From positions 496,001 to 560,000 of the forward strand of contig JAHBUK010000003.1 in NCBI GenBank assembly GCA_019638115.1: a stretch of 64,000 nucleotides of DNA, written 5' to 3'. The notes beneath the pieces are model-generated. The model had not been told where the DNA came from, ran no database searches, and saw nothing but the letters and a program-made list of their open reading frames with translations. Of the stretch, positions 1-64,000 are shown in pieces (the first letter of the stretch is position 1; each line of letters begins with the position of its first letter). The DNA is from Flavobacteriales bacterium (GTDB lineage Bacteria; Bacteroidota; Bacteroidia; Flavobacteriales_F; PHOS-HE28). The translations under genes were made by a program, and so were the position numbers.

Positions 1-2
1 TG

Positions 3-53
3 GTGGACTTTCCAGGCCGCTTCTGGAACCCCGCCATTGAATTGGACCTTTAG
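3..53 (+). CDS. 3' end of an upstream gene (partial)
   Basis: The first bases read as an open frame ending in the residues RFWNPAIELDL and a TAG stop at 51-53, followed by a short gap and a new gene. A second frame also stays open to 63, so the choice rests on the more protein-like composition of this one. The product cannot be identified from 16 residues. Confidence 0.35.
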   Translation: MDFPGRFWNPAIELDL

Positions 54-111
54 CCCTCAATAGGTTCCGCGCTTTCCCGTCTTATCTTCATCATCCCTAA
101 CGCGCAAGATC

Positions 112-564
112 ATGCGGGTCGATATCCTCCACGACGATGCCGATGCCACCATCGAGGTGCATCCCGAACAGCGCTTGGTACGGCTCACCTGGAAGCGTCC
201 CATTTTCGGTGAGGCATACAGGAGCGTGCTCATGAAGGTGCTGGACGTGGTGCGTGAGCAGGGGACCAACATGTGGCTGAGCGATGGCAGGAACGCGGGG
301 CCGATCCTGCAGAACGATCAGGTGTGGACCATGAAGGAATTCACGCCTGCGGTGATGGCGGCGGGTTTGGAGCGCATCGCCATCGTGAACAGCTCCGATG
401 TGCTGAACATGATGGCCGTGGACCGCATGGTGAACGCTACCCCTGCGGAGGCACCATACGACATCGCCTTCTTCGAGGACCCTTCGATCGCGCAGCTTTG
501 GCTGATGGGCAAGGCCCGCTCGGAACAGCACGTTGAAGGACCGGGCGACAAGGGGGCGGTCTGA
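112..564 (+). CDS. Small hypothetical protein (possible STAS/SpoIIAA-like fold)
   Basis: A 150-residue soluble protein with no signal peptide or membrane segment. It opens with beta-strand-like text (TIEVHPEQRLVRLTWKRPIF) and continues with alternating strands and helices, as in small sensor or STAS/SpoIIAA-like proteins that Bacteroidota encode as single domains. A conserved-looking WLSDGRNAG stretch lies near residue 55. No catalytic motif is visible, so the family name is only a suggestion. It ends about 60 bp before mrp, which has its own promoter box, so it is probably a separate transcript. Confidence 0.7.
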   Translation: MRVDILHDDADATIEVHPEQRLVRLTWKRPIFGEAYRSVLMKVLDVVREQGTNMWLSDGRNAGPILQNDQVWTMKEFTPAVMAAGLERIAIVNSSDVLNMMAVDRMVNATPAEAPYDIAFFEDPSIAQLWLMGKARSEQHVEGPGDKGAV

Positions 565-585
565 AGTCGCAGAAACTCCCGGGAT

Positions 586-593
586 TAGCTTTG
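586..593 (+). promoter_or_regulatory. -7 promoter box of mrp
   Basis: TAGCTTTG matches the Bacteroidota -7 consensus TAnnTTTG and lies 31 bp before the mrp ATG. A clear -33 TTG is not visible at the usual distance. Confidence 0.45.
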
Positions 594-624
594 CACCCGC
601 CTGCCGAAGTGCGGGTATCCGATC

Positions 625-1707
625 ATGAGCTTTTCCAAGGACGCTGTCCTATCCGCCCTTTCCCGCATCATCGAACCCGATCTGAAGAAGGACATCGTGG
701 CGCTCGATCTGGTGCGCGACATCAAGATCTCCGGCAACACCGTGAGCGTGCATGTGGAAGTGAGCAATCCCGCCATGCACAGCCGCAAGCGCATGGAGGA
801 GGCCGTCACCTTCAACATCAAACAGGCCTTGGGCCAGGACGTGGCGGTGATGGCCAACGTAACTCCGCTGAGCGGCGAGCGCGGCAACCTGCGCAAGGTG
901 CTGCCCGGTGTGAAGCACATCGTGGCCATCGCCAGCGGAAAGGGCGGCGTGGGCAAGAGCACGGTAACGGCCAACCTCGCGGCGGGCCTGGCGGCGCGCG
1001 GCCTCAAGGTGGGCCTGGTGGATGCCGACATCTACGGCCCCAGCATGCCGCTGATGTTCGACGTGCTGCATGAGAAACCCGGCACCCGTGAGAAGGACGG
1101 TCGCCAATGGATCGTGCCGGTGGAGAGTTATGGCGTGAAGGTGCTCAGCATCGGCTTCTTCGCACAGACCGACCAGGCCATCGCGTGGCGCGGGCCCATG
1201 GCCACCAAGGCGCTGGAGCAGCTGATCAAGGATGCCGACTGGGGCGAGTTGGACGTGATGCTCGTGGACCTTCCACCCGGCACCGGGGACATCCATCTTT
1301 CGTTGGTGCAGGCCGTGCCGCTCACCGGCGCCATCATCGTTAGCACGCCGCAGAACGTGGCGCTCATCGATGCGCGCAAGGGTGTTGGCCTCTTCCGCCT
1401 GCCCAGCGTGAACGCACCGGTGCTTGGCATCGTGGAGAACATGGCCTGGTTCACGCCGGCCGAGCTTCCGGAGAACAAGTACTACATCTTCGGCAAGGGC
1501 GGCGCACAGGCATTGGCCGGGGAACTTCAAGTGCCCTTCCTCGCCGAGGTGCCGCTGGTGCAGAGCATACGCGAGGCCGGTGATGTGGGCCGCCCAGCCG
1601 TGCTTCAAGGCAATACGCCCGCCGCCGCTGCATTTGACCACCTTTGTACCGCTTTCCAGCAACGGCTTCAAGCGCTGGAGCAGGAGAGCAAGCCCGTTAC
1701 CGCCTGA
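625..1707 (+). CDS. mrp: Mrp/NBP35-family Fe-S cluster carrier ATPase
   Basis: A 360-residue P-loop ATPase that in this family carries and delivers iron-sulfur clusters in the cytoplasm. The N-terminal 90 residues form a MIP18/DUF59 domain; the deviant Walker A GKGGVGKS is at residues 105-112, followed by VDADIYGPSMP and the DLPPGTGD switch motif. Many proteobacterial Mrp proteins have a CxxC near the ENM motif, but here ENMAWFTPAELPENKYYIFG contains no cysteine, a form I associate with Bacteroidota. It starts an operon with the NifU-like gene 3 bp downstream, which supports the Fe-S role. Confidence 0.93.
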   Translation: MSFSKDAVLSALSRIIEPDLKKDIVALDLVRDIKISGNTVSVHVEVSNPAMHSRKRMEEAVTFNIKQALGQDVAVMANVTPLSGERGNLRKVLPGVKHIVAIASGKGGVGKSTVTANLAAGLAARGLKVGLVDADIYGPSMPLMFDVLHEKPGTREKDGRQWIVPVESYGVKVLSIGFFAQTDQAIAWRGPMATKALEQLIKDADWGELDVMLVDLPPGTGDIHLSLVQAVPLTGAIIVSTPQNVALIDARKGVGLFRLPSVNAPVLGIVENMAWFTPAELPENKYYIFGKGGAQALAGELQVPFLAEVPLVQSIREAGDVGRPAVLQGNTPAAAAFDHLCTAFQQRLQALEQESKPVTA

Positions 1708-1710
1708 ACC

Positions 1711-1965
1711 ATGGACCAGCAGGAAACCATTGACCGCATCGAGGCCGCTCTGGAGGACCTGCGCCCTTTTCTGAAAGCCGATGGCGGCGACATCACCCTG
1801 GAAGAAGTTTCCGCCGATGGTATCGCCCGGGTACGGTTGCACGGCGCCTGCACCAACTGCGCCATGAGCCCCATGACGATGAAAGCCGGTGTGGAGGAAG
1901 CCATCAAGCGTGTGGCTCCCCACATAATAGCAGTGGAAGCGGTGAACATCGGCGTTATCGCCTGA
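1711..1965 (+). CDS. NifU C-terminal-domain Fe-S scaffold protein
   Basis: An 84-residue single NifU-like (NfuA C-terminal) domain. It keeps the CTNC pair (C47 and C50) that binds a [4Fe-4S] cluster at a dimer interface in this family. The text around it (RVRLHGACTNC, then MTMKAGVEEAIK) is typical. Only 3 bp separate it from mrp, so the two are almost certainly co-transcribed and act together in cluster transfer. The A-type N-terminal domain of NfuA is absent, as usual for this short form. Confidence 0.92.
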   Translation: MDQQETIDRIEAALEDLRPFLKADGGDITLEEVSADGIARVRLHGACTNCAMSPMTMKAGVEEAIKRVAPHIIAVEAVNIGVIA

Positions 1966-2043
1966 GCCACTGAACCATCCGGTCGGTCGGATGTTCCCCT
2001 TTGAAGTCGTGATCAAGGTCTCGGCTCACCCACCCTCGGCACC

Positions 2044-2051
2044 TACCTTTG
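2044..2051 (+). promoter_or_regulatory. -7 promoter box of korAB
   Basis: TACCTTTG is an exact TAnnTTTG match 37 bp before the korA ATG. Confidence 0.45.
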
Positions 2052-2088
2052 CAGCCTGCCTGCCGCGAGGCACGGCGCAATTCCCATT

Positions 2089-3957
2089 ATGGAAACCCCC
2101 ATCAGGACCAAGACCGTCGAAGAACGACGCAATGTGGTCATCCTCTTCGCCGGTGACAGCGGAGACGGCATCCAACTCACCGGAAGCCAGTTCACGGACA
2201 CCAGCGCGCTGTTCGGCAACGACGTCAGCACCTTCCCCAACTTCCCCGCCGAGATCCGGGCACCGCAAGGCACCCTCGCTGGTGTGAGCGGCTACCAGCT
2301 GCACTTCGGCAGCGTTGAGATCTTCACCCCCGGCGATCAGTGCGATGTGCTTGTGGTGATGAACGCAGCCGCCCTCAAGGCCAACCTGAACAAGCTGAAG
2401 CCCGGCGGCACCATCATCGCCAACAGCGACGGATTCGATGCGAAGAACCTGCGCCTGGCCGGGTACATCGACAAGCAGGAACCGCTTACCGATGGCACCC
2501 TCACGAATTACACGGTGCACGCCATCGATGTGACCAAGATGACCCGCAATGCCCTGGCCGATACTACGCTGGGCATGAAGGAGAAGGACCGCTGCAAGAA
2601 CATGTTCGTGCTGGGCTTCATCAGTTGGATGTACAGCCGCAGCCTGGAGAACAGCGAGCGCTTCCTTGAGGAGAAGTTCGGGAAGAAACCCGAAGTGCTC
2701 GATGCCAACAAGAAGGCGTTGCTGGCGGGCTACAACTACGGCGACACCAGCGAGACCTTCACCACGCGGTTCGAGGTGAAACCCGCGCCGTTGCCCAAGG
2801 GCACATACCGCAGCATCACCGGCAACCAGGGCATCGCCTTGGGCTTGGTGGCCGGGGCACAAAAGGCGGGGTTGGACCTGTTCTACGGCAGCTATCCCAT
2901 CACGCCGGCCAGCGACATTCTGCACGAGTTGGCGCGCCACAAGAATTTCGGGGTGAAGACCTTTCAGGCCGAGGACGAGATCGCCGCGATCTGCTCGGCC
3001 ATCGGTGCCAGCTATGGTGGTGCGTTGGGCATTACGGCCAGTAGCGGTCCGGGTATCGCGTTGAAGGGTGAAGCCCTGGGCCTGGCCTTCATGCTGGAGC
3101 TTCCTTTGGTGGTGGTGAACGTGCAGCGCGGCGGTCCCAGCACCGGCCTGCCCACCAAGACCGAGCAAGCCGACCTGTGGCAGGCCATCCACGGCCGCAA
3201 CGGTGAGGCGCCCATCCCTGTGCTGGCCGCCAGCAGCCCCACCGACTGTTTCGAGATGGCCTACGAGGCGGTGCGCATCGCCATTGAGCACATGACCCCC
3301 GTGATCCTGCTCAGCGACGGTTACATCGCGAATGGCGCAGAGCCGTGGCGCTTCCCGCAGGCAAGCGACCTGCAGCCCATCACATCGCCGTTCGCCACGC
3401 CGAAAGTGGAAGGTGACACGGAGAAGTTCCTGCCGTACCTGCGGGACGACAACGGCGTGCGTCCGTGGGCAATCCCCGGCATGGCCGGCCTGCAGCACCG
3501 CATCGGCGGTATCGAGAAGGAGGACGGCACCGGCAATATCAGTTACGATCCGCTGAACCACGAGAAAATGGTGCGCCTGCGTGCCGAGAAGGTGCGCAAG
3601 GTGGTGGAGAACGTGCCCCCGTTGGACCTGAGCAACGGCGTGGACAGCGGCGATCTGCTGATCCTCGGATGGGGCAGCACCTATGGCGCCATCAAGACCG
3701 CCGTGAACGAGATGTGTGCCGAGGGTAATTGCGTGGGCCATGTACACCTGCGCTACCTCTATCCCTTCCGCAAGGAGCTGGGTGATATCATCTCCCGCTT
3801 CAAGCGCGTGCTGATACCCGAGATGAACAGCGGCCAATTGCGTCAGCTGATCCGCGCCGAATACCTCGTGGACGCCAAGGGGCTCAACAAGATCCAGGGC
3901 ATGCCCTTCACTTCGGCGGAGATCAAGGCCGCCGCAATCGAATACCTGAAGCAATGA
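2089..3957 (+). CDS. korA: 2-oxoglutarate:ferredoxin oxidoreductase-type, alpha subunit (gamma-alpha fusion)
   Basis: A 622-residue subunit of a 2-oxoacid:ferredoxin oxidoreductase, which oxidatively decarboxylates a 2-oxoacid to acyl-CoA and reduces ferredoxin. Residues ~10-190 are the gamma domain (GDSGDGIQLTG, then FPAEIRAPQGTLAG); the alpha domain follows with FYGSYPITPASDILHELA and QAEDEIAAI. The C-terminus carries the RYLYPFRKEL and PEMNSGQL text of the transketolase-C-like part. It overlaps korB by 4 bp (ATGA), so translation is coupled. Substrate preference (2-oxoglutarate rather than pyruvate or branched 2-oxoacids) follows from the two-gene fused layout and is not proven by the sequence. 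Confidence 0.92.
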   Translation: METPIRTKTVEERRNVVILFAGDSGDGIQLTGSQFTDTSALFGNDVSTFPNFPAEIRAPQGTLAGVSGYQLHFGSVEIFTPGDQCDVLVVMNAAALKANLNKLKPGGTIIANSDGFDAKNLRLAGYIDKQEPLTDGTLTNYTVHAIDVTKMTRNALADTTLGMKEKDRCKNMFVLGFISWMYSRSLENSERFLEEKFGKKPEVLDANKKALLAGYNYGDTSETFTTRFEVKPAPLPKGTYRSITGNQGIALGLVAGAQKAGLDLFYGSYPITPASDILHELARHKNFGVKTFQAEDEIAAICSAIGASYGGALGITASSGPGIALKGEALGLAFMLELPLVVVNVQRGGPSTGLPTKTEQADLWQAIHGRNGEAPIPVLAASSPTDCFEMAYEAVRIAIEHMTPVILLSDGYIANGAEPWRFPQASDLQPITSPFATPKVEGDTEKFLPYLRDDNGVRPWAIPGMAGLQHRIGGIEKEDGTGNISYDPLNHEKMVRLRAEKVRKVVENVPPLDLSNGVDSGDLLILGWGSTYGAIKTAVNEMCAEGNCVGHVHLRYLYPFRKELGDIISRFKRVLIPEMNSGQLRQLIRAEYLVDAKGLNKIQGMPFTSAEIKAAAIEYLKQ

Positions 3958-5018
3958 CCACTGCCAACGAAGTCGTATCGGGTAACGGTGCCAAGCCGGG
4001 AGCTGTCAGACCGAGCGCAGCCGAGGGCTATGCCAGCGACCAGGAAGTGCGCTGGTGCCCCGGTTGTGGCGACTACAGCATCCTGAAGCAGGTGGAGACC
4101 GTGCTGAAAGAGCAGGGCAAACCCAAGGAGGAGATCGTGTTCATCAGCGGCATCGGCTGCAGCTCGCGATTCCCGTACTACCTGGACACCTACGGCATGC
4201 ACAGCATCCATGGCCGTGCGCCCGCCATCGTCAGCGGCCTGCGCGCCGTGCGTCCGGAGCTCAGCGTGTGGATGATCACCGGTGATGGCGATGCGCTCAG
4301 CATCGGCGGAAACCACCTGATCCACCTGCTGCGCCGCAACGTGGACGTGAACGTGCTGCTCTTCAACAACGAGATCTACGGCCTCACCAAGGGGCAGTAC
4401 TCGCCCACCTCACCGGAAGGGGCCATCACCAAGAGCACGCCCATGGGCAGCGTGGACCATCCGTTCAATCCGCTGGCCTTGTGCAAGGGCGCCGATGCCA
4501 CCTTCATCGCCCGCGCCATGGACCGCGACCCGAAGCACATGCGCGAGGTGCTGCTCGCCGCCGATGCGCACCGCGGCACCAGCCTCATCGAGATCTACCA
4601 GAACTGCAACGTCTTCAATGATGGTGCTTTCGAGGTCTTCACGGAGAAGGCCAGCAAGCCCTTCCGCACACTCTTCGTGGAACACGGCAAGCCGCTCGTC
4701 TTCGCCAACGGCACCAAGGGCATCAAGCTGGACGGCATGACGCCCGTGATCGTGGACCTGGGCGATGGCAGTACTTCACTGGACGATCTCTGGATACACG
4801 ACCAGCACGACAGCTTCAAGGCTTCGATCCTTGTGCGCCTCTTTGATGATCAAGTGCAGGAGGGCGCCATGCCGCGTCCCTTCGGCGTGTTCTACGTGGC
4901 CGCCCGTGCCAGCATGGAGACGAAGCTGAACGCACAGGTGGCGCTGGCCAAGCAGAAAAAAGGCCCCGGCGACCTGGATGCCTTGTTGCGCGGGGAGCGG
5001 ACGTGGACGATCCAATGA
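3954..5018 (+). CDS. korB: 2-oxoglutarate:ferredoxin oxidoreductase-type, beta subunit
   Basis: A 354-residue beta subunit that binds thiamine diphosphate and a [4Fe-4S] cluster. The cluster and cofactor region includes CPGCGDY (Cys at about residues 35 and 38) and GIGCSSRFPYY; the ThDP motif runs from GDGDALSIGG to LLFNNEIYGLTKGQ. It follows korA with a 4-bp overlap. The stop codon is at 5016-5018 and the next base begins a perfect REP-type inverted repeat that could also end the transcript. Confidence 0.92.
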   Translation: MTTANEVVSGNGAKPGAVRPSAAEGYASDQEVRWCPGCGDYSILKQVETVLKEQGKPKEEIVFISGIGCSSRFPYYLDTYGMHSIHGRAPAIVSGLRAVRPELSVWMITGDGDALSIGGNHLIHLLRRNVDVNVLLFNNEIYGLTKGQYSPTSPEGAITKSTPMGSVDHPFNPLALCKGADATFIARAMDRDPKHMREVLLAADAHRGTSLIEIYQNCNVFNDGAFEVFTEKASKPFRTLFVEHGKPLVFANGTKGIKLDGMTPVIVDLGDGSTSLDDLWIHDQHDSFKASILVRLFDDQVQEGAMPRPFGVFYVAARASMETKLNAQVALAKQKKGPGDLDALLRGERTWTIQ

Positions 5019-5089
5019 CTTGGGTCACCCGGCTTCCAGCCGGTGACTGTAGCTTAGCATGTCACCGGCTGGAAGCCGGGTGACCCAAG
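5019..5089. repeat. REP-type perfect 29-bp inverted repeat
   Basis: Two perfectly complementary 29-base arms (5019-5047 and 5061-5089) enclose a 13-base spacer. Each arm contains its own small hairpin, CCGGCT-TCC-AGCCGG. The left arm begins one base after the korB stop and the right arm ends 2 bases before the transposase ATG. A shortened relative lies at 5736-5770. This is the arrangement expected of REP/BIME elements next to their RAYT gene. Confidence 0.9.
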
Positions 5090-5091
5090 CC

Positions 5092-5724
5092 ATGAGCTCC
5101 GACTCCTACATCCTCGAGGATCCATTCTTCGATGACGACCTGGAGACCGTGCGCACCCGACGCAACCTCCCTCATTGGAGCCAAGAGGGCAAACTCTATT
5201 TCGTCACGTGGCGCCTGGCAGATAGCTTACCGCAGAAAGCACTGAAGCAGATCGAGGCAGACCGAAAGGCTTGGTATGGCCAATATGGTGGCACCTCCAT
5301 TGCCGATTTGGAGCCCAGCGTGAGAAAGGAGTGGTATCGCCTCTTTGATCAACGTGTACAACTGTGGCTCGATGCAGGTCATGGCTCATGCATCCTTCGC
5401 AAGCCGGAAGCGAAACGGATCATGGCAGATGCACTGCACCATTTCCATGACAAGCGTTACCATCTGGGCAGCTTCGCGATCGCGGGCAACCATGTGCATG
5501 TGCTCGTCGCGCCCCACCCAACGGTCGAGCTTTCAAGTGTGATCCACAGTTGGAAGTCCTTCACCTCGAACGCGATCAACAAAGCCCTGGGGCGAACCGG
5601 GCGCTTGTGGATGGATGAGTACTTCGATCGCATCTTGCGCAACCAGCTGCACTTGGAACGTGTGGAAGGCTACATCGCCGCGCATGTGCGGCAGGGGGCG
5701 TACGTGGAGCGGCGGCCGAGTTGA
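5092..5724 (+). CDS. REP-associated tyrosine transposase (RAYT, Y1/IS200-like)
   Basis: A 210-residue Y1 transposase of the REP-associated class, a single-strand DNA nuclease thought to recognise REP hairpins. The HUH motif is in GNHVHVLVAPHP. The C-terminal part holds WMDEYFDRILRNQLHL and EGYI, whose tyrosine is the candidate nucleophile. The usual ENPVKAGL tail is replaced here by AAHVRQGAYVE, so activity is uncertain. An ATG at 5059 lies inside the inverted repeat; 5092 is chosen because it starts just after the repeat and gives the family length. Confidence 0.85.
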   Translation: MSSDSYILEDPFFDDDLETVRTRRNLPHWSQEGKLYFVTWRLADSLPQKALKQIEADRKAWYGQYGGTSIADLEPSVRKEWYRLFDQRVQLWLDAGHGSCILRKPEAKRIMADALHHFHDKRYHLGSFAIAGNHVHVLVAPHPTVELSSVIHSWKSFTSNAINKALGRTGRLWMDEYFDRILRNQLHLERVEGYIAAHVRQGAYVERRPS

Positions 5725-5735
5725 GGGGGCGTGTA

Positions 5736-5770
5736 CTTGGCAGGCACCGGCTGGAAGCCGATGCGCCAAG
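5736..5770. repeat. Degenerate REP hairpin downstream of the RAYT gene
   Basis: CTTGGC and GCCAAG arms enclose CACCGGCTGGAAGCCG, the same 16-base core found in the right arm of the repeat at 5061-5089. A second simple hairpin follows (CTTCTTCG at 5773-5780 with CGAAGAAG at 5796-5803). Together with the upstream repeat it flanks the transposase gene. Confidence 0.7.
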
Positions 5771-5922
5771 CACTTCTTCGATAGCCGACAGGATGCGAAG
5801 AAGATGAAGGGGTAGTTGACGGCCTGGGTAGTTCCCCGTAAGCTGAACTTTCCTCCAACAAGTGAACATCACCCCATTCGAGGTTATCCAAGATTCGATC
5901 CGGTGCATGACCGACCGTAAGC

Positions 5923-8574
5923 TCATCGCACGTAGTAGTTGATCGGAAGCTCGACTATCTCATCTGTCGGTTTTCCCTTTCGGATAGCGGGCTCCCATAT
6001 GGGCATACCCCGTAGAACACGGTTCACCTCATTGGTGAATTCTTCCGGCGGGCCGAACAGGACCCCGATCTCACCGATCGTACCATCGCGTAAGATGGTT
6101 ACGGGCACCATCACGGAGATGCTGTTCTCACCACGGTATCTGAAGTTCTGACCGAGATATTGCTCGTATGCTTGGTCACCACCAGGAAACCTGGGAGCAC
6201 GATCAGCTTCGCTTGGTGAAATACCCTCCCCCCAACACGGGAATACCACCCCCATCAACGCACTCCTGAACTCCTCCCGCTTCGCCCGCGCCTGTTGCCG
6301 TTTCGCCTCCAACTCCAGCCACTGCAAGTGCCGCGCCTGTTCCACCAAGTCGTTCACCAAGGAGGTGGTGACCTCTGGCGTGCGTACCATCCTGCGCAAG
6401 CGCTCCTCATCGGAAGGTTCCATGCTTAGCGTGATCGGACCCGGAGCGGTGATGTCCTGGCGCGATGCTGCGTACAGCACGCCATCCTTGCGGCCCATGC
6501 ACACGAGGTCGTACTGGAACAAGGCGTTCAGGTTCTCGGTGAAGGTGCCATTAACCTCCAATACGCGCTGGTAGCTGTTCAGCTCCTTCGGGATCAGGTA
6601 CACGCGCAGGTCGCTGAAGAGCTCCTTGTCCGCCACGTCGATGGAGACAGGCGAGTAGGTGAGCGTGGCGGTCTTGCCGCTTTGGTCGTCCGTGTAGGAC
6701 ATGGAAGTGCGTGAGGTGGTCGCGGCCAGCACGGCCTTGTCCACGTTCCACCAGCCGGGGTTGGTGACGGGCACCGCGAAAGCAGCGCGTGGTGGGTTGG
6801 GCGGTGGCACCGGGTAGCCCAGTTGTTCGTAGACCGAGCGCAGGTTCGCGCTGAACTCCTTGACGAAACGCTCGCCGTCCTGCTGGATGTCCTTCATCTG
6901 CCGGTCCACCTGCCGCTTGTGGGCTTGTTGGTCCGCTTCGGCTTCCTTGCGGTGGAACGCCTCTTGGGTCTTGCGGGCCGCCTCAGCATAGCGTTGGCTC
7001 CATTCGGTGTACACCCTTCGCAAGCGCTCCGCAGCGTATGCAGGCAGTTCCACCCGCCCATCGTTCCGCAAGGCGAAGGATGCGAAGGCCCCATGCCCCA
7101 TGCGCACGGCCATGGAGTCCAACTGGCTCAGGTTCCTGTCCAGGTTGTTCACGTAGAGGTCCAGCACTTGGCCATCGCAGGTGCGATGGATCTCCCGCAT
7201 GCGCTCCTCGAACTCCCGTGTAGCGAGGTTGGTGCCGTTGAAGCGCTCGTTCCAGATGGCTTGGACCTTGGCGGGGTCAATGCCCATTTGGCCTCTTGAG
7301 GCCGAGGAAGCCATGTCAACGTATCGGAGGATCTGATCGATCTCCGCATCGCTGAGATCGTGTGGCGTCATAACACTCTTATTCCATTTTCTGAACAACT
7401 CGTTCGCATAAGGATTACCCGTCTTGAGGTAGGCTGAGCTGTTCTTGATCCATGCGTAGATGTCGCCTCGACCTTCCCAGCGTTGCCTTGCACCGGTCAG
7501 GGCAGGGCCGGTCAGGTTTCTTTCCGGACGATGGCACGCTGAGCAGTTCGTCGCAAATAGGAAGGCTCCGTTGATGTGGTCGGGGTCCGGACGAATAGCT
7601 CTCCTTGAGTATTCATCATACGAAAGGGTATCCGGGAATGCCAATGTCGAATCCGATCCGAAGGAGGTATAGCGGGAGTATTCCGCACTGAACGACCAGT
7701 ACAAACTATCCGTGTACCGCTTGTCCGTCGCATCCTTCCCCAACTCCGCCACCTTCGCCAAGTACCCCGGCGGGTAGAAGTCCAGTGTGGTGATGTCCAC
7801 TGGCACCAAAGTGCGTGTCAAGGGCTGCGGGTTGCGCCAATCCACGATGCCTTCCGCGGTCATCACGCCTTCGTAAAGCATCATGCGTGGGTCGGCTTTG
7901 TCCGCAGGTACCATTACCGTCAACGGTTTGCTGGGGTCGATGCCCACGCGCTTTCCATCCACCTGCGCATCGAGGTAGAACATGCCGCCGGTCTCCAATA
8001 GCGTATCGCCGCTCATGGTGCTGAGGCCCGCTTTCATGATGTCCACGCCATCGATCGCCTCGAGCAGCGTGACGCGTACGGGCTTGGTGATCGCCTTGCC
8101 GGCCTCATCGATGAAGGCACCCTTCGGAATGTCCACCACGAGGCCGTTCGGGGTGAGCAGCGTGGTATCAGCCTTCGGGTCGATGGTCATGACCAAGGCC
8201 GGAAGGCCGGTGCCTGAGGTGTCGCTCAGCGTGAGCTGTTGTTCGGTGTGCGCTGCATCGCTGCTCGTTAGATCCGCAAGGAAGTTGCCCTCCTTCGCCA
8301 GCATCCATCCGCCTACGGCAAGTATGGCCACCACCACCGCACCTCCCATACCCGGTGCCCACTTGCCGAACTTGTAGCTCCGGTAGGCTTTGTCCACCGC
8401 AGGGCGCAGCGCCAGACGTTCGATGCCGGCATGCAGTGCGCGTTGGTCATCCACCAATTCGCGTAGCTCTTCGCTGCTACGCATGCGCTCCTCGAAGGCG
8501 GCGCGGTCGGTGGCGTTCATTTCACCGCGCAAGTAACTGTCGGCGAGTTCGATCAGGGTCAATTCGTTCCGCAT
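5923..8574 (-). CDS. Membrane anti-sigma-like protein with c-type cytochrome and TonB C-terminal domains
   Basis: An 883-residue protein with an unusual order of parts. Residues 1-55 resemble the cytoplasmic start of Bacteroidota anti-sigma factors (LADSYLRGEMNATDRAAFEERM). One membrane segment is at ~77-92. Then comes a periplasmic beta-rich region, a c-type heme site CSACH at 344-348 with a likely distal Met402 (SVMTPHDLSDAEIDQIL), a charged coiled coil around 520-610, and a TonB-type C-terminal domain over the last ~110 residues (VPVTILRDGTIGEI, then MPIWEPAIRKGKP). It starts 3 bp after the ECF sigma gene, so it is the natural partner of that factor. Redox, oxygen or heme sensing is inferred only from the cytochrome domain. 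Confidence 0.82.
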   Translation of the reverse strand: MRNELTLIELADSYLRGEMNATDRAAFEERMRSSEELRELVDDQRALHAGIERLALRPAVDKAYRSYKFGKWAPGMGGAVVVAILAVGGWMLAKEGNFLADLTSSDAAHTEQQLTLSDTSGTGLPALVMTIDPKADTTLLTPNGLVVDIPKGAFIDEAGKAITKPVRVTLLEAIDGVDIMKAGLSTMSGDTLLETGGMFYLDAQVDGKRVGIDPSKPLTVMVPADKADPRMMLYEGVMTAEGIVDWRNPQPLTRTLVPVDITTLDFYPPGYLAKVAELGKDATDKRYTDSLYWSFSAEYSRYTSFGSDSTLAFPDTLSYDEYSRRAIRPDPDHINGAFLFATNCSACHRPERNLTGPALTGARQRWEGRGDIYAWIKNSSAYLKTGNPYANELFRKWNKSVMTPHDLSDAEIDQILRYVDMASSASRGQMGIDPAKVQAIWNERFNGTNLATREFEERMREIHRTCDGQVLDLYVNNLDRNLSQLDSMAVRMGHGAFASFALRNDGRVELPAYAAERLRRVYTEWSQRYAEAARKTQEAFHRKEAEADQQAHKRQVDRQMKDIQQDGERFVKEFSANLRSVYEQLGYPVPPPNPPRAAFAVPVTNPGWWNVDKAVLAATTSRTSMSYTDDQSGKTATLTYSPVSIDVADKELFSDLRVYLIPKELNSYQRVLEVNGTFTENLNALFQYDLVCMGRKDGVLYAASRQDITAPGPITLSMEPSDEERLRRMVRTPEVTTSLVNDLVEQARHLQWLELEAKRQQARAKREEFRSALMGVVFPCWGEGISPSEADRAPRFPGGDQAYEQYLGQNFRYRGENSISVMVPVTILRDGTIGEIGVLFGPPEEFTNEVNRVLRGMPIWEPAIRKGKPTDEIVELPINYYVR

Positions 8575-8577
8575 CGC

Positions 8578-9144
8578 TCAGGGTTGTTGGATGTTGGCGA
8601 CGGATCCCTGTGCGAGCAACGAGCGGTAGCGCTTGCGGGCCTCCTCCAGGCACTTGTACTTCCGCGTCTTGGCCGCGCCCTCGCCCGCCAGCCCGATGGA
8701 CTTGGCGATGGTGAGCAGCGGTTCCTTCAGCAGGTAGAAGCGTTGGAGGAGTTCCAGGCATTTGCCACCGAACGACCGCAGTGCAAGTTCGGCCATGGCA
8801 AGGCGGCCTTCCTCGGCGAGCATGGCGCCGAGGTCGCCGGGCTCATCGGCCAAGGTTTCGAGCTCCTGCGTGAAGCGGCCCTGCCTCCGCAGCTCCTCCT
8901 GCCACTTGTTGCGGCAGATGGCGTAGAGGTAGGTGCCGATGGAGCAGGTGAGCGTGAATGTCTCGTCCTTCGCCTTGCCGAGCAGGATGATCAGCGCGTC
9001 CTGGAACAGGTCCTTGGCATCGGCGCGTGTGCCGCCATGGTTGCGCACCATGCGCTCCACCTTGGGCAGATGCGCATAGAGTTGCACAAGGGCCTTGTGA
9101 TGTGGCCCTGATCGCAGTTGGCTGATGATCTCCTGGTCGCTCAT
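8578..9144 (-). CDS. ECF-type RNA polymerase sigma factor
   Basis: A 188-residue sigma-70 family protein of the extracytoplasmic-function class. The region 2 text runs from LYAHLPKVERMVRNHGG through DAKDLFQDALIILL and GTYLYAICRNKWQEELRR; the C-terminal half (LLQRFYLLKEPLLTIAKSIGLAGEGAAKTRKYKCLEEARKR, positions near 8650-8760) is the region 4 helix-turn-helix. The anti-sigma-like gene begins 3 bp downstream on the same strand, the standard arrangement of a membrane-controlled ECF regulator. Its targets are not visible in the window. Confidence 0.9.
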   Translation of the reverse strand: MSDQEIISQLRSGPHHKALVQLYAHLPKVERMVRNHGGTRADAKDLFQDALIILLGKAKDETFTLTCSIGTYLYAICRNKWQEELRRQGRFTQELETLADEPGDLGAMLAEEGRLAMAELALRSFGGKCLELLQRFYLLKEPLLTIAKSIGLAGEGAAKTRKYKCLEEARKRYRSLLAQGSVANIQQP

Positions 9145-9256
9145 CGGGATCCGTCTTTACCCTTGATGCAGGAAGAACGGAAAGGTGACCCCAAGAAAGT
9201 TATCCTGCGTGGACCTGCGGAACATGCGGTGGGTTCGAAGTGTTACTTTGTACATC

Positions 9257-10348
9257 ATGATGAGGACCTTCCTGCTCTTATTCACTGTGCTGTCCGCGGT
9301 TCATGCACGAACGCAGGATGTGGCCGGTTTCGTGGATTACATGGACCGGCTTTACGTGTTCGACAAAGGTGTATTCCGCCAGGTGGAGCCCCGCAAGCCG
9401 ATCAGCATTCACAAGGGTGGCAATTACATTGCTTACGCCGATAACCGTGATGACCTGAAGGTGTATCGGGATGGTGAGTCGCGCATTGTGGATCGTGCCG
9501 GTGAGTTGGACGTGATCGTCACCGATCATTTTCTGGGCTTCACGGTAGCTGGCATCCTGAAAGTGTTCGATGGTCGTACGCGGATGCTTTGCCCGAACGT
9601 GGGGAAATACATTGTGGAGGACAGCCTTGTTGCCTTCGAGGATATCGTGAACCAGAAGGTGCAGGTGTTCTACAATGAAGAGACCATCAAGCTGGAGGAT
9701 CAATTGGCAGGCAATGCGGTGTTGGCGTGGCAATCGGGCGACAATGTGTTGGCGTGGATCTCATCCTATGACCGTTTGCTGAAAGTATTCTACCATGGAC
9801 GCATCTACGAACTGAGCGATCTGGTGCGCGAGGTCGACATGAAATGCGGCTTGGACATGGTGGCCTATCGGGACCCCTACGATCACACGTTCAAGGTATT
9901 TCACCAAGGCACCATCTATGACCTGGAAGAGCGCATGCCGCACCGCTATGAAGTGGGCAAAGGCGTGCTGGCTTGGCTGGACCTGACAGGTTCCCTGAAG
10001 GTGTTCGAGGGTGGGCGTGTGCACACGGCCATGACCTTCGAACCGCAAGCATGGCATATGGTGGACAGCCTGCTGGTGATCGAGGACCAGAGTTTCTTCA
10101 ATGTGTTCAGCAACGGCAAGCTGCACACGGTGGAGCGGGTTGTGCCCCAGAAATGGCAGGCATCATGGGGAACCCTGGCCTACGTTGATGTGGACCGCAC
10201 CTTGAAGGTCTGGCGGAACGGCGTGGCAGAGGTGGTGGTGCGGGGACAGCCGGTGCAGGAGTTCGTGGTGGAACGCGGGCTGGTACTGGCTCGGCTCAAC
10301 ATTGGTACCGCACGCGTGTGGTGGCGTGGCAGAACCTATGATCACTGA
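9257..10348 (+). CDS. Secreted protein made of ~36-residue repeats, unknown function
   Basis: A 363-residue protein with a signal peptide (MMRTFLLLFTVLSAVHARTQ) and then about ten repeats of 34-40 residues. Each repeat contains a strand pair of the form LAW/LAY-x-D, a short turn and (L/F)KVF-x-x-G-x-x-x-x-L, for example LKVFDG, LKVFYHG, FKVFHQG, LKVFEGG, FNVFSNG and LKVWRNG. The pattern suggests a beta-propeller or a solenoid of strands, in the periplasm or at the cell surface. I do not recognise the family. An upstream in-frame ATG at 9185 would mask the signal peptide; 9257 also sits 6 bp after a promoter-like TTACTTTG. Confidence 0.8.
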   Translation: MMRTFLLLFTVLSAVHARTQDVAGFVDYMDRLYVFDKGVFRQVEPRKPISIHKGGNYIAYADNRDDLKVYRDGESRIVDRAGELDVIVTDHFLGFTVAGILKVFDGRTRMLCPNVGKYIVEDSLVAFEDIVNQKVQVFYNEETIKLEDQLAGNAVLAWQSGDNVLAWISSYDRLLKVFYHGRIYELSDLVREVDMKCGLDMVAYRDPYDHTFKVFHQGTIYDLEERMPHRYEVGKGVLAWLDLTGSLKVFEGGRVHTAMTFEPQAWHMVDSLLVIEDQSFFNVFSNGKLHTVERVVPQKWQASWGTLAYVDVDRTLKVWRNGVAEVVVRGQPVQEFVVERGLVLARLNIGTARVWWRGRTYDH

Positions 10349-10353
10349 GGTTC

Positions 10354-11004
10354 TCAGAACAGGTATCCGAAAGAGACGCCGGCACTGGCACATAGCGGCG
10401 TGTTCAGACCAAGGAAAGCGTGTGAGTATTTGTAGTTCTCCTCGCCGGAGGCCGAGTACGTGTTCATGATAACGGCCACACCGTTGGCCCATCGCACGCC
10501 ATAGCCCAGGCCACCATGTATGTCGCAGGTGATGTGTTGCCCCAGCATCAGTTGATGGCCGAGGGTGAGGTTGATGGCGGCACTGGCCCGATAGGTATAA
10601 GCGATGCTGCTGCTCCATGGGCCAAAAGGAGTGATGGAATGGAATTGCTGCATATGCGGGTCGGCATAGTAGCTGAACAGCAATTCGGGGCTCATGTACC
10701 AGCCGGCCAACGGATGCCGACTTCTCAAAGCCGGATACTTCTTCATGCTTTCCGGTAATTTGAATTTCGGCCCTGCTCGCAACAGCCAACCTCGCCGCAG
10801 AATGCGTTCGCTGGGGACCTCCGATCGCCACAGGCCGATGTATCCGAGCTTGACGCGAAGTGCTGTTCCATCCGAGATTTTTCGCTCATAGCCGATCGTC
10901 GCATGGTCCAGTGCGGGAGCCAGAATGTCCATGCTCACCACGTTCCTGCGGGACAGGAAGCGCTCTGCTCCCGGTAGGCCATCCATCGGATGGAAGTCGA
11001 ACAC
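10354..11004 (-). pseudogene. Beta-barrel outer-membrane protein, C-terminal part after an in-frame TAG
   Basis: A 216-codon frame that begins directly after the TAG at 11005-11007 and is in the same frame as the gene upstream of it. It has no signal peptide of its own, alternates in the manner of beta strands (GYERKISDGTALRVKLGYIG; SPELLFSYYADP) and ends in phenylalanine, as outer-membrane barrels do. Possible restart codons are the GTG at 11004 or the ATG at 10986. Joined to the upstream fragment it makes a normal 288-residue secreted barrel protein. I read it as the larger part of one broken gene. Confidence 0.65.
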
Positions 11005-11220
11005 CTAGCCTCCCTGCAAGGACACACGTGCCAATTCGTTCAGCTCAGCGATGACCAGAATGCTGTTGTTCCCCGATCGCGTGCGGTACTTCACTCGTTC
11101 CACCCCCACTTCCTCCACCTCGCCAATGATGCGTTGGCCGTTCCGGTAGATCAATGTGTCTTGCGCATGGGCGGTGGCAGCAAGCAATGTTACCAGGGCA
11201 AGTAGCAGGGTTCCGTGCAT
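11005..11220 (-). pseudogene. Signal peptide and N-terminal domain of the same interrupted outer-membrane protein
   Basis: A 71-residue frame with a clear signal peptide (MHGTLLLALVTLLAATAHAQ) and a short domain, DTLIYRNGQRIIGEVEEVG then VKYR, known as the N-terminal part of many Bacteroidota barrel proteins. In those proteins the domain continues straight into the barrel; here TAG at 11005-11007 stops it after VSLQGG. One base change (from GAG, CAG or AAG) explains the stop. If it is a real small gene, its product would be a 50-residue periplasmic protein. Confidence 0.65.
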
Positions 11221-11282
11221 GGCGGTGCGGCGCTTGTGCGGGGAACGATCTCGCCCCCATTGTAATTACATGTCGCTCCTTG

Positions 11283-12077
11283 TCACTTAAAGTCCAGCGG
11301 AATGGTACACACCGGTATCGGTTCCATCTTGTGCCTGTTGGCCGCATGCATACGGTCGAAAATGGAGAGCACCGTGCGTTGGCGATCGCTCATCCTTTCG
11401 GTATCCACAGGCTCACCGTTCTCGCGCAAGGCCATGGCCCATTCCAACTCCGGATAGCTCGCGCCGATCTGGTCTTCATCGCTGCGGTCATCGCCCCACA
11501 GGCCATCGGTCGGTTTGGCCTGCCGGATGCTCGCTATGATGCCGAGCTCCTTCGCCACTTCGAACACTTCGCTTTTGTTGAGGTCCGCAATGGGGGAGAG
11601 GTCCACGCCGCCATCACCATACTTGGTGAAGAAGCCCACGCCGAAATCCTCCACCTTGTTCCCGGTGCCGGCCACCAGCATCCTACGGGTCCCTGCGAAG
11701 AAGTAAAGCGCTGTCATGCGCAACCGTGCACGCGTGTTGGCCAATGCAAGTTGCAGGGTGCCGCTGTCCTCACCATGGGGAAGCGCGCCCACCAACTGAT
11801 CGAACACAGGTGTAAGGCTTACCACTTCCATGCGCACGTTCCCATGCCGTTCCATGAGCCAGGCAATGTGGTCCTGCGCTCGCTGCACTTGCACCGGAGC
11901 TTGGTGTATGGGCATCTCCACGCACAGGGTCGGCAACCCTGTTCGTGCGCACAATGCACTGGTAACAGCACTGTCTATGCCGCCGCTTATGCCCACCACG
12001 AATCCCGCTTGACCGGCTTGCTGGCAATACGCGTGAAGCCACTGCGTAATGTGCTCAATGACGAGGTTGGTTCTCAT
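11283..12077 (-). CDS. nadE: NAD(+) synthase, ammonia-dependent type
   Basis: A 264-residue NAD synthetase that amidates deamido-NAD in the last step of NAD synthesis. The N-type ATP pyrophosphatase loop SGGIDS is at residues 31-36, and DLSPIADLNKSEVFEVAKELG is the family's downstream motif. The ~270-residue length and lack of a glutaminase domain indicate use of ammonia. It lies downstream of a PorT-like gene on the same strand but behind a strong terminator, so it is probably transcribed from its own promoter. Confidence 0.92.
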   Translation of the reverse strand: MRTNLVIEHITQWLHAYCQQAGQAGFVVGISGGIDSAVTSALCARTGLPTLCVEMPIHQAPVQVQRAQDHIAWLMERHGNVRMEVVSLTPVFDQLVGALPHGEDSGTLQLALANTRARLRMTALYFFAGTRRMLVAGTGNKVEDFGVGFFTKYGDGGVDLSPIADLNKSEVFEVAKELGIIASIRQAKPTDGLWGDDRSDEDQIGASYPELEWAMALRENGEPVDTERMSDRQRTVLSIFDRMHAANRHKMEPIPVCTIPLDFK

Positions 12078-12094
12078 GCTGCTCTGAAAGAAGA

Positions 12095-12118
12095 AACCCT
12101 GCGAGCGTTCGCAGGGTT
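12095..12118 (-). terminator. Rho-independent terminator of the PorT-like gene
   Basis: A perfect 10-bp stem (AACCCTGCGA with TCGCAGGGTT) and a 4-base loop. On the minus strand it is followed by TTTCTTCTTTC. It lies 25 bp after the stop of the minus-strand gene at 12143-12862. Confidence 0.8.
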
Positions 12119-12142
12119 CCGTGGCGTTCGATCCGTATTCGT

Positions 12143-12862
12143 TTAGAAGAAGATGCCCAAGCTCAGTTCCAGGTAGTCGTTGAACAACTTGGCGTTCTTT
12201 CCGCCGTAGTCAACACCGTTCAGCAGGTTGGTGAAGCCGTTGTTGTAGGTGATGCCCACCAGCAGTGCGGTGGTGCCACTGAAGTTGTACTCCATGCCAC
12301 CGCCGATCACCAGGCCGGCGCGGAACAGGTTGGTGTCACTCTGGAAGTCCTCGTCATCGAGCGTTCTGAACCCTACGGTGTAGAAACCGGATGGATCGAG
12401 CACGGGCTCCTCAAAGTCCGCTTTGGAGCGGATGTTGAAACCGGCGGAGAAGCCGAGCTGCCCGAAGTAGCGCATGTATCCGATCTCATTGGTCATCATC
12501 TTGATGGTCAATGGCAGGTCCACATAGCGCAAGGACAGGTCGGTGGCAAGGGCCTTGGTTTGTTCCACGCCGCCGAGCGTTTCCACGAACTTGTAGTCCG
12601 TGGTGAAACCGCCACCAAGCGTATTGAGGAAGAGTCCGGTGGCGAACGCGTAGTTGCCATTGGCCCCGATGGGGAATTCGCCCATCAACCCGAAGGTGTA
12701 TCCCAATTTGGTCCCGTTGCTGTTCAGGCCCTTCGTATCGGGGCGCAGCCAGCCCATGTTGGGAGCCAGCTTGATGCCGAAGCGCACGGTCCCTTCGTTC
12801 TGCGCTTGCATGTTTGGTGCGGCCATCAGCATTGCGGCCATGATCACGATCGCCTTCTTCAT
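12143..12862 (-). CDS. PorT-like outer-membrane beta-barrel protein
   Basis: A 239-residue outer-membrane protein with a signal peptide (MKKAIVIMAAMLMAAPNMQAQ) and repeated amphipathic strands, opening with RFGIKLAPNMGW and ending in LELSLGIFF with a terminal phenylalanine. This is the layout of the PorT/OMP_b-brl_2 type proteins common in Bacteroidota. A -7 box lies 27 bp upstream and a terminator follows, so it is a single-gene transcript. A specific role cannot be assigned. Confidence 0.85.
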   Translation of the reverse strand: MKKAIVIMAAMLMAAPNMQAQNEGTVRFGIKLAPNMGWLRPDTKGLNSNGTKLGYTFGLMGEFPIGANGNYAFATGLFLNTLGGGFTTDYKFVETLGGVEQTKALATDLSLRYVDLPLTIKMMTNEIGYMRYFGQLGFSAGFNIRSKADFEEPVLDPSGFYTVGFRTLDDEDFQSDTNLFRAGLVIGGGMEYNFSGTTALLVGITYNNGFTNLLNGVDYGGKNAKLFNDYLELSLGIFF

Positions 12863-12888
12863 AGGTTTGCGGCTCTAATTGGGTTGGT

Positions 12889-12896
12889 CAAAGGTA
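12889..12896 (-). promoter_or_regulatory. -7 promoter box of the PorT-like gene
   Basis: On the minus strand TACCTTTG is an exact TAnnTTTG match, with a TTGG element 18 bases upstream that fits the -33 position. The start codon is 26 bases further on. Confidence 0.55.
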
Positions 12897-12908
12897 AATG
12901 TGTTGCGG

Positions 12909-13916
12909 ATGCGCCAAGCAAAGCCTGTGCTGATCGTTCTGTTGGCCCTTTTCGCGGCCTGCGGATCGGATCCCGAAGTGGATGTCCGCAACGTACAACT
13001 CGACCTGCGCATCGAGCGTTTGGACCACAAGCTCTTTCAGGCGTCACCCAACGAAATGGCGGACGTAAGCCGAGAGGCGTACGCGAAACACGGGGAGTTC
13101 TACCGGATCTACGTGGAGGACATCCTGCAAGGGGCACAATTGGAAGCCCCGGACCTGCCCATCTTCCTGAACCTCTTCGTGAACGATCCGGATTGGCGCG
13201 AGGCCCAAGCTGCCGTGGACAGCGTGTTGGGCGATCTGGAGCCGCAGCGCCGGGCTTTCGAGCTGGCCTTCAAGCGCCTCAAGGTGCTCTTCCCGGACAG
13301 CCTTACGCCCCGTGTCATCGCCTTCAATTCTGGCTACAACTACGGCATCTTCCCCACGGACAGTGTGCTCGGTGTGGGCCTCGAATGGTTCATCGGCAGC
13401 GACCACCCCGTGATCGGGCTGCTGGCGCCCACCGCCTTTCCGCAGTACGTGAAGGATCGCATGCGGCCGGACATGCTGGTGCCGAGCGCCATGAAGGGCT
13501 GGCTTTTGGTGCACTACACAAAGCCCATGGGCGGTGGTGATCTGCTTGAGAACCTGGTGGAGGTGGGCAAGATCATGACCCTGCTCGATGCCCTGCTGCC
13601 CGAAGTGGACCCTGCGCTCAAGTTCGCGTTCTCCGCAGAACAGCTCGCGTGGTGCGAGGCCAATGAGGCGGAGATCTGGAAGGAACTGGTGAACCGCGAT
13701 GTGCTCTTCAGCAAGCGCGCGGCGGACATCGGTCGTTTGATGAACGATGGGCCATTCACCAACGGCATGCCCCGCGAAAGCCCGGGCCACATCGGCGAAT
13801 GGATCGGCTACCGCATGGTGCAGGCTTATCGCAAGTCGAAGCCGAAAATCTCCTTCGCACAACTCCTCGCCGAGGATGATCCCCGTGCCGTGCTGAAAGC
13901 CTACAAGCCCCGCTGA
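12909..13916 (+). CDS. gldB: Gliding motility lipoprotein GldB
   Basis: A 335-residue lipoprotein of the GldB family, required for gliding in flavobacteria and present in many non-gliding Bacteroidota. The signal peptide ends in the lipobox LFAAC with Cys18. Family text includes RIERLDHKLFQ, FNSGYNYGIFPTDSVLGVGLEWFIG and the MPRESPGHIGEWIGYRMV segment near the end. An ATG at 12879 is upstream, but 12909 places the signal peptide correctly. gldC follows 62 bp downstream. Confidence 0.9.
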   Translation: MRQAKPVLIVLLALFAACGSDPEVDVRNVQLDLRIERLDHKLFQASPNEMADVSREAYAKHGEFYRIYVEDILQGAQLEAPDLPIFLNLFVNDPDWREAQAAVDSVLGDLEPQRRAFELAFKRLKVLFPDSLTPRVIAFNSGYNYGIFPTDSVLGVGLEWFIGSDHPVIGLLAPTAFPQYVKDRMRPDMLVPSAMKGWLLVHYTKPMGGGDLLENLVEVGKIMTLLDALLPEVDPALKFAFSAEQLAWCEANEAEIWKELVNRDVLFSKRAADIGRLMNDGPFTNGMPRESPGHIGEWIGYRMVQAYRKSKPKISFAQLLAEDDPRAVLKAYKPR

Positions 13917-13978
13917 TCCTTCCGCCGGTTCGTCTTCTCCATTTCCATTCCTTACCTACTTCAGTCCACACTACCACC

Positions 13979-14308
13979 ATGACCAGCGAGATCCGCTTCA
14001 CCGTTCACCTGGATGAGAACCGCGTACCCGAACGCATTGATTGGGAGGCGGAGGATGGTGGCGTGAAGAGCAGCAGCAAGGCCGTGCTCATGTCCGTGTG
14101 GGATGCCCAGGAGCTGAACACCCTGCGCGTGGACCTGTGGACCAAGGAGATGACCGTGGATGAGATGAAGGCCTTCTTCCACCAGAACATCCTTACGCTT
14201 GCGGACACCTTTGAGCGGGCCACCGGCGAAGGGAAGATGGCTGCGCAGATGCGCGATTTCGGGGCCTACTTCGCGGAGCACATGCTGCCCAAGAGCGGCG
14301 AGAACTGA
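13979..14308 (+). CDS. gldC: Gliding motility protein GldC
   Basis: A 109-residue cytoplasmic protein of the GldC family. The text FTVHLDENRVPERIDWEAEDGG, then SSSKAVLMSVWDAQELNTLRVDLWTKEMTVDEMK (positions near 13995-14170) is characteristic. It follows gldB, the usual pairing. Its biochemical role is unknown; in flavobacteria it supports gliding and type IX secretion. Confidence 0.9.
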   Translation: MTSEIRFTVHLDENRVPERIDWEAEDGGVKSSSKAVLMSVWDAQELNTLRVDLWTKEMTVDEMKAFFHQNILTLADTFERATGEGKMAAQMRDFGAYFAEHMLPKSGEN

Positions 14309-14333
14309 ACCGCTCGTTACAAGGCTGGACCTG

Positions 14334-14969
14334 TCATTCGGCGATAAAGGATCCGCCCCAAGTAGCGTTCACCTGCTCTATGAAGGCAAGGATCTCGTCC
14401 CTGCCCATGGCCTGTTCCGATGAGCTTTGGAACAGGGTGGGCAGTTCCTCCCAGCTTTCCTTCAGCTTGCGCTTGAACTTGGCCACGTTCGCCTGGATCT
14501 TGGGCGGCGCCAGCTTGTCGCACTTGGTGAACACGATGCAGAAGGGAATGCCATTCTCGCCCAACCACTGCACCATGTCAAGGTCGTTCTGCTGCGGGTC
14601 CAACCGGCCGTCCACCAGCAAAAACACGTTCTGCAGGTTCTCCCGCTCACGCAGGTAATTCCGGATCATCACTTCCCAGGCGGCACGTTCGGTCTTGCTG
14701 GTCTTGGCGAAACCGTATCCGGGCAGGTCGGCCAGCATCCAGGGGTTCCCGCTGTTCAAGGTGCCTTCCACGCGAAAATGCTCCACGTTGCGTGTGCGCC
14801 CCGGCGTATTGCTCACCCGCGCCAGCTTGTTGATGTTGCAGAGCATGTTGATCAGCGAGCTCTTGCCCACGTTGCTCCGTCCGATGAAGGCATACTCGGG
14901 CAGGCTCGGCTTGGGCCAATGAGCTTTAATGCGGCCGCTGCCGAGGTGATTTGCTCTGAGGGACTTCAT
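14334..14969 (-). CDS. engB: Ribosome biogenesis GTPase EngB/YihA/YsxC
   Basis: A 211-residue TRAFAC GTPase that assists large-subunit ribosome assembly. The P-loop GRSNVGKS is at 30-37, TPGRTRN is the G2 region, DLPGYGFA is G3, and FTKCDKL is G4. The chosen ATG at 14969 gives the usual family start just before SLPEYAFIG; a further upstream ATG at 15029 would read through a repeat-rich spacer. It converges with gldC, with 25 bp between the stops. Confidence 0.92.
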   Translation of the reverse strand: MKSLRANHLGSGRIKAHWPKPSLPEYAFIGRSNVGKSSLINMLCNINKLARVSNTPGRTRNVEHFRVEGTLNSGNPWMLADLPGYGFAKTSKTERAAWEVMIRNYLRERENLQNVFLLVDGRLDPQQNDLDMVQWLGENGIPFCIVFTKCDKLAPPKIQANVAKFKRKLKESWEELPTLFQSSSEQAMGRDEILAFIEQVNATWGGSFIAE

Positions 14970-14974
14970 TTTGG

Positions 14975-15059
14975 GTAGTGGCGAGAGGCGAGTGACGAGT
15001 GGCGAGTGCCCCGGAAGTGGGCATTTCACTCGCTACTCGCCACTCGCTACGCGTTACTC
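14975..15059. repeat. Short-unit (GCGAGTG) repeat with imperfect inverted arms
   Basis: Between engB and the hydrolase gene a run of GCGAGAG, GCGAGTG and GAGTGGC units (~14981-15008) is mirrored by CACTCGC and TACTCGC units (~15027-15050), forming an imperfect ~21-bp stem around a GC-rich loop. It is non-coding and may be a repeat element or a hairpin. Confidence 0.6.
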
Positions 15060-15063
15060 ACAT

Positions 15064-15831
15064 TCAAACCAGCGTCTTTGCCAGCCAGGTCTCCAGGATC
15101 GTGTTGAACTGCTCGGGGTGCTCCATCATGGCCGCGTGTCCGCACTGGTCGATCCAATGCAGTTCACTGTGCGGGATGAGCGTATGGAACTCCTCGGCCA
15201 CATGCGGTGGGGTGATGGTGTCCTGCCTGCCCCAGATCAGCAGCACGGGCATTTTCAGCTTCGGGATCTCCGTGGCCATGTTGTGCCGGATGGCGCTTTT
15301 GGCCAGGGAAAGGATGCGGATGAGCTTGGCCTTGTCGTTCACGGTCTCGAAGCACTCGTCCACCAGTTCGTCCGTGGCGTGCTTGGGATCGAAGAAGGTC
15401 ACCGCCACCTTCTTGCGGATGAACTCCTTGTCCTCCCGCCGTGGGAAGCCACCACCGAATGCGTTCTCGTACAGGCCACTGCTGCCGGTCAGCACCAGGC
15501 TGCGCACCTGTTCGGGGTGCTTGCTGCAATACACCAAGGCCACGTGGCCGCCGAGCGAATTGCCGATGAGGTTCACCTGGCCGAAGCCCTTGTGCTTGAT
15601 GAAGCGGTCCAGGAAGCGCGCCAGGTTCTCCACGTTGGTGCTCAACATGGGCATGGTGTAGAGCGGGAGCATGGGCACCACCACGCGGTAGCGTTTGGAG
15701 AAGTGGTCGAAGAGCGGACTGAAGTTGCTCAGCGCCCCGAAGAGGCCGTGTAGGAGAATGAGCACGGGGCCTTCTCCGGCCTCCAGGTATTGGAACTCGC
15801 CTTCCTGCTTCAATGATCGTTCCTCGGACAT
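15064..15831 (-). CDS. Alpha/beta-fold hydrolase
   Basis: A 255-residue alpha/beta hydrolase. The oxyanion segment HGLFGALSNF begins near residue 29, the nucleophile elbow GNSLG has Ser92, the acid is likely in WGRQDTITPPH and the histidine in QCGHAAMMEHPEQF. Members of this group cleave esters or C-C bonds; the substrate cannot be told. The start at 15831 is preferred over ATGs further upstream because TACCTTTG lies 20 bases before it and the residues before MSEERS are not protein-like. Confidence 0.88.
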   Translation of the reverse strand: MSEERSLKQEGEFQYLEAGEGPVLILLHGLFGALSNFSPLFDHFSKRYRVVVPMLPLYTMPMLSTNVENLARFLDRFIKHKGFGQVNLIGNSLGGHVALVYCSKHPEQVRSLVLTGSSGLYENAFGGGFPRREDKEFIRKKVAVTFFDPKHATDELVDECFETVNDKAKLIRILSLAKSAIRHNMATEIPKLKMPVLLIWGRQDTITPPHVAEEFHTLIPHSELHWIDQCGHAAMMEHPEQFNTILETWLAKTLV

Positions 15832-15851
15832 GGCTTCTGCGCAGTGATCAC

Positions 15852-15859
15852 CAAAGGTA
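15852..15859 (-). promoter_or_regulatory. -7 promoter box of the alpha/beta hydrolase gene
   Basis: TACCTTTG on the minus strand exactly matches TAnnTTTG, 20 bases before the chosen ATG. Confidence 0.5.
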
Positions 15860-16127
15860 GCGGGCCGTCCACTACGCGGAAGTGCTTCCGGTAGGCTCTG
15901 TGCACAGCGGGCTGTGGATGCTTTGGTGAAGGTGGCCCAACGCAAGCCTGTGTGCGGGTCGGAGCTTCGTACTCGGCTTACCGGTCTTCCCACCGGGGTG
16001 CCACCTTGGGCCACTTGGGTGTTCATATCCCCCACTTTGTCCCACGCCGTATTTGCTTGATTTTTCTCGCATTGTCGCGGTATATGGCAACATATCGCTA
16101 GCTTGCCCGTTGAAATTTTATCAACAA

Positions 16128-16167
16128 ACGGGAGTAAAGTGGGACTAAGTGGGTGAAAGTGGGGCAT
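16128..16167 (+). promoter_or_regulatory. MraZ operator: four 10-bp direct repeats
   Basis: Four repeats in 10-base register: ACGGGAGTAA, AGTGGGACTA, AGTGGGTGAA and AGTGGGGCAT. In other bacteria MraZ binds TGGGN repeats spaced by 5 bases (10-base period) in front of its own gene, which this matches. The array overlaps the region just upstream of the -7 box at 16174, so binding would block transcription of the whole cluster. Confidence 0.75.
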
Positions 16168-16173
16168 TTAGCC

Positions 16174-16181
16174 TACTTTCG
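16174..16181 (+). promoter_or_regulatory. -7-like box of the dcw cluster promoter
   Basis: TACTTTCG, a near match to TAnnTTTG, lies directly downstream of the MraZ repeats and 25 bases before the mraZ ATG. The identical box occurs before the RRM gene at the end of the window. Confidence 0.4.
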
Positions 16182-16206
16182 CCTCCATTCCGCGCACTAC
16201 GCTGGC

Positions 16207-16668
16207 ATGCTGAACCTCCTTGGTGAATACGAACTCCGGCTGGACGCCAAAGGGCGCCTGTCGCTCCCTGCCGGGCTGCGCAAGCAGCTCGATGGAGAGC
16301 TCCAGCGGGGCTTCGTGCTGAACCGGGATGTGTTCAAGCCCTGCCTCGTGCTCTACCCCATGGTGCAATGGGAGCAAACGCAATCCATGATGCAGCGGCT
16401 CAATCGCTTCGTGGAACGCAACGCCGATTTCATCCGCCGCTTCATGAACGGAGCAACGCAGGTGGAACTCGACTCAAGCGATCGTTTGCTCCTGCCCAAG
16501 ACCCTGATGGACCATGCCCGCATCGGCAAGGACATCAAGGTGATGGGCATGATGGACCGTGTGGAGATCTGGAGCAAGGAGGAGCATGCCAAGATGATGC
16601 GTGAGGATGTGGACCTCACCGCCCTTGCCGAGGATGTCATGGGCAGCCTAGGCAACGCGGATGAATAG
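16207..16668 (+). CDS. mraZ: Transcriptional regulator / division cluster protein MraZ
   Basis: A 153-residue protein with two SpoVT-AbrB-like halves; MraZ forms rings and represses the dcw promoter by binding TGGG repeats. The start LLGEYELRLDAKGRLSLPAGLR is typical and the second half repeats the pattern (TQVELDSSDRLLLPKTLMDHA). ATG 16207 is chosen over 16153, which would place the operator repeats inside the coding region. It overlaps rsmH by 8 bp. Confidence 0.95.
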   Translation: MLNLLGEYELRLDAKGRLSLPAGLRKQLDGELQRGFVLNRDVFKPCLVLYPMVQWEQTQSMMQRLNRFVERNADFIRRFMNGATQVELDSSDRLLLPKTLMDHARIGKDIKVMGMMDRVEIWSKEEHAKMMREDVDLTALAEDVMGSLGNADE

Positions 16669-17566
16669 TGGTTACCACGCTCCCGTTCTTTTACAAGCCT
16701 GTCTCGAAGGATTGAACATCCGTCCCGATGGCGTCTATGTTGACGTCACCTTCGGTGGCGGTGGTCACAGCCGCGCCATCCTGGAGGCGCTCGGTCCCAA
16801 AGGGCGCTTGATCGCCTTCGATCGCGATCGTGATGCCTGGGCCAATGCGCCGGACGATGAGCGCTTCACCTTGGTGCGGTCGGACTTCCGCTGGGTGAAG
16901 AACCACCTGCGCTTCCTGCGCGCTCTTCCCGTGGATGGCCTGCTGGCGGACCTGGGGGTGAGCAGCCACCAGTTCGATACCGGGGCCCGCGGTTTCAGCT
17001 TCCGCTTCGATGGTCCGCTCGACATGCGGATGGACCATCGCGCTCAGCGCACGGCGGCACAACTGCTGCGTGAACTGGACGAACCCGCGCTCACCGACCT
17101 CTTCCGCCGCTATGGCGAAGTGCAAGGCGCCCACAAAGTGGCCCGCCAGGTACTGAAGGCAGCGGCCAACACCACCATCGGCACCACCTTCCAACTGGTG
17201 GAGGCACTGAAGCCGGTAACGCCGCGACAAGGTGGTGCGGGTTTCCTGGCGCAGGTCTTCCAAGCGTTGCGGATCACCGTGAACGATGAGTTGGGTTCGC
17301 TGGAGGAACTGCTGCGCAAGAGCCCTGAGCTGATCGCCCCCGGTGGACGCTTGGTGATCATGAGCTACCACAGCCTGGAGGACCGCCTGGTGAAGCATTG
17401 GATGCGCAGTGGCGACCTCGATGGCCACGAGCAGACCGATCTCCGTGGCAACCGCCTGCGACCGTTCGATCCCGAGAGCAATAGACCGATACAACCGGAC
17501 GATCGCGAGATCGCCATGAACCCGCGGGCACGAAGCGCCCGCTTGAGAATAGCAACACGGAGGTGA
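16661..17566 (+). CDS. rsmH: 16S rRNA (cytosine(1402)-N(4))-methyltransferase
   Basis: A 301-residue SAM-dependent methyltransferase that modifies C1402 of 16S rRNA. The SAM motif is DVTFGGGGHSRAIL, followed by FDRDRDA and LADLGVSSHQFD; the C-terminal NPRARSARLR is the standard ending. It overlaps mraZ at its start and ftsL at its end (GTGA). Confidence 0.95.
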   Translation: MNSGYHAPVLLQACLEGLNIRPDGVYVDVTFGGGGHSRAILEALGPKGRLIAFDRDRDAWANAPDDERFTLVRSDFRWVKNHLRFLRALPVDGLLADLGVSSHQFDTGARGFSFRFDGPLDMRMDHRAQRTAAQLLRELDEPALTDLFRRYGEVQGAHKVARQVLKAAANTTIGTTFQLVEALKPVTPRQGGAGFLAQVFQALRITVNDELGSLEELLRKSPELIAPGGRLVIMSYHSLEDRLVKHWMRSGDLDGHEQTDLRGNRLRPFDPESNRPIQPDDREIAMNPRARSARLRIATRR

Positions 17567-17991
17567 ACAAGCTGCGCCCCAAACAGGAAGAAGCCGCCCA
17601 AAAGGGTGGTGCCGCCACGGCCAAGCCCGCTGGCAAGGCCTCGCAGGCCCGGCTTCCGCGCGGCCTGATCAGTGTGCTCAACGGCACCTTCCTCACCCGC
17701 GAGAACGTGCTGGGCAACATGCCCTTCATCCTCTTCTGTGCCGGCCTGATGGTGCTCTACATCGGCTACGGATACCATACCGAACGCATTGTACGCGAGC
17801 TGCACAACACCAACGTGCAGGTGAAGGAGCAGCGCTCCGAGTACATCACTGTGCGTGCCCGCCTGGAGCAGGAGGAGCGCCAAAGCCATGTGGCGCGCGG
17901 GATCAAGGAGCTGGGCCTGGAGGAAAGCCGTGTGCCGCCCGTGAAGATCCCCGTGACACGGAAGGAAATGAAGACCGCCGGAATGCCATGA
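17563..17991 (+). CDS. ftsL: FtsL-like cell division protein
   Basis: A 142-residue bitopic membrane protein in the ftsL position. A ~45-residue basic, Ala/Lys-rich cytoplasmic tail precedes a membrane segment (MPFILFCAGLMVLYIGYGY, near residue 52-70) and then a short coiled coil (VREL, EQRSEYITVRARLEQEERQSH). This is the Bacteroidota FtsL form. It begins with GTG overlapping the rsmH stop and ends in an ATGA overlap with the PBP gene. FtsL bridges FtsQ, FtsB and FtsI in the divisome. Confidence 0.85.
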   Translation: MNKLRPKQEEAAQKGGAATAKPAGKASQARLPRGLISVLNGTFLTRENVLGNMPFILFCAGLMVLYIGYGYHTERIVRELHNTNVQVKEQRSEYITVRARLEQEERQSHVARGIKELGLEESRVPPVKIPVTRKEMKTAGMP

Positions 17992-20102
17992 ACGCGCTGA
18001 ACAGCATACGGGCACGGGCGAACCTGGTCTACCTGGTGGTGGTGCTCTTCGCCTTGGCGATCGCGGTGAAGCTCTTCACCATACAGATCGCCGAAGGCGA
18101 CCATTGGCGTGAGCGTGCCGAGCACGTTGCCTATGCCTACCGGACCGTGCAGCCGGACCGGGGCCATGTGCTCAGTGCCGATGATCGCCTGCTGGCCACC
18201 AGCGTGCCGGAGTACGAGATCTACATGGACATGCTGGCCGGTGGCCTCACCAAGGAGGTCTTCGAGGCCGGTGTGGATTCGCTGGCCTGGCACTTGGCCG
18301 AGCTGTTCCAGGACAGGAGTCAGCGCGAGTATGAGCGCGAACTGCGTGATGCCCGCGCCCGGAAGAAGCGCTACCACCGCATCAAGCGCAAAGTGGACCA
18401 CGCGCAGGTGCAGCAGCTGAAGACCTTCCCGCTCTTCCGCAAGGGGCAGTACGGTGGAGGGCTCATCGTGCAGCACCAAACGGTGCGTCGCCTGCCTTTT
18501 AAGCGCCTGGCCCAGCGCACCATCGGCTATGTAAGTGGCGACAGCTCCAACGTGTCCGTGGGTCTGGAAGGTGGCTACAACAAGTGGCTGAAGGGCGTAA
18601 CGGGCAAACGCCTGGAGCGTCGCCTGGCCGGTGGGGTCTGGATGCCGATCGATGATGGCAAAGGCATCGACCATGTGCCCGGTTCCGACATCCACACCAC
18701 CATCGACATCAACCTGCAGGACGTGGCCGACGCCGCGTTGGAGGCCCAGTTGCGCAAACACGGTGCACAGTACGGATGCGTGGTGGTGATGGAGGTGGCC
18801 ACCGGTCACATCAAGGCCATCAGCAACCTCACGCGGCGCAACGACAGCACCTTCGTGGAAGACCTGAACTATGCCGTGGGGCAGGCCACGGAGCCGGGTT
18901 CCACCTTCAAGCTCGCTGCGCTCATGGTGGGTCTGGAGGACGGCCTGATGGCACCCGGCGATACCGTGGACACACGTCGCGGTGAGGTGCGATTCCACAA
19001 CGCGGTGATGCGCGATTCGCACGAGGGTGGCTACGGTCGCATCACCCTGCAGCGTGCCTTCGAGGTATCGTCCAATACCGGTATCAGCCAAGCCATCGAC
19101 AAGGCGTACAAGAAGGAGCCGCGGCGTTTCGTGGAGGGACTGCGTCGCATGGGCCTCGGTTCCACCACCGGGGTGTTGATCCCGGGCGAGCCCGAACCCA
19201 CCCTGCGTGGCCCCGGCGACAATGGCTGGAGCGGACTGAGCCTCCCGTGGATGAGCATCGGCTATGAGATGGCCTACACGCCGCTGCAGATGCTCGCCTT
19301 CTACAATGCCGTGGCCAACAACGGCCGCATGATGCAGCCGCAGTTCGTGCGTCGCATCAGCCGCAATGGCCGTACGGTGGAGGAGTTCAAGCCCGTGGTG
19401 CTCAACGAGCGCATCTGCTCCCAACGCACCTTGGATGTTGCCCGCGGCATGTTGCAGGGCGTGGTGGACAGCGGTACGGCCACCAACCTGCGCGCGGCGC
19501 ACTTCAGCGTAGCTGGCAAGACCGGCACGGCCCAGATCGCGCGCAACGGCAGCTATACCCAACACGGCAAGAGCTACCAGGCCTCCTTCGTCGGTTACTT
19601 CCCGGCGGACAAGCCCGTGTACAGCTGCATCGTGGTGGTGAACGGACCCACCATGAGCGGCTATTACGGCAACGTGGTGGCCGGTCCCATCTTCAAGGAG
19701 ATCGCGGACAAGATCTACAGCAACCGCCTGGAACTGCAGCAACCGCAGCTGAACCAGATGGCACAGGCGCCGCGCGCACCGCTGAGCTACAGTGGCAATG
19801 CGGAGGACCTGCGCATCGCCTTGCGCGGACTGGACGTGCCTTTCGACGATGCGGCCGACGGCGATTGGGCCAGTACCCAGGCCGGTGACACCACTGTTGC
19901 GCTGTTGCCACGCAGCCTGCCTTCGGAGCAGGATGGCATGGTGCCGAACGTGCTGGGCATGGGCCTGCGCGATGCGCTCTACATCCTCGAAAGCCGCGGC
20001 TTGCGCGTGCGCTTCTCCGGAAGTGGCATGGTGCGCAGGCAGTCCATTCAAGCTGGCAGCAAGGCCCCTCGTGGTTCAACCATCCACATCGAGCTCACAT
20101 GA
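17988..20102 (+). CDS. ftsI: Division transpeptidase FtsI/PBP3-type with PASTA domain
   Basis: A 704-residue class B penicillin-binding protein that cross-links septal peptidoglycan. A membrane segment lies at ~12-30. The acyl-enzyme motif STFK has Ser305, SSN is at 361-363 and KTG at 511-513. A single PASTA domain ends the protein (VPNVLGMGLRDALYILESRG, last ~60 residues), which is common in Bacteroidota FtsI. It overlaps ftsL and murE by 4 bp each. Confidence 0.94.
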   Translation: MNALNSIRARANLVYLVVVLFALAIAVKLFTIQIAEGDHWRERAEHVAYAYRTVQPDRGHVLSADDRLLATSVPEYEIYMDMLAGGLTKEVFEAGVDSLAWHLAELFQDRSQREYERELRDARARKKRYHRIKRKVDHAQVQQLKTFPLFRKGQYGGGLIVQHQTVRRLPFKRLAQRTIGYVSGDSSNVSVGLEGGYNKWLKGVTGKRLERRLAGGVWMPIDDGKGIDHVPGSDIHTTIDINLQDVADAALEAQLRKHGAQYGCVVVMEVATGHIKAISNLTRRNDSTFVEDLNYAVGQATEPGSTFKLAALMVGLEDGLMAPGDTVDTRRGEVRFHNAVMRDSHEGGYGRITLQRAFEVSSNTGISQAIDKAYKKEPRRFVEGLRRMGLGSTTGVLIPGEPEPTLRGPGDNGWSGLSLPWMSIGYEMAYTPLQMLAFYNAVANNGRMMQPQFVRRISRNGRTVEEFKPVVLNERICSQRTLDVARGMLQGVVDSGTATNLRAAHFSVAGKTGTAQIARNGSYTQHGKSYQASFVGYFPADKPVYSCIVVVNGPTMSGYYGNVVAGPIFKEIADKIYSNRLELQQPQLNQMAQAPRAPLSYSGNAEDLRIALRGLDVPFDDAADGDWASTQAGDTTVALLPRSLPSEQDGMVPNVLGMGLRDALYILESRGLRVRFSGSGMVRRQSIQAGSKAPRGSTIHIELT

Positions 20103-21562
20103 AACTGCTGAAGGACATCCTCTACAAGGTCCGCATTGAGCAGGTGGTGGGTTCCACGAACACCGCCATTGAGCAGGTGGTGTTCGACAGCCGTGCGGTG
20201 AAGCCCTTCGCGCTCTTCGTGGCCGTGCGTGGCACCCAGGTGGACGGCCATGCCTTCATTGCCAAAGCGGTTGCCGCCGGTGCGGTGGCCGTGGTGTGCG
20301 AGGAACTGCCCGCCGAACAGAAGGAAGGGGTGAGCTATGTGCGTGTGCCCAATGCGGCTGAAGCACTGGCGATCATCGCTGCCAACTTCTTCGATCATCC
20401 TTCGCGCAAGCTGAAGCTCGTGGGCATCACCGGAACCAATGGCAAGACCAGTGTGGCCACCCTGCTCTATCGCCTGCACCGCGGCCTCGGTCACAAGTGC
20501 GGCCTCATCAGCACGGTGGAAACGCGCATCGGACAACAGGTGATCGCCAGCACGCACACCACTCCGGACGCCGTGCAGCTCAATGAACTGCTGGCCACCA
20601 TGGTGGAGGAGCGGGTCACGTATTGCTTCATGGAGGTGAGCTCGCACAGCGTGGTGCAGGAACGCATCACCGGGCTCCAGTTCGTGGGGGGCGTGTTCAC
20701 CAACATCACCCACGACCACCTGGACTACCACGGCACCTTCGCCGAGTACATCAAGGCCAAGAAACGCTTCTTCGATCAGCTGCCCGCCACGGCCTTTGCA
20801 CTGGTGAACGCCGATGACGCGAACAGCGCGGTGATGGTGCAGAACACCAAAGCCACCAAGCGCTCCTTCGCGGTCCGCAACATGGCCGATCACCGTGCGC
20901 GCATCGTGGAGAACCAGCTCACCGGCCTGCACCTGAGCGTGGACGGGCACGATGTGTACACCCGCCTGATCGGTGAGTTCAATGCCAGCAACCTGCTTGC
21001 GGTGTACGCCGTGGCGGTGCTGCTGGGCAGCGCGCCGCTGGATGTGCTCACCACCCTCAGCGATCTGGAGCCGCCGCGTGGCCGCTTCCAACTGGTGCGT
21101 GGGCCCGGAGGCACGCTGGGCGTGGTGGACTACGCGCACACGCCGGATGCCTTGAAGAACGTGCTGCTCACGCTGAACGAGGTGCTCGATGGGCGTGATC
21201 GGATCATTACCGTGGTGGGTTGTGGCGGCGACCGCGACCGCACCAAGCGGCCCGTGATGGCGCGCATCGCCGCGGAACTGAGCGGACAGGTGGTGCTCAC
21301 CAGCGACAACCCGCGGAGCGAGGACCCCATGGCGATCCTGAACGAGATGCGCACAGGACTCACCACCACCGATCTGCAACGCACCTGGGTGAACGCAGAT
21401 CGCCGCGAGGCCATCCGCCAGGCAGTTGGTCTGGCCGGTGCAGGGCATGTGGTGCTGCTGGCCGGCAAAGGCCATGAGACCTACCAGGAAGTAGCGGGTG
21501 TGAAACACCCCTTCGATGATGTGGCCGTGCTGCAGGAAACCCTTCAACTCCTCCACAAGTAA
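20099..21562 (+). CDS. murE: UDP-MurNAc-L-Ala-D-Glu:meso-DAP ligase
   Basis: A 487-residue Mur ligase adding the third residue of the peptidoglycan stem. The ATP loop is [23 protein letters not shown] and EVSSHSVVQ follow in the central domain. SDNPRSEDP in the C-terminal domain holds the DNPR signature for meso-diaminopimelate. It overlaps ftsI and shares one base with mraY (TAATG). Confidence 0.95.
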
Positions 21563-22812
21563 TGCTGTACCACTTCTTCGAAGCCATCGGGTACAGCATT
21601 CCGGGATCGGGGGTGTTCGGCTACATCTCGTTCCGTGCCGCCATGGCCGTGTTCGTATCGCTGCTCATCTCGCTCTTCTTCGGCCGCACCATCATCAACA
21701 TGCTGCGTCGTTTGCAGGTGGGGGAGACCGTGCGCGACCTGGGCCTCGAAGGGCAGCTCAGCAAGCAGGGCACGCCCACCATGGGTGGCCTCATCATCAT
21801 CGCCGCCACCATCGTGCCCACGCTGCTCTTCGCACGCCTGGACAACATCTACATCGTGCTCCTGCTGGTCAGCACCGTGCTGCTCGGCTCCATCGGTTTC
21901 CTGGACGACTACATCAAGGTCTTCAAGAAGGACAAGCGCGGCCTGGCCGGCAAGTTCAAGGTGGTGGGCCAGGTGGGCGTGGGCTTGATCGTGGGTGTCA
22001 CCGTGTACTTCCATCCGGAGATCCGCACGCGTGTGGAAGTGCCCGAGGTGGTCGCCCAGCAATTCGATGATGCGGACGTGCACACCATCACCGAGGAGAG
22101 CGGAACGATGCACTACATGATCAACCGCAAGTCGCCGAACACCACCATCCCCTTCGTGAAGGACAACGAGTTGAACTACTCCTCCATCCTGGCGAAGCTC
22201 TTCGGCAACAACGCGCGCAAGTACACCTGGGTGCTCTACATCGCCGTGGTCATCTTCATCATCACCGCGGTGAGCAACGGTGCCAACATCACCGACGGCT
22301 TGGATGGACTTGCCACCGGCACCTCCGCGATCATCGTAGCCGCACTGGGCATCCTGGCCTATGTGAGCGGCAACATCATCTTCGCCAACTACCTCGACAT
22401 CATGTACATCCCGGGCATTGGCGAGCTCGCGGTGTTCATCGGTGCGCTGCTGGGGGCCTGCATCGGCTTCCTGTGGTACAACACCTTCCCGGCGCAGGTC
22501 TTCATGGGCGATACCGGGAGCCTGGCCTTGGGCGGCATCATCGCCACGCTCGCCATTCTGGTGCGCAAGGAGCTGCTGATCCCCGTGCTCTGCGGCATCT
22601 TCCTCGTGGAGAACCTCAGCGTGGTGATGCAGGTCTCCTGGTTCAAGTACACCAAGCGGAAGTACGGCGAAGGCCGCAGGATCTTCCGCATGTCGCCACT
22701 GCACCACCACTACCAGAAGCTCGGCTTCCACGAGAGCAAGATCGTTGCGCGCTTCTGGATCGTGGGCATCATGCTCGCCGTACTGTCCATCGTAACCCTC
22801 AAGCTCCGATGA
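21562..22812 (+). CDS. mraY: Phospho-MurNAc-pentapeptide transferase
   Basis: A 416-residue integral membrane enzyme that attaches phospho-MurNAc-pentapeptide to undecaprenyl phosphate to form lipid I. It has about ten membrane segments. Key text includes [46 protein letters not shown] and the histidine cluster [11 protein letters not shown]. The ~100-residue loop after segment 4 is longer than in Escherichia coli MraY, as is usual in Bacteroidota. ATGA overlap with murD. Confidence 0.95.
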
Positions 22813-24143
22813 ACAGGCTGGTGATACTCGGGGCACAGGAAAGCGGTGTGGGCGCGGCACGGCTGGCGCAACAGCGCGGGCTCGACGTGTTCGTGAGCGA
22901 TGCCGGCACCATCAAGCCGCGCTACCGCGACGAACTGCGTGCGCTGGGCATCGCCTTCGAGGAGGGTGGACACACCGCGCAGCGCGTGCTGGAGGCCTCG
23001 GAGATCGTGAAGAGCCCCGGCATCCCGGATTCCGCATCACTGGTGGTGGCCGCACGCGAGCAGGGCATCCCCGTGATCAGCGAGATCGAACTGGCCTACC
23101 GCTACTGCAAGGGTTCCATCATCGGCATTACCGGCAGCAACGGCAAGACCACCACCACACTGCTCACCCACCACATCCTGAAGCGCGCCGGAGTGGACGT
23201 GGCCGTGGGCGGCAACGTGGGCAACAGCTTCGCAGCGCTCGTGGCCGACGGCGATCGCGCCTGGTACGTGATCGAGCTCAGCAGCTTCCAGCTCGATGGC
23301 ATCCGCACCTTCCGTCCGGACATCGCCATGCTGCTGAACATCACACCGGACCACCTGGACCGCTACCAGTACCGCATGGAGAACTACGTGGCGAGCAAGT
23401 TCCGCATCGCCATGAACCAGCGCGACACGGACCACTTCATCCACTGCGCCGACGACCCCGTGATCGCTGATGCCATGACCCGCCACCCGGTGAAGGCCAT
23501 GCGCTGGCCCTTCACGCTCGGCGCGCACCTCGCCCAAGGGGGCTTTGTACAGAACGACCAGATCCACATCACCACCAACCGATCCACTTTCAGCATGTCC
23601 ATCCAAGAACTCGCCCTACAAGGAAAGCACAACGTGTACAACTCCATGGCCGCCGCCATCGCTGCACGTGTGCTGGAGCTCCGCAACGATGTCGTGCGCG
23701 AAAGCCTCAGCGACTTCCAGAACGTGGAACACCGCCTGGAGCACGTGGGCATGGTGAACGGCATCGAGTTCATCAACGACTCCAAGGCCACCAACGTGAA
23801 CTCCACCTGGTATGCGCTGGAGAGCATGGAGAAGCCCGTGGTGTGGGTGGTGGGTGGCGAGGACAAGGGCAACGACTACGCCGCCCTGCGCGATCTGGTG
23901 AAGCACAAGGTGAAGGCCATCGTGTGCATGGGCCTCAACAACGCCCCCATCATCAAAGCCTTCAGCGATCTGGGATTGCCCTTGGTGGAGACCGCCAGTG
24001 CTGGACATGCCGTGCAAAGCGCCTACGACCTGGCGGAAGCCGGTGATGTGGTGTTGCTGAGCCCGGCCTGCGCCAGCTTCGACCTGTTCGAGAACTACGA
24101 GGACCGCGGTCGCCGCTTCAAGGCCGCAGTGAAGAGCCTCTAA
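22809..24143 (+). CDS. murD: UDP-N-acetylmuramoyl-L-alanine--D-glutamate ligase
   Basis: A 444-residue Mur ligase that adds D-glutamate. The N-terminal domain starts [15 protein letters not shown]; the ATP loop is [22 protein letters not shown] and [10 protein letters not shown] follow; the C-terminal domain carries HRLE, NDSKATN and [17 protein letters not shown]. The start overlaps the mraY stop (ATGA). A separate gene resembling only this C-terminal domain lies 24 bp downstream. Confidence 0.95.
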
Positions 24144-24167
24144 CGGAAGCACCAACGCAACCGGACC

Positions 24168-24668
24168 ATGGAACAGAAGACCAACAATGCACCCCTGCGC
24201 ATCGTGGGCGGACAGTTGCTCGAAGCGCGCCGCAACGCGCTGAGCGCCGGAGCTTCCGCGCCCCACCGCCTGGAGCCCGTGGCCTCCATCGATGATGTGC
24301 TCTACGTGAACGATTCCCGCTCCACCTTCCTGGATGCGACGCTGGAGGCTTTCGCAGCGCTCGATCAGCGCGTGGTGTGGATCAGCGGTGCATGGAGCGA
24401 GGACATGTGCGAAGGACATGTGGAGGAACTCCTCACCGAACGCGTGTCCGCTGTGGTGCTCTTCGGTGTGAACGATGAGCAGGTGGGAGCCAAGCGTCCA
24501 GACCTGCTCTTCCATGCGGACGATCTGCGCACTGCCGTGTTCCTTGCGCGTGAGCTGGCCCGCCCAGGTGATGTGGTGCTCTTCAGCCCCGCTTGCCCCA
24601 GCGGCAACGGCTTCGCCAACTACGAGGAGCGTGGTGCCGAATTCAAACGTGCTGTTAGGGATCTGTGA
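24168..24668 (+). CDS. Stand-alone MurD-like C-terminal domain protein
   Basis: A 166-residue protein that aligns along its length with the last ~140 residues of MurD. Shared marks in order are HRLE, VNDSRST (MurD: INDSKAT), RVVWISG (PVVWVVG), GDVVLFSPACPS ([12 protein letters not shown]) and FANYEERGAEFKRAV ([15 protein letters not shown]). It has no ATP loop and no N-terminal UMP-binding domain, so it cannot ligate alone. It lies between murD and ftsW in the same orientation. It may be a regulatory or accessory product of an old partial duplication; no function is established. Confidence 0.8.
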   Translation: MEQKTNNAPLRIVGGQLLEARRNALSAGASAPHRLEPVASIDDVLYVNDSRSTFLDATLEAFAALDQRVVWISGAWSEDMCEGHVEELLTERVSAVVLFGVNDEQVGAKRPDLLFHADDLRTAVFLARELARPGDVVLFSPACPSGNGFANYEERGAEFKRAVRDL

Positions 24669-24674
24669 ACGCGG

Positions 24675-24774
24675 TTGTCAGTTGTCAGTTGTCGGAATAA
24701 CCTGATGGATCATCATCCCCCGCGCGGTCAGCATAACCACCCGAACCAACAACTGTCAACCAACAACTGACAAC
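24675..24774. repeat. Heptamer (TTGTCAG) repeats forming a large inverted repeat
   Basis: TTGTCAG, TTGTCAG and TTGTCGG in a row at 24675-24695 are mirrored by CAACTGTCAAC and CAACTGACAAC segments at 24747-24774. The two sides can pair around a ~45-base loop. It fills the only sizeable gap inside the cluster, between the MurD-like gene and ftsW. Related heptamers occur at 41957-41984. Confidence 0.7.
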
Positions 24775-24797
24775 ATCTCAACTACTCAACCACCCCA

Positions 24798-25976
24798 ATG
24801 ACCACCCTGCTCCATAAACTGCGCGGCGATCGCGTGATCTGGATGGTGGCGCTTTTCCTGGCGCTCATCGGCCTGCTCGCGGTCTACAGCTCGGTGGGCG
24901 GGCTCGCTGCGAAGCGTTCGGGCGGTGCGGCCTTCTTCCTCTTCAAGCACGGTATGATGCTCGCCACCGGTGGCGTCATCATGTACTATGCTTCGCGCCT
25001 GCGCTTCGGCATCTACGGGCGCCTTGCGCAATTGCTGCTGGGCCTTACCGCGGGGCTGCTGCTGCTCACGCTGCTCATCGGCTCCAACATCAACGATGCC
25101 AGCCGCTGGATCACCATCCCCATCATCGGGCAGAGCTTCCAGACCAGCGACCTGGCCAAGGTGGTGCTCGTGGCCTACCTGGCGCGTGCCATCGCCAAGC
25201 AGAACGATGCCCCCTGGACCCTGCGCGATACCCTGCTGAAGTTGATGATCCCCATCGGCGTGATCTGCGGCTTGATCCTGCCCGCCAACTTCTCCACCGC
25301 GGCCGTGCTCTTCCTGGTGTGCTTCGTACTGCTCTTCATCGGCAAGGTGCCCGTGAAGCACATGGCCCTCTTCACCGGTCTGGCGGTGCTGGGCTTCGTG
25401 CTGCTGCTCTTCTTCGCCAAGGCCATGCCCGGCCTGCTCCCCCGCATCGATACGTGGAACACCCGAATCGAGTCCTTCATGGCCGACAAGCCCGATGCGG
25501 ATGCCAACTTCCAAGTGGAGAACGCCAAGATCGCCATCGTATCCGGTGGCTTGCTGCCCAACGGACCGGGCAGCGGCGCTTCGCGCAACTGGCTGCCGCA
25601 CCCGTATTCGGACATGATCTACGCCTTCATCGTGGAGGAGTACGGAAGCCTTTTCGGTGGAATGGGCCTGCTGCTGCTCTACCTCATCCTGCTCTTCCGC
25701 GCGGTGCGCATCGCCGGCCAATGCCAGCGGCCCTTCGGCTCCTTGGTGGCGGTGGGCCTTGCCCTGCTGCTCGTCATGCAGGCCATGGTGAACATGGCCG
25801 TCGCCGTCAACCTCGTACCTGTTACCGGCCAACCCCTGCCACTGGTGAGCATGGGTGGCACCTCCATCTGGTTCACCTGCCTGGCAATCGGCATCATCCT
25901 CAGTGTAAGCCGCAGCCTGGAAGAGGAACCTTCAACCAACACCGATGTCAAACGCCCACGGACTGCAGTCGCTTAG
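24798..25976 (+). CDS. ftsW: Septal peptidoglycan polymerase FtsW (SEDS family)
   Basis: A 392-residue SEDS protein with about ten membrane segments, the glycosyltransferase partner of FtsI. Typical text includes AVYSSVG, NDASRWITIPIIGQSFQTSDLAK, LLPNGPGSG, YSDMIYAFIVEEYG and the VTGQPLPLVSMGGTS motif. It follows a repeat-filled gap and overlaps murG by 32 bp. Confidence 0.94.
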   Translation: MTTLLHKLRGDRVIWMVALFLALIGLLAVYSSVGGLAAKRSGGAAFFLFKHGMMLATGGVIMYYASRLRFGIYGRLAQLLLGLTAGLLLLTLLIGSNINDASRWITIPIIGQSFQTSDLAKVVLVAYLARAIAKQNDAPWTLRDTLLKLMIPIGVICGLILPANFSTAAVLFLVCFVLLFIGKVPVKHMALFTGLAVLGFVLLLFFAKAMPGLLPRIDTWNTRIESFMADKPDADANFQVENAKIAIVSGGLLPNGPGSGASRNWLPHPYSDMIYAFIVEEYGSLFGGMGLLLLYLILLFRAVRIAGQCQRPFGSLVAVGLALLLVMQAMVNMAVAVNLVPVTGQPLPLVSMGGTSIWFTCLAIGIILSVSRSLEEEPSTNTDVKRPRTAVA

Positions 25977-27066
25977 GGTGATGATCTCCGGTGGAGGCAC
26001 CGGCGGTCACATCTTCCCGGCCATCGCCATCGCCAACGCGGTGCGCGAGCGGGAGGCTACTGCCGAATTCCTGTTCGTGGGTGCCGAAGGGAAGATGGAG
26101 ATGGAGAAGGTGCCGACCGCAGGTTACCGCATCGAAGGCCTGCCCATCCGCGGTTTCCAGCGCGGCCAGTTGCTCAGCAATGTGGGCCTGCCCTGGCGCA
26201 TCATCCGCAGCATGCTGAAGGCCCGCTCACTGGTGCGCACCTTCAAGCCGCATGTGGCGGTGGGCGTGGGCGGCTATGCCAGCGGACCCCTGCTGGCGGC
26301 TGCGCAGCGCATGGGTGTGCCCACGCTGATCCAGGAGCAGAACAGCTTCCCCGGCAAGACCAACGTGTACCTCGCCAAGCGCGTGGATCGCATCTGTGTG
26401 GCCTATGCCGGCATGGACAAGTTCTTCCCCCGCGAAAAGCTCCTGCTTACCGGAAACCCTGTGCGCCAGGATGTGGTGCGCCTTGCAGGCAAGCGGCCGC
26501 GTGGCTTGGAGCAGTTCGGCCTGCAGGACGGTCGGCCCATCCTCTTCATCACCGGAGGAAGCCTCGGTGCACGCGGCATCAACCGTGGTGTGGAGGCCGC
26601 ATTGAAAGCCTGGAAAGAGGCCGGCATCCAAGTGATCTGGCAGACCGGCACGCCTTACTTCAAGCAGGCCCAGGCCGCCGTGGAAGCGTTGGCATACAGC
26701 GATTGCAAAGTGCTCGAGTTCGTATCGCGCATGGACCTGGCCTACGCCGTGGCGGACCTCGTGGTGGCGCGTGCCGGTGCCATCAGCATCAGCGAGCTCT
26801 CGCTCGTGGCCAAGCCTTCCATATTGGTGCCGTTGCCCACCGCAGCGGAAGACCACCAGACCCACAACGCGCGTGCGCTCACCGATCACGGTGCCGCCGT
26901 GCTGCTGCGCGATGCGGAGACGGTGGAGAAGCTGGGAAGTGCAGTGCTGGAGCTGATCCAGGACCCGAACGCCTTGCAACGCCTCAGTGCCGCCATTGCC
27001 GCCTTGGGCACCACCAACGCCGCAGAGTCCATTGCTGTTGAAGTGATCCGTTTAGCCCGCAAATGA
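25945..27066 (+). CDS. murG: Undecaprenyl-diphospho-MurNAc-pentapeptide GlcNAc transferase
   Basis: A 373-residue GT28 enzyme that converts lipid I to lipid II at the inner membrane face. The nucleotide-binding GGGTGGHIFPAIAIA is near the N-terminus; FGGYASGP-like VGVGGYASGPLL, TLIQEQNSFPGKTN, FITGGSLGARGIN and the SRAGA-like VVARAGAISISELSLV, then PSILVPLPTAAEDHQ, are family marks. The chosen ATG lies within ftsW; GTG 25978 or ATG 25981 are alternatives. Overlaps murC by 4 bp. Confidence 0.94.
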   Translation: MSNAHGLQSLRVMISGGGTGGHIFPAIAIANAVREREATAEFLFVGAEGKMEMEKVPTAGYRIEGLPIRGFQRGQLLSNVGLPWRIIRSMLKARSLVRTFKPHVAVGVGGYASGPLLAAAQRMGVPTLIQEQNSFPGKTNVYLAKRVDRICVAYAGMDKFFPREKLLLTGNPVRQDVVRLAGKRPRGLEQFGLQDGRPILFITGGSLGARGINRGVEAALKAWKEAGIQVIWQTGTPYFKQAQAAVEALAYSDCKVLEFVSRMDLAYAVADLVVARAGAISISELSLVAKPSILVPLPTAAEDHQTHNARALTDHGAAVLLRDAETVEKLGSAVLELIQDPNALQRLSAAIAALGTTNAAESIAVEVIRLARK

Positions 27067-28442
27067 ACGCGCCCAGCCAACATATGCTCTACTTCATCGG
27101 TGTCGGTGGCATCGGCATGAGCGGCCTTGCGCGCTACTTCAGCAGGCATGGCGCTCAGGTGGCCGGCTACGACCGCACGCCCAGCGAGCTCACCAACGAG
27201 CTGCAGCGTGAAGGTGTGGAGGTGCAGTTCAACGAACGCGTGGAACTCATCCCACAAAGCTTCCGCGATGCCGACCCGGCGCAGGTGATGGTGGTGCGCA
27301 CACCGGCCGTTCCCCTGGACAGCCCGCTGCTGAAGTACTGGCAGGACAAGGGTGCGCGCATCCTGAAACGCGCCGAGGTACTTGGCATGGTGACCCGCGA
27401 TCGCCGCACGGTGGCCGTGGCCGGTACCCATGGCAAGACCACCGTCAGCACCATGCTCGCGCACCTGCTCACCGCCGGTGGTGTGCCCTGCAACGCTTTC
27501 CTCGGTGGCATCGCCGTGAACTACGGCACCAACGTGCTGCTCAACGATGCCGCGCAGGTGAACGTGGTGGAGGCCGATGAGTACGACCGCAGCTTCCTGC
27601 AACTGCGCCCCTCGGAGTCCATCATCACCGCCATGGACCCCGACCACCTGGACATCTACGGCACGCCCGAGGCCATGTTCACCGCTTACACGGAGTTCGC
27701 GGCGCTGTGCACCGGTCGCATGCTGGTGCATGAACGCATTGCCGCGCGTTTCGCCGATCGTGCGGATGCGATGTCCTACGCCTTGGATGGCACCTCGGTG
27801 CCCCGCGCCGAGAACGTGCGCGTGGAGAACGGCACCTACGTGTTCGACCTGGTTGCGGAGGGGCAGTTGCTGAAGGGACTGGTGCTGGGCATGGCCGGCC
27901 GCCACAACGTGGAGAACGCCATCGCCGCCTCCACCATGGCACTGCACCTGGGTGTGACTCCTGAAGGTCTGCGCAGTGCGTTGGCCTCCTTCCGCGGTGT
28001 GTCGCGCCGTTTTGAAACGCGTTTGCGCACCGCATCCAAAGCACTGGTGGACGACTATGCCCATCACCCCGTGGAACTGGACGCATGCATCGGCAGTGCG
28101 CGCGAACTCTATCCCGCACGCCACATCACGGGCATCTTCCAACCGCACCTCTTCAGCCGCACCCGCGATCTGGCCGCCGATTTCGCGCAAAGCCTGTCCA
28201 AGCTCGATGCGTTGGTGCTGCTGGACATCTACCCGGCGCGAGAACTGCCCATCGAGGGCATCACTGCGCAGTGGCTGCTGGAACAGGTACCCATGGCCGC
28301 CAAGCACCACAGCACCCGCGAAGGGCTCACGGAACTGCTGGCCACCATGCCGCTGGATGTGGTGCTCACACTCGGTGCCGGCGACATCGACCGTGCGGTG
28401 CCTGCTGTTGAACGACTGTTGAACCAACAAGCCGTGTCATGA
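27063..28442 (+). CDS. murC: UDP-N-acetylmuramate--L-alanine ligase
   Basis: A 459-residue Mur ligase adding the first stem residue. It begins with a Rossmann-like GVGGIGMSGLARY, has the ATP loop GTHGKTTVSTML, VEADEYDRSFL, MDPDHLDIYG and the C-terminal DDYAHHPVEL and FQPHLFSRTRDL motifs. Four-base overlaps with murG and ftsQ show tight coupling. Confidence 0.95.
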   Translation: MNAPSQHMLYFIGVGGIGMSGLARYFSRHGAQVAGYDRTPSELTNELQREGVEVQFNERVELIPQSFRDADPAQVMVVRTPAVPLDSPLLKYWQDKGARILKRAEVLGMVTRDRRTVAVAGTHGKTTVSTMLAHLLTAGGVPCNAFLGGIAVNYGTNVLLNDAAQVNVVEADEYDRSFLQLRPSESIITAMDPDHLDIYGTPEAMFTAYTEFAALCTGRMLVHERIAARFADRADAMSYALDGTSVPRAENVRVENGTYVFDLVAEGQLLKGLVLGMAGRHNVENAIAASTMALHLGVTPEGLRSALASFRGVSRRFETRLRTASKALVDDYAHHPVELDACIGSARELYPARHITGIFQPHLFSRTRDLAADFAQSLSKLDALVLLDIYPARELPIEGITAQWLLEQVPMAAKHHSTREGLTELLATMPLDVVLTLGAGDIDRAVPAVERLLNQQAVS

Positions 28443-29266
28443 AGAACAAGATCCAACGACTGTTGCGACCGCTGGGCATTGCGCTGGCCGTGCTTGCCGT
28501 GATCTTCGCCTTGGGCTTCGTGGAGCGTACCGCCGATCGCGACCCCGTGGTGGACATTGCGGTGGAGGTGAGCGGTGCCGATGGCATCCACTTCCTCGAT
28601 GCCGCCACCGTGCGCCAGGAGCTGGTGGACCTCGGAACGGCCGTGCGCGGCGCACCCATCGGCGAGGTGGACCTGCCCGGTATCGAGCGCCGCCTGCGCA
28701 ACATGCCCGCCGTTGCCGAAGCGGAAGTGTACCACACCCTGGACGGTGTGCTGCATGTGAAGGTGCGCCAGCGCGAACCCATCGTGCGGGTCTTCAACAA
28801 GGACGGAAGCAGCTTCTACATCGATCGCGAGGGCTGGACCATGCCCACCAGCACCGTGTACACTGCGCGCGTTCCGGTGGTGGTCGGTGAGTTGGCAGAG
28901 CCCGGTGCCGGCGATGGCGTGCGCCATGTACACAGGGACACCGCTTACACCGGCGCGCATGGCCACCACATCCACCGCCTGCTGCACTTCATCCACCAGG
29001 ATCCCTTCTGGCATGCGCTCATCGACCAGGTGGAGGTGAACGCCAAGGGCGAATATGAACTGCTGCCCCGCGTGGGTGCGCACCGCGTGCTCATCGGCCA
29101 TCCCACCAGCTGGGGTGAGCCTGGCTCCGACGTGCTCGCACAGCGCTTCGCCAAACTCGACATCTTCTACCGAAAAGGAATGGCCCCGGCCGATCGCCGC
29201 CGCTTTGCGCGCATCGATCTGCGCTTCGCCGACCAGATCGTCTGTACCAACCGCACAACGCCCTAA
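28439..29266 (+). CDS. ftsQ: Cell division protein FtsQ/DivIB
   Basis: A 275-residue bitopic protein: short basic cytoplasmic start, membrane segment at ~10-28 (LGIALAVLAVIFALGFV), then a POTRA-like domain (GIHFLDAATVRQELVDLG) and a beta domain (VKVRQREPIVRVFNKDGSSFYID). The gene order and layout identify it, although FtsQ sequences vary greatly. It scaffolds FtsL and FtsB at the septum. 12 bp separate it from ftsA. Confidence 0.88.
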   Translation: MKNKIQRLLRPLGIALAVLAVIFALGFVERTADRDPVVDIAVEVSGADGIHFLDAATVRQELVDLGTAVRGAPIGEVDLPGIERRLRNMPAVAEAEVYHTLDGVLHVKVRQREPIVRVFNKDGSSFYIDREGWTMPTSTVYTARVPVVVGELAEPGAGDGVRHVHRDTAYTGAHGHHIHRLLHFIHQDPFWHALIDQVEVNAKGEYELLPRVGAHRVLIGHPTSWGEPGSDVLAQRFAKLDIFYRKGMAPADRRRFARIDLRFADQIVCTNRTTP

Positions 29267-29278
29267 CCACCCCAAGCA

Positions 29279-30577
29279 ATGGAGAACAACCAAGAGATCG
29301 TCGCTGGCCTTGATATCGGCACGACGAAGATCGCCTGCATCGTCGGGCGCAAGAATGAGCAAGGCAAGATCGAGATACTCGGCATGGGCAAGTCACGCAG
29401 CGATGGGGTTTCCCGCGGTGTGGTGGCCAACATCCAGAAGACCGTGGAGAGCATCATGGCCGCTGTGCGCGAAGCGGAGAACAGCGCCGGGGTGGACATC
29501 GGCACGGTGAACGTCGGCATCGCCGGTCAACACATCCGCAGCATGCAGCACCGCGGTATGAAGATGCGCGAGAGCCTGGAGGAGGAGATCACCCAGGTGG
29601 ACATCGACCAGCTGATCGATGAGACATACCGCCTGGTGATGCCGCCCGGTGAGGAGATCATCCACGTGCTTCCGCAGGAGTACATCGTGGACAACGAGCA
29701 GGGCATCCGCGATCCGATCGGTATGAGCGGCATCCGCATGGAGGCCAACTTCCACATCATCAGTGGCCAGGTCACCGCTGCACGCAACATCAACAAGTGC
29801 GTGCACCGCGCAGGGCTCAACGTCACCGAGCTCATCCTGGAGCCCCTTGCCAGTGCCGATGCGGTGCTCAGCGCAGAGGAGAAGGAGGCCGGTGTGGTGC
29901 TCGTGGACATCGGCGGCGGAACCACCGACATCGCCATCTTCTTCGACAACATCATCCGCCACACCGCCGTGATCCCCTTCGGTGGCAACGTGGTGACCGA
30001 GGACATCCGCCAGGGCTGCGGCATCATGCGCGACCAGGCCGAACTGCTGAAGACCAAGTTCGGCAGCGCCCTCGCCGCCGAGAACAAGGACAACGAGGTG
30101 GTGTGCATCCCCGGCCTCCGTGGGCGTGAACCCAAGGAGATCAGCTTGAAGACCCTGGCCGAGATCATCCAGAGCCGCATGGAGGAGATCCTCGAGCACG
30201 TGCACTTCGAGATCAAGAACTCCGGCATGGAGAAGCAGCTCATCGCAGGCATCGTGCTCACCGGTGGTGGTTCGCAGTTGAAGCACCTGAAACAACTGGT
30301 GGAGTACATGACCGGCATGTCCACCCGCATCGGCTACCCCAACGAGCACATCGCGAAGAGCGCCGTGGAGGACGTGACCAGCCCGCTGCACGCCACCGGT
30401 GTGGGCCTGGTGATGAAAGGCTTCGACTACCTGGACCGCCGCCGCCCCAAACAAGTGGAGACCCGCACCAACGGAAAGGTGCCGGTGAAGACCCACTCCA
30501 AAGGCAACATCCTCGGCAACTTCTTCGGCACCGTGCTCAGCGGCGCCAGCGATCTGCTGAAAGAGGACGAGAACTAA
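29279..30577 (+). CDS. ftsA: Cell division actin-like protein FtsA
   Basis: A 432-residue actin-fold ATPase that tethers FtsZ to the membrane. The phosphate-1 loop is AGLDIGTTKIACIVG; the inserted SHS2 (1C) domain includes VDIDQLIDETYRLVMPPGEEIIHVLPQEY (near 29600-29690); phosphate-2 is VLVDIGGGTTDIAIF; adenosine binding is IVLTGGGSQLKHL. The last residues (NFFGTVLSGASDLLKEDEN) form an amphipathic stretch suited to membrane binding. Confidence 0.94.
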   Translation: MENNQEIVAGLDIGTTKIACIVGRKNEQGKIEILGMGKSRSDGVSRGVVANIQKTVESIMAAVREAENSAGVDIGTVNVGIAGQHIRSMQHRGMKMRESLEEEITQVDIDQLIDETYRLVMPPGEEIIHVLPQEYIVDNEQGIRDPIGMSGIRMEANFHIISGQVTAARNINKCVHRAGLNVTELILEPLASADAVLSAEEKEAGVVLVDIGGGTTDIAIFFDNIIRHTAVIPFGGNVVTEDIRQGCGIMRDQAELLKTKFGSALAAENKDNEVVCIPGLRGREPKEISLKTLAEIIQSRMEEILEHVHFEIKNSGMEKQLIAGIVLTGGGSQLKHLKQLVEYMTGMSTRIGYPNEHIAKSAVEDVTSPLHATGVGLVMKGFDYLDRRRPKQVETRTNGKVPVKTHSKGNILGNFFGTVLSGASDLLKEDEN

Positions 30578-30620
30578 GCTTCCCAACGCACCTTCCCAAC
30601 ACTTCTCAAAACCCAACGTC

Positions 30621-32231
30621 ATGAAATTCGACCTTCCCCAAGAGCTCAGCTCGATCATCAAGGTGATCGGCGTGGGCGGTGGTGGCAGCAATGCTGTCAA
30701 CCACATGTACGAACAAGGTATCAAGGGTGTGGACTTCATCATCTGCAACACCGACAAGCAGGCTTTGGAGATCAGCCCCGTACCCGTGAAACTGCAGCTC
30801 GGTCCCGGCCTTACCGAAGGCCTCGGTGCCGGCGCGCAGCCTGAGCGTGGCAAGGATGCCGCACACGAGAACCTGGAGGACATCCGCCAGCTGCTCGGCA
30901 ACCGCACCAAGATGATCTTCATCACCGCCGGCATGGGTGGTGGTACCGGCACCGGCGCCGCCCCCGTGATCGCCAACGTGGCGCGCGAGCTCGGCATCCT
31001 CTCCGTGGGCATCGTTACCAGCCCCTTCCAGTGGGAAGGACGCCGCCGCAAGCAGCAGGCGCTAAGTGGTATCGAGGAACTGCGCAACGCGGTGGACACC
31101 CTGCTGGTGATCAACAACGACCGCCTGCGCGACCTCTTCGGCAACCTCTCCCTGGATACCGCCTTCGCCCATGCGGACAACGTGCTCACCACCGCAGCAC
31201 GCGGCATCGCCGAGATCATCACCAAGACCGGCACGGTGAACGTGGACTTCGAGGACGTGAAGACCGTGATGACCCGCAGCGGTGCGGCCATTATGGGCAT
31301 GGCCGAGGCCGAAGGGGAGGACCGCTCCCTGCGCGCCGCACAGGAGGCCCTCGCATCGCCCTTGCTCAACGACAATGACATCAAAGGCGCCAAGTTCGTG
31401 CTGCTCAACATCGAGCACGGCACGCGCCCGCTGCTGATGGACGAGATCGGCGAGATCACCGACTTCATCCAGGATGAGGCCGGCAGCGGCGCCGATGTGA
31501 TCTTCGGATACGGTACGGACGAGTCGCTCGGCGAGCGTGTGCGCATCACCGTGATCGCCACCGGCTTCAACACCAACACGCAATTGGGCGAACCGGCCAT
31601 GGCGCGCAACACCCGCACGGTGATCCCCTTGGATGCCGAAGTGCCGACCATGATCACCCAGCCGATCCTGAACCCCGTGGCCGGCACCGTGCTGCCCCAG
31701 GCCACCGAAGTGCCTGCCGAAGCACCTTCCAGCGAGCCTTACCTGAAGGCCATGGAGAGCAGCCCTGAGCAGACGCCCGAGCCGGTGAAGGCGCCGCAGC
31801 GCACCATCGAATTCGACATCGATCAGCCGCCGCCTCCCATGCGTCCTGCTGCACAGGAGGAAAGCGCCCCCATGGTGAAGCACACGCTCTACGATGACCA
31901 AGGCAGCAGCAACAGCAACACCGCCACCCAGGAACAACCGCGTGTGGTGGTGGGCGAGGCACGCCTTTCACCCGGCGAACACCAGAACCGCGTGGAGGAC
32001 CGCATGTCGCGCATTCGCGAGATGAGCAGCCGCCTGCGTACGCCCAACGGTGTGGCCGACTACGAGCGCGAGCCCGCATACAAGCGCAAGAACGTGCAGC
32101 TCAGCGATGGCCCCGCAAGCGCCGATTCCAACGTGAGCCGCTACACCCTCAGCGAAGGTGTTGATGAGCACGGTGAGCGCCGCGTGGAGTTGAAGCGCAA
32201 CAATCCCTACCTGCACGATAACGTGGACTAA
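30621..32231 (+). CDS. ftsZ: Cell division tubulin-like GTPase FtsZ
   Basis: A 536-residue FtsZ that polymerises into the division ring. The nucleotide-binding start is VIGVGGGGSNAVNHM; the tubulin signature is GMGGGTGTGAAPVIA; NNDRLRDLFG and NVDFEDVKTVM follow. The globular part ends near residue 335; then comes a ~170-residue Pro/Glu/Gln-rich linker and the C-terminal NNPYLHDNVD peptide. The long linker is usual for Bacteroidota. 43 bp separate it from ftsA. Confidence 0.95.
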   Translation: MKFDLPQELSSIIKVIGVGGGGSNAVNHMYEQGIKGVDFIICNTDKQALEISPVPVKLQLGPGLTEGLGAGAQPERGKDAAHENLEDIRQLLGNRTKMIFITAGMGGGTGTGAAPVIANVARELGILSVGIVTSPFQWEGRRRKQQALSGIEELRNAVDTLLVINNDRLRDLFGNLSLDTAFAHADNVLTTAARGIAEIITKTGTVNVDFEDVKTVMTRSGAAIMGMAEAEGEDRSLRAAQEALASPLLNDNDIKGAKFVLLNIEHGTRPLLMDEIGEITDFIQDEAGSGADVIFGYGTDESLGERVRITVIATGFNTNTQLGEPAMARNTRTVIPLDAEVPTMITQPILNPVAGTVLPQATEVPAEAPSSEPYLKAMESSPEQTPEPVKAPQRTIEFDIDQPPPPMRPAAQEESAPMVKHTLYDDQGSSNSNTATQEQPRVVVGEARLSPGEHQNRVEDRMSRIREMSSRLRTPNGVADYEREPAYKRKNVQLSDGPASADSNVSRYTLSEGVDEHGERRVELKRNNPYLHDNVD

Positions 32232-32248
32232 TGACCGGAAGGACGTGT

Positions 32249-32274
32249 GGTCGCGTGCGCCATTGCATGCGACC
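32249..32274. other. Hairpin between ftsZ and yqeY
   Basis: GGTCGCGTGC (32249-32258) pairs with GCATGCGACC (32265-32274) with one G-T pair and a 6-base loop. There is no T-run, so it may reduce read-through into yqeY or protect the ftsZ mRNA end instead of ending transcription. Confidence 0.4.
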
Positions 32275-32304
32275 GCATGACCACCGGAACGGATACCGAA
32301 CACC

Positions 32305-32757
32305 ATGGAATTGCAACAACGGATAGACGCGGACATCAAGGCGGCCATGCTTGCCCGTGAGAAGGACAAGCTCAACGCCCTGCGTGCTATCAAAAGCGCG
32401 ATCCTGCTGGAACTGACCAAGGAGGCCGGAGCAACATTGGACGCCGCGACCGGCATGAAGATCCTGCAGAAGCTGCACAAGCAGCGCATGGAAAGCGCCG
32501 CCATCTACCGCACGCAACAGCGCGATGAGCTGGCCGCGGAAGAGGAGGCGCAGGCTGCTGTGATAGAAGCCTACCTGCCCAAGCGCCTCAGCGATGAGGA
32601 GGTGGGTGAGGCCGTCCGCGCGGTGATCGCGGAGCTTGGTGCAACAGGCATGAAGGACATGGGCCGCGTGATGGGCGAAGCCAACAAACGGCTCGCCGGT
32701 CAGGCCGATGGAAGCCTCATTGCATCCCTGGTGAAAAGCCTGCTCGGCCAAAGCTGA
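32305..32757 (+). CDS. GatB/YqeY domain protein
   Basis: A 150-residue YqeY-like protein: LQQRIDADIKAAMLAREKDKLNALRAIKSAI at the start and MGRVMGEANKRLAGQADG near the end (positions 32660-32715) are typical. The domain is related to the tRNA-binding tail of GatB, but the role of the free-standing form is unknown. It regularly follows ftsZ in Bacteroidota. Confidence 0.9.
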   Translation: MELQQRIDADIKAAMLAREKDKLNALRAIKSAILLELTKEAGATLDAATGMKILQKLHKQRMESAAIYRTQQRDELAAEEEAQAAVIEAYLPKRLSDEEVGEAVRAVIAELGATGMKDMGRVMGEANKRLAGQADGSLIASLVKSLLGQS

Positions 32758-32775
32758 GCGGAACCCTGCGTTGGG

Positions 32776-32818
32776 TGAATGCGGAGCGCGCTCGGGAAGG
32801 GGCGCGCTTCTGCATTCA
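32776..32818. terminator. Stem-loop between convergent yqeY and response regulator genes
   Basis: Nested arms TGAATGC/GCATTCA and AGCGCGC/GCGCGCT form one long hairpin with a 10-base loop and small internal loop. It lies 18 bp after the yqeY stop and 7 bp before the end of the convergent gene, so it likely serves both. It has no clear T-run. Confidence 0.6.
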
Positions 32819-32825
32819 GGGGGTA

Positions 32826-33524
32826 TCAGCCCACCACCAGCTTGAAGCCCACGCCGTGTACGTTCACGATCTGCACCGTGGGGTCGGCCTTCAGGTACTT
32901 CCGCAGGCGGCTGATGAACACGTCCAAACTGCGCCCGAGGAAGTAGGTGTCATCGCCCCACACCATGTTCAGCACCAGTTCGCGCGGCAGCACCTGATCT
33001 TGGTGCATGCAGAGCAGGCGCAGCACGGCGGCCTCCTTCTTGGTCAGCTTCCGTTCGCCCTCCGGGTGGCTCAGCATCAGGTTGCGGTGGTCGAAGGTGA
33101 AAGCGCCCACCTCGAACTGTTCACGGTCGCGCAGGTCCTCGCCCTTGCCGTGCGTGCGACGCAGGATGGCTTCGATGCGCAGGATCAGCTCCTCGTGGCT
33201 GAAGGGCTTGGTGAGGTAATCATCGCCACCGGCCTTGAAGCCCGCAATGCGGTCCTCTGCCTGGCTCTTGGCAGTAAGGAACACGATGGGCACCTGGGCG
33301 TTCACCGAACGGATGTCCTCCGCCAGGGTGAAACCGTCCTTCTGCGGCAGCATCACGTCCAGTACGCAGAGGTCGTACACCTGCTCGTTGAAGCGCAAAA
33401 GTCCTTCCTTGCCATCGCGGCAGAGGTGCACGGCATAGCCCTTTCGCTTCAGTGCATCCTGTATCACGAATCCAAGGTTCTGGTCGTCCTCCACCAACAG
33501 GATGGTGGCTTTGGGGCTGCTCAT
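32826..33524 (-). CDS. OmpR/PhoB-family response regulator
   Basis: A 232-residue two-component regulator. The receiver domain has the acidic pair VEDD at 11-14, the phosphorylation site Asp56 (LCVLDVMLPQKDG), FLTAKSQ and DYLTKPFS. A winged-helix DNA-binding domain follows (LTKKEAAVLRLLCMHQDQVLPRELVL, then SLDVFISRLRKYL). The ATG at 33524 matches the family start. It lies 31 bp after the histidine kinase gene on the same strand. Confidence 0.93.
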   Translation of the reverse strand: MSSPKATILLVEDDQNLGFVIQDALKRKGYAVHLCRDGKEGLLRFNEQVYDLCVLDVMLPQKDGFTLAEDIRSVNAQVPIVFLTAKSQAEDRIAGFKAGGDDYLTKPFSHEELILRIEAILRRTHGKGEDLRDREQFEVGAFTFDHRNLMLSHPEGERKLTKKEAAVLRLLCMHQDQVLPRELVLNMVWGDDTYFLGRSLDVFISRLRKYLKADPTVQIVNVHGVGFKLVVG

Positions 33525-33555
33525 GGTAATGGCTGATGAGGTTGACGGATGCTGT

Positions 33556-34878
33556 TCATGCCAGCGGAAGACTGAGGGTGAAGGTGCTGCCCTTGCCGGG
33601 TTCGCTCTCCACACGGATGCTGCCGCCGTGGGCTTCGGTGATCTCTTTCACGTAGTGCAATCCCAGGCCGAAGCCTTTCACATTGTGCACGTTGCCCGTG
33701 TGCACGCGGAAGAAGCGCTCAAAGATCTGCTTCTGGTTTTCGCGGCTGATGCCGATGCCTTCGTCACGCACCGCGATCTCCAACTGCTGCCCGGCGCTGC
33801 TGGTGTGCACATGTATTGTGGCGTCATCGCGGCCGTACTTCAAGGCATTGTCAAGCAGGTTGAACAGCGTGTTGGTGAGGTGCATGCGGTCACCGGTCAC
33901 CAAGGCACGCTTCGCTCCGAGCACGAGGTCCACTTGGTTGTTGCGTTCCTGCAAGGGCAACTTGAAGGAGGTCAGCACTTCGTTCAGTACCTGGTGCAGG
34001 TCCACGCGTTCACGCTTCAGTTCCAGTTTGTCCTTGTCCAGCGATGACAACTGCAACACGCGCTCCACCTGGCTGCGCAGTCGTTCGTTCTCGCTGCGGA
34101 TGATGCGCGCGTATTCCCGCAGCCGGTCGGGTTCATGCACGATACCGGGATCGCTCAGCACTTCCGCGCTCAGTGCAATGGTGCTGATCGGCGTCTTCAG
34201 CTCGTGCGTCATGTTGCCGATGAAGTCGTTCTTCATCTCGCTGAGCTTCTTCTGCCGCATGATCACCCACACGCTGTAAGCGAAGAAGATGAACACGATG
34301 AGCGTGACCGTGGTGGGGAAGATCCAGGTCCATCGGCTTGTGTCCTCCTTCTCCCATAGCGTGCTGTGCCGGTTTGGGAAGTACACCCCGAAGTAGTGGC
34401 CGTCCTTGTTCAGCTTCAACATGCGACTGGGGCGCACGCTGTCATTGCCCAATGAATCAAGGGTGATGAGCTTGCCATACACCATGCTGTCGGTGAAGCA
34501 GTCGTACACGCCGTACTCGAAGTCCTCCTGGATGTTGCGTCGGCTGAACTCCTTGCGCAGCAAAGCCTCCAGCAGGTAGGGGTGCAGCGTGTCGTTGATG
34601 GTGACTGCGAAGTAGTTGGGGCGCTCCTGCTTCACCGCATCGTACAGGTCGCTCGGGTCTTTGTAGATGGAGAGGATCTGCTCGGTGACATCGGTGAGCG
34701 CCATCACCACCCGGTCGTTGAACTGCTTCTCCAGCTGGTCGGCCTGCTCGATGTTGAGGGCCACCTGCTCGCTGCGGTAGCGACTGGCCTGCTGCAACCA
34801 CAGCAACTGCGTGATCACCACGCCCACCACGCTCAGGGTGGCGAGCAACATAAGGGTGGCTATGGATCTGCGGCCCAT
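33556..34878 (-). CDS. Sensor histidine kinase
   Basis: A 440-residue membrane kinase, partner of the downstream response regulator. Membrane segments are at ~8-30 and ~ 195-220, enclosing a periplasmic sensor region of about 165 residues without a recognisable domain. The H box is NMTHELKTPISTIALSAEVL, the N box NTLFNLLDNALKYG, then DEGIGIS, GFGLGLHYV and the final GKGSTFTLSLP. The stimulus is unknown. Confidence 0.92.
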   Translation of the reverse strand: MGRRSIATLMLLATLSVVGVVITQLLWLQQASRYRSEQVALNIEQADQLEKQFNDRVVMALTDVTEQILSIYKDPSDLYDAVKQERPNYFAVTINDTLHPYLLEALLRKEFSRRNIQEDFEYGVYDCFTDSMVYGKLITLDSLGNDSVRPSRMLKLNKDGHYFGVYFPNRHSTLWEKEDTSRWTWIFPTTVTLIVFIFFAYSVWVIMRQKKLSEMKNDFIGNMTHELKTPISTIALSAEVLSDPGIVHEPDRLREYARIIRSENERLRSQVERVLQLSSLDKDKLELKRERVDLHQVLNEVLTSFKLPLQERNNQVDLVLGAKRALVTGDRMHLTNTLFNLLDNALKYGRDDATIHVHTSSAGQQLEIAVRDEGIGISRENQKQIFERFFRVHTGNVHNVKGFGLGLHYVKEITEAHGGSIRVESEPGKGSTFTLSLPLA

Positions 34879-34965
34879 GAGGGGAATGCAATGTTAAGCA
34901 GGCGGGCGCTGCACGTGCGTCCCCTTAACACACCTTATCTATGGCGCTTCGCCATCTTCGCACCC

Positions 34966-35484
34966 GTGCCCAAGGTCTTCCTCATCGGTTTCATGTGCAG
35001 CGGCAAATCCACCGTGGGTCGTGCGCTGGCCCCGCTGTTGGGCCTGCCCTTCGTTGACCTGGACCGTGTGGTGGAACAGCGCGTGGGCCCCTTGCTCCCG
35101 TACATCCAGCACTACGGCGAAGCGGCGTTCAGGGAGCAGGAGGCCGCAGTGTTGCAGGAGTTGCTGCAAGGCTCCGATGCCGTGGTCGGTACTGGCGGTG
35201 GCACGCCCTGCCAGCATGATCACTTGGAACGGATGAAGCAGGCCGGCATTGTCGTATGGCTGGATGTGTCCTGGGAGCCGCTCATCGCCCGCATTGAGCG
35301 TGCAGGTGGCGACAGGCCCTTGTTGTTCGGCTTGAAGGGTGAAGCGCTGCACCAACGGGTGCGTGATCTGCTGGCGGAACGGCTCACGTGCTACAGTGCC
35401 GCCCACATGCGCATACCGGCGGATGATGCAGTGGCCACGGTGGCTGCACGCATCGCGGAACAACTCGCCGATCAGTTCAGGTAG
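34966..35484 (+). CDS. aroK: Shikimate kinase
   Basis: A 172-residue kinase that phosphorylates shikimate in the chorismate pathway. The P-loop GFMCSGKST begins at residue 8; FVDLDRVVEQRVG is the shikimate-binding DxD region; FREQEAAVLQEL and VGTGGGTPCQ follow. It starts with GTG at 34966: this gives the family length, and a CATCTTCG box lies 5 bases upstream, the same layout as mazG. It converges on the phosphoribosyltransferase gene, overlapping it by 13 bp. Confidence 0.88.
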   Translation: MPKVFLIGFMCSGKSTVGRALAPLLGLPFVDLDRVVEQRVGPLLPYIQHYGEAAFREQEAAVLQELLQGSDAVVGTGGGTPCQHDHLERMKQAGIVVWLDVSWEPLIARIERAGGDRPLLFGLKGEALHQRVRDLLAERLTCYSAAHMRIPADDAVATVAARIAEQLADQFR

Positions 35485-35975
35485 ACCACATCGGCCTTGC
35501 CGAGTTCCACGCTGATGTGCTCCTGCAAGGTGGTGCTCAGCGTAAGGCCAACAATGTCCGCGCGGATGGGGAAGGTGCGGTGCATGCGGTCAACCAGCAC
35601 CACGGTGGAAAGTTTGCGCGGTGGGATGGCAACGAGGTAGGCAGCAGCGTACATCAGGGTGCGGCCGCTCATCAGCACATCGTCCACAAGCACCACCACT
35701 TCGTTTTTCAGCTCGCTGGGATCAACGGACAATTGCACCGGATTCTCCAGGGGCTTGTCTTTGTCCAAGGCCAGCTTCACCAGTTCCACCGCGATCTCCG
35801 AACGCTGCTCGAGGAGCTTGGCCAGGCGCTCGGCGAGCAGGTGCCCACGCGGCGCGATGCCCACCAGTACGATCCGCTGCTCATCCACATGTTCCTCATG
35901 CAGTTGCAGGGCGATGCGGTGCAGTTTACGTTGCACGCGTTCATGGTCGAGTACGGTGGTGCGCTTGCTGTTCAT
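35472..35975 (-). CDS. PyrR-like phosphoribosyltransferase
   Basis: A 167-residue type I phosphoribosyltransferase. The PRPP loop VVVLVDDVLMSGRTLMYA is clear, preceded by IVLVGIAPRGHLLAERLAKLL and followed by LSTVVLVDRMHRTFPIRADIVG, the PyrR-type hood text. PyrR proteins regulate pyrimidine genes and have weak uracil phosphoribosyltransferase activity; no pyrimidine genes are adjacent, so the role is open. ATG 35975 is preceded by a TAACTTTG box. Confidence 0.85.
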   Translation of the reverse strand: MNSKRTTVLDHERVQRKLHRIALQLHEEHVDEQRIVLVGIAPRGHLLAERLAKLLEQRSEIAVELVKLALDKDKPLENPVQLSVDPSELKNEVVVLVDDVLMSGRTLMYAAAYLVAIPPRKLSTVVLVDRMHRTFPIRADIVGLTLSTTLQEHISVELGKADVVYLN

Positions 35976-35984
35976 GGGCGTCGC

Positions 35985-35992
35985 CAAAGTTA
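35985..35992 (-). promoter_or_regulatory. -7 promoter box of the phosphoribosyltransferase gene
   Basis: TAACTTTG on the minus strand matches TAnnTTTG. Only 9 bases separate it from the ATG, so the transcript would have almost no leader. Confidence 0.5.
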
Positions 35993-37291
35993 ATGGGCTG
36001 GTTCCGCGGAACGCATGAGACGACCGCGCGCATGCTGTCCATCCGCACCCAGCCAGGTCCAGAAAAGCGCGTGATCCGCCTGTTCCGGGGGCAGGCCGTC
36101 CGCGCTCCGGCCATTCATGATGTTCGATCGCCAGATCACCTGGCCCAGGGCATTGTGCAAGTCCAGCCGACCAAAGGCCATGGTCGACGCTGGGCTGTAC
36201 AACCCGTGATCGCTCAGGATCCAATGGCCGGTGGTCGTGTTGTGTGCATCCTCAATGCCTGTGGGGGAGATGATGAGCGAATACTCCGCGCTGCTCTCCC
36301 GGCCACACGCATCCGTTACGGTGTGTACCACGGGATACGATCCGGGGCCCGGGTAGGTGTGCGTGAAGTTGGCGAGGTCCGTTTCCGTTCCATCGCCCAA
36401 GGACCACCAATGCACCAGGCCATCGGTGGAATTGCTGGTGAACGAATAGTTCGTGCCACCCAGGTTGTTCGTGGTGAATGATGCGTCGGGATCGTTCACG
36501 CCGATGTTCCACGTGTCGAGGCTGTCCAGTACCGTGTTGACCACCAGGCTGTGAATGAGCGCCACATCGCTGAAGTTGAGGCTGGCCGGAGACCACACCG
36601 TTTCCGAGTAGGCCGAGCGCCGCAACAGCGCACTGAAGAGGGTGGTGGCGGCCAGGTAGCTGCCGCGCACGCTGGGGTGGCTGCCATCGCTGGTGTACAG
36701 TTCAAGGGTCGGTTCAGCCTCTCTGTGGGTTTTCCATACCTGTCCAACGGGCGCGCACAACGCGTCGTTGTTGCCAGCCATCAGCAGGTAGCTCTCTCGC
36801 AGCCGTTGTTGCATGCCGTGGTAGGTGCACACGGGCGGATACACCGCGCAGTTCTGTGCATCGCCATCGGCACGGCCCCAGGTCATCATGAAGGTGACCT
36901 CGGTGCAGGGATCCACCGTGCGTATCTGCTCCACCAACAGCGCTGCATAGGGCAACACTTGTTGCGCCACTTGGCCGGGGGAGAACGCAGGGCGTTGGCT
37001 CTGTTCCTGGATCACCACGTGGTGCCAGCCACCGGCTGCAATGGCTTCCTGTGTGGCGGGGTTGGTGCTGTGCTGTTCCAGCGTGAAGCCGCCCGGCGCC
37101 ACCATGCTGGTCTCGATCGTTTCACCGGCGCTGAACCCGATCTGCCGGACCATGTCGGGCAGGTTGTTCGAGTTGGTGTAGCTGTTGCCGATGAACAGGA
37201 TGCGCGTGGTCTGCGCGTTCATGACCAGCGCTGCGCACAGGCAGAACAAGCTGGCAAGGAAAACGCGCACAGGATGTACGGATCGTTGCAT
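35990..37291 (-). CDS. Secreted SGNH-hydrolase-like protein with PKD domain and T9SS-type tail
   Basis: A 433-residue exported protein. After a signal peptide (ends near MNAQ, residue 26) comes an SGNH-like start ILFIGNSYTNSNN (GNSYT at 35-39) and a matching DGSHPSVRGSYLAA block supplying Asp and His. A PKD fold follows (LVHWWSLGDGTE, then FTHTYPGPGSY) and the end (GRLDLHNALGQVIWRSNIMNG) resembles a T9SS sorting domain. It is probably a secreted esterase or carbohydrate-active enzyme; the substrate is unknown. ATG 37291 is chosen because it starts the signal peptide. Confidence 0.8.
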   Translation of the reverse strand: MQRSVHPVRVFLASLFCLCAALVMNAQTTRILFIGNSYTNSNNLPDMVRQIGFSAGETIETSMVAPGGFTLEQHSTNPATQEAIAAGGWHHVVIQEQSQRPAFSPGQVAQQVLPYAALLVEQIRTVDPCTEVTFMMTWGRADGDAQNCAVYPPVCTYHGMQQRLRESYLLMAGNNDALCAPVGQVWKTHREAEPTLELYTSDGSHPSVRGSYLAATTLFSALLRRSAYSETVWSPASLNFSDVALIHSLVVNTVLDSLDTWNIGVNDPDASFTTNNLGGTNYSFTSNSTDGLVHWWSLGDGTETDLANFTHTYPGPGSYPVVHTVTDACGRESSAEYSLIISPTGIEDAHNTTTGHWILSDHGLYSPASTMAFGRLDLHNALGQVIWRSNIMNGRSADGLPPEQADHALFWTWLGADGQHARGRLMRSAEPAH

Positions 37292-37316
37292 TCGAAGTGG
37301 TATGGACGGAAGATGT

Positions 37317-37733
37317 TCAGCTAAGACGTCCGCTGCTGCCCCGTGTGTTGCCCGGCTTGCCATAGTGGATGCTCAGCTCCATCTGGCTTCCCGTGAATTT
37401 GATCACGCGGTCCAGCAGGTCCATCAACTCCGGTTCGATGCGCTTGAAGCGGATGCAGGACTTGCCGCAGTCGAAGCGTTTCAGCTCGTTCTTGAAGGCG
37501 ATAAGCAGATCGTAATGCATCAGGTAGATGGCCATGAAGCGCTTCTGGTCCGCGATGGCGCAGAAGGCATGACCGTTCAGGTGGAAGGTGGGCATGCCCA
37601 GCGAAAGGTCTTCGGTACAAGCCGGCCAGATCTTACGGATCATGCTGCGCAGCTGCAGCAAGGCCTCCTTGCGGTCGCTGGCAAGCTCATCGAAATATGC
37701 CGATGCTGTAGCGGCTTGGATCTTGGCAGGCAT
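37317..37733 (-). CDS. DUF1801 family protein
   Basis: A 138-residue soluble protein of the DUF1801/YdhG-like type: YFDELASDRKEALLQLRSMIRKIWP at the start, then LSLGMPTFHLNGHAFCAIADQKRFMAIYL (near 37540-37600) and DCGKSCIRFKRIE. Some relatives were proposed to be iron chaperones, but this is not established for most. It is followed 25 bp later by the SGNH gene on the same strand. Confidence 0.8.
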   Translation of the reverse strand: MPAKIQAATASAYFDELASDRKEALLQLRSMIRKIWPACTEDLSLGMPTFHLNGHAFCAIADQKRFMAIYLMHYDLLIAFKNELKRFDCGKSCIRFKRIEPELMDLLDRVIKFTGSQMELSIHYGKPGNTRGSSGRLS

Positions 37734-37785
37734 GGGTCCTTCGTGGCCATGAAGATCGCATTTCCTGCCGATCCCGATTCCCGCT

Positions 37786-38580
37786 TCATCCGCCGATCAC
37801 ATGCATCTCCATGATGGTGTCCAAGCGCAGTTCCTCGCCGCCATCCAACCGCAGCCACTCACCCTTGTCGCGGTGGAAGAGGTCCACGATGACTCCCTCC
37901 GCGTGCCCACCCGTGCCCCGCAATAAGCGCACACGTTGCTTCAGTGTCGCAGCAGCTTCATAACCATCGTACAGGTTGCAATCGATCGGCGCATAGGCCT
38001 TCTCCTTCATCGCGCACAACCACAACTCGCGCCCGGCACGCGGTCCGATGGAGTTGTGGCAGGGCTCCATGGTCACCTGCTGGAAGTGCTTGCTGAAGAG
38101 CGGTTCGTAGTCGGCCTTGAAGCCACCGAAGGGCGGTCGGTCCGCATTCAGCGTATCGTTGAAGAGCACGCCCACCAGCTTGCCACCCGGTGCGAGCAGC
38201 TTCTTCATGTGCACCACATAACGCTCGCGCAATGCGGGATCGAGCGCGCAGAAGAAGGTCTGCTCCAGGATGCGGTCGTACTGGACAGCATGCTCGAAAA
38301 AGTCACCCACGATCAAGTGCTCCTGCGGGAAGTCCGGACAGCGCGAAAGCAGTTCCTTGAAAGGCGCATCCGTAAGGTCGATGACGAACACGTTGGTGAA
38401 GCCCTGCCGATGCGCGTACTCGGCCTCCCAAGCCTTGCCTCCGCCGGGGATCAGTATCCGAAGCTCCTTGTCCGTGATTTGGTCGATGTACTCTTTCAGT
38501 GGTGTGGAAGGCCCGCCGAGGTCCCAGCCGGTCTCGCCGGTGTGGTAGCGGTCTTCCCAGAAGTTGCGGTCGAGTTGCAT
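37786..38580 (-). CDS. TPMT-like SAM-dependent methyltransferase with extra C-terminal domain
   Basis: A 264-residue protein. The first ~200 residues are of the thiopurine methyltransferase class (NFWEDRYHTGETGWDLG, ILIPGGGKAWEAEYAHRQG, FFCALDPALRERYV). The last ~60 (RVRLLRGTGGHAEGVIVDLF, then EWLRLDGGEELRLDTIMEM) look like a small SH3-like barrel and are not part of usual TPMT proteins. The ATG at 38580 matches the family start; the ATG at 38607 directly after the previous stop is an alternative and would couple translation. Substrate unknown. Confidence 0.85.
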   Translation of the reverse strand: MQLDRNFWEDRYHTGETGWDLGGPSTPLKEYIDQITDKELRILIPGGGKAWEAEYAHRQGFTNVFVIDLTDAPFKELLSRCPDFPQEHLIVGDFFEHAVQYDRILEQTFFCALDPALRERYVVHMKKLLAPGGKLVGVLFNDTLNADRPPFGGFKADYEPLFSKHFQQVTMEPCHNSIGPRAGRELWLCAMKEKAYAPIDCNLYDGYEAAATLKQRVRLLRGTGGHAEGVIVDLFHRDKGEWLRLDGGEELRLDTIMEMHVIGG

Positions 38581-38607
38581 GGCTGCGAAGATCGCTGCTG
38601 ATACCAT

Positions 38608-39801
38608 TCATCGTTTCTGCATGCGCTTCCAATCCTCCTGTAGCACCACGCTGGGATCGAAGTTTGGATCGTTGCTGAGGATGTAGGTTCCATCGGGTCG
38701 GCTCCACGCCTCGTTGTATCCAGCGCTGAGCTCGATGTTACTGCCGTTGGGATCTTTCCATTCGTCCACACCACGGATCACTTGGCCCCATTGGGTATTT
38801 ATGCGGTCACGACTGGCTTGGCCTTCCTCCCAAGTGCGTCGCTGCAGGTCGCTCGAGTACTGCTGCATTTCACGCCAGATGCCTGCTCGTTTGGCGATTT
38901 CCACCTGCTCCATGCGCGCCACGTTGTTGAAGACCTGTGAAACGGCTTGCTGCCATCCGGGATTGATCCGAGTGCTGGTGATCGCGGTGGCCATGATGCG
39001 CTCGGCCTCTTCCTGCTTTCCTGCGGGATAGCGCGCGAGCAAGCGGAAGTTGGACTGGCACTGGTAGTTGCCGCTCATGCCGCCGGTCATGAAGTTCTGC
39101 ATGTACATCACAGTCTGGTCAACGCTGCACAATAGGGTGCCTTCGGTGCCATCGGACCAGCGCAGCCGTGCTTTCACCGCAGTGGGACGGAATGCCACGT
39201 TCTGCACACCAGCTTGTTGCATTGCGACGGCATTCTTTCGCGCCTGTTCTTCCATGCTGCGCGCCAATTGGTCAGCGCGTTCAATAGATACGATGCTCGG
39301 GTTGCCAAGCTCTGCGAGGAACTGCTGCTTGATGAATTCACCGGCCTCGTAGGCGGGTAGCACATCGCAAGAGCGACCGTAACCCTGCTGGTTCGCTTGA
39401 AGGCTTTGCAGGGCCATCGGGTCATCCGCCCATTGCCAGCTCCGGGTCGGGAAACCATCGAGGTGCATTTTGCCATCGGGTGAACTCGCCGTCCAGCGCA
39501 CGGCCACTGCCTCGTTCATGCAGGGATGACCAACGCGCCACTGCACACCACCTTGCAACTTCCAACCCTTGGGAACAAGGAAGCTTGCAGCTTCAACGGG
39601 TTCTCCGAAACCACTTGGGTCGATCAGGCGAACACGTTGCAGGACCAGGTAGTCCTTGCCTTCCGTGTAGCGTGTCTGTTGCGCGTTCGATGAGCCACTG
39701 AAGCTGTTCTCATCAGGTGAAGCGGTGTGATCATTTTCTGCTCCTGACATTCCGCAGGAAGCGATCAAGAGTAGTGCAGGGTAGCAAACATGCTTAACCA
39801 T
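38608..39801 (-). CDS. Lipoprotein of unknown function
   Basis: A 397-residue exported lipoprotein: the signal peptide ends in LLLIASC (Cys16). The mature part contains FLVPKGWKLQGGVQWRVG, a region about residue moieties in host-type ligand or stress proteins that I cannot place, a coiled stretch rich in Gln and Arg, and a tail NEAWSRPDGTYILSNDPNFDPSVVLQEDW. It stands directly before the methyltransferase gene and may share its transcript. Confidence 0.75.
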   Translation of the reverse strand: MVKHVCYPALLLIASCGMSGAENDHTASPDENSFSGSSNAQQTRYTEGKDYLVLQRVRLIDPSGFGEPVEAASFLVPKGWKLQGGVQWRVGHPCMNEAVAVRWTASSPDGKMHLDGFPTRSWQWADDPMALQSLQANQQGYGRSCDVLPAYEAGEFIKQQFLAELGNPSIVSIERADQLARSMEEQARKNAVAMQQAGVQNVAFRPTAVKARLRWSDGTEGTLLCSVDQTVMYMQNFMTGGMSGNYQCQSNFRLLARYPAGKQEEAERIMATAITSTRINPGWQQAVSQVFNNVARMEQVEIAKRAGIWREMQQYSSDLQRRTWEEGQASRDRINTQWGQVIRGVDEWKDPNGSNIELSAGYNEAWSRPDGTYILSNDPNFDPSVVLQEDWKRMQKR

Positions 39802-39873
39802 GGGCCATACGTGATGACCCGAAAGTAATTCAGATCGACGGCCCTAATACCACTCCTTCGAGTAGTTCGTTGG

Positions 39874-40356
39874 TCAACGCCTGCGCTCACTGATACGGCG
39901 TGGCGCATACCGCTCGATCGGGAACCCTGTGAACGTGGCGACCTGCTCAGCCAGTACTCGTGCCTCTTCGATCGAATCGCAGGCCTTCAACAGGAACTTC
40001 TTGCGATGTGTCGCATCAACAAGGGTCACGTCGTGATTCCGTTCGACTTGGTCCAAGGCCACTTGACCGCGTGAATACATGGTGCTCACTCGGCGTTTAC
40101 CGAGGATCACGATAGCGCTGAAAGGAGCGAGAGGTTTCCATTTGCCTCGTCGCAGACCGAAGAGCGATCCGTACTCCCGTATCCGAGTATGCTCCAAGTT
40201 GATCTCTGTACCCACATGGTAGATCGCCATGGCGAGTATGGCAAGGCCGATGAGGACGATGCTGAAGATCAAACCGACAAAGACGAGGAGAATGCGCATG
40301 CCACTCGGGAAGAATGGCCCTTGCTCGATCAACAGTGTGGACCGCCCGTCGCTCAT
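39874..40356 (-). CDS. Small membrane protein of unknown function
   Basis: A 160-residue protein with one or two membrane segments (MRILLVFVGLIFSIVLIGLAILAMAIY, residues ~20-46) and a PH-like soluble part (RIREYGSLFGLRRGKWKPL, TLVDATHRKKFLLKACDSIEEARVLAEQVA). It overlaps the rlmD stop by 4 bp (ATGA), so its translation is coupled to rlmD. No family is recognised. Confidence 0.7.
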   Translation of the reverse strand: MSDGRSTLLIEQGPFFPSGMRILLVFVGLIFSIVLIGLAILAMAIYHVGTEINLEHTRIREYGSLFGLRRGKWKPLAPFSAIVILGKRRVSTMYSRGQVALDQVERNHDVTLVDATHRKKFLLKACDSIEEARVLAEQVATFTGFPIERYAPRRISERRR

Positions 40357-41948
40357 CGCTTCACCAGCCGCACCACATTCTCCACATGGTACGTATGGGG
40401 GAACATATCCACCGGCTGCACGAAGTCGATGCGGTAGCTGTCGTTGAGGATGGCGAGGTCGCGGGCCTGTGTGGCGGGGTTGCAGCTCACGTACACGATG
40501 CGCGGCGGGGCCAGCTCCAGCAGGTGGCGCACCACGGGTTCGTCCATGCCGGCGCGCGGTGGATCGGTCACCACCACATCGGGCCTGCCGTTCCGTAGCA
40601 CGAATTCGGCGTCCATCACCTTCTTCATATCGCCGCTGGTGAAGCTCACGTTGGTGATGCCGTTCAGGGCGGCGTTCACGCGGGCATCGGCAACACTTTC
40701 GGGCACCAGTTCCACGCCGGCCACGTGCTTCGCAGCCGCAGCCAGGTAGAGCGTGATGCTGCCCGCTCCGCAGTACAGGTCGTACACGTTCTCCGTTCCG
40801 GTTAGACCCGCGAGATCGCGCGTGAGGCGGTACATGGCGATGGTCTGCTGCGGGTTGGTCTGGAAGAAGGTCTTCGGCCCGATGCGGAATTGAAGTGGAC
40901 GTCCGCCTGGTCCGTCGGGCAGTTCCTCGATCAAGTGGTCGCGCCCGTGGAATACCTGGATGTCGAGGTCGTAGATGGTGTCATTCTTTTTGGTGTTCAC
41001 CGTCCACAGCACGCTGGTGAGCTGCGGGAAACGCTGCACCAGCCCGCCCAGCAGCCGTTCGCGCGCTTCCACATCCTCGTGCCCCACGGAAAGTAGCACC
41101 ATGCATTCGCCGCTGGTGGTGGTGCGGATCAGCAGCGTGCGCAGGAAGCCCTGGTGTGCCCGCACGTCGTAGAACGAAAGCCCATGCTGGCGAGCATGCT
41201 CCCGGAAAAAGCGGCGGATGCTGTCGCTCGGCTCGGGTTGCAAGTGGCATTCGTTGATGTCCAACACCCGGTCGAACCGCATGGGTATGTGGAAGCCCAA
41301 GGCATTACGATCGGTAACCGCATTTGTCACTTCGGCCCCCGCCCCGGAGTCGCCCAGTGGAGTTGGATCGCTGAGCGGTCCCGAGCTTTGGTCAATGGGC
41401 GAAGCGTCCCTTACCTCCCTTACGCTGAGCGGAGTCGAAGCGTCCCTTTCCTCCCTTTCCTCCTTTTCCTCCCTTACCTCCCTTACCTCCTTCACCTGCA
41501 TTTCCTCCTTCGTGAACCACCGGCTGTTGCAGAAGGAGAACTCCAGCTTGTTGCGATAATGTCGCAGCCCTTCCGAAGCCATGATCGGCGTGACCGGCGG
41601 AAGCTGCAGGCCACCGAGCCGCTCCAGGTTGTCGATCACCTGCTGCTGCTTGTAGAGAAGCTGTTTCTCGTAGGCGAGGTCCTGCCACTTGCAGCCGCCG
41701 CAGGTGCCGAAGTGCTTGCAGAACGCAGGGATACGGTCCGGCGAAGGCGATACGATCCGCGTGGTGATCGCCTCGGCATAGTTGCTCTTCTTCTTGGTCA
41801 CTCGCACGTCCACCACATCACCGGGCACAGCACCCGTTACGAAGACCACCATGCCTTCGTGCTTGGCGATGGCCTTGCCTTGGGCACCGGCGCTTTCAAT
41901 GGTGAGGTTCTCGAAGAAGAGGGGTTCCTTGAATTTGCTGCGGCGCAT
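40353..41948 (-). CDS. rlmD: 23S rRNA (uracil-C5)-methyltransferase RlmD/RumA-type, with repeat-derived insertion
   Basis: A 531-residue RNA methyltransferase. A TRAM domain opens it; FCKHFGTCGGCKW (C77, C83, C86) plus a later Cys in DINECHL bind a [4Fe-4S] cluster. The SAM and catalytic parts are FFQTNP, VYDLYCGAGSITL, VTDPPRAGMDE and YVSCNPATQARDL. Residues ~151-213 are an insertion absent from typical homologs: a (K/E/R)-rich run encoded by a 9-10-base tandem repeat followed by REP-like sequence (STPLSVREVRDAS). ATG 41948 starts at the TRAM domain. Confidence 0.88.
   Translation of the reverse strand: MRRSKFKEPLFFENLTIESAGAQGKAIAKHEGMVVFVTGAVPGDVVDVRVTKKKSNYAEAITTRIVSPSPDRIPAFCKHFGTCGGCKWQDLAYEKQLLYKQQQVIDNLERLGGLQLPPVTPIMASEGLRHYRNKLEFSFCNSRWFTKEEMQVKEVREVREEKEEREERDASTPLSVREVRDASPIDQSSGPLSDPTPLGDSGAGAEVTNAVTDRNALGFHIPMRFDRVLDINECHLQPEPSDSIRRFFREHARQHGLSFYDVRAHQGFLRTLLIRTTTSGECMVLLSVGHEDVEARERLLGGLVQRFPQLTSVLWTVNTKKNDTIYDLDIQVFHGRDHLIEELPDGPGGRPLQFRIGPKTFFQTNPQQTIAMYRLTRDLAGLTGTENVYDLYCGAGSITLYLAAAAKHVAGVELVPESVADARVNAALNGITNVSFTSGDMKKVMDAEFVLRNGRPDVVVTDPPRAGMDEPVVRHLLELAPPRIVYVSCNPATQARDLAILNDSYRIDFVQPVDMFPHTYHVENVVRLVKR
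41310..41498. repeat. Tandem and REP-like repeat inside rlmD
   Basis: On the coding strand, GAGGTAAGG and GAGGAAAGG units (41443-41497) are followed by CGCTTCGACTCCGCTCAGCG (41422-41441), a palindrome-containing sequence of the kind found dispersed in many bacterial genomes; a second, degraded copy (GCTGAGCGG to CGAAGCGTCCCTT on the plus strand) is at 41371-41412. The whole segment keeps the reading frame. Confidence 0.7.
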
Positions 41949-41956
41949 GGGGGCTG

Positions 41957-41991
41957 TTGTCGGTGGCCAGTTGGCGGTTGTCGGTCTGAAC
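41957..41991. repeat. Heptamer repeat upstream of rlmD
   Basis: Consecutive 7-base units TTGTCGG, TGGCCAG, TTGGCGG, TTGTCGG and TCTGAAC lie just before the rlmD start. They match the TTGTCAG/TTGTCGG units at 24675-24695. Confidence 0.55.
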
Positions 41992-42059
41992 GGATGACAA
42001 GTAGGCAACGGGCGGAGCGCAAAGATGGGGATGTGGTTACAACCTATCTTAGTGGTGCT

Positions 42060-42212
42060 TTGAACAACATTCTCGATGTACCAGCCAATAAGGCGCAGAT
42101 GATGCTCGAACTGCGGTCGAGTATCTCCTTCAACAAGGTCGCACCGATGAGCAAGGAGAAGGTGCGCAGGGTGGATGACTTGATCCTTGAGCTGCCAGAT
42201 CCAAGCGCTTGA
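42060..42212 (+). CDS. Small protein, antitoxin-like, before the HigA-type regulator
   Basis: An open frame of at least 50 residues ending 1 base before the HigA-like gene. Its text, NILDVPANKAQMMLEL then SISFNKVAPMSKEKV, resembles small Bacteroidota proteins often encoded beside toxin genes. The start is uncertain: TTG at 42060 gives this form and a GTG at 42034 would add nine residues. A similar pattern appears in the protein at 42526-42822. Confidence 0.5.
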   Translation: MNNILDVPANKAQMMLELRSSISFNKVAPMSKEKVRRVDDLILELPDPSA

Positions 42213-42213
42213 C

Positions 42214-42513
42214 ATGAAGAAGCTCCCCAACGTCCATCCCGGTGAAGTGCTCAACGAGGAGTTCCTGATCCCTATGGACATAACCGCATACCGCTTGGCG
42301 AAGGATATAGGCATTCCACATACGCGGGTTTCGCAGATCGTGAAGGGCGAGCGACGCATCACTGCCAATACCGCCTTGCGCCTGTCACGCTACTTCGGTA
42401 ACTCAGCGCACTTCTGGCTCGGCCTGCAGATCGATTTCGACCTGGAAGAGGAACTGCGCGCCAAGGGCAAGGAGTTCGATGGGATCGGACGGGTGGGAAG
42501 GGATGCGCGATAG
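42214..42513 (+). CDS. higA: HigA-type XRE-family antitoxin/transcriptional regulator
   Basis: A 99-residue helix-turn-helix protein of the HigA group: HPGEVLNEEFLIPMDITAYRLAKDIGIPHTRVSQIVKGERRIT (near 42235-42360) then NTALRLSRYFGNSAHFWLGLQIDFDLE. HigA proteins neutralise an adjacent HigB RNase and repress the operon. The expected higB immediately upstream is missing; only a short unrelated frame is there. Confidence 0.88.
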   Translation: MKKLPNVHPGEVLNEEFLIPMDITAYRLAKDIGIPHTRVSQIVKGERRITANTALRLSRYFGNSAHFWLGLQIDFDLEEELRAKGKEFDGIGRVGRDAR

Positions 42514-42525
42514 GAAGTGCCTCGG

Positions 42526-42822
42526 CTACTTGGCTCGGTTCCCGTGATCCTTCGACGACTTGCCAAGGCCCTTTCGGTCGTGCTTCAGCTTCTTGATGGC
42601 AGATCGTGCCGACGGTAGCTTCTTCTTGCCTGCAATGTCGTCTTTCATCTCCTGGATCGCTTCGCGCAGCCCTTCCAAGTACTCCTTCTCCTTCTTCGTC
42701 CACTTGCGCTTCTTAGGCTTGTCGACCCGCTCGAACTCCACAAATTTCAGATGAGAGAGAAGCTCCTCCAAGAACGTGCTCTTATCAGGGTCGGTCAGCG
42801 TGACGATGTAGTGCGCTTCCAT
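42526..42822 (-). CDS. Small charged protein of unknown function
   Basis: A 98-residue protein with a short beta-alpha start (HYIVTLTDPDKSTFLEELLSHLKFVEFERV, near 42735-42815) and a Lys/Glu/Arg-rich helical rest (KKEKEYLEGLREAIQEMKDDIAGKKK). The start pattern resembles the short frame at 42060-42212. It converges with the HigA-type gene, 12 bp apart. It may be a solitary antitoxin-like protein. Confidence 0.7.
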   Translation of the reverse strand: MEAHYIVTLTDPDKSTFLEELLSHLKFVEFERVDKPKKRKWTKKEKEYLEGLREAIQEMKDDIAGKKKLPSARSAIKKLKHDRKGLGKSSKDHGNRAK

Positions 42823-42870
42823 AGGTGATTCGAAGGTAAATCGGTCAAAGAGGTAGTACGACTTGTTGGC

Positions 42871-43716
42871 CTAATGCGAGAAGCGTATCGGTAAACTGTA
42901 TTGTGATACCACCGGCAGCCCATCCCGCATCGCTGGTGTCCAAGATGGCATTGCTTCGACCACGCGTAACACCTCTGGCCCAAAATTCTTCGCACCGGGG
43001 ACATCCTTGATGATCAAAGCCCCGAATGGGCTGCCCTCTGCATCGATCTTGAAGGAAACAACGACCGTTCCGCTGATGCCTGCCCTGGACTCTTCCTCCG
43101 GGAATCGGAGTTCGGATCGTACGAAGGCCATCAGACTGTCGTACCCACCAGGGAAGGTTGCTGGAGTTTCGGGCACCTCCGAATGCCAATTCGAGTTCAT
43201 TTCACCGTCAATGCCACCCAACACAATGTCGCCTTCGAGGAATGGCATTGGTATGCCTTCATGTGCAGGAGGTTGAGCCGAGGCGTTGGATAGCGCTGTG
43301 GTATCAGCGGGTGGATCATTGCGATGAGACCCATGCTCGGGCACGGTCGGTAGATCATCCTTATCTGATGTAGGTGTTACGATGGATGTTTCCTTGGGTA
43401 TTGCGGAGTTCGTGCAAGCCGCGAGAAAGAGGCCACCAACTGCAAGCCAGGGTAGAATAGGGTGCGACGGTCGTGGAGGCGGAGCGAGTTTAAAAATGGT
43501 GATCTCTGGTAGTTGATCATATCGATGCACCTGATCCGTTCTTACCCGAGCACAAGCTGAATTGTTCTTCTCTCTCAAGATCGCGATGAGGTCGAGGGGA
43601 GTATGATGGCTGAGGTCGATAACTTCCTTGTTGCAGCGAAAGCAATGCCTGCCGGCCTCACTTGGATCCATCTTGTCCCAACCCTCATTGCATGCGTATG
43701 TCAGTCGTGGAGGCAT
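42871..43716 (-). CDS. Membrane protein with Cys-rich N-terminus and TonB C-terminal domain
   Basis: A 281-residue protein. The N-terminal ~45 residues (CNEGWDKMDPSEAG, HCFRCNKEVIDLS) form a Cys motif seen at the start of several Bacteroidota membrane proteins; a membrane segment lies at ~88-104 (LPWLAVGGLFLAAC). After a Ser/Thr/Pro-rich linker comes a TonB-type C-terminal domain (FPEEESRAGISGTVVVSFKIDAEG, MPSWTPAMRDGLPV). It might pass energy or signals to an outer-membrane partner; none is adjacent. Confidence 0.8.
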   Translation of the reverse strand: MPPRLTYACNEGWDKMDPSEAGRHCFRCNKEVIDLSHHTPLDLIAILREKNNSACARVRTDQVHRYDQLPEITIFKLAPPPRPSHPILPWLAVGGLFLAACTNSAIPKETSIVTPTSDKDDLPTVPEHGSHRNDPPADTTALSNASAQPPAHEGIPMPFLEGDIVLGGIDGEMNSNWHSEVPETPATFPGGYDSLMAFVRSELRFPEEESRAGISGTVVVSFKIDAEGSPFGALIIKDVPGAKNFGPEVLRVVEAMPSWTPAMRDGLPVVSQYSLPIRFSH

Positions 43717-43841
43717 GTGCGTTTATTCTGGTGAACGAGATCTTTCCAAGCGCAGTACACAGAGGAGCGACCAAAGTTCACCAGAAGGCATTCAGTGTGC
43801 AGCATGCAGCCTCGCACCGGAAACCCCCAAGCCCGAACCCG

Positions 43842-43849
43842 TAGTTTTG
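43842..43849 (+). promoter_or_regulatory. -7 promoter box of rocD
   Basis: TAGTTTTG matches TAnnTTTG and lies 19 bases before the rocD ATG. Confidence 0.5.
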
Positions 43850-43868
43850 CCACCCTATCCCATTCCTC

Positions 43869-45170
43869 ATGCAAGTCACCTCCGCCAGCCACACCAAGAC
43901 CCAACAAGCCATTGCCCTCGAAGACAAGTACGGGGCGCACAACTACCATCCACTGCCGGTGGTGCTGGATCGCGGCCAGGGCGTGTACGTGTGGGATGTG
44001 GACGGCAAGCGTTACTACGATTTTCTCAGTGCCTACAGCGCCGTTAACCAGGGCCACTGTCACCCGCGCCTGGTGAAGGCCATGCAGGAGCAGGCGGCCG
44101 AGATCACCCTCACCTCGCGCGCCTTCTACAACAGCAAGCTCGGCAGCTATGCGGAATACGTGTGCAAGACCTTCGGCTACGAGAAGATGCTGCCCATGAA
44201 CACCGGCGCCGAAGCGGTGGAGACCGCGATCAAGATGGCGCGGCGCTGGGGCTACGAGAAGAAGGGCATCGCGAAGGGGCAGGCCAAGATCATCGTATGC
44301 GATGGCAACTTCCACGGACGTACCATCACCATCATAAGCGCCAGCACGGATCCCGACAGCAACACCAACTTCGGTCCTTACACGCCGGGCTTCGTCACCA
44401 TTCCCTACAACGACATCCCCGCGCTGGAGAAGGCCTTGGAAGACCCCAACGTATGCGCCTTCCTGGTGGAGCCAATACAAGGCGAGGCCGGTGTGTTCGT
44501 GCCTGCGGAGGACTTCATCGGCACCGCCATCAAGCTGTGCAAGGCGAAGAACGTGCTCTTCATGGCCGACGAGGTGCAGACCGGCATCGCACGTACCGGT
44601 AAACTGCTTGCCAGTTGCCACAGTCACGGCTGCGATTGTGCATCCGGCACCTGCCGCAACGGCGAGTACACCAACAAACCCGATGTGGTGATCCTCGGCA
44701 AAGCGATCAGCGGTGGTATGTATCCCGTGAGCCTTGTGCTGGCCGATCACGACGTGATGGACGTTTTCATCCCCGGCAGCCACGGCAGCACCTTTGGCGG
44801 CAATCCCATGGCGGCCCGCCTGGCCATGGAGGCCCTGGAGATCGTGAAGGACGAGAAGCTCGCCGAGAACGCGGAACGCCTCGGCCAACTATTCCGCGCC
44901 GAGATGCAGAAGTTGGTGGAGGAGTTCGACTACGTGAAGCTGGTGCGCGGCAAGGGCCTGCTGAACGCGGTGATTATCGAGCCGCGTACCGCACCTGATG
45001 GCTCACCGAAAACGGCCTGGGAACTCTGCCTGCTGCTGCGCGACAACGGCCTGCTGGCCAAGCCCACGCACGGCGACATCATCCGTTTCGCACCGCCGCT
45101 GGTGATCACCGAGGAGCAGTTGATGGAGTGCTGCCGGATCATAGGGTTGAGCGTTCGGCAGTTCGCGTGA
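43869..45170 (+). CDS. rocD: Ornithine aminotransferase
   Basis: A 433-residue PLP enzyme converting ornithine and 2-oxoglutarate to glutamate semialdehyde and glutamate. [31 protein letters not shown] and [11 protein letters not shown] (Schiff-base Lys278) are diagnostic. Between the last two lies an unusual Cys/His-rich insert ([14 protein letters not shown]) where most homologs have a few residues. Its last 345 bp are present again, slightly diverged, at 46032-46376, on the other side of a vapBC module. Confidence 0.93.
44826..45170 (+). repeat. Direct repeat copy 1: 3' end of rocD
   Basis: 345 bp that align without gaps to 46032-46376. By hand count about 34 bases differ, nearly all at third codon positions; the final ~110 bases differ at only 2 sites. 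Confidence 0.9.
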
Positions 45171-45268
45171 GAGCGGTTCCGTACCGGTTCAGCGTAGGAA
45201 GAATGATGATCGCGCAAGGCGCCTGCTTCGTCTACTGGACCCGCCGTTAGCTGGGGGAACTCAAGCGA

Positions 45269-45685
45269 TCACGGGGTTGAGCCTGCTATCCACAGGCGCA
45301 GTGGGGTGTGCTGGGCTGCGTGTACGAAGTCGCGGTCAGTGGTCAAAAGTGTAAGGTCGTAGGCGATGGCCAGTTGGGTAATGAGCGCGTCCTCGCTGCT
45401 CACTAGAACGCCGGCATTGCGCAATTTGCGTTGCAACTTGGCAGCGGCAATATGGTCGTCCAGAGTGGGGGAGAAGTAGAGCAGGGACCCGAAGGTTTGC
45501 GCAATGGTATCGCTGGCTTTGCTGGAGGCCAGTCCGTAGAACAATTCCTGGGCGATGATCCCGGTTATGGCGACCTGTGCCTCCCCACCCAGGAAACGTA
45601 TCAAAGCTTCGACCTCCGGCAACTGGGCGGGACCATTCTTGCGGAACAGTAACGACCAGACGCTTGTATCGACCAGAACGGTCAT
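45269..45685 (-). CDS. vapC: VapC-type PIN-domain toxin
   Basis: A 138-residue PIN-domain ribonuclease. The acidic site is formed by VDTSVWSLLF (Asp6), a middle Glu (IIAQELFYGL), and SEDALITQLAIAYDLTLLTTDRDF. VapC toxins cut tRNA or rRNA. It follows vapB with a 4-bp overlap, the normal antitoxin-first order. The module sits between two copies of the rocD 3' end. Confidence 0.92.
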   Translation of the reverse strand: MTVLVDTSVWSLLFRKNGPAQLPEVEALIRFLGGEAQVAITGIIAQELFYGLASSKASDTIAQTFGSLLYFSPTLDDHIAAAKLQRKLRNAGVLVSSEDALITQLAIAYDLTLLTTDRDFVHAAQHTPLRLWIAGSTP

Positions 45686-45906
45686 TCGCTCAGGCCGAGT
45701 TTGCGTTCACGCTGCAGACGTTCCGCCTTGTGATCGTAGGTCTCGTCCCACTCCAATTTGCCGATCAGGTCGAGGATCTTTGCCTGCTCGTGACGGGCGA
45801 TGAATTCCTCCAGAGCCTTGGCGACGGCGGCCTGTCTGGTCTTCTCGCCGCTAACGGCAAAGGCTCGTTCCAGAAGCTTCGGGTCTATCGGTAGCTGGGT
45901 TGCCAT
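45682..45906 (-). CDS. vapB: VapB-type antitoxin
   Basis: A 74-residue antitoxin of the VapB family: a short ribbon-helix-helix-like start (PIDPKLLERAFAVSGEKTRQAAVAKALEEFIARHEQ, near 45795-45900) and a C-terminal GKLEWDETYDHKAERLQR tail that would bind the PIN toxin. It overlaps vapC by 4 bp. Confidence 0.9.
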   Translation of the reverse strand: MATQLPIDPKLLERAFAVSGEKTRQAAVAKALEEFIARHEQAKILDLIGKLEWDETYDHKAERLQRERKLGLSE

Positions 45907-46031
45907 GGCTGCGCTTCTTCCCTGTATGAGAGGTTAAGAACAAAGCTACGCTGTGTCTGCCGTGGACACAAGATGTGTTCGTATCGCTGTATAGCTTGTG
46001 CTGAACCTCTTGACCTACGAACGGCAACCAC

Positions 46032-46376
46032 ATGGAAGCGCTGTCCATTATCAAGGACGAGAAGCTCGCCGAGAACGCCGAACGCCTCGGCCAGCTTTTT
46101 CGCGCCGAGATGCAGAAGCTGGTGGAGGAGTTCGACTACGTGAAGCTGGTGCGCGGCAAGGGCCTGCTGAATGCCGTGATCATCGAACCACGCAAAGCTG
46201 CCGATGGATCACCCAAGACCGCCTGGGAACTCTGCCTCTTACTGCGCGACAACGGTCTGCTGGCCAAGCCCACGCACGGCGACATCATCCGTTTCGCACC
46301 GCCGCTGGTGATCACCGAGGAGCAGTTGATGGAGTGCTGCCGGATCATTGGGTTGAGCGTGCGGCAGTTCGCGTGA
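46032..46376 (+). pseudogene. Duplicated 3' end of rocD
   Basis: An open 114-codon frame equal to the last 114 codons of rocD with about five residue differences. It lacks the PLP lysine and the large domain, so it cannot be an enzyme. Homology to rocD begins at the ATG and ends at the TGA; sequence on either side is unrelated. It looks like the displaced original gene end or a partial duplication left by insertion of the vapBC segment. Confidence 0.88.
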
Positions 46377-46380
46377 CGAC

Positions 46381-47869
46381 CTACTCCTTCACGAAGCGCA
46401 CCGAGGCCACTGCACCTTCGCTCCTGCTGATGGCGATGTAGCTGCCACTGGCAAGTCCGGATACATCAAGCTGCATCCGCTCACCCGTGATCCTTTGAGT
46501 GAGTACCGTGCGTCCCAAGCCATCCACGATCGTCAGCTCGCCCATACCCAGGCTGGCATCCATCCGCAATTCCAAGCGATCGCCAGCGGGATTGGGAAAA
46601 GCTTGAAGTGGTCCTAAAGGGGAGCATCCTCAAGCATGGTACTGTTGCAGACCACGGCATTCAAGTACTGCCAGATCTGGTCGTTGTACACGTTGGGTAC
46701 GAAGATGCCGCCCGGCAGATCGCCCATGCGCACCACCACGATGCCGCTGGATGGCGACACGTTGATGATCTGCCCGTTCTTGCCGAGTGCGGCGTACACA
46801 TCCATCGGAGCATTGGGCATGGCCGGGCCGGACAAGGGGAATTGAAGGCCGGGTAGTAGGTAGCTGCTTTGCCCGTTGAGCCACCACAAATAGCCGTATG
46901 CGGGGTTCAATGTTTGGGATGGGGTGATCATGGCGTTGTACTAGGCCATGTCGCTGAGTACAGGGTTACCGGCCCAGGCTCCTCCACCTTGCATCAACAG
47001 CCCGAAACGGGCCATTGCTCGTGCCCGGCTGAAGAACACGTTGTTCTGGCCGACCTGGATGTAGAGGCCTGCGAGGCCGGTGCTTTGCGTCAGCCGGGTG
47101 AAGAGAAAGCTGTTGAGCGAAACACCCGTGGCACCTGTGATCACGCCATCGAGCAAGGTGTAAGAGCCTGTTTATGATCTCTTGAACGATGGACCCCGAG
47201 GCTATTTTTCGTTCAGGCGCAACCGAAAAATCATCGCGTAGCGGTGCCTACGGGATCATTTTTCGGCGAAGCATGGGCGGAAAAGAGACCGGGGGACGAG
47301 TTTGAAGAGATCTTAAACAGGCTCTAAGGACCATTGTGGTAGGCCCAGCGGGTGCCGGGATCGGCGAGGTATTGCAGGCAAGCAGGGTCGGTGCAGTCGT
47401 TGTTGCCGGGTATGCCATCGTCCAGCCCGCTGGTCATGGTCAGTTGGTGCCACACGGTGATTGCTGCTTCCTGCTGAGGTGTAAGGCTGTTCCAACCGGT
47501 ACCGAGGTAGGTGGACGACGGTGCGTTGATGTCCAGAAAGCCCTCTTGCTGCGCGCTACCTACGAGGAAGGCGGTGAGTGATTTTCCCGCACTTGCCCAG
47601 TACCAGTTGCTGTCCGCAGTGAAGGTGCCGAAGTACTGCTCGATCACGATCTTGCCGTCCTTCAGCACGATGAAGGCCTTGGAATTGCTCTCTTCAAGGA
47701 AGTCGAGCAATGGGGGGAGCTGATCGGTACACCAACCCAGGGCTTCAGGATCCTCCGTTTCCCATGGGCTGTTGGCCTGCGGTGCTGGGAAGTACAATTG
47801 CTGGGATGAAACACTCCCTATGCCGAAGAACAGGAACGGCAGCAGCGTATGGGCGATCGGCTTCCACAT
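46381..47869 (-). pseudogene. Secreted class C beta-lactamase-like serine hydrolase, disrupted
   Basis: Read on the minus strand, the parts make one protein: a signal peptide and SxxK site (ASAGKSLTAFLVG) and YHN motif in 47324-47869; the middle (LDGVITGATG, ARFGLLMQGG) in 46941-47160; the next part (LNPAYGYLWWLNGQSS) in 46614-46931; and a T9SS-type tail (FPNPAGDRLELRM, LDVSGLASGSYI) to 46381. It is broken by a MITE at 47164-47324, a TAG at 46941-46943 and a frameshift near 46614. Removing the MITE and one target copy restores GPYTLLDG across the joint. Confidence 0.85.
47161..47327. mobile_element. 161-bp MITE with TNA target duplication (IS5-type ends)
   Basis: The element spans 47164-47324. 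Its ends are inverted repeats beginning GAGCCTGTTTA (left GAGCCTGTTTATGATCTCTT; right, reversed, GAGCCTGTTTAAGATCTCTT), one mismatch in 20. TAA at 47161-47163 and 47325-47327 is the target duplication. GAGCCTGTTT-type ends and TNA targets fit the IS5-family subgroups. It contains no open frame, so it would need a transposase in trans. Interior pairs such as ATTTTTCG and CGAAAAAT give further hairpins. Confidence 0.85.
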
Positions 47870-47887
47870 GATGTGTATGGTGTTGCG

Positions 47888-49111
47888 CTATGACGTTGTG
47901 CTCGTGCTTTCGTTCGATCCACGCCGTGCAAACAGCACCACACCCAGCAACAGCAGGCCCGCATTGGCAATTCCCAGCACACCGGCCTGCACCATGCGGT
48001 CGGAGAGTGGCCCAAGGGCATCTTCCCAATTGCCGCCGTAGCCGAACAGCAGGGGGATGGCCACCAAGGGCAGCCAGCGTGCACCGGCCTTGGGCAACAA
48101 GTGGTGCATGGTCCAGGCTACCAGCGGAAGCGCGAAGAGGAAGTGCTCGGTATCGGTCAGCGTGATGCTCGGCACCAGCGCCAGCAGCAGCAGGAACTCA
48201 AAGGGGAAGGCCTCGGGCACCTTCCGCAACTTGTTCCACAGTACGAAGGCCCCGAAGGCAAGCGCGATGATGCCGAGCAGCAGATAGGCCTCCATGGCGC
48301 TTGGTTCCATGAAAAGGTGCAGCAGCGCGCGGTGCAGGAAGGAGTAAACGGTGTTCACGGCGCGGTGATCGTCGCCTGCGGTGTAGATCAGTGCGGAGTT
48401 GTGTTCGCGCATCACGTCCAGCCATTGGCCGAGCAGTGTTGCGTTGCCATCCAGGCCCACCAGCAGGGCAGGTGCGAGCAGGCCGGCAAGTACCACCACC
48501 GTGGTGATGGTGAGCACCCGGTAGCGACCGTGCAGAACCAGCAAGGGCAACAGCACGGCGAAGTGCGGCTTGGCCAATATCGCCAGGCCCAGCAGGAGCC
48601 CTGCGGCCTTTTCGCGGCCCTGCAGCAAGGCGTTCAGCGTCAGCAGCAGCAGGCACAACAGCATGGCGTTGATGTTGCCCAGGTGCAATTCGCGGTGCAG
48701 GTGTACGATGCCCACCAGTGCCGTTAGCAGCAGCACGGCGTGCAGGGAGGGCTTGCCGCCCAGCAGTCGCTCGCGCAGGATGCGGTCGGCCAGGATGAGC
48801 GCAGCGATGAACGCGGCCGTGATGCCCAGGTATTGGATGGTGGCAGCTACACCGTAGGGTAGTAGGGCCAACGGAGTGTACAGCAGCGCCATGGCCGGTG
48901 CGTACTTGAACACTCCGGAGTCGAGCCCGTACGCCACCCCGTAGAGCGGTGTACCGTTCAGCAGGGCCTGCGCGGCGCCGTAATACACGCGGAAGTCGTT
49001 CAGCCAGAAACGGCCGTTGATGTGCTCAACGATCAACAGCAGCAATGCGATGCCGCTCAGCAGGATGATGGTACGGTCCGGGCTGCGGTGCCAGTTGGGC
49101 AGGTGGCGCAT
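47888..49111 (-). CDS. GT87-type (DUF2029) membrane glycosyltransferase
   Basis: A 407-residue polytopic protein with about ten membrane segments. The start NGRFWLNDFRVYYGAAQALLNGTPLYG, then VFKYAPAMALLYTPLALLPYG (near 48875-49015), and GNINAMLLCLLLL with AKPHFAVLLPLLVL are typical of GT87 polyprenyl-phosphate-mannose-dependent mannosyltransferases. It probably adds a sugar on the periplasmic side. The ATG at 49111 is chosen; residues further upstream are not protein-like. Confidence 0.85.
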   Translation of the reverse strand: MRHLPNWHRSPDRTIILLSGIALLLLIVEHINGRFWLNDFRVYYGAAQALLNGTPLYGVAYGLDSGVFKYAPAMALLYTPLALLPYGVAATIQYLGITAAFIAALILADRILRERLLGGKPSLHAVLLLTALVGIVHLHRELHLGNINAMLLCLLLLTLNALLQGREKAAGLLLGLAILAKPHFAVLLPLLVLHGRYRVLTITTVVVLAGLLAPALLVGLDGNATLLGQWLDVMREHNSALIYTAGDDHRAVNTVYSFLHRALLHLFMEPSAMEAYLLLGIIALAFGAFVLWNKLRKVPEAFPFEFLLLLALVPSITLTDTEHFLFALPLVAWTMHHLLPKAGARWLPLVAIPLLFGYGGNWEDALGPLSDRMVQAGVLGIANAGLLLLGVVLFARRGSNESTSTTS

Positions 49112-49148
49112 GGTTACCCGGATGCTTGCAGGCTTCTGTGCCCGGCGC

Positions 49149-49541
49149 TCACTTGCGGGTGCGGTCCACCTCGCGCACCAGCTTGCCTTGCTCGTAGTGC
49201 AGCTCGCGGTGTACCTGGCCGTCCGGCGCATAGTCCAGGTTGATGCCGTGCTCCAGGCCGTTCACCCAATGCTCCACGTATTTGCGGGTGCCGTTCTCGT
49301 AGTAGTACACCCACTCGCCGTGCTCCACGCCGTTCTTGAACTTGCCCACGTACTCCACCTGGCCGTTGGGGTAGTACACCTTCTCCATCACCTTCTCGGC
49401 TTCCTCGCCTTTGCCCTTCATGTAGATCACAACCTCCTGCTTGCCGTTGGGGAAGGAGGAGGCCACGTATTTGTGCGTGGAGCAGGAGGCCAGCACCAAG
49501 GTTATGGCAGGCAGGAGCAGGAAGTGCAGGGTACGGGCCAT
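49149..49541 (-). CDS. MORN/YwqK-like repeat lipoprotein
   Basis: A 130-residue lipoprotein with lipobox LVLASC. The mature part consists of ~22-residue repeats of the form YYPNGQVEYVGKFKNGVEHGEWVYYYENG, i.e. MORN/YwqK-like strands. Members are common in Bacteroidota; the role is unknown, although some are named antitoxins in annotation. ATG 49541 begins the lipoprotein signal. The GT87 gene follows 37 bp later. Confidence 0.85.
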   Translation of the reverse strand: MARTLHFLLLPAITLVLASCSTHKYVASSFPNGKQEVVIYMKGKGEEAEKVMEKVYYPNGQVEYVGKFKNGVEHGEWVYYYENGTRKYVEHWVNGLEHGINLDYAPDGQVHRELHYEQGKLVREVDRTRK

Positions 49542-49634
49542 CGGGTTGCTGAGGCGTTGCGGCTGCGCGGCGGCGGCCTGCGCTAAATTAGGTGGAATGC
49601 GCTTGGGCGCAAGATGGGTGATCAAGCCCCCCCC

Positions 49635-52154
49635 TCAGAACCACGCCACCAACTTCAGGTTGAAGCGCCGTGGGGTGAGGAAATCCGGGATGGAGTAGAA
49701 GCGCCCGCTCACATCGGTCACCCAGGTGTGGTCTATGGTGTTGTTGATGTTCAGCAGGTTGAAGACCTCCAGGCTCACCCACATGTTCTTCACCTTGCCC
49801 AGGAAATCGCTACGCTCCTGGCCGGCGGCGCCCAGCAGCTGTTTGCTGAAACCGATGTCCACCCTGCGGTACAGGCCGGTGGTGAGGGTGTCCGCATAAC
49901 GTTCCCCGTTGGGCGGGCCGAAGGGCAGGTTGGTGCCGAACACCAGGTTCAGGTGCACCTTGTAGGTGGGCCACTTGGGCATCTCATCCTGGAAGAACAT
50001 GGCGAAGTTCACGCGCTGGTCGGTGGGCCTGCGGATGTAGCCGGGATCCACGCGCACGCTGTCCACCGCCACCTGGTCGAAGTTGAATCCGGCGAAGATC
50101 TCCTCCCCGGCAGCGTTGTAGCGGCGGTAGTAGAAGTCGTCCAGCAGGTCCTCGCGCGTGCTCATCACACTGGCACCGATCCAGCTGTCCACCCCATCAA
50201 TGAACTGGCCGCTCAGCTTCATGTCGATCCCCGTGGCGTAGCCCCTGGCATTGTTGGTGCCCAGGTAGCGGATCCGGATGTTGTCCACCTGGTAGGGGAT
50301 CAGGTCGTCCATGTATTTGTAGTACACCTCGCCGATCACCTTGAAGGGCCTGTCCCAGATGTCGAAACGGCGGTCCATGCCGAGCAGGAAGTGGATGCTG
50401 CGCTGCGCACGGATGTCGGGGTTCAGCGTGCCATCGAGCTTGCGCAGTTCGCGGTAGAAGGCGGGCTGGTAGTACAGGCCACCGGCCACCCAGAAACTGT
50501 AGTCCAGCTCGGTGATGGTGCTGTCGGCGTTCAGGCGTTGCCAGCCGGGGTGGTAGGTAAGGCGTGCGCGCGGGCTCACCACCGTTTGCCCGTTGTAGGT
50601 CCAGTGCTGCGCGCGTGCGCCGGCCACCAGCGTCCACCAGCGCTTCGGGCCGGTGTTCCACTTCCACGCGTTCTGCACATAGGCGGAAGCGCGTATGCTC
50701 TCCATGTCCAGGCGGCTCTTCAGCACGTAGTTCAGCTCCAGGTCCTCGCCCAGGTTCAGCGGAATGCTGTAATCGGCCGAGTCGATCATGGTCCACTCGC
50801 TCAGGCGGTCCTGGATCAGTTCGCTCTTCACATCGCCGCCCCATTGCAGCACTCCGTTGCCGCGTTCCAGCGTGCCACGGTGGGCCAGGGTGTACACCGT
50901 GGCGTTCAGGTAATTGCGGGCGTGGTCCAGAAAGGTGCCGATGCCCAGGTTGCGCGCCACCTCGCCGAACTGGTCGCTGCCCAGGTCGCGCTCCAGCTCG
51001 TCCAGGAAGTACTGTCCCTGGATGTCGAAGGTCTCGCTCTCGTAGGTGTTGTAGGCGCTACCGATGAACTTCAGCAGCAGGTCGCGGTTGGGCTTCACGT
51101 TCACGCTCAGCGCACCGAACATCGTCTCGAACTGGGTCACTTCCTGCCCATCGAAGTACACGGTGAAACGCAGCGCTTGGTTGAAGGTGCCGAACTCCGT
51201 TTCGCGGTTGCTGGGCACCAGTCCGTAGCGGTTGCGCGAGTATAGGCCCAGGAAACCGAGCTCCACCGTGGGGCTCAGGTCGTAGGTCCAATAGCTCTGG
51301 AAGTCGGTGTACACGGGCCGGTAGTCGCCCTGGGTGTCCAGGCCCTGCAACAGCCATTGGTTGGTGCGGTAACGGAAGCCGGTGATCTGCCGCAGCCGCT
51401 TCTTCAGCATGTCATTCTCCAGGTGGAAGGAGCCGCCCAGCAGCCCGGCGGAAGCGCTTCCTGCAAAGCCCTGCGGACGTTTGTAGTGGATGTCCAGCAC
51501 GCTGCTCATCTTGTCGCCGTACCGCGCTTCGAAACCGCCCGAGCTGAACTGCATCTGCTCGATCATGTCGGCATTGGGGAAGCTCAGGCCCTCCTGTTGC
51601 CCGGCGCGCACCAGGAAGGGGCGGTACACCTCGATGTCGTTCACGTACACCAGGTTCTCATCGAAGTTGCCGCCGCGCACGCTGTAGCCGCTGCTCAACT
51701 CGTTGCGCATGGCCACTCCGATCTGGCCCATAAGCAGGGCTTCCACGCCGGGGGTGGGGCTGGGGTTCAGCACACCCACGCGCGGGTTCAGGGGTTCCAT
51801 GCCCACATCGATTATCCTGCGCACACCGGGCACTACCACGGGTTCCATGGTGCGGTAGCGCAGCCCGATGTTCACCACGCGTTCCTCGCCGTCGCTCAGG
51901 GTCAGCGTAACCTCCTCTTCCAAGCGCCCCGAGTAGCTGAAGCGCAGGGTGACCGACCGTCCGGACGGCACAGCAATGCGGTAGCGGCCGTCCACATCGG
52001 TGGTGGTGCCGCGGCTCTCGGCCGGTATCAGCACGTTGGCCTGTGGCAGTGGTGTGCCATCCTGGTCGCGCACCACGCCACGCACGTAGGCTTCGCCTTG
52101 GCCGTACAGGGCACCGGTCAACAACAGGACGTACAGGATGGATAGCAGCCGCAT
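49635..52154 (-). CDS. TonB-dependent receptor with carboxypeptidase-regulatory-like domain
   Basis: An 839-residue outer-membrane transporter. A signal peptide (MRLLSILYVLLLTGALYGQ) is followed by a carboxypeptidase-regulatory-like domain (VRGVVRDQDGTPLPQANVLI), a plug (VRGGNFDENLVYVNDIEVYRPFLV) and a 22-strand barrel ending in LKLVAWF. The ligand is unknown; no SusD-type partner is adjacent, so it is more likely for a metal complex, peptide or small compound than for a glycan. Confidence 0.9.
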   Translation of the reverse strand: MRLLSILYVLLLTGALYGQGEAYVRGVVRDQDGTPLPQANVLIPAESRGTTTDVDGRYRIAVPSGRSVTLRFSYSGRLEEEVTLTLSDGEERVVNIGLRYRTMEPVVVPGVRRIIDVGMEPLNPRVGVLNPSPTPGVEALLMGQIGVAMRNELSSGYSVRGGNFDENLVYVNDIEVYRPFLVRAGQQEGLSFPNADMIEQMQFSSGGFEARYGDKMSSVLDIHYKRPQGFAGSASAGLLGGSFHLENDMLKKRLRQITGFRYRTNQWLLQGLDTQGDYRPVYTDFQSYWTYDLSPTVELGFLGLYSRNRYGLVPSNRETEFGTFNQALRFTVYFDGQEVTQFETMFGALSVNVKPNRDLLLKFIGSAYNTYESETFDIQGQYFLDELERDLGSDQFGEVARNLGIGTFLDHARNYLNATVYTLAHRGTLERGNGVLQWGGDVKSELIQDRLSEWTMIDSADYSIPLNLGEDLELNYVLKSRLDMESIRASAYVQNAWKWNTGPKRWWTLVAGARAQHWTYNGQTVVSPRARLTYHPGWQRLNADSTITELDYSFWVAGGLYYQPAFYRELRKLDGTLNPDIRAQRSIHFLLGMDRRFDIWDRPFKVIGEVYYKYMDDLIPYQVDNIRIRYLGTNNARGYATGIDMKLSGQFIDGVDSWIGASVMSTREDLLDDFYYRRYNAAGEEIFAGFNFDQVAVDSVRVDPGYIRRPTDQRVNFAMFFQDEMPKWPTYKVHLNLVFGTNLPFGPPNGERYADTLTTGLYRRVDIGFSKQLLGAAGQERSDFLGKVKNMWVSLEVFNLLNINNTIDHTWVTDVSGRFYSIPDFLTPRRFNLKLVAWF

Positions 52155-52311
52155 GCGGAAAGTCGGCCAAGATAACGGACCTGCGCCCCGCGAAGTATGG
52201 AGGCGGGGTTTCTTGGGGCTCACTCCACCACCACCGTCCTCCCCGCCAGCCAGCGGTGCCCATCGCGCAGGCGGTAAGCCATCTGCCGCCTACCCACCAT
52301 CTTTGCGCACC

Positions 52312-53135
52312 ATGAGCCAACACGCCGCCACCGATCCCCGGGCCGAGGCCTTTCTGCGCCTGCTCACCATCATGGACGAGCTGCGCCCGAACGAGCCCTG
52401 GGATGAGCAGACCATGGAGACCCTGCGGCCGCTCACCATTGAGAGACCTACGAGCTGGGCGATGCAATTCTACGCAACGATGTGCAGGAGGTGAAGAAGG
52501 AGCTGGGCGACCTGCTGCTGCACATGGTGTTCTACGCGCGCATCGGCCAGGAGCAGGGCGCCTTCACCATCACCGATGTGCTGCACGGCATCTGCGAGAA
52601 GCTCATCCGCCGGCATCCGCACATCTACGGCGATGTGAAGGTGAAGGACGAGGACGAGGTGAAGGCCAACTGGGAACAGATCAAGCTGCAGGAGAAGGCG
52701 GCCGCTGGCAGTGCCGGTGGCGATGCCGACGCCATCAGCGTGCTGGAAGGCGTGCCCCGCGGATTGCCCAGCATGGTGAAGGCCATCCGCATACAGGACA
52801 AGGCGCGCGGCGTGGGCTTCGACTGGGACAACAAGGAGCAGGTGTGGGAGAAGGTGCACGAGGAACTCGCCGAGCTGAAGCAGGAGGTGGAGGCCAACTC
52901 CGATCGCCAGGCCGCCGAGGTGGGCGATGTGCTCTTCAGCATCGTCAACTACGCGCGCTTCCTCGGCATCGATCCGGACGAGGCGCTGGAACGCACCAAC
53001 CGCAAGTTCATCCAACGCTTCCAGTACATGGAACGCGAGTCGCGCAAGGATGGCAAACGCCTGGGCGCCATGAGCCTGGCCGAGATGGACGCCTACTGGG
53101 ACCGCGCCAAACAACTGCCTGCCGAGGGGCAGTGA
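52312..53135 (+). pseudogene. mazG: MazG nucleotide pyrophosphohydrolase, frameshifted
   Basis: MazG hydrolyses nucleoside triphosphates to monophosphates. The frame from ATG 52312 reads AFLRLLTIMDELRPNEPWDEQTMETLRPLTIE and then goes out of frame after GAG at 52441-52443; the correct text resumes one base later as ETYELGDAIL, NDVQEVKKELGDLLLHMVFYARIG (second frame open from 52482 or before to 53135). One missing G in the catalytic EExYE motif explains it. The rest includes the second domain with EVHEELAEL-like KVHEELAELKQEVE and VGDVLFSIVNYAR. It may be a real mutation or a sequence error. Confidence 0.85.
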
Positions 53136-53158
53136 ACGAAGCAGCTCGCCGGTCCGCC

Positions 53159-54745
53159 ATGTCACACGCGCTCGAACGCCTGCTCTGGATCGCGCTGCTG
53201 CTGGTGGTGGCCGTGGGCAGTGTGCTGGATGTGATGGAAGTGGATGCGGCGCAGTACGCCAGCATGTCGCGCGATTTGCTGGCCAGCGACAACTGGTTGC
53301 TGCTGTACCACCGCGGCGCCGACTACCTGGACAAACCGCCGCTGCTTTTCTGGCTCTCCGCGCTCTCCTTCAAACTTTTCGGCGTGGCCAACTGGAGCTA
53401 CAAGCTGCCGAGCATGCTGGTGGCCCTGCTGGCGGTGTACGCCACCTACCGCTTCACGCTGCTGCACCAGGCCGCACACGTGGCCCGCACGGCAGCACTG
53501 CTGTTCGGCTTCAGCATCTCCTTTTTGCTGATGACCAACGACGTGCGCACCGACACGCTGCTCACGGCCGCAGTGATCACCGCCATCTGGCTGGGCGCGG
53601 CCTGGATGGAGCAGCGCCGCTGGTGGCAGTTGCTGGGCTGTGCGGTGGCCATCGCTGCGGGCATGTTGGCCAAAGGGCCCATGGGGCTGGTGGCTCCGGC
53701 CCTGGCGCTCGGTGGCCATTTGCTGCTGAAACGACGTTGGGATGTGCTGTGCGATCCGCGCCTGCTGCTGCTGCCCTTGCTGGTTGCGGTGCTGCTGCTG
53801 CCCATGTGCATCGGGCTCTACGAACAGCACGGCATGCATGGCGTGCGCTTCTTCTTCTGGGAGCAGAGCTTTGGCCGCATCACCGGCGAGAACCGTTGGA
53901 AGGACGACAGCTCCATCTTCTACTTCAGCCACGAGCTGCCTTGGCTGGTGCTGCCCTGGACGCTCTTCGTGCTGCTGGGCGTGTACCATGGCTTGCGCGA
54001 CCTGGTGCTGCGCCGCCCGCGTGCGGAGTGGGCCTCCTTGTCGGGTGCGCTGCTGGTGTTCGTGGGCTTGTCGCTCTCGCAGTTCAAGCTGCCGCACTAC
54101 CTCTACGTGGTGCTCCCGCTGTTCGCCGTGTTGGGTGCGAAGGCCTGGCACGCGCCGCAGGGCCCCGGCTTGAAACGCGTGCAACTGGGGCTGGTGCTCT
54201 TACTGCTGCTCTTGGCCTTGCCCATCACGCTGTGGTCCTTCCCGGAAGGGGGCGTGGTGTTCGCGGCGCTGGCGATCGCCATCCTGATCATCGTGTTGCT
54301 GAGCCTTTGGCGACGTGGTGTGGAAGCCACCGCATTGCCGGCCTCGTGCGCTGCGCTGGTGGTGTTGGGCGTGGTGCTGAACGGCCATTTCTACCCCGCG
54401 TTGCTCCGCTACCAGGCCAACGCGCAAGCGGGCCGCTGGGCCGCTGCACAGGGTTTGGACCGCACGCAGTTCTTCGGGCTGCAACAGAGCGGTACCGCGC
54501 TTGACTTCTACGCGGGCCATGCGGTGCATTGGCTCAGCAATGCCGAAGAGGCCGCCCGCGTGATCGCACCCGGCGTGGTGATCTATACCGATCCGCTGCA
54601 CGAGCAGGAACTGGTGGCGGCGGGCCTTGTTGCCCGGGCGCGCTTCACCATGCCCAACTACCCGGTGCAGATACTGGGTGTGGAGATGCTCGATCCGCGC
54701 GTGCGCCCCTCGGTGCTGGAGCAGCGGGTGCTCTTGCGCTTCTGA
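53159..54745 (+). CDS. ArnT-like (GT83/PMT) membrane glycosyltransferase
   Basis: A 528-residue protein with 10-12 membrane segments. The first periplasmic loop has the acidic VMEVDAAQYASMSRDLL and DYLDKPPLLFWLSAL, the motif of ArnT and related enzymes that move a sugar from undecaprenyl phosphate; AKGPMGLV and WEQSFGRITGENRWKDDSSIFYFSHELPWLVLPW (near 53860-53950) follow. The acceptor may be lipid A or a glycoprotein. A GTG at 53132 overlapping the mazG stop is an alternative start. Confidence 0.87.
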   Translation: MSHALERLLWIALLLVVAVGSVLDVMEVDAAQYASMSRDLLASDNWLLLYHRGADYLDKPPLLFWLSALSFKLFGVANWSYKLPSMLVALLAVYATYRFTLLHQAAHVARTAALLFGFSISFLLMTNDVRTDTLLTAAVITAIWLGAAWMEQRRWWQLLGCAVAIAAGMLAKGPMGLVAPALALGGHLLLKRRWDVLCDPRLLLLPLLVAVLLLPMCIGLYEQHGMHGVRFFFWEQSFGRITGENRWKDDSSIFYFSHELPWLVLPWTLFVLLGVYHGLRDLVLRRPRAEWASLSGALLVFVGLSLSQFKLPHYLYVVLPLFAVLGAKAWHAPQGPGLKRVQLGLVLLLLLLALPITLWSFPEGGVVFAALAIAILIIVLLSLWRRGVEATALPASCAALVVLGVVLNGHFYPALLRYQANAQAGRWAAAQGLDRTQFFGLQQSGTALDFYAGHAVHWLSNAEEAARVIAPGVVIYTDPLHEQELVAAGLVARARFTMPNYPVQILGVEMLDPRVRPSVLEQRVLLRF

Positions 54746-54834
54746 GCGGGTCGCCAGGGCAGGTCTTGCAGTTCCATGACCGAATAGGGCTTAATACCGC
54801 GATCATGTCATTGGAGCGCACTGTTCCATGGATG

Positions 54835-54842
54835 TTGCTTTG
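54835..54842 (+). promoter_or_regulatory. -7-like promoter box of the secreted HmuY-like gene
   Basis: TTGCTTTG has one mismatch to TAnnTTTG, with a TTGG element 21 bases upstream near 54811 fitting the -33 position. The ATG follows 25 bases later. Confidence 0.4.
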
Positions 54843-54867
54843 CACCGCAATTGAAAAACCAACATCC

Positions 54868-56115
54868 ATGAGGCTCTCGACACTGCTCTCTTCCAGCCTG
54901 CTCATCGGCACGCTCTCCGCCCAACAATCGGTCACCGTTTCCACCTCTCCCTCCAACGCCACCCAGACCTGGTACAGCTTCCAGAACGGTGTGGTGGAAA
55001 GCCGCCCGCTGGCGGAATGGGACCTTGCCTTCGAGATCACCGGCATCACCGGCAGCATCCTGGCCAACACCGCCAAAGGCATCGCCGTGTACAAGGCACC
55101 CTACGCCCTGACACAGTGGGCCTCCATCGATACCGCAGGCCTCGCCGCCAGCTGGCCCATGCAGCACAACAGCGAGACCAACTGGAGTTCCGGCGCTTTC
55201 AACCAAGGGCTCACCAGCAATCCCTTCGACCTCGGTTGGGGCATCTACAACATGATCACGCACAACATCGCGGGCGACAGTGCCTTCGTGGTGAAACTCG
55301 CCAACGGTGACTTCAAGAAGTTCCGCGTGGACGGCTACTCCAGCGCCACGGACAACTTCACCTTCACTTGGGCCGACCTCGACGGTTCCAACCAGCAGAG
55401 CAACACGCTGAACCGCACCACGTTCGCGGGTCGCAACTTCGGCTACGTATCGCTGGAGAACAACACGGTCTTCGATCGCGAGCCCGCCACCAACACCTGG
55501 GACCTGCTCTTCACACGCTACATGGCCTTCGTGCCCTTCCCCGTGCCCTCCATGTATCCCGTGGCCGGTGTGCTCCAGAACCGCGACATCGAAGTGCAGC
55601 GCGTGAACGGTGTTACGCCAGCCTTCAGCGATTGGAGCGCAGGCACCTTCAGTCCCGCCATCAACGGCATCGGCTTCGATTGGAAGAACTTCAACCAGCA
55701 GACCTTCCAGTGGGAGTACGCCACCGATCGTGTGCACTTCGCCAAGGACCGCGATGGCAACATCTGGAAGCTGGTGTTCACCGCCTACGGTGGCAGCGCC
55801 ACAGGCGAGATGACCTTTACGCAGGAACTGATCAGTGCCACCTCCGTGCAGGAGCTGGATGCCGCCACCACCTTCACCCTGTACCCCAACCCCGTGGTGG
55901 ATGGCCGCGCGCAGGTGTTGGTGGACATGCCCGCTACCGCCGCCGACCTGTTGGTGTTCGACGGCTCCGGCCGCATGGTGATGACCCAGCGCATCAACGG
56001 CCTGGGTGGCATGGTGCTGCACACCTTGGATGTGTCCGCTCTTTCCGCCGGGCTCTACACCATCCGTTTGGTGGGTGAGGGCGTGCAGGCCAGCAGCCGC
56101 CTGGTGGTGCAGTAG
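54868..56115 (+). CDS. Secreted HmuY-like heme-binding protein with T9SS sorting domain
   Basis: A 415-residue exported protein. After a signal peptide (MRLSTLLSSSLLIGTLSAQ) it has HmuY-type text: WYSFQNGVVESRPLAEWDLAFE, YNMITHNIAGDSAFVVKLANGDFKKFRV (near 55245-55330), NTWDLLFTRYMAF and IGFDWKNFNQQ, then RVHFAKDRDGNIWKLVFTAYGG. The last ~80 residues (FTLYPNPVVDG to IRLVGEGVQ) are a type A T9SS sorting domain, so it would be surface-attached or released. HmuY proteins capture heme; the nearby HemS- and HmuR-like genes support this. Confidence 0.82.
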   Translation: MRLSTLLSSSLLIGTLSAQQSVTVSTSPSNATQTWYSFQNGVVESRPLAEWDLAFEITGITGSILANTAKGIAVYKAPYALTQWASIDTAGLAASWPMQHNSETNWSSGAFNQGLTSNPFDLGWGIYNMITHNIAGDSAFVVKLANGDFKKFRVDGYSSATDNFTFTWADLDGSNQQSNTLNRTTFAGRNFGYVSLENNTVFDREPATNTWDLLFTRYMAFVPFPVPSMYPVAGVLQNRDIEVQRVNGVTPAFSDWSAGTFSPAINGIGFDWKNFNQQTFQWEYATDRVHFAKDRDGNIWKLVFTAYGGSATGEMTFTQELISATSVQELDAATTFTLYPNPVVDGRAQVLVDMPATAADLLVFDGSGRMVMTQRINGLGGMVLHTLDVSALSAGLYTIRLVGEGVQASSRLVVQ

Positions 56116-56135
56116 TTCGTTCACGTATGCAAGGT

Positions 56136-56173
56136 GCTGCCCCGATCGCGCTGCGGTCGGGGCAGCGCTTTTT
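56136..56173 (+). terminator. Rho-independent terminator of the secreted HmuY-like gene
   Basis: GCTGCCCCGA (56136-56145) pairs perfectly with TCGGGGCAGC (56157-56166) and is followed by GCTTTTT. It lies 20 bp after the stop codon. Confidence 0.85.
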
Positions 56174-56182
56174 ACACGGATC

Positions 56183-56196
56183 ACCACGATCGTGGT
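56183..56196. promoter_or_regulatory. 14-bp perfect palindrome upstream of hemS-like gene
   Basis: ACCACGATCGTGGT is a perfect palindrome centred 60 bp before the hemS-like ATG, between the preceding terminator and the gene. It could be an operator for an iron or heme regulator; it does not resemble a classical Fur box. Confidence 0.35.
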
Positions 56197-56249
56197 ATTG
56201 TGGGCGCATTGCCACATGCGCTGTTTTGCACACCGAAAGCAACACGGCC

Positions 56250-57296
56250 ATGAACGAGCAACTGAAGGAACAATGGGCGGCCCTGCGCGCTGCCGAACCC
56301 AAACTGCGCATTCGCGATGCTGCACAACGTCTGGGGGTGAGCGAAGCGGAACTGCTGGCCACCCGCACCGGCCAGGGTGTTACGCGCCTGCGCCCGGAGC
56401 ACCGCGCCATACTGGAACAAGTGACCACGCTGGGTCGCGTGATGGCCTTGACACGCAACAACGATGTGGTGCACGAACGCAAGGGCGAATACCTGAACCC
56501 TTCGCTGGGGCCAGGTCCCGTGGGGCTTTTCGTGGGTGCCGAGATCGACCTGCGCATCTTCTGGGGAGCATGGTCCGCCGTGTTCGCCGTGGAAGAGCCT
56601 GGTCCTGATGGCACGCGCCACAGCCTGCAGTTCTTCGCCACCGATGGGGAGGCCATCCACAAGATCTACCTGTTGCCAGAGAGCAACATGAAAGCCTTCC
56701 AGGAGCTGGTGGAACGCTTCCGCGCTGCGGACCAATACGAGCCTCTTGCGCTGCAGCCCGCACCCGCACCGCATGGTGAACGACCCGATGCCGCGATCGA
56801 CGTGGAGGCTTTCCGCAACGAGTGGCTGGCATTGAAGGACACCCACGACTTCCACGGCATGCTCCGCAAACACGGTGTCACCCGCACCCAGGCACTGCGC
56901 CTGGCGCCCGACGGTCTCGCGGTGCGCACCCCGGTCAGCCTCTTCCGCGATGTGGTCACCGCTGCGGCGAACGAACGGGTGCCCATCATGGTCTTCGTGG
57001 GCACCCGGGGCATGATCCAGATCCACACCGGCGAGGTCACCAAGCTGATGGACATCCCCGGATGGTTCAATGTGTTGGACCCCGACTTCAACCTGCATGT
57101 GCGCGAGGCTGCGATACACAGCTGCTGGGTGGTGCGCAAACCCTCGGTGGATGGCACGATCACGGCGATCGAGTGCTTCGACGACAAAGGCGAACAGATC
57201 GTGCAGCTCTTCGGCAAGCGCAAACCCGGCATCCCTGAGCTCGATAGCTGGCGGAGCATGGTGGGGCGTTTGGAGCAAGCCTTGGAGCACGCCTGA
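56250..57296 (+). CDS. HemS/ChuX-family heme-binding/degrading protein
   Basis: A 348-residue cytoplasmic protein made of two HemS-like repeats (~residues 20-165 and ~185-345). Typical text includes LRIRDAAQRLGVSEAELLATRTG, GAEIDLRIFWGAWSAVFAVEE, SLQFFATDGEAIHKIYLLPESNM, then in the second half VMVFVGTRG-like IMVFVGTRGMIQIHTGEV and WFNVLDPDFNLHVREAAIHSCWVVRKP. HemS proteins bind imported heme and some open it to release iron. It is followed 72 bp later by the receptor gene. Confidence 0.9.
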   Translation: MNEQLKEQWAALRAAEPKLRIRDAAQRLGVSEAELLATRTGQGVTRLRPEHRAILEQVTTLGRVMALTRNNDVVHERKGEYLNPSLGPGPVGLFVGAEIDLRIFWGAWSAVFAVEEPGPDGTRHSLQFFATDGEAIHKIYLLPESNMKAFQELVERFRAADQYEPLALQPAPAPHGERPDAAIDVEAFRNEWLALKDTHDFHGMLRKHGVTRTQALRLAPDGLAVRTPVSLFRDVVTAAANERVPIMVFVGTRGMIQIHTGEVTKLMDIPGWFNVLDPDFNLHVREAAIHSCWVVRKPSVDGTITAIECFDDKGEQIVQLFGKRKPGIPELDSWRSMVGRLEQALEHA

Positions 57297-57351
57297 CAGG
57301 GCCGTGACAGTAGTGGGGAAGTGGCCTGCTGATCTTCGCGCGGCGAAGAAC

Positions 57352-57366
57352 GGTAAGGCCCTTACC
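57352..57366. promoter_or_regulatory. Palindrome and hairpin before the HmuR-like gene
   Basis: GGTAAGG and CCTTACC arms around one base form a palindrome ending just before the candidate ATGs; CTTCGC-GCG-GCGAAG at 57334-57348 is a second small hairpin. They may be an operator or affect translation start. Confidence 0.35.
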
Positions 57367-57395
57367 CCATGTCGTTCCCGCGCCGCAAAGACCGG

Positions 57396-59666
57396 ATGAT
57401 CCCTGCACGGCTTCTCAGCTTCCTGGCTTCCACAGTGCTTGTGGCAGGGCTTGCCGCGCAGGTGAACGTGGAGGTGCGCGATCGCCGTTCCGGTGGGCCG
57501 GTGGCCTACGCGCACCTGGCTTACCACGCGCTTAGCGGTGGCCCCGGCAACATGATTGTGAGCGGACCCGATGGCCGGGCAGTGCTGCCGCTAACTGCCA
57601 GTGAGATCGGTGGGGGAGTGCTGCTACGCATCACCTTCATGGGCTACAGTGCCGTGCAGGACACGCTCCGCACGACCGCCGATCGCAGTTATTGGCTGGA
57701 GCCCGCTTCCCTTGATCTCTCCGCCGTGGTGGTGACCGGCCAGTACGCGCCGATCGCTCCCGAGCGCGCCGTGCACAAGGTGCGTGTGCTCGATGCGGAA
57801 TACTTCCAACGCCTGGCCGCCAACAACCTGGCGGATGCCTTGCGCAACGAGCTCAACATCCGGCTTCAACAGGACAACCTGCTGGGCACCTCGCTGAGCA
57901 TGCAGGGCCTCGGCGGCGAGAACGTGAAGGTGCTGGTGGACGGTGTGCCGGTGATCGGCCGTTTGGATGGTGGCCTCGACCTCTCGCAGCTGGACCTTAC
58001 GGGCATTGAGCGCGCGGAGATCATTGAAGGACCCCTCAGCGTGAGTTACGGTACGAACGCGCTGGCGGGCACCATCAACCTCATCACTGCCAAGGGTGGC
58101 GCGTATCCGGCCACGCTCAAGGCGCAGGTATACACCGAGCACATCGGACGCTTGAACACCACGCTTTCCGCCACGCACGCCAAGGGCAGGCACCGCTTCG
58201 CGCTCAACGGAGGCCGCAACTTCTTCGCCGGGTGGGATCCTTCGCAACCGGGCATACCCAGCTTCGAGCGCGCACCGGCCGACACCAACCGCGTGCAGCA
58301 GTGGAAACCGCGCGAGCAGTACTTCGCGCGTTTCAACTACCGCTGGGTGGGCGAACGCTGGACCCTGGGCTACAAGGGCGAAGGCATGCACGACCGGATC
58401 GTGAACCGGGGCATGCCGCGCGCGCCCTACTACGAGACCGCCTTCGATGAGGAATACGTGACGGTGCGTCTGGACAATGCGCTCTTCGCGGAAGGTGCCG
58501 TCGGCCGTGCAGGACGCCTGAACGCGCTGGCCGCCTACAACACCTACCAGCGCACGCGCAACACCTACTTCCGCGACCTCACCACCTTGGGCGAGGAACT
58601 CGCGGGCATCGATGGCATGCAGGATACCACGCGTTTCGACCTGGTGAACGTACGGGCCGTTTACAGCAACGCCACCCAGGATGGCCGCTGGAAGTACGAA
58701 CTGGGCACGGACAACAACATCGAGCGTGGGTCCGGGGAACGGCTGGGTGCGGATGGTGGCTTCCGCGACATCGCCGATGCAGCGCTGTTCACCACTGCTG
58801 AATACAGCCCCACCGATCGGCTCACCCTGCGTCCGGGCGTCCGACTCGCATGGAACTCCCGCTATGATGCCCCGGTGATCCCCTCCTTCAACATGCGTTG
58901 GCGCTTCTCGGAGAACCTGGTGGCACGGGCCTCCTACGCGCGTGGTTTCCGCGCTCCTGGCCTCAAGGAACTCTACCTCTACTTCGTTGATGTGAACCAC
59001 AACATCGTGGGCAACCCGGACCTCTATGCCGAGCGTTCGCACAACCTGGCAGGCAGCATCACCTACCGCCACGCCCGCGATCGCAGTGTGTACCGCAGCG
59101 AACTGGGCCTGTTCTACAACGATGTGGAAGACCTGATCACGCTGGCACAGCTCAATGGTGCCAGCTACACCTACATCAACGTGGGCGACTTCCGTACCGT
59201 GGGTGGAACGGCGGGTGCCTCGTGGGACAACGGCCACTGGCTGGTATCCGCAGGTGGTGGCATCACCGGACGCTACGATGGCCTTGCTTCCGAGCTCGAT
59301 GCGCCCTGGGTCTTCTCTCCGGAAGTGCGCGCCTCATTGACGCACAATTGGATGAAGCACGGCTGGACGGCCTCGCTCTTCTGGAAATACCAAGGTGAAC
59401 TGGTGCAGTACATGTACGTGTCTGAAGTGGACGTGGTCCGCGGCTTCATCGCGCCCTTCCACATGGCGGACCTCACCGTGGGGCGGCGCTTGTGGTCCGA
59501 TCGGCTCTTCCTCACCGGCGGCTGCAAGGACCTGTTCAACGTGGGCAACGTGCAGGCGTCCATGGCCGGTGGTGTGCACAACAGCGGTTCGAACAGTGTT
59601 CCCATGACCACGGGTCGTACCTGGTTCCTGCGTGTTGAATTGGACCTGAAGCGAAAGAACGCATGA
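57396..59666 (+). CDS. TonB-dependent outer-membrane receptor, HmuR-like
   Basis: A 756-residue receptor, probably for heme or hemoproteins. A signal peptide (MIPARLLSFLASTVLVAGLAAQ) precedes a carboxypeptidase-regulatory-like domain, a plug (LSAVVVTGQYAPIAPERAVHKVRVLD, then GENVKVLVDGVPVIGRL and GPLSVSYGTNALAGTINLIT) and a barrel with FRAPGLKELYLYFVDVNHNIVGNPDL, a block seen in HmuR/HutA-type receptors. An ATG at 57369 would add nine basic residues. It overlaps the HmuY-like lipoprotein gene by 4 bp. Confidence 0.85.
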   Translation: MIPARLLSFLASTVLVAGLAAQVNVEVRDRRSGGPVAYAHLAYHALSGGPGNMIVSGPDGRAVLPLTASEIGGGVLLRITFMGYSAVQDTLRTTADRSYWLEPASLDLSAVVVTGQYAPIAPERAVHKVRVLDAEYFQRLAANNLADALRNELNIRLQQDNLLGTSLSMQGLGGENVKVLVDGVPVIGRLDGGLDLSQLDLTGIERAEIIEGPLSVSYGTNALAGTINLITAKGGAYPATLKAQVYTEHIGRLNTTLSATHAKGRHRFALNGGRNFFAGWDPSQPGIPSFERAPADTNRVQQWKPREQYFARFNYRWVGERWTLGYKGEGMHDRIVNRGMPRAPYYETAFDEEYVTVRLDNALFAEGAVGRAGRLNALAAYNTYQRTRNTYFRDLTTLGEELAGIDGMQDTTRFDLVNVRAVYSNATQDGRWKYELGTDNNIERGSGERLGADGGFRDIADAALFTTAEYSPTDRLTLRPGVRLAWNSRYDAPVIPSFNMRWRFSENLVARASYARGFRAPGLKELYLYFVDVNHNIVGNPDLYAERSHNLAGSITYRHARDRSVYRSELGLFYNDVEDLITLAQLNGASYTYINVGDFRTVGGTAGASWDNGHWLVSAGGGITGRYDGLASELDAPWVFSPEVRASLTHNWMKHGWTASLFWKYQGELVQYMYVSEVDVVRGFIAPFHMADLTVGRRLWSDRLFLTGGCKDLFNVGNVQASMAGGVHNSGSNSVPMTTGRTWFLRVELDLKRKNA

Positions 59667-60628
59667 GAAACTCGATGATGCTGGTGTTGGGTGGGCTCCT
59701 GCTAACAGGATGCATGAAGGAGGAACTGCCCGTGCCTGCCGCGCCACGTGGTGACGCGGTGGAAGTGCGGCTGTGCATGGGCCAGGGTTATCAGCAACAG
59801 TACTGGTTCGATCTGGGCAGTGCCTCCGTGGTGCGCGAGAACAACTTCATGGCATGGGACCTGGCCTTCGAGAGCGGTGCCGAAGGTTGGCGCATCATGC
59901 TGAACGGTGGCAGGCTCATGCTGGCCTGGAACACCGGTGCAACCGCCATCGACGCAGCCGTTGACGTGAACGCGGTCGCCTTCAGTGGCGTGATCGATGC
60001 ACCAAGCGGCCACCCGGACAGCACGGCCATCGGCGATTGGCGCAATGCCCAGCCACTGATCATTTTGGACATGGGCTATGATGCAGCGGGCAACATACTG
60101 GGCGTGCGTCGCATCCACCCCCTGTCGGTGAGCAGTTCCGCCTACACGCTGGAAGTGGCCGCAGCCGATGGCTCCAATGCCACGGTGCTCACCGTGCCCA
60201 AGGACGCGCAGCGCTCGTGGGTGCATTTCAACCTCGATCAAGGTGTGGTGCAGGTGGCGCCACCCAACGGGCAGTGGGACATCGTGCTCACGCGCTACTC
60301 CCACATCTTCCGCGACATCAACCTGCCTTACCTGGTGGTGGGTGCGTTGATCGATGGCAACACCACGCGCGTGTCCCGCATCACCAATGCCGATTTCGAG
60401 GCCGTGGTCCTGGCAGATACGCTGCTGCATCCCTTCGCACGCCAGCGCGACATCATCGGCTATGATTGGAAGGAGTTCTCCTTCGACACGAACGCATACA
60501 CCGTTGACACAGGCATCGTCTACATCGTGCAAGTGGCCGACGGCAGCTATTACAAGCTGCACTTCCGTGATTTCTATGGCACTTCCGGCCAGGCCGGTTG
60601 TCCGCTCTTCGCGGTGAAAGCACTCTGA
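59663..60628 (+). CDS. HmuY-like lipoprotein
   Basis: A 321-residue lipoprotein with lipobox LLLTGC. The mature part has HmuY features: YWFDLGSASVVRENNFMAWDLAFES, GQWDIVLTRYSHIFRD, IGYDWKEFSFDTNAYTV and GIVYIVQVADGSYYKLHFRDFYG (near 60515-60580). It overlaps the receptor gene by 4 bp, the HmuR-HmuY pairing known from Porphyromonas. It is the second HmuY-like protein in the locus, this one membrane-anchored. It ends 5 bp from the convergent receptor-like gene. Confidence 0.82.
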   Translation: MRNSMMLVLGGLLLTGCMKEELPVPAAPRGDAVEVRLCMGQGYQQQYWFDLGSASVVRENNFMAWDLAFESGAEGWRIMLNGGRLMLAWNTGATAIDAAVDVNAVAFSGVIDAPSGHPDSTAIGDWRNAQPLIILDMGYDAAGNILGVRRIHPLSVSSSAYTLEVAAADGSNATVLTVPKDAQRSWVHFNLDQGVVQVAPPNGQWDIVLTRYSHIFRDINLPYLVVGALIDGNTTRVSRITNADFEAVVLADTLLHPFARQRDIIGYDWKEFSFDTNAYTVDTGIVYIVQVADGSYYKLHFRDFYGTSGQAGCPLFAVKAL

Positions 60629-60633
60629 GCGGC

Positions 60634-63123
60634 CTACTCCTCGGCACCGCCACCGCCGCGCAGGCTCGGTTCCATGCGCTGCTGTGGCCTGCGGCGGAAG
60701 AGCGATGCATCGCGCTCCCCGAACTTCCACGTTACCGTTATCCGGGCGTTGCGCATTTCGCGGCGGCGGTAGTCCTCCTGCACGAAGGTGGGCGTATCGT
60801 ACATCTGGCCCCAACGCCGTGTGAAGAAGATGTCGTTCACGGCAAGCACCACGTTCCATTTCTTGGTCACGTCCTTCGCCACCGAGGCATCCACCCCGTA
60901 GTTGCTGATGCGCATGCCCTGCGGAATGATGCGCGGGCTCCGGTACTCGCCATTCACCTGCAAGGTCCAATCCTTGGGCAGTGCATAGCTGGTTATCAGT
61001 TTCGCATCCCAGTTGAACCCGCTGTTGCTGATGCCATCCACGCCGCCAAGGGATACGGTAACGTATTCGAGGGTGCCGCTCAACGTGGTGCTTAGCCCTT
61101 TCACAGGTTCCACGCGCACGGTGTTCTCCCAGCCGTACTCGAACGCGCCTTTGCCGTTCACGAAGGTGTTCACCAGGATGTCCGGATCGCTCTCCAAAGG
61201 GATCGCCACTTGGCTGATCACATCTTCCACATAACGGCCATAGAGCGAGCTCAACCAGGAGCCCTTGCCTTGCTGGAAGGGAAGCAGGTGGTTCAGTTCG
61301 GCCATGTTGGTCATCTCCGGCGCCAGTGCGGGGTTACCGATCCTGATGTTCCGGCTGTCGGAGTACATGATGAAGGGCATGATCTGCCAGAAGCGGGGCC
61401 GACTGATCTTGCGCGAGAAGTTCACCTGGAACTCGCGGGTGCTGCCCTCCCAACGGCGCACCAGGTACAGCGCAGGGAAGAAGGCTTTGGCGAGGTCCTC
61501 ACCGGCGTTCGGGTAGCGGTAGCCAATGGACCTGTTCTGCCCGATCAGTTCGGCATCGAAGTAGGTCTGCTCGAATCGCAGGCCGGCTTGCATGGCCCAG
61601 CGCTCATTGAGCGTGCGGCTCACGTTGAAGTAGGCCGCGTTCACCATGTCCGTGATGTCGTAGTCGTTGGACTGTGTGCTGTCCGGCATGTTCAGCCCGA
61701 TCTCCGGGGAGCTGAGGTATACGAATAGCCAGGTATTGTCGCGCGTGTAGCTGCTCATTCCGCCCCATTCGATCTTGGTGCGTTCGTTCAGTGGGTCCAC
61801 CACATCGAACTGCGCGCGCAAGCCGTTCAGCCACGCTCCGCCAATGTTGTCCTGGGTGCGTGGACTGTTGCCGAGCAGGGTGCCATTGGATCCGAATGCG
61901 ATGTTGCTGAAGCGCGAAACGCTCTCACGCTGCCAGTGGTTGTAGTTCAGGTCGGCCGTCCATTCCTTGCCCTCCTTCGGACTTTTGCGGCGGAACATGA
62001 GCTGGGTGGTGCCGCTCAGATTGTCCATGTTGCTGCTGTTCACTTGCTCACCGCTGGAAAGGGGTTCGCCATTGGTGGTGCGCGTGCTGAACACCTGGTT
62101 CTCCAAGCCGTCGCCGCCGCGTGTGCGCACGTTCTGCGAAAAGCTCAGGCTGTTGCGGTTGCTGATGTCCCAATCCAAGCCGATGCGGCCGCCGTTCATC
62201 CGCCAACTTCCTCGGTTGTCCGTTTCCTGCTCGAAACGGCTCAGGGTTTCACCGTTCAGCAGGTCCGTGCGCGTGGTGCGCGCATCGGTGATGTTCTCGG
62301 ATGTGTTGTAGTTGTAGCTGATGTTCACCCCCACACGCCCTTCGCGAATGCTGAAGTTGCCGGCCGCCTGGTACCTGTTGTTGGTGCCGATGCCTCCTTG
62401 CAGTTGCCCGAAATAGCCGGGTTTGGTATTCTTCTTCAGGATCACGTTGATGATGCCGCCCGTGGTACTGGCATCGAACACCACCGAAGGATTGGTGATC
62501 ACTTCGATGCGCTCGATGTCCTCGGAAGGGATCTGGTCCAGTGTGATGGAGCTGGGCCGCCCATCGATGAGCACCTGCGGTGAGCTGCCGCGCAATTGCA
62601 CATTGCCTTCCACGTCAACGCTCAGACCGGGAATGTTCTTCATCACATCCACGCCGGTGCCGCCACGGGTGCTCAAATCGCGATCCACATTGAACACGCG
62701 CCGGTCCACCTTCATCACCACCTGGCTGGCGCGGCCCGTTACTTCCACTTCCTTCAACACTTCCGCATCGGGCTCCAGCATCAGGTTGCCGAGGTCCACT
62801 TCCATGCGCCCGCGCTCCAGCGTTACCTCCTGCACCAGGGTGCGGTAACCAATGAAGCTGATCTCCACGCGCAGCGCGCCCAAGGGCAGCTTGTCCACGC
62901 TGAAGTCGCCGTTCTGGCGAACGGTGGAGCCTCCCAGCAGACTGTCCTTGCGCACCAGGTAGACCGCCACGGTGCTGAATTCAGCAGGTTTGCGGGTGGA
63001 GGCATCGAGCACGCGGCCATACACCTTGCCGATGGACGGCCCACCGCCCCCCGGTCGTTGTGCCATGGCTTTGGTGCCCAGGGTAAGGAGAGAAAGGATA
63101 AGTAGTAGGCGGAAGTGCTTCAT
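60634..63123 (-). CDS. TonB-dependent-receptor-like outer-membrane beta-barrel protein
   Basis: An 829-residue outer-membrane protein: signal peptide (MKHFRLLLILSLLTLGTKAMAQ), carboxypeptidase-regulatory-like domain (VYGRVLDASTRKPAEFSTVAVYL), a plug with VLIDGRPSSITLDQIPSEDIERIEVITNPSVVFDA (near 62465-62580) and GGIINVILKKN, then a long barrel of the OMP_b-brl_3 type, including SRKISRPRFWQIMPF. The C-terminus is basic and Gly-rich instead of ending in an aromatic residue. Ligand unknown. Confidence 0.88.
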   Translation of the reverse strand: MKHFRLLLILSLLTLGTKAMAQRPGGGGPSIGKVYGRVLDASTRKPAEFSTVAVYLVRKDSLLGGSTVRQNGDFSVDKLPLGALRVEISFIGYRTLVQEVTLERGRMEVDLGNLMLEPDAEVLKEVEVTGRASQVVMKVDRRVFNVDRDLSTRGGTGVDVMKNIPGLSVDVEGNVQLRGSSPQVLIDGRPSSITLDQIPSEDIERIEVITNPSVVFDASTTGGIINVILKKNTKPGYFGQLQGGIGTNNRYQAAGNFSIREGRVGVNISYNYNTSENITDARTTRTDLLNGETLSRFEQETDNRGSWRMNGGRIGLDWDISNRNSLSFSQNVRTRGGDGLENQVFSTRTTNGEPLSSGEQVNSSNMDNLSGTTQLMFRRKSPKEGKEWTADLNYNHWQRESVSRFSNIAFGSNGTLLGNSPRTQDNIGGAWLNGLRAQFDVVDPLNERTKIEWGGMSSYTRDNTWLFVYLSSPEIGLNMPDSTQSNDYDITDMVNAAYFNVSRTLNERWAMQAGLRFEQTYFDAELIGQNRSIGYRYPNAGEDLAKAFFPALYLVRRWEGSTREFQVNFSRKISRPRFWQIMPFIMYSDSRNIRIGNPALAPEMTNMAELNHLLPFQQGKGSWLSSLYGRYVEDVISQVAIPLESDPDILVNTFVNGKGAFEYGWENTVRVEPVKGLSTTLSGTLEYVTVSLGGVDGISNSGFNWDAKLITSYALPKDWTLQVNGEYRSPRIIPQGMRISNYGVDASVAKDVTKKWNVVLAVNDIFFTRRWGQMYDTPTFVQEDYRRREMRNARITVTWKFGERDASLFRRRPQQRMEPSLRGGGGAEE

Positions 63124-63234
63124 GGAAAGCGCGAAAATACCGGCTCTGTGCAAGCCGATCACGCAGTTGGACATTGGCAACGGTTAAAAGGTTCAAAGGC
63201 TTTGCAAGGGCCTCCGGATCCGGGTTGAAAAAGA

Positions 63235-63262
63235 AAGCCCCCCGGTGCGAACCGGAGGGCTT
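63235..63262 (-). terminator. Rho-independent terminator of the RRM gene
   Basis: A 12-bp stem with one mismatch (AAGCCCCCCGGT and ACCGGAGGGCTT) and a 4-base loop, followed on the minus strand by TTCTTTTTC. It lies 21 bp after the stop. Confidence 0.8.
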
Positions 63263-63283
63263 CGATCTTCAGGGACTGCTTGC

Positions 63284-63721
63284 TCAGTAGTCGTCGTTGC
63301 GGAATCCGCCACCGCGACGGTCGCCGCGATCGCCTCCACCGTATCCGCCGCGGTCGCCACCGCGATCGCCGCCGTATCCGCCGCGGTCGCCGCCACGGTA
63401 TCCACCGCGGTCACCGCCACGGTCACCACCGCCGTATCCACCACGGTTGCCGCCGCCGAAGCTGGGGCGATCGCCTTCGGTGCGAGGACGAGCCTCGTTC
63501 ACCACCAGGTCGCGACCGTGGAAGTTCTTGCCATTCGTCTGTTCGATGGCTGTACGACCGGAGTTGTCATCGGACATCTCAACGAATCCGAAGCCACGGC
63601 TACGGTTCGTCACTTTGTCCATGATGATCTTGGCCGATGTGACCTCCCCGTACGGCTCGAAAAGTTCGCGGAGATCTTGGTCCTTCACTGAGTAAGGCAC
63701 GTTGGCGACGTAAATATTCAT
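63284..63721 (-). CDS. RRM RNA-binding protein with RGG-type glycine-rich tail
   Basis: A 145-residue protein. Residues 1-80 are one RRM with RNP2 IYVANVPY and RNP1 RGFGFVEM; the tail from ~88 is repeated GGYGGGDRGGDRGG, an RGG-like sequence. Such proteins in Bacteroidota and cyanobacteria bind RNA and are often cold- or stress-induced. ATG 63721 begins the RRM; upstream codons in frame are not protein-like. Confidence 0.93.
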   Translation of the reverse strand: MNIYVANVPYSVKDQDLRELFEPYGEVTSAKIIMDKVTNRSRGFGFVEMSDDNSGRTAIEQTNGKNFHGRDLVVNEARPRTEGDRPSFGGGNRGGYGGGDRGGDRGGYRGGDRGGYGGDRGGDRGGYGGGDRGDRRGGGFRNDDY

Positions 63722-64000
63722 GAGTTCTACTGACGTGTGTTTTGTTGGTCTTTGCCTGTGCCCGATCGGTCTCGCCAAAGCACGGTCGGGTCGTTGGGCG
63801 CAACGAAAGTAGGTAGGTTTTGGATCCCGGCAACACGGGAGGGCCGGAATTGTTGGGAGGGGGGGGAGTGTGGATGCCCCTGATCGTGCGTTACTTCCAT
63901 CCGTTCGGGGCACATTGCTCAGGCTCCGAGGGGTGCCGGGGCATCCTTTGGCCAGGGCCAGCGCAGGTGGGCCGCACTAAAGACGAACGAATCGCGCAAT
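63722..64000. other. Leader and intergenic region of the RRM gene
   Basis: No convincing gene. On the minus strand TACTTTCG at 63804-63811, identical to the box before mraZ, would give a ~75-base leader for the RRM gene. A G-run (GGAGGGGGGGGAG) lies near 63857-63869. Nothing else is recognised up to the window end. Confidence 0.4.

Follow-up and report, generated by a model that had tools for sequence, protein, structure and literature searches.

A putative anti-sigma factor with an ActA-type cytochrome domain suggests a link between respiration and a gene switch in some bacteria

The window, a 64,000-nucleotide stretch of a Flavobacteriales contig, carries an ECF sigma factor gene on its minus strand and, 3 bp after the stop codon of that gene, the ATG of a gene for a much longer protein, P0001 (Table 1). 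The sigma factor is assigned to the ECF family by TIGR02937 (45.4 bits against a cut-off of 42.9). Both ORFs of this pair, first pointed out in a preliminary description as an ECF sigma gene with an 883-residue partner, were recovered at the positions tabulated here; an ORF artefact was considered and set aside. A transposase-like ORF (5059-5724, plus strand), of the REP-associated tyrosine transposase type by eye, separates the anti-sigma gene from 2-oxoacid:ferredoxin oxidoreductase genes. At a syntenic locus of another genome of the genus (G040, L058), the oxidoreductase genes adjoin the anti-sigma gene without such an ORF.

Table 1. Coordinates of the sigma factor locus in the window, and of three related copies elsewhere
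Feature	Coordinates	Strand	Basis or remark
ECF sigma factor gene	8578..9144	-	188 aa; Pfam Sigma70_r2 4.6e-10; NCBIfam sigma70-ECF above cut-off
P0001, anti-sigma / cytochrome c / TonB-like protein	5923..8574	-	883 aa
Putative cytoplasmic anti-sigma domain, residues 1-60	8395..8574	-	family alignment A1
Membrane helix, residues 77-95	8290..8346	-	sequence and low-confidence model
Conserved periplasmic domain 1, residues about 115-305, undescribed	7660..8232	-	alignment A2
Inserted ActA-type mono-haem cytochrome c domain, residues 333-421	7312..7578	-	Pfam, PDB, own ActA
CSACH haem-attachment site, residues 344-348	7531..7545	-	sequence
Met402, likely distal haem ligand	7369..7371	-	column conservation
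Conserved periplasmic region 2, residues 429-790, undescribed	6205..7290	-	alignment A3
TonB-like C-terminal domain, residues 790-883	5926..6207	-	Pfam TonB_C, Foldseek; optional in family
Promoter-like element GGGTCACCTTT-N12-CATCAA	9163..9191	-	18 nt ahead of sigma ATG
Sigma-less copies	L116:2519-4861, L117:2452-4650, L186:1429-3636		membrane-anchored; cytochrome and both periplasmic domains

The N-terminus of P0001 resembles an anti-sigma domain, a likeness that is weak in this protein alone and much clearer among its relatives. P0001 itself matches the anti-sigma model NF052375 at E = 0.07 over the whole protein and 0.036 with the N-terminus alone, below the curated cut-off. Among the 34 members of the N-terminal alignment (A1), 21 match NF052375 (best 2.4e-6) and six match zf-HC2, which bears out the anti-sigma-like start read earlier from P0001. 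An ECF sigma gene lies directly beside every one of the 36 examined copies that have the anti-sigma domain, a conservation of linkage far above chance; the preliminary description had called for a check of linkage in relatives, and no such copy with an unlinked sigma gene was found. Together with the anti-sigma homology, this upholds the proposed pairing of the two genes. The single membrane segment claimed for P0001 appears as a helix at residues 77-95 in a low-confidence model. This AlphaFold model of the full protein (from an alignment of five rows; pLDDT 48, pTM 0.31) is usable for the beta domain at 630-730 and the TonB-like fold, both only in part, and a model of the sigma factor with the N-terminus of P0001, in which the sigma stop codon was read as glycine to give a single chain, reached pLDDT 45 and pTM 0.32, too low for any docking of residues 1-55 on sigma to be read from it. 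We conclude from homology and linkage that P0001 probably holds the ECF sigma factor in check at the membrane. Three copies (L116, L117 and L186) have neither the anti-sigma domain nor an adjoining sigma gene, which suggests that the periplasmic part may also function independently. The genus also contains short sigma/anti-sigma pairs (L062-L067, about 290-350 aa) with the same anti-sigma domain, joined in most of them to a TonB-like end, with the long periplasmic part absent.

Relatives of P0001 turned up in many families of its class when genomes of the genus and of the class were searched. Their common core consists of the anti-sigma domain, the membrane helix, a periplasmic domain at about residues 115-305 and a periplasmic region at 429-790. 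Thirteen columns of the first periplasmic domain are invariant across 30 members (A2), as are 12 columns of the second region across 31 members (A3). Profile searches with the two parts gave no PDB sequence match and nothing convincing in Pfam, and Foldseek with the P0001 model returned nothing at E <= 0.001. The second region is predicted to be helical, with a coiled coil and a beta-sandwich at about 620-720 (pLDDT 73-85 over most of 630-730); the coiled coil noted previously corresponds to helices 514-584 and 737-777 of the low-confidence model.

The remaining two modules are variable. The TonB C-terminal domain that had been reported is supported as a TonB-like end: Pfam TonB_C covers residues 820-880 (1.9e-4) with 22.3 bits, just under the cut-off of 24.6, and Foldseek pairs it with 6i97_D (prob 1.00, TMt 0.59, but E 0.18). 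It is missing in several close relatives; the idea of the TonB end as an essential part was set aside because many members are without it. The cytochrome, which always lies between the two periplasmic domains in members that have one, is likewise absent from some members of the genus (G036, G013, G008, G039, G016 and G040). By sequence, the genes that flank the G040 copy (L058) are those of the window, 2-oxoacid:ferredoxin oxidoreductase to one side and a nadE-like gene to the other, and this copy therefore represents the orthologous locus without the insert. As the cytochrome and the TonB-like end are each optional even inside the genus, the central mechanism cannot lie in either of them.

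The inserted domain has what a c-type cytochrome requires to bind haem. Pfam Cytochrom_C matches residues 335-420 above its cut-off (3.6e-8), the CSACH site is present, and the column of Met402 holds Met in all 19 inserted cytochromes that reach it and in 99 of 99 ActA domains. Its top PDB match is subunit A of alternative complex III (6btm_A, 1.6e-15), and it shares 66% identity with the N-terminal domain of ActA from its own genome. When this genome was searched with the whole of P0001, ActA was the only cytochrome relative found; an ActE-like protein, also a mono-haem cytochrome and encoded in the ActA operon, was not recovered. The genome carries an ACIII-aa3 gene set headed by actA, with an actB-like Fe-S/molybdopterin protein, NrfD, a mono-haem cytochrome, COX2 and COX1. 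P0001 has a single CxxCH motif, compared with six in its own ActA, and the pentahaem region is absent. In Flavobacterium johnsoniae, the N-terminal domain of ActA is described as mobile and membrane-anchored, carries the sixth haem and is proposed to act as an electron shuttle to cytochrome aa3 (PMC8552683). Judged by these comparisons, the inserted cytochrome stems from ActA, the ACIII subunit that passes electrons to aa3, and specifically from its mobile haem domain; a generic cytochrome origin was set aside, the insert being closest to ActA. Small stand-alone cytochromes of about 160-205 aa (L262-L265 and L170) also lie near the inserted and ActA domains and are possible alternative donors. 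Of the earlier interpretation, the sigma pairing, the haem-competent cytochrome with its CSACH site and likely distal ligand Met402, and the TonB-like end all stand, while the ActA origin, the optional nature of the modules and the two-domain periplasmic core had been missed. Its proposal that the haem senses redox state, oxygen or haem supply remains a conjecture.

In a tree of 137 cytochrome domains, the inserted cytochromes are scattered and form no single group. Those of the genus fall inside the ActA clade of the genus (96/95), the G231 insert inside the ActA clade of family f20 (99/95), the G196 insert inside that of f11 (100/96) and eleven f41 inserts inside that of f41 (99/96); the inserts of G459 (99/96) and G424 (99/98) are sister to the ActA of their own genomes. 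A single clade of inserts was rejected (delta lnL 195, AU p = 2.4e-7; the test group omits G074 and G126, whose rows are the least certain). Mean identity of the inserts is mostly 44-70% to ActA of the same lineage versus 26-42% to the inserts of other families. The G231 copy (L119), which is truncated and contains stops, was given less weight. In this copy, a sigma-type element stands at the start of the remaining ORF (L119:3704-5224), just ahead of the cytochrome, and it reads as if the sigma gene and the N-terminal half were lost.

The tree of the rest of the protein requires eight changes in the presence or absence of the cytochrome, at least five of them forced by well-supported branches, and gains can be told from losses at some branches only. 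The sister of the window protein, G036, has no cytochrome (100/99); given that its sigma factor is 97% identical to that of G007, which has one, G036 probably lost it. Within f41 the insert looks mostly inherited. Even so, f41 inserts are more similar to ActA of their own genome than expected once row and column effects are removed, by a mean of 7.4 points (p = 5e-5) or, leaving out G424 and G459, by 4.7 points (p = 5e-5), in a permutation that models phylogeny incompletely. Third codon positions show an own-ActA excess too, weaker and modest, which points to some contribution of gene conversion or re-capture in part of the genomes. Taken together, the grouping by lineage and the tracking of own ActA imply repeated capture, gene conversion or coevolution.

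A conserved promoter-like element precedes the sigma gene. It is exact in the window, where 0.22 would be expected at up to 3 mismatches, and it or a slight variant stands upstream of all 16 family sigma genes compared in the genus, with diverging flanks; elsewhere in the class, a variant of about GGTGACCTTTT-N-CATTAA precedes most family sigma genes. The pair's own site is the only one in its genome (4.06 Mb) with 2 or fewer mismatches. A regulon search of this genome gave no second strong site, with 3-mismatch sites at chance (18 in all, against 15 in the control), and thus identified no respiratory target gene. A scan of 44 genomes of the genus gave 43 element sites, against 2 for a reversed control, and the majority of the sites read stand before a sigma gene of the P0001 family. 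Others lie ahead of exported proteins, some with OmpA domains, that share periplasmic domain 1 (L330, L337 and L346-L348), a TPR/WD40-repeat gene (L334), MORN-repeat genes (L326 and L329) and an OmpA-domain gene (L353). Exact copies also precede GldN-family genes in two other genomes of the genus (L325:1500-2388 and L351:1500-2385; Pfam GldN 1.5e-63 and 3.1e-57), each of which has another GldN-like ORF before it; the sigma family may thus be connected with components of type IX secretion or gliding. We read the element as pointing to autoregulation and, in relatives, to an envelope-related regulon.

Our best overall explanation, to which we give an even chance, is that P0001 is a class I-type anti-sigma factor in which an optional ActA-type domain supplies a redox input from respiration. 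P0001 would bind the ECF sigma factor at the inner face of the membrane until a signal, presumably of an envelope type, reached the two conserved periplasmic domains and freed it; the freed sigma factor would then transcribe its own operon from the putative promoter. Because close relatives such as the sister G036 are without the cytochrome, this switch would work without it. In members that have the insert, the haem domain of the host's ActA has been placed in the loop between the two periplasmic domains. Since its haem ligands are kept and its sequence follows that of own ActA, the cytochrome, if loaded with haem, most likely docks with ActA's respiratory partners, and it would thereby add an electron-flow input that alters the release of the sigma factor in one direction or the other. 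The TonB-like end would be a second optional module that may contact outer-membrane or TonB-system partners. More tentatively, and at somewhat below even chance, we propose that the ActA shuttle has been hijacked repeatedly: the anti-sigma factor would mimic it, dock with the ACIII-aa3 supercomplex and read electron flow, and would be kept in step by coevolution or gene conversion. Note that gene conversion, and not a shared partner, could be what makes the inserts track own ActA.

The alternative that survives best, although we consider it unlikely, is that P0001 is an anti-sigma factor responding to the state of the envelope, in which the cytochrome is a passenger that leaves sigma unaffected, being either a tethered extra electron shuttle of the respiratory chain or a neutral insert. 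The many members without a cytochrome, the sister of the window protein among them, would fit such a passenger, as would its retention in the sigma-less copies, and the recurrence of periplasmic domain 1 in OmpA-domain proteins with the same element argues for envelope control. Repeated gain at one place in a regulator, with the ligands kept in 19 of 19, is nevertheless hard to explain if the insert is neutral. It is less probable still that the domain is a sentinel of cytochrome c maturation, a decoy whose apo-form misfolds when haem or thiol reductant is short, leading to degradation of the anti-sigma factor and release of sigma. The conserved haem ligands fit this idea, as does a domain copied from one of the cell's own clients; however, maturation requires little past CxxCH, whole-domain tracking of own ActA is not predicted, and an unsystematic look noticed no link to maturation genes.

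We regard as highly improbable a single ancient gain of the cytochrome followed by many losses, with the likeness to ActA due to convergence or to tree error on a short domain. The domain does offer only about 100 columns, with many open forks and long branches, the cytochrome always sits between the same two domains, and loss is the simplest reading for G036, but the rejection of a single clade and the closer identity to same-lineage ActA than to other families' inserts already disfavor this history. That the two genes are chance neighbors and P0001 a TonB-like respiratory cytochrome with no regulatory role is barely credible, because only the three sigma-less copies speak for it, against the unbroken sigma linkage of copies with the anti-sigma domain, their anti-sigma homology and the many members without a TonB end.

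Our findings suggest that these bacteria have coupled a gene switch to respiration. Class I anti-sigma factors are reported to adjoin only 6% of Bacteroidetes ECFs (PMC7406223). A regulator with the domain of its host's respiratory shuttle would be a direct, testable tie between electron flow and transcription. Furthermore, several captures in one family, together with insert-free orthologues, constitute a natural experiment on the role of the module and on the contacts of the ActA domain.

Our search, which covered the open-access literature, turned up no description of a cytochrome c domain in an ECF anti-sigma system, and the survey of class I anti-sigma factors mentions neither cytochrome nor haem (PMC7406223). 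In class I pairs of the RseA, RskA and RsiW type, as at the P0001 locus, the ECF gene comes first, the next gene encodes a protein that crosses the membrane once and starts with a short helical domain, and a promoter-like element stands before the sigma gene. P0001 differs from them in its large, undescribed two-domain periplasmic part and in its optional cytochrome and TonB-like modules (PMC7406223). Another ECF sigma factor of the Bacteroidota, SigP of Porphyromonas gingivalis, is tied to type IX secretion genes (PMC4800418). The GldN-family genes with the element in two other genomes recall it by their putative function, whereas SigP acts with the PorXY two-component system and the genome of P0001 itself shows no type IX-type target. 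The N-terminal haem domain of ActA (PDB 6btm; PMC8552683) belongs to the same domain family as the insert and has the same haem ligands; in ActA it precedes a pentahaem cytochrome, while P0001 carries it within a putative anti-sigma factor. Periplasmic sensors with covalent haem are known from Geobacter, namely the chemotaxis sensors GSU0582 and GSU0935, but with a PAS fold (PMC3460858), and haem-Cache domains are sensors that gained a cytochrome-derived motif, but as a short fragment within a Cache domain (PMC12889525). Unlike these, P0001 has a whole cytochrome, with predicted haem, that comes from its host's respiratory complex and appears to have been acquired repeatedly, and it carries this domain in a putative anti-sigma factor.

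Follow-up and report, generated by a model that had tools for sequence, protein, structure and literature searches.

A stand-alone MurD C-terminal domain with an eroded active site, encoded beside ftsW in Bacteroidia

Introduction

What is a lone C-terminal domain of MurD doing as a separate gene between murD and ftsW? The question is raised by a short frame in the window, by which we mean the whole 64,000-nucleotide stretch of Flavobacteriales DNA that was analysed. The genes around it follow the order of a standard division and cell-wall cluster, mraY-murD-mini-ftsW-murG-murC, where 'mini' denotes the stand-alone domain. The features discussed below are as follows:

21562..22812, plus strand: mraY, upstream of murD
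22809..24143, plus strand: murD, full length (444 aa), with P-loop; it stops 24 bp 5' of the mini, in the same frame
24168..24668, plus strand: mini, the stand-alone MurD C-terminal domain protein (166 aa); intact frame from ATG to TGA
24798..25976, plus strand: ftsW, which begins 129 bp 3' of the mini
25945..27066, plus strand: murG, the next gene of the cluster

The gene and its product

A sequence-only reading had described the frame as a free-standing MurD C-terminal domain of 166 residues that keeps the C-domain motifs, lacks the ATP loop and lies between murD and ftsW in an otherwise standard cluster, and profile searches, motifs and coordinates bear out this description. Against NCBIfam TIGR01087 (MurD) the product scores 105 bits (E 4.9e-30), short of the whole-protein cut-off of 211.95 bits, and covers only positions 293-440 of the 441; it matches Pfam PF02875 (Mur_ligase_C) at 32.1 bits, above the gathering cut-off of 28.4, and aligns to residues 290-436 of Escherichia coli MurD (E 1.8e-13). 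The motifs HRLE, NDSR, SPAC and FANYEERGAEF are present; no P-loop or central domain occurs within the 166 residues. Chance is excluded as the source of the match by these E-values and by the orthologues described below. In its own genome there are two matches, the mini itself and murD, at 37% identity.

The AlphaFold model has a mean pLDDT of 83.5 and a pTM of 0.75 and is poorly defined over its first 30 residues; its top PDB matches in Foldseek are MurD structures (C-domains; E 7e-12); as modelled, the protein has the Mur_ligase_C fold. Common ground with MurD is the sequence and fold of the C-domain and the HRLE, NDS, SPAC and NYEERG motifs, whereas the mini lacks the N-terminal and central domains and the P-loop, has in most cases lost K348 and has a gene of its own. 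The structure search also matches 8ras_Q and 8r6s_Q, a plastid RNA polymerase subunit that we take to be the MurE-like one. The likeness lies in the use of a Mur-ligase relative as a structural piece, but there it is another ligase, in another compartment and in a larger protein.

An 18-nt inverted repeat of the GTTGTCAGTTGTC type, with arms 89% complementary and 65 nt apart, fills the space from the mini to ftsW (window 24674-24774).

Distribution and selection

An ortholog search among close relatives had been proposed as a check on the gene, with absence counting against it. In the genus, own genome included, 43 of 45 genomes carry a match, and the two lacking any match are 69% and 82% complete. 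The frame is open and directly follows murD in all 43; in one of them a contig end truncates it, and another has an unreadable stretch. In a class sample of 396 Bacteroidia genomes (completeness at least 90%), a second match other than a split MurD was found in 62 genomes outside the genus, from 18 family codes; of these genomes 41 were opened, and each has a stand-alone frame. The usual arrangement in the 18 other families is mraY-murD-mini-ftsW. The second matches in genomes G253 and G325 were not counted, since they are partial sequences from split MurDs or from the edges of contigs. The majority of sampled Bacteroidia families have MurD only, and thus the mini is dispensable for the machinery as such.

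Named loci came from a pattern scan. Among the matches listed (118 loci), 43 of the 47 Bacteroidota loci have a stand-alone frame, and the carriers checked by name, such as Sediminibacterium sp. MAG03 (L221), are MAGs; the 71 non-Bacteroidota loci are mostly MurD-sized, and the sole stand-alone frame outside Bacteroidota among these matches is one of 97 aa in the reduced genome of Candidatus Stammera. Five of the loci listed, two of them in Bacteroidota, gave no HMM match.

Several loci depart from the usual pattern. Families f46, f4 and f42 encode a second, more diverged stand-alone copy outside the cell-wall cluster, and the copies of f4 and f46 adjoin a gene resembling an aldehyde dehydrogenase:

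L245, 5195-5833: second diverged copy
L246, 5617-6156: second diverged copy
L247, 5283-5822: second diverged copy
L248, 5371-5988: second diverged copy

In genome G320 (f74), a tandem pair of unlike minis stands between murD and ftsW (L253 2064-3141). Besides a normal mini, G040 encodes a MurD-like C-domain frame with an inserted stretch (L255 7170-7778), with no cell-wall genes nearby. In Blattabacterium cuenoti EUPHYsp (L204, about 4700-6063), murD occupies two frames, as if frameshifted.

For estimates of selection we quote only close pairs (MurD dN < 0.10 and MurD dS < 1), because saturation and GC-rich codons push NG86 dN/dS upwards in distant comparisons. Across 31 such pairs the median dN/dS of the mini is 0.136 (maximum 0.533), and that of MurD in the same pairs is 0.095 (maximum 0.237). 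The ratio is far from 1, the value that the sequence-only reading had named as a sign of decay, and this bears on the idea that the gene is a functionless, decaying partial duplicate of murD. That idea can point to patchy presence inside families f20, f41 and f5, and to a genus subclade (L034-L043, L059) in which HRLE is lost and the high values, up to 0.53, come from L038, L042, L043 and their relatives; in this subclade the gene may be in the process of being lost. With the frame open in every matching genus genome and the low median ratio, however, decay as a general explanation is largely refuted already, and we regard it as barely credible. Judged by these substitution patterns, the mini is a conserved gene under protein-level purifying selection, and the age and intact frame that the sequence-only reading had claimed are upheld by orthologues in the same slot of relatives.

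The same pattern speaks against a role in cis, in which the 3' end of murD would be kept as DNA or RNA for the translation or transcription of ftsW. The constant position just 5' of ftsW fits such a role, but selection acts at the protein level, start and stop codons are kept and many families manage without the mini, so that we consider it highly improbable.

The active site

Active-site residues were counted from an alignment in E. coli MurD numbering for 86 MurDs, 40 minis of the genus, 35 other minis and 25 domains of a family coded f73, in that order:

K348: 82/86, 0/40, 7/35, 5/25
R302: 86/86, 24/40, 17/35, 14/25
N322: 86/86, 0/40, 10/35, 16/25
T321: 86/86, 39/40, 22/35, 6/25
S415: 86/86, 35/40, 30/35, 13/25
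F409: 0/86, 39/40, 23/35, 14/25
P414: 0/86, 39/40, 13/35, 10/25

Roles in MurD are given for K348, T321 and S415 in the accessible part of PMC3527612 and for R302 in that of PMC4816537. Residues contacting D-Glu and nucleotide are eroded in most minis, and since catalytic residues are lost, it is very unlikely on these counts that the mini adds D-Glu. H301, D317, P411 and G426 are mostly retained, probably in the service of the fold. In 4 of the 86 full-length MurDs (L006, L029, L033, L069; three in the window's genus) K348 is replaced by H.

Could the domain still bind a ligand, for example as a sensor? Most of H301, D317, T321 and S415 is kept in the genus, as such a role would have it. Against it, K348 and N322 are each lost in 40 of 40 genus members, T321 and R302 vary outside the genus, and the MurNAc and ATP sites, which belong to MurD's other two domains, are missing from the mini. 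Binding of a D-amino acid, one of the earlier suggestions, fares poorly for D-Glu in the window's genus with the D-Glu-binding K348 at 0/40, and we think a ligand-binding role quite improbable.

A family without the usual MurD

The f73 set comprises 41 genomes from 12 genera. A clear match to the domain lies in a short open frame in 38 of the 41, with a weak match in G450 and no match in G439 (98% complete) or G453 (61%). In the 25 loci opened, the domain directly follows mraY, ftsW comes next in 24 (the other is at a contig edge), and no N-terminal MurD part is found in the mraY-ftsW slot. The domain is constrained here: dN/dS has a median of 0.071 and a maximum of 0.466 in 21 same-genus pairs (dS < 2). 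The slot of the Bacteroidales MAG STD1_214 (L199) also lacks murD; it reads mraY-[182-aa domain]-ftsW, with K348 kept. Thus, the domain has survived where the usual full-length MurD of the slot has not.

A MurD above the curated cut-off is encoded outside the slot in 38 of the 41 f73 genomes. On their sequences these MurDs are divergent, the 15 that were scored reaching 67-107 bits against a C-domain HMM of Bacteroidia MurDs, compared with about 260 for usual MurDs. A MurL-like match is present in 39 of 41 genomes, none of them above the Xanthomonas-based cut-off of 700 bits; in the class sample such a match occurs in 1 of 396 genomes, namely the f73 member G294, where the MurL-like part and MurD share a single 876-aa frame. 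Another example of the pair is the frame at L250 3764-6394, minus strand, and by frame length the two are fused in others too. The glutamate racemase MurI was found in 0 of 41 f73 genomes by a search that matches 10 of 14 control genomes.

These genes recall the MurD2/MurL route of Xanthomonas (PMC8788868, accessible part): in f73 MurI is absent, the MurD is divergent and a protein resembling MurL is encoded. The likeness is one of gene content; f73 differs in that its MurL-like proteins score under the Xanthomonas-based cut-off and a lone C-domain is kept in the old murD slot. Going by gene content, f73 is apparently a previously undescribed holder of this type of route. The term 'Bacteroid' was not found in the accessible part of PMC8788868, and a MurL-like/MurD pair in a Bacteroidia family appears to be new.

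Relation to MurD

How closely the mini is tied to full-length MurD can be judged from its neighbours in 106 distinct genomes of 17 families, including 25 f73 genomes. In 103 of these ftsW lies 3' of the stand-alone domain, and the remaining three are at a contig edge, which makes 103 of 103 checkable cases. A script places murD in the same locus in 79 of 106, to which G044, whose cut murD the script miscalled, is added; it is absent from the locus in G085 and the 25 f73 genomes. Outside f73 two separations were seen. In G085 the mini and ftsW share one contig and murE-mraY-murD lie on another; in L203 the mini, with ftsW after it, is separated from murD by about 2.1 kb that contain two other frames.

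These cases weigh on the earlier proposal that the mini regulates MurD, binding the full-length enzyme or its substrate and tuning its activity. In favour, the mini descends from MurD, and its place is directly after murD in each genus genome where it is seen and in almost all of the remaining carriers. However, it persists in f73 with the full-length MurD missing from the slot (it could yet act on the divergent MurD there), and it is parted from murD in G085 and L203. A predicted co-fold of MurD and mini, a weak test with 20 rows, gives a pTM of 0.55, a disordered link (residues 447-485 below pLDDT 50) and no confident docking, which argues weakly against a tight complex. Regulation of MurD is, in our judgement, unlikely, though less so than the alternatives weighed above.

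Trees are compatible with more than one history of the stand-alone domains. In a quick tree, 50 minis fall together to one side of a branch with SH-aLRT 90; a rooted tree needs more changes, and the f73 domains are placed inside MurD. In AU tests none of three groupings is rejected: the minis as one clade (p 0.27), the genus minis in a clade with the genus's own MurDs (p 0.18), and all stand-alone domains together (p 0.49). The f73 domain may be an old mini that was retained, or a MurD of that family cut down to its last domain. F409 and P414, shared by the genus, other families and f73 and absent from MurDs, hint at common origin or convergence. Left out of the trees and related row sets were L002, L060 and L061 (second copies of counted genomes), L008, L041, L059 and further duplicate loci. 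L058, the odd MurD-like frame of G040 away from cell-wall genes, was at first among 41 'f1' rows and was removed for the all-domain AU test and for the neighbourhood and residue counts.

Discussion

Partial loss of the active site, purifying selection and survival in f73 without the usual MurD make a job other than bond making probable. On balance we lean, by a modest degree, towards a small protein that consists of the MurD C-domain, has no catalytic activity and acts near MraY, FtsW and MurG in a role that needs no ligase, perhaps as an adaptor. The mini would do the part of the C-domain's work in which nothing is ligated. It would most likely belong to the membrane-side machinery of its neighbours MraY, MurG and FtsW, where, as an adaptor or docking piece, it might link the supply of precursors to the synthesis of lipid II or to septal polymerisation. 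The choice of partner is a guess; gene order alone cannot name it, because the whole cluster is conserved anyway. We tentatively entertain, at somewhat less than even chances, a history in which the stand-alone copy took over the C-domain function, freed from catalysis, and was kept when f73 swapped its D-Glu-adding MurD for a divergent MurD and a MurL-like epimerase.

Some precedent exists for complexes at the membrane that include Mur ligases. For Thermotoga maritima, binding of MurD, MurE and MurF to MurG and MreB has been reported (accessible parts of PMC4816537 and PMC6420597), and by analogy a C-domain with a docking surface of the MurG/MreB type would explain the facts. The complexes scaffolded by MurG/MreB, and the MurE-MurF fusion of Bordetella, are likewise described in the accessible part of PMC6420597; those ligases are whole and active, whereas the mini is a lone and, by its residues, presumably inactive domain. 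Within the accessible literature, our search found no described stand-alone MurD C-domain. The domain itself is known. What appears to be new is its occurrence as a separate gene, with an eroded catalytic site and a distribution of its own.

MurD is essential and serves as a target for antibiotics. The gene described here bears on the question of Mur ligases as structural parts of a membrane complex. Here ligation and any other C-domain function would be placed on separate genes, which offers a simple way to ask what the MurD C-domain does besides ligation.
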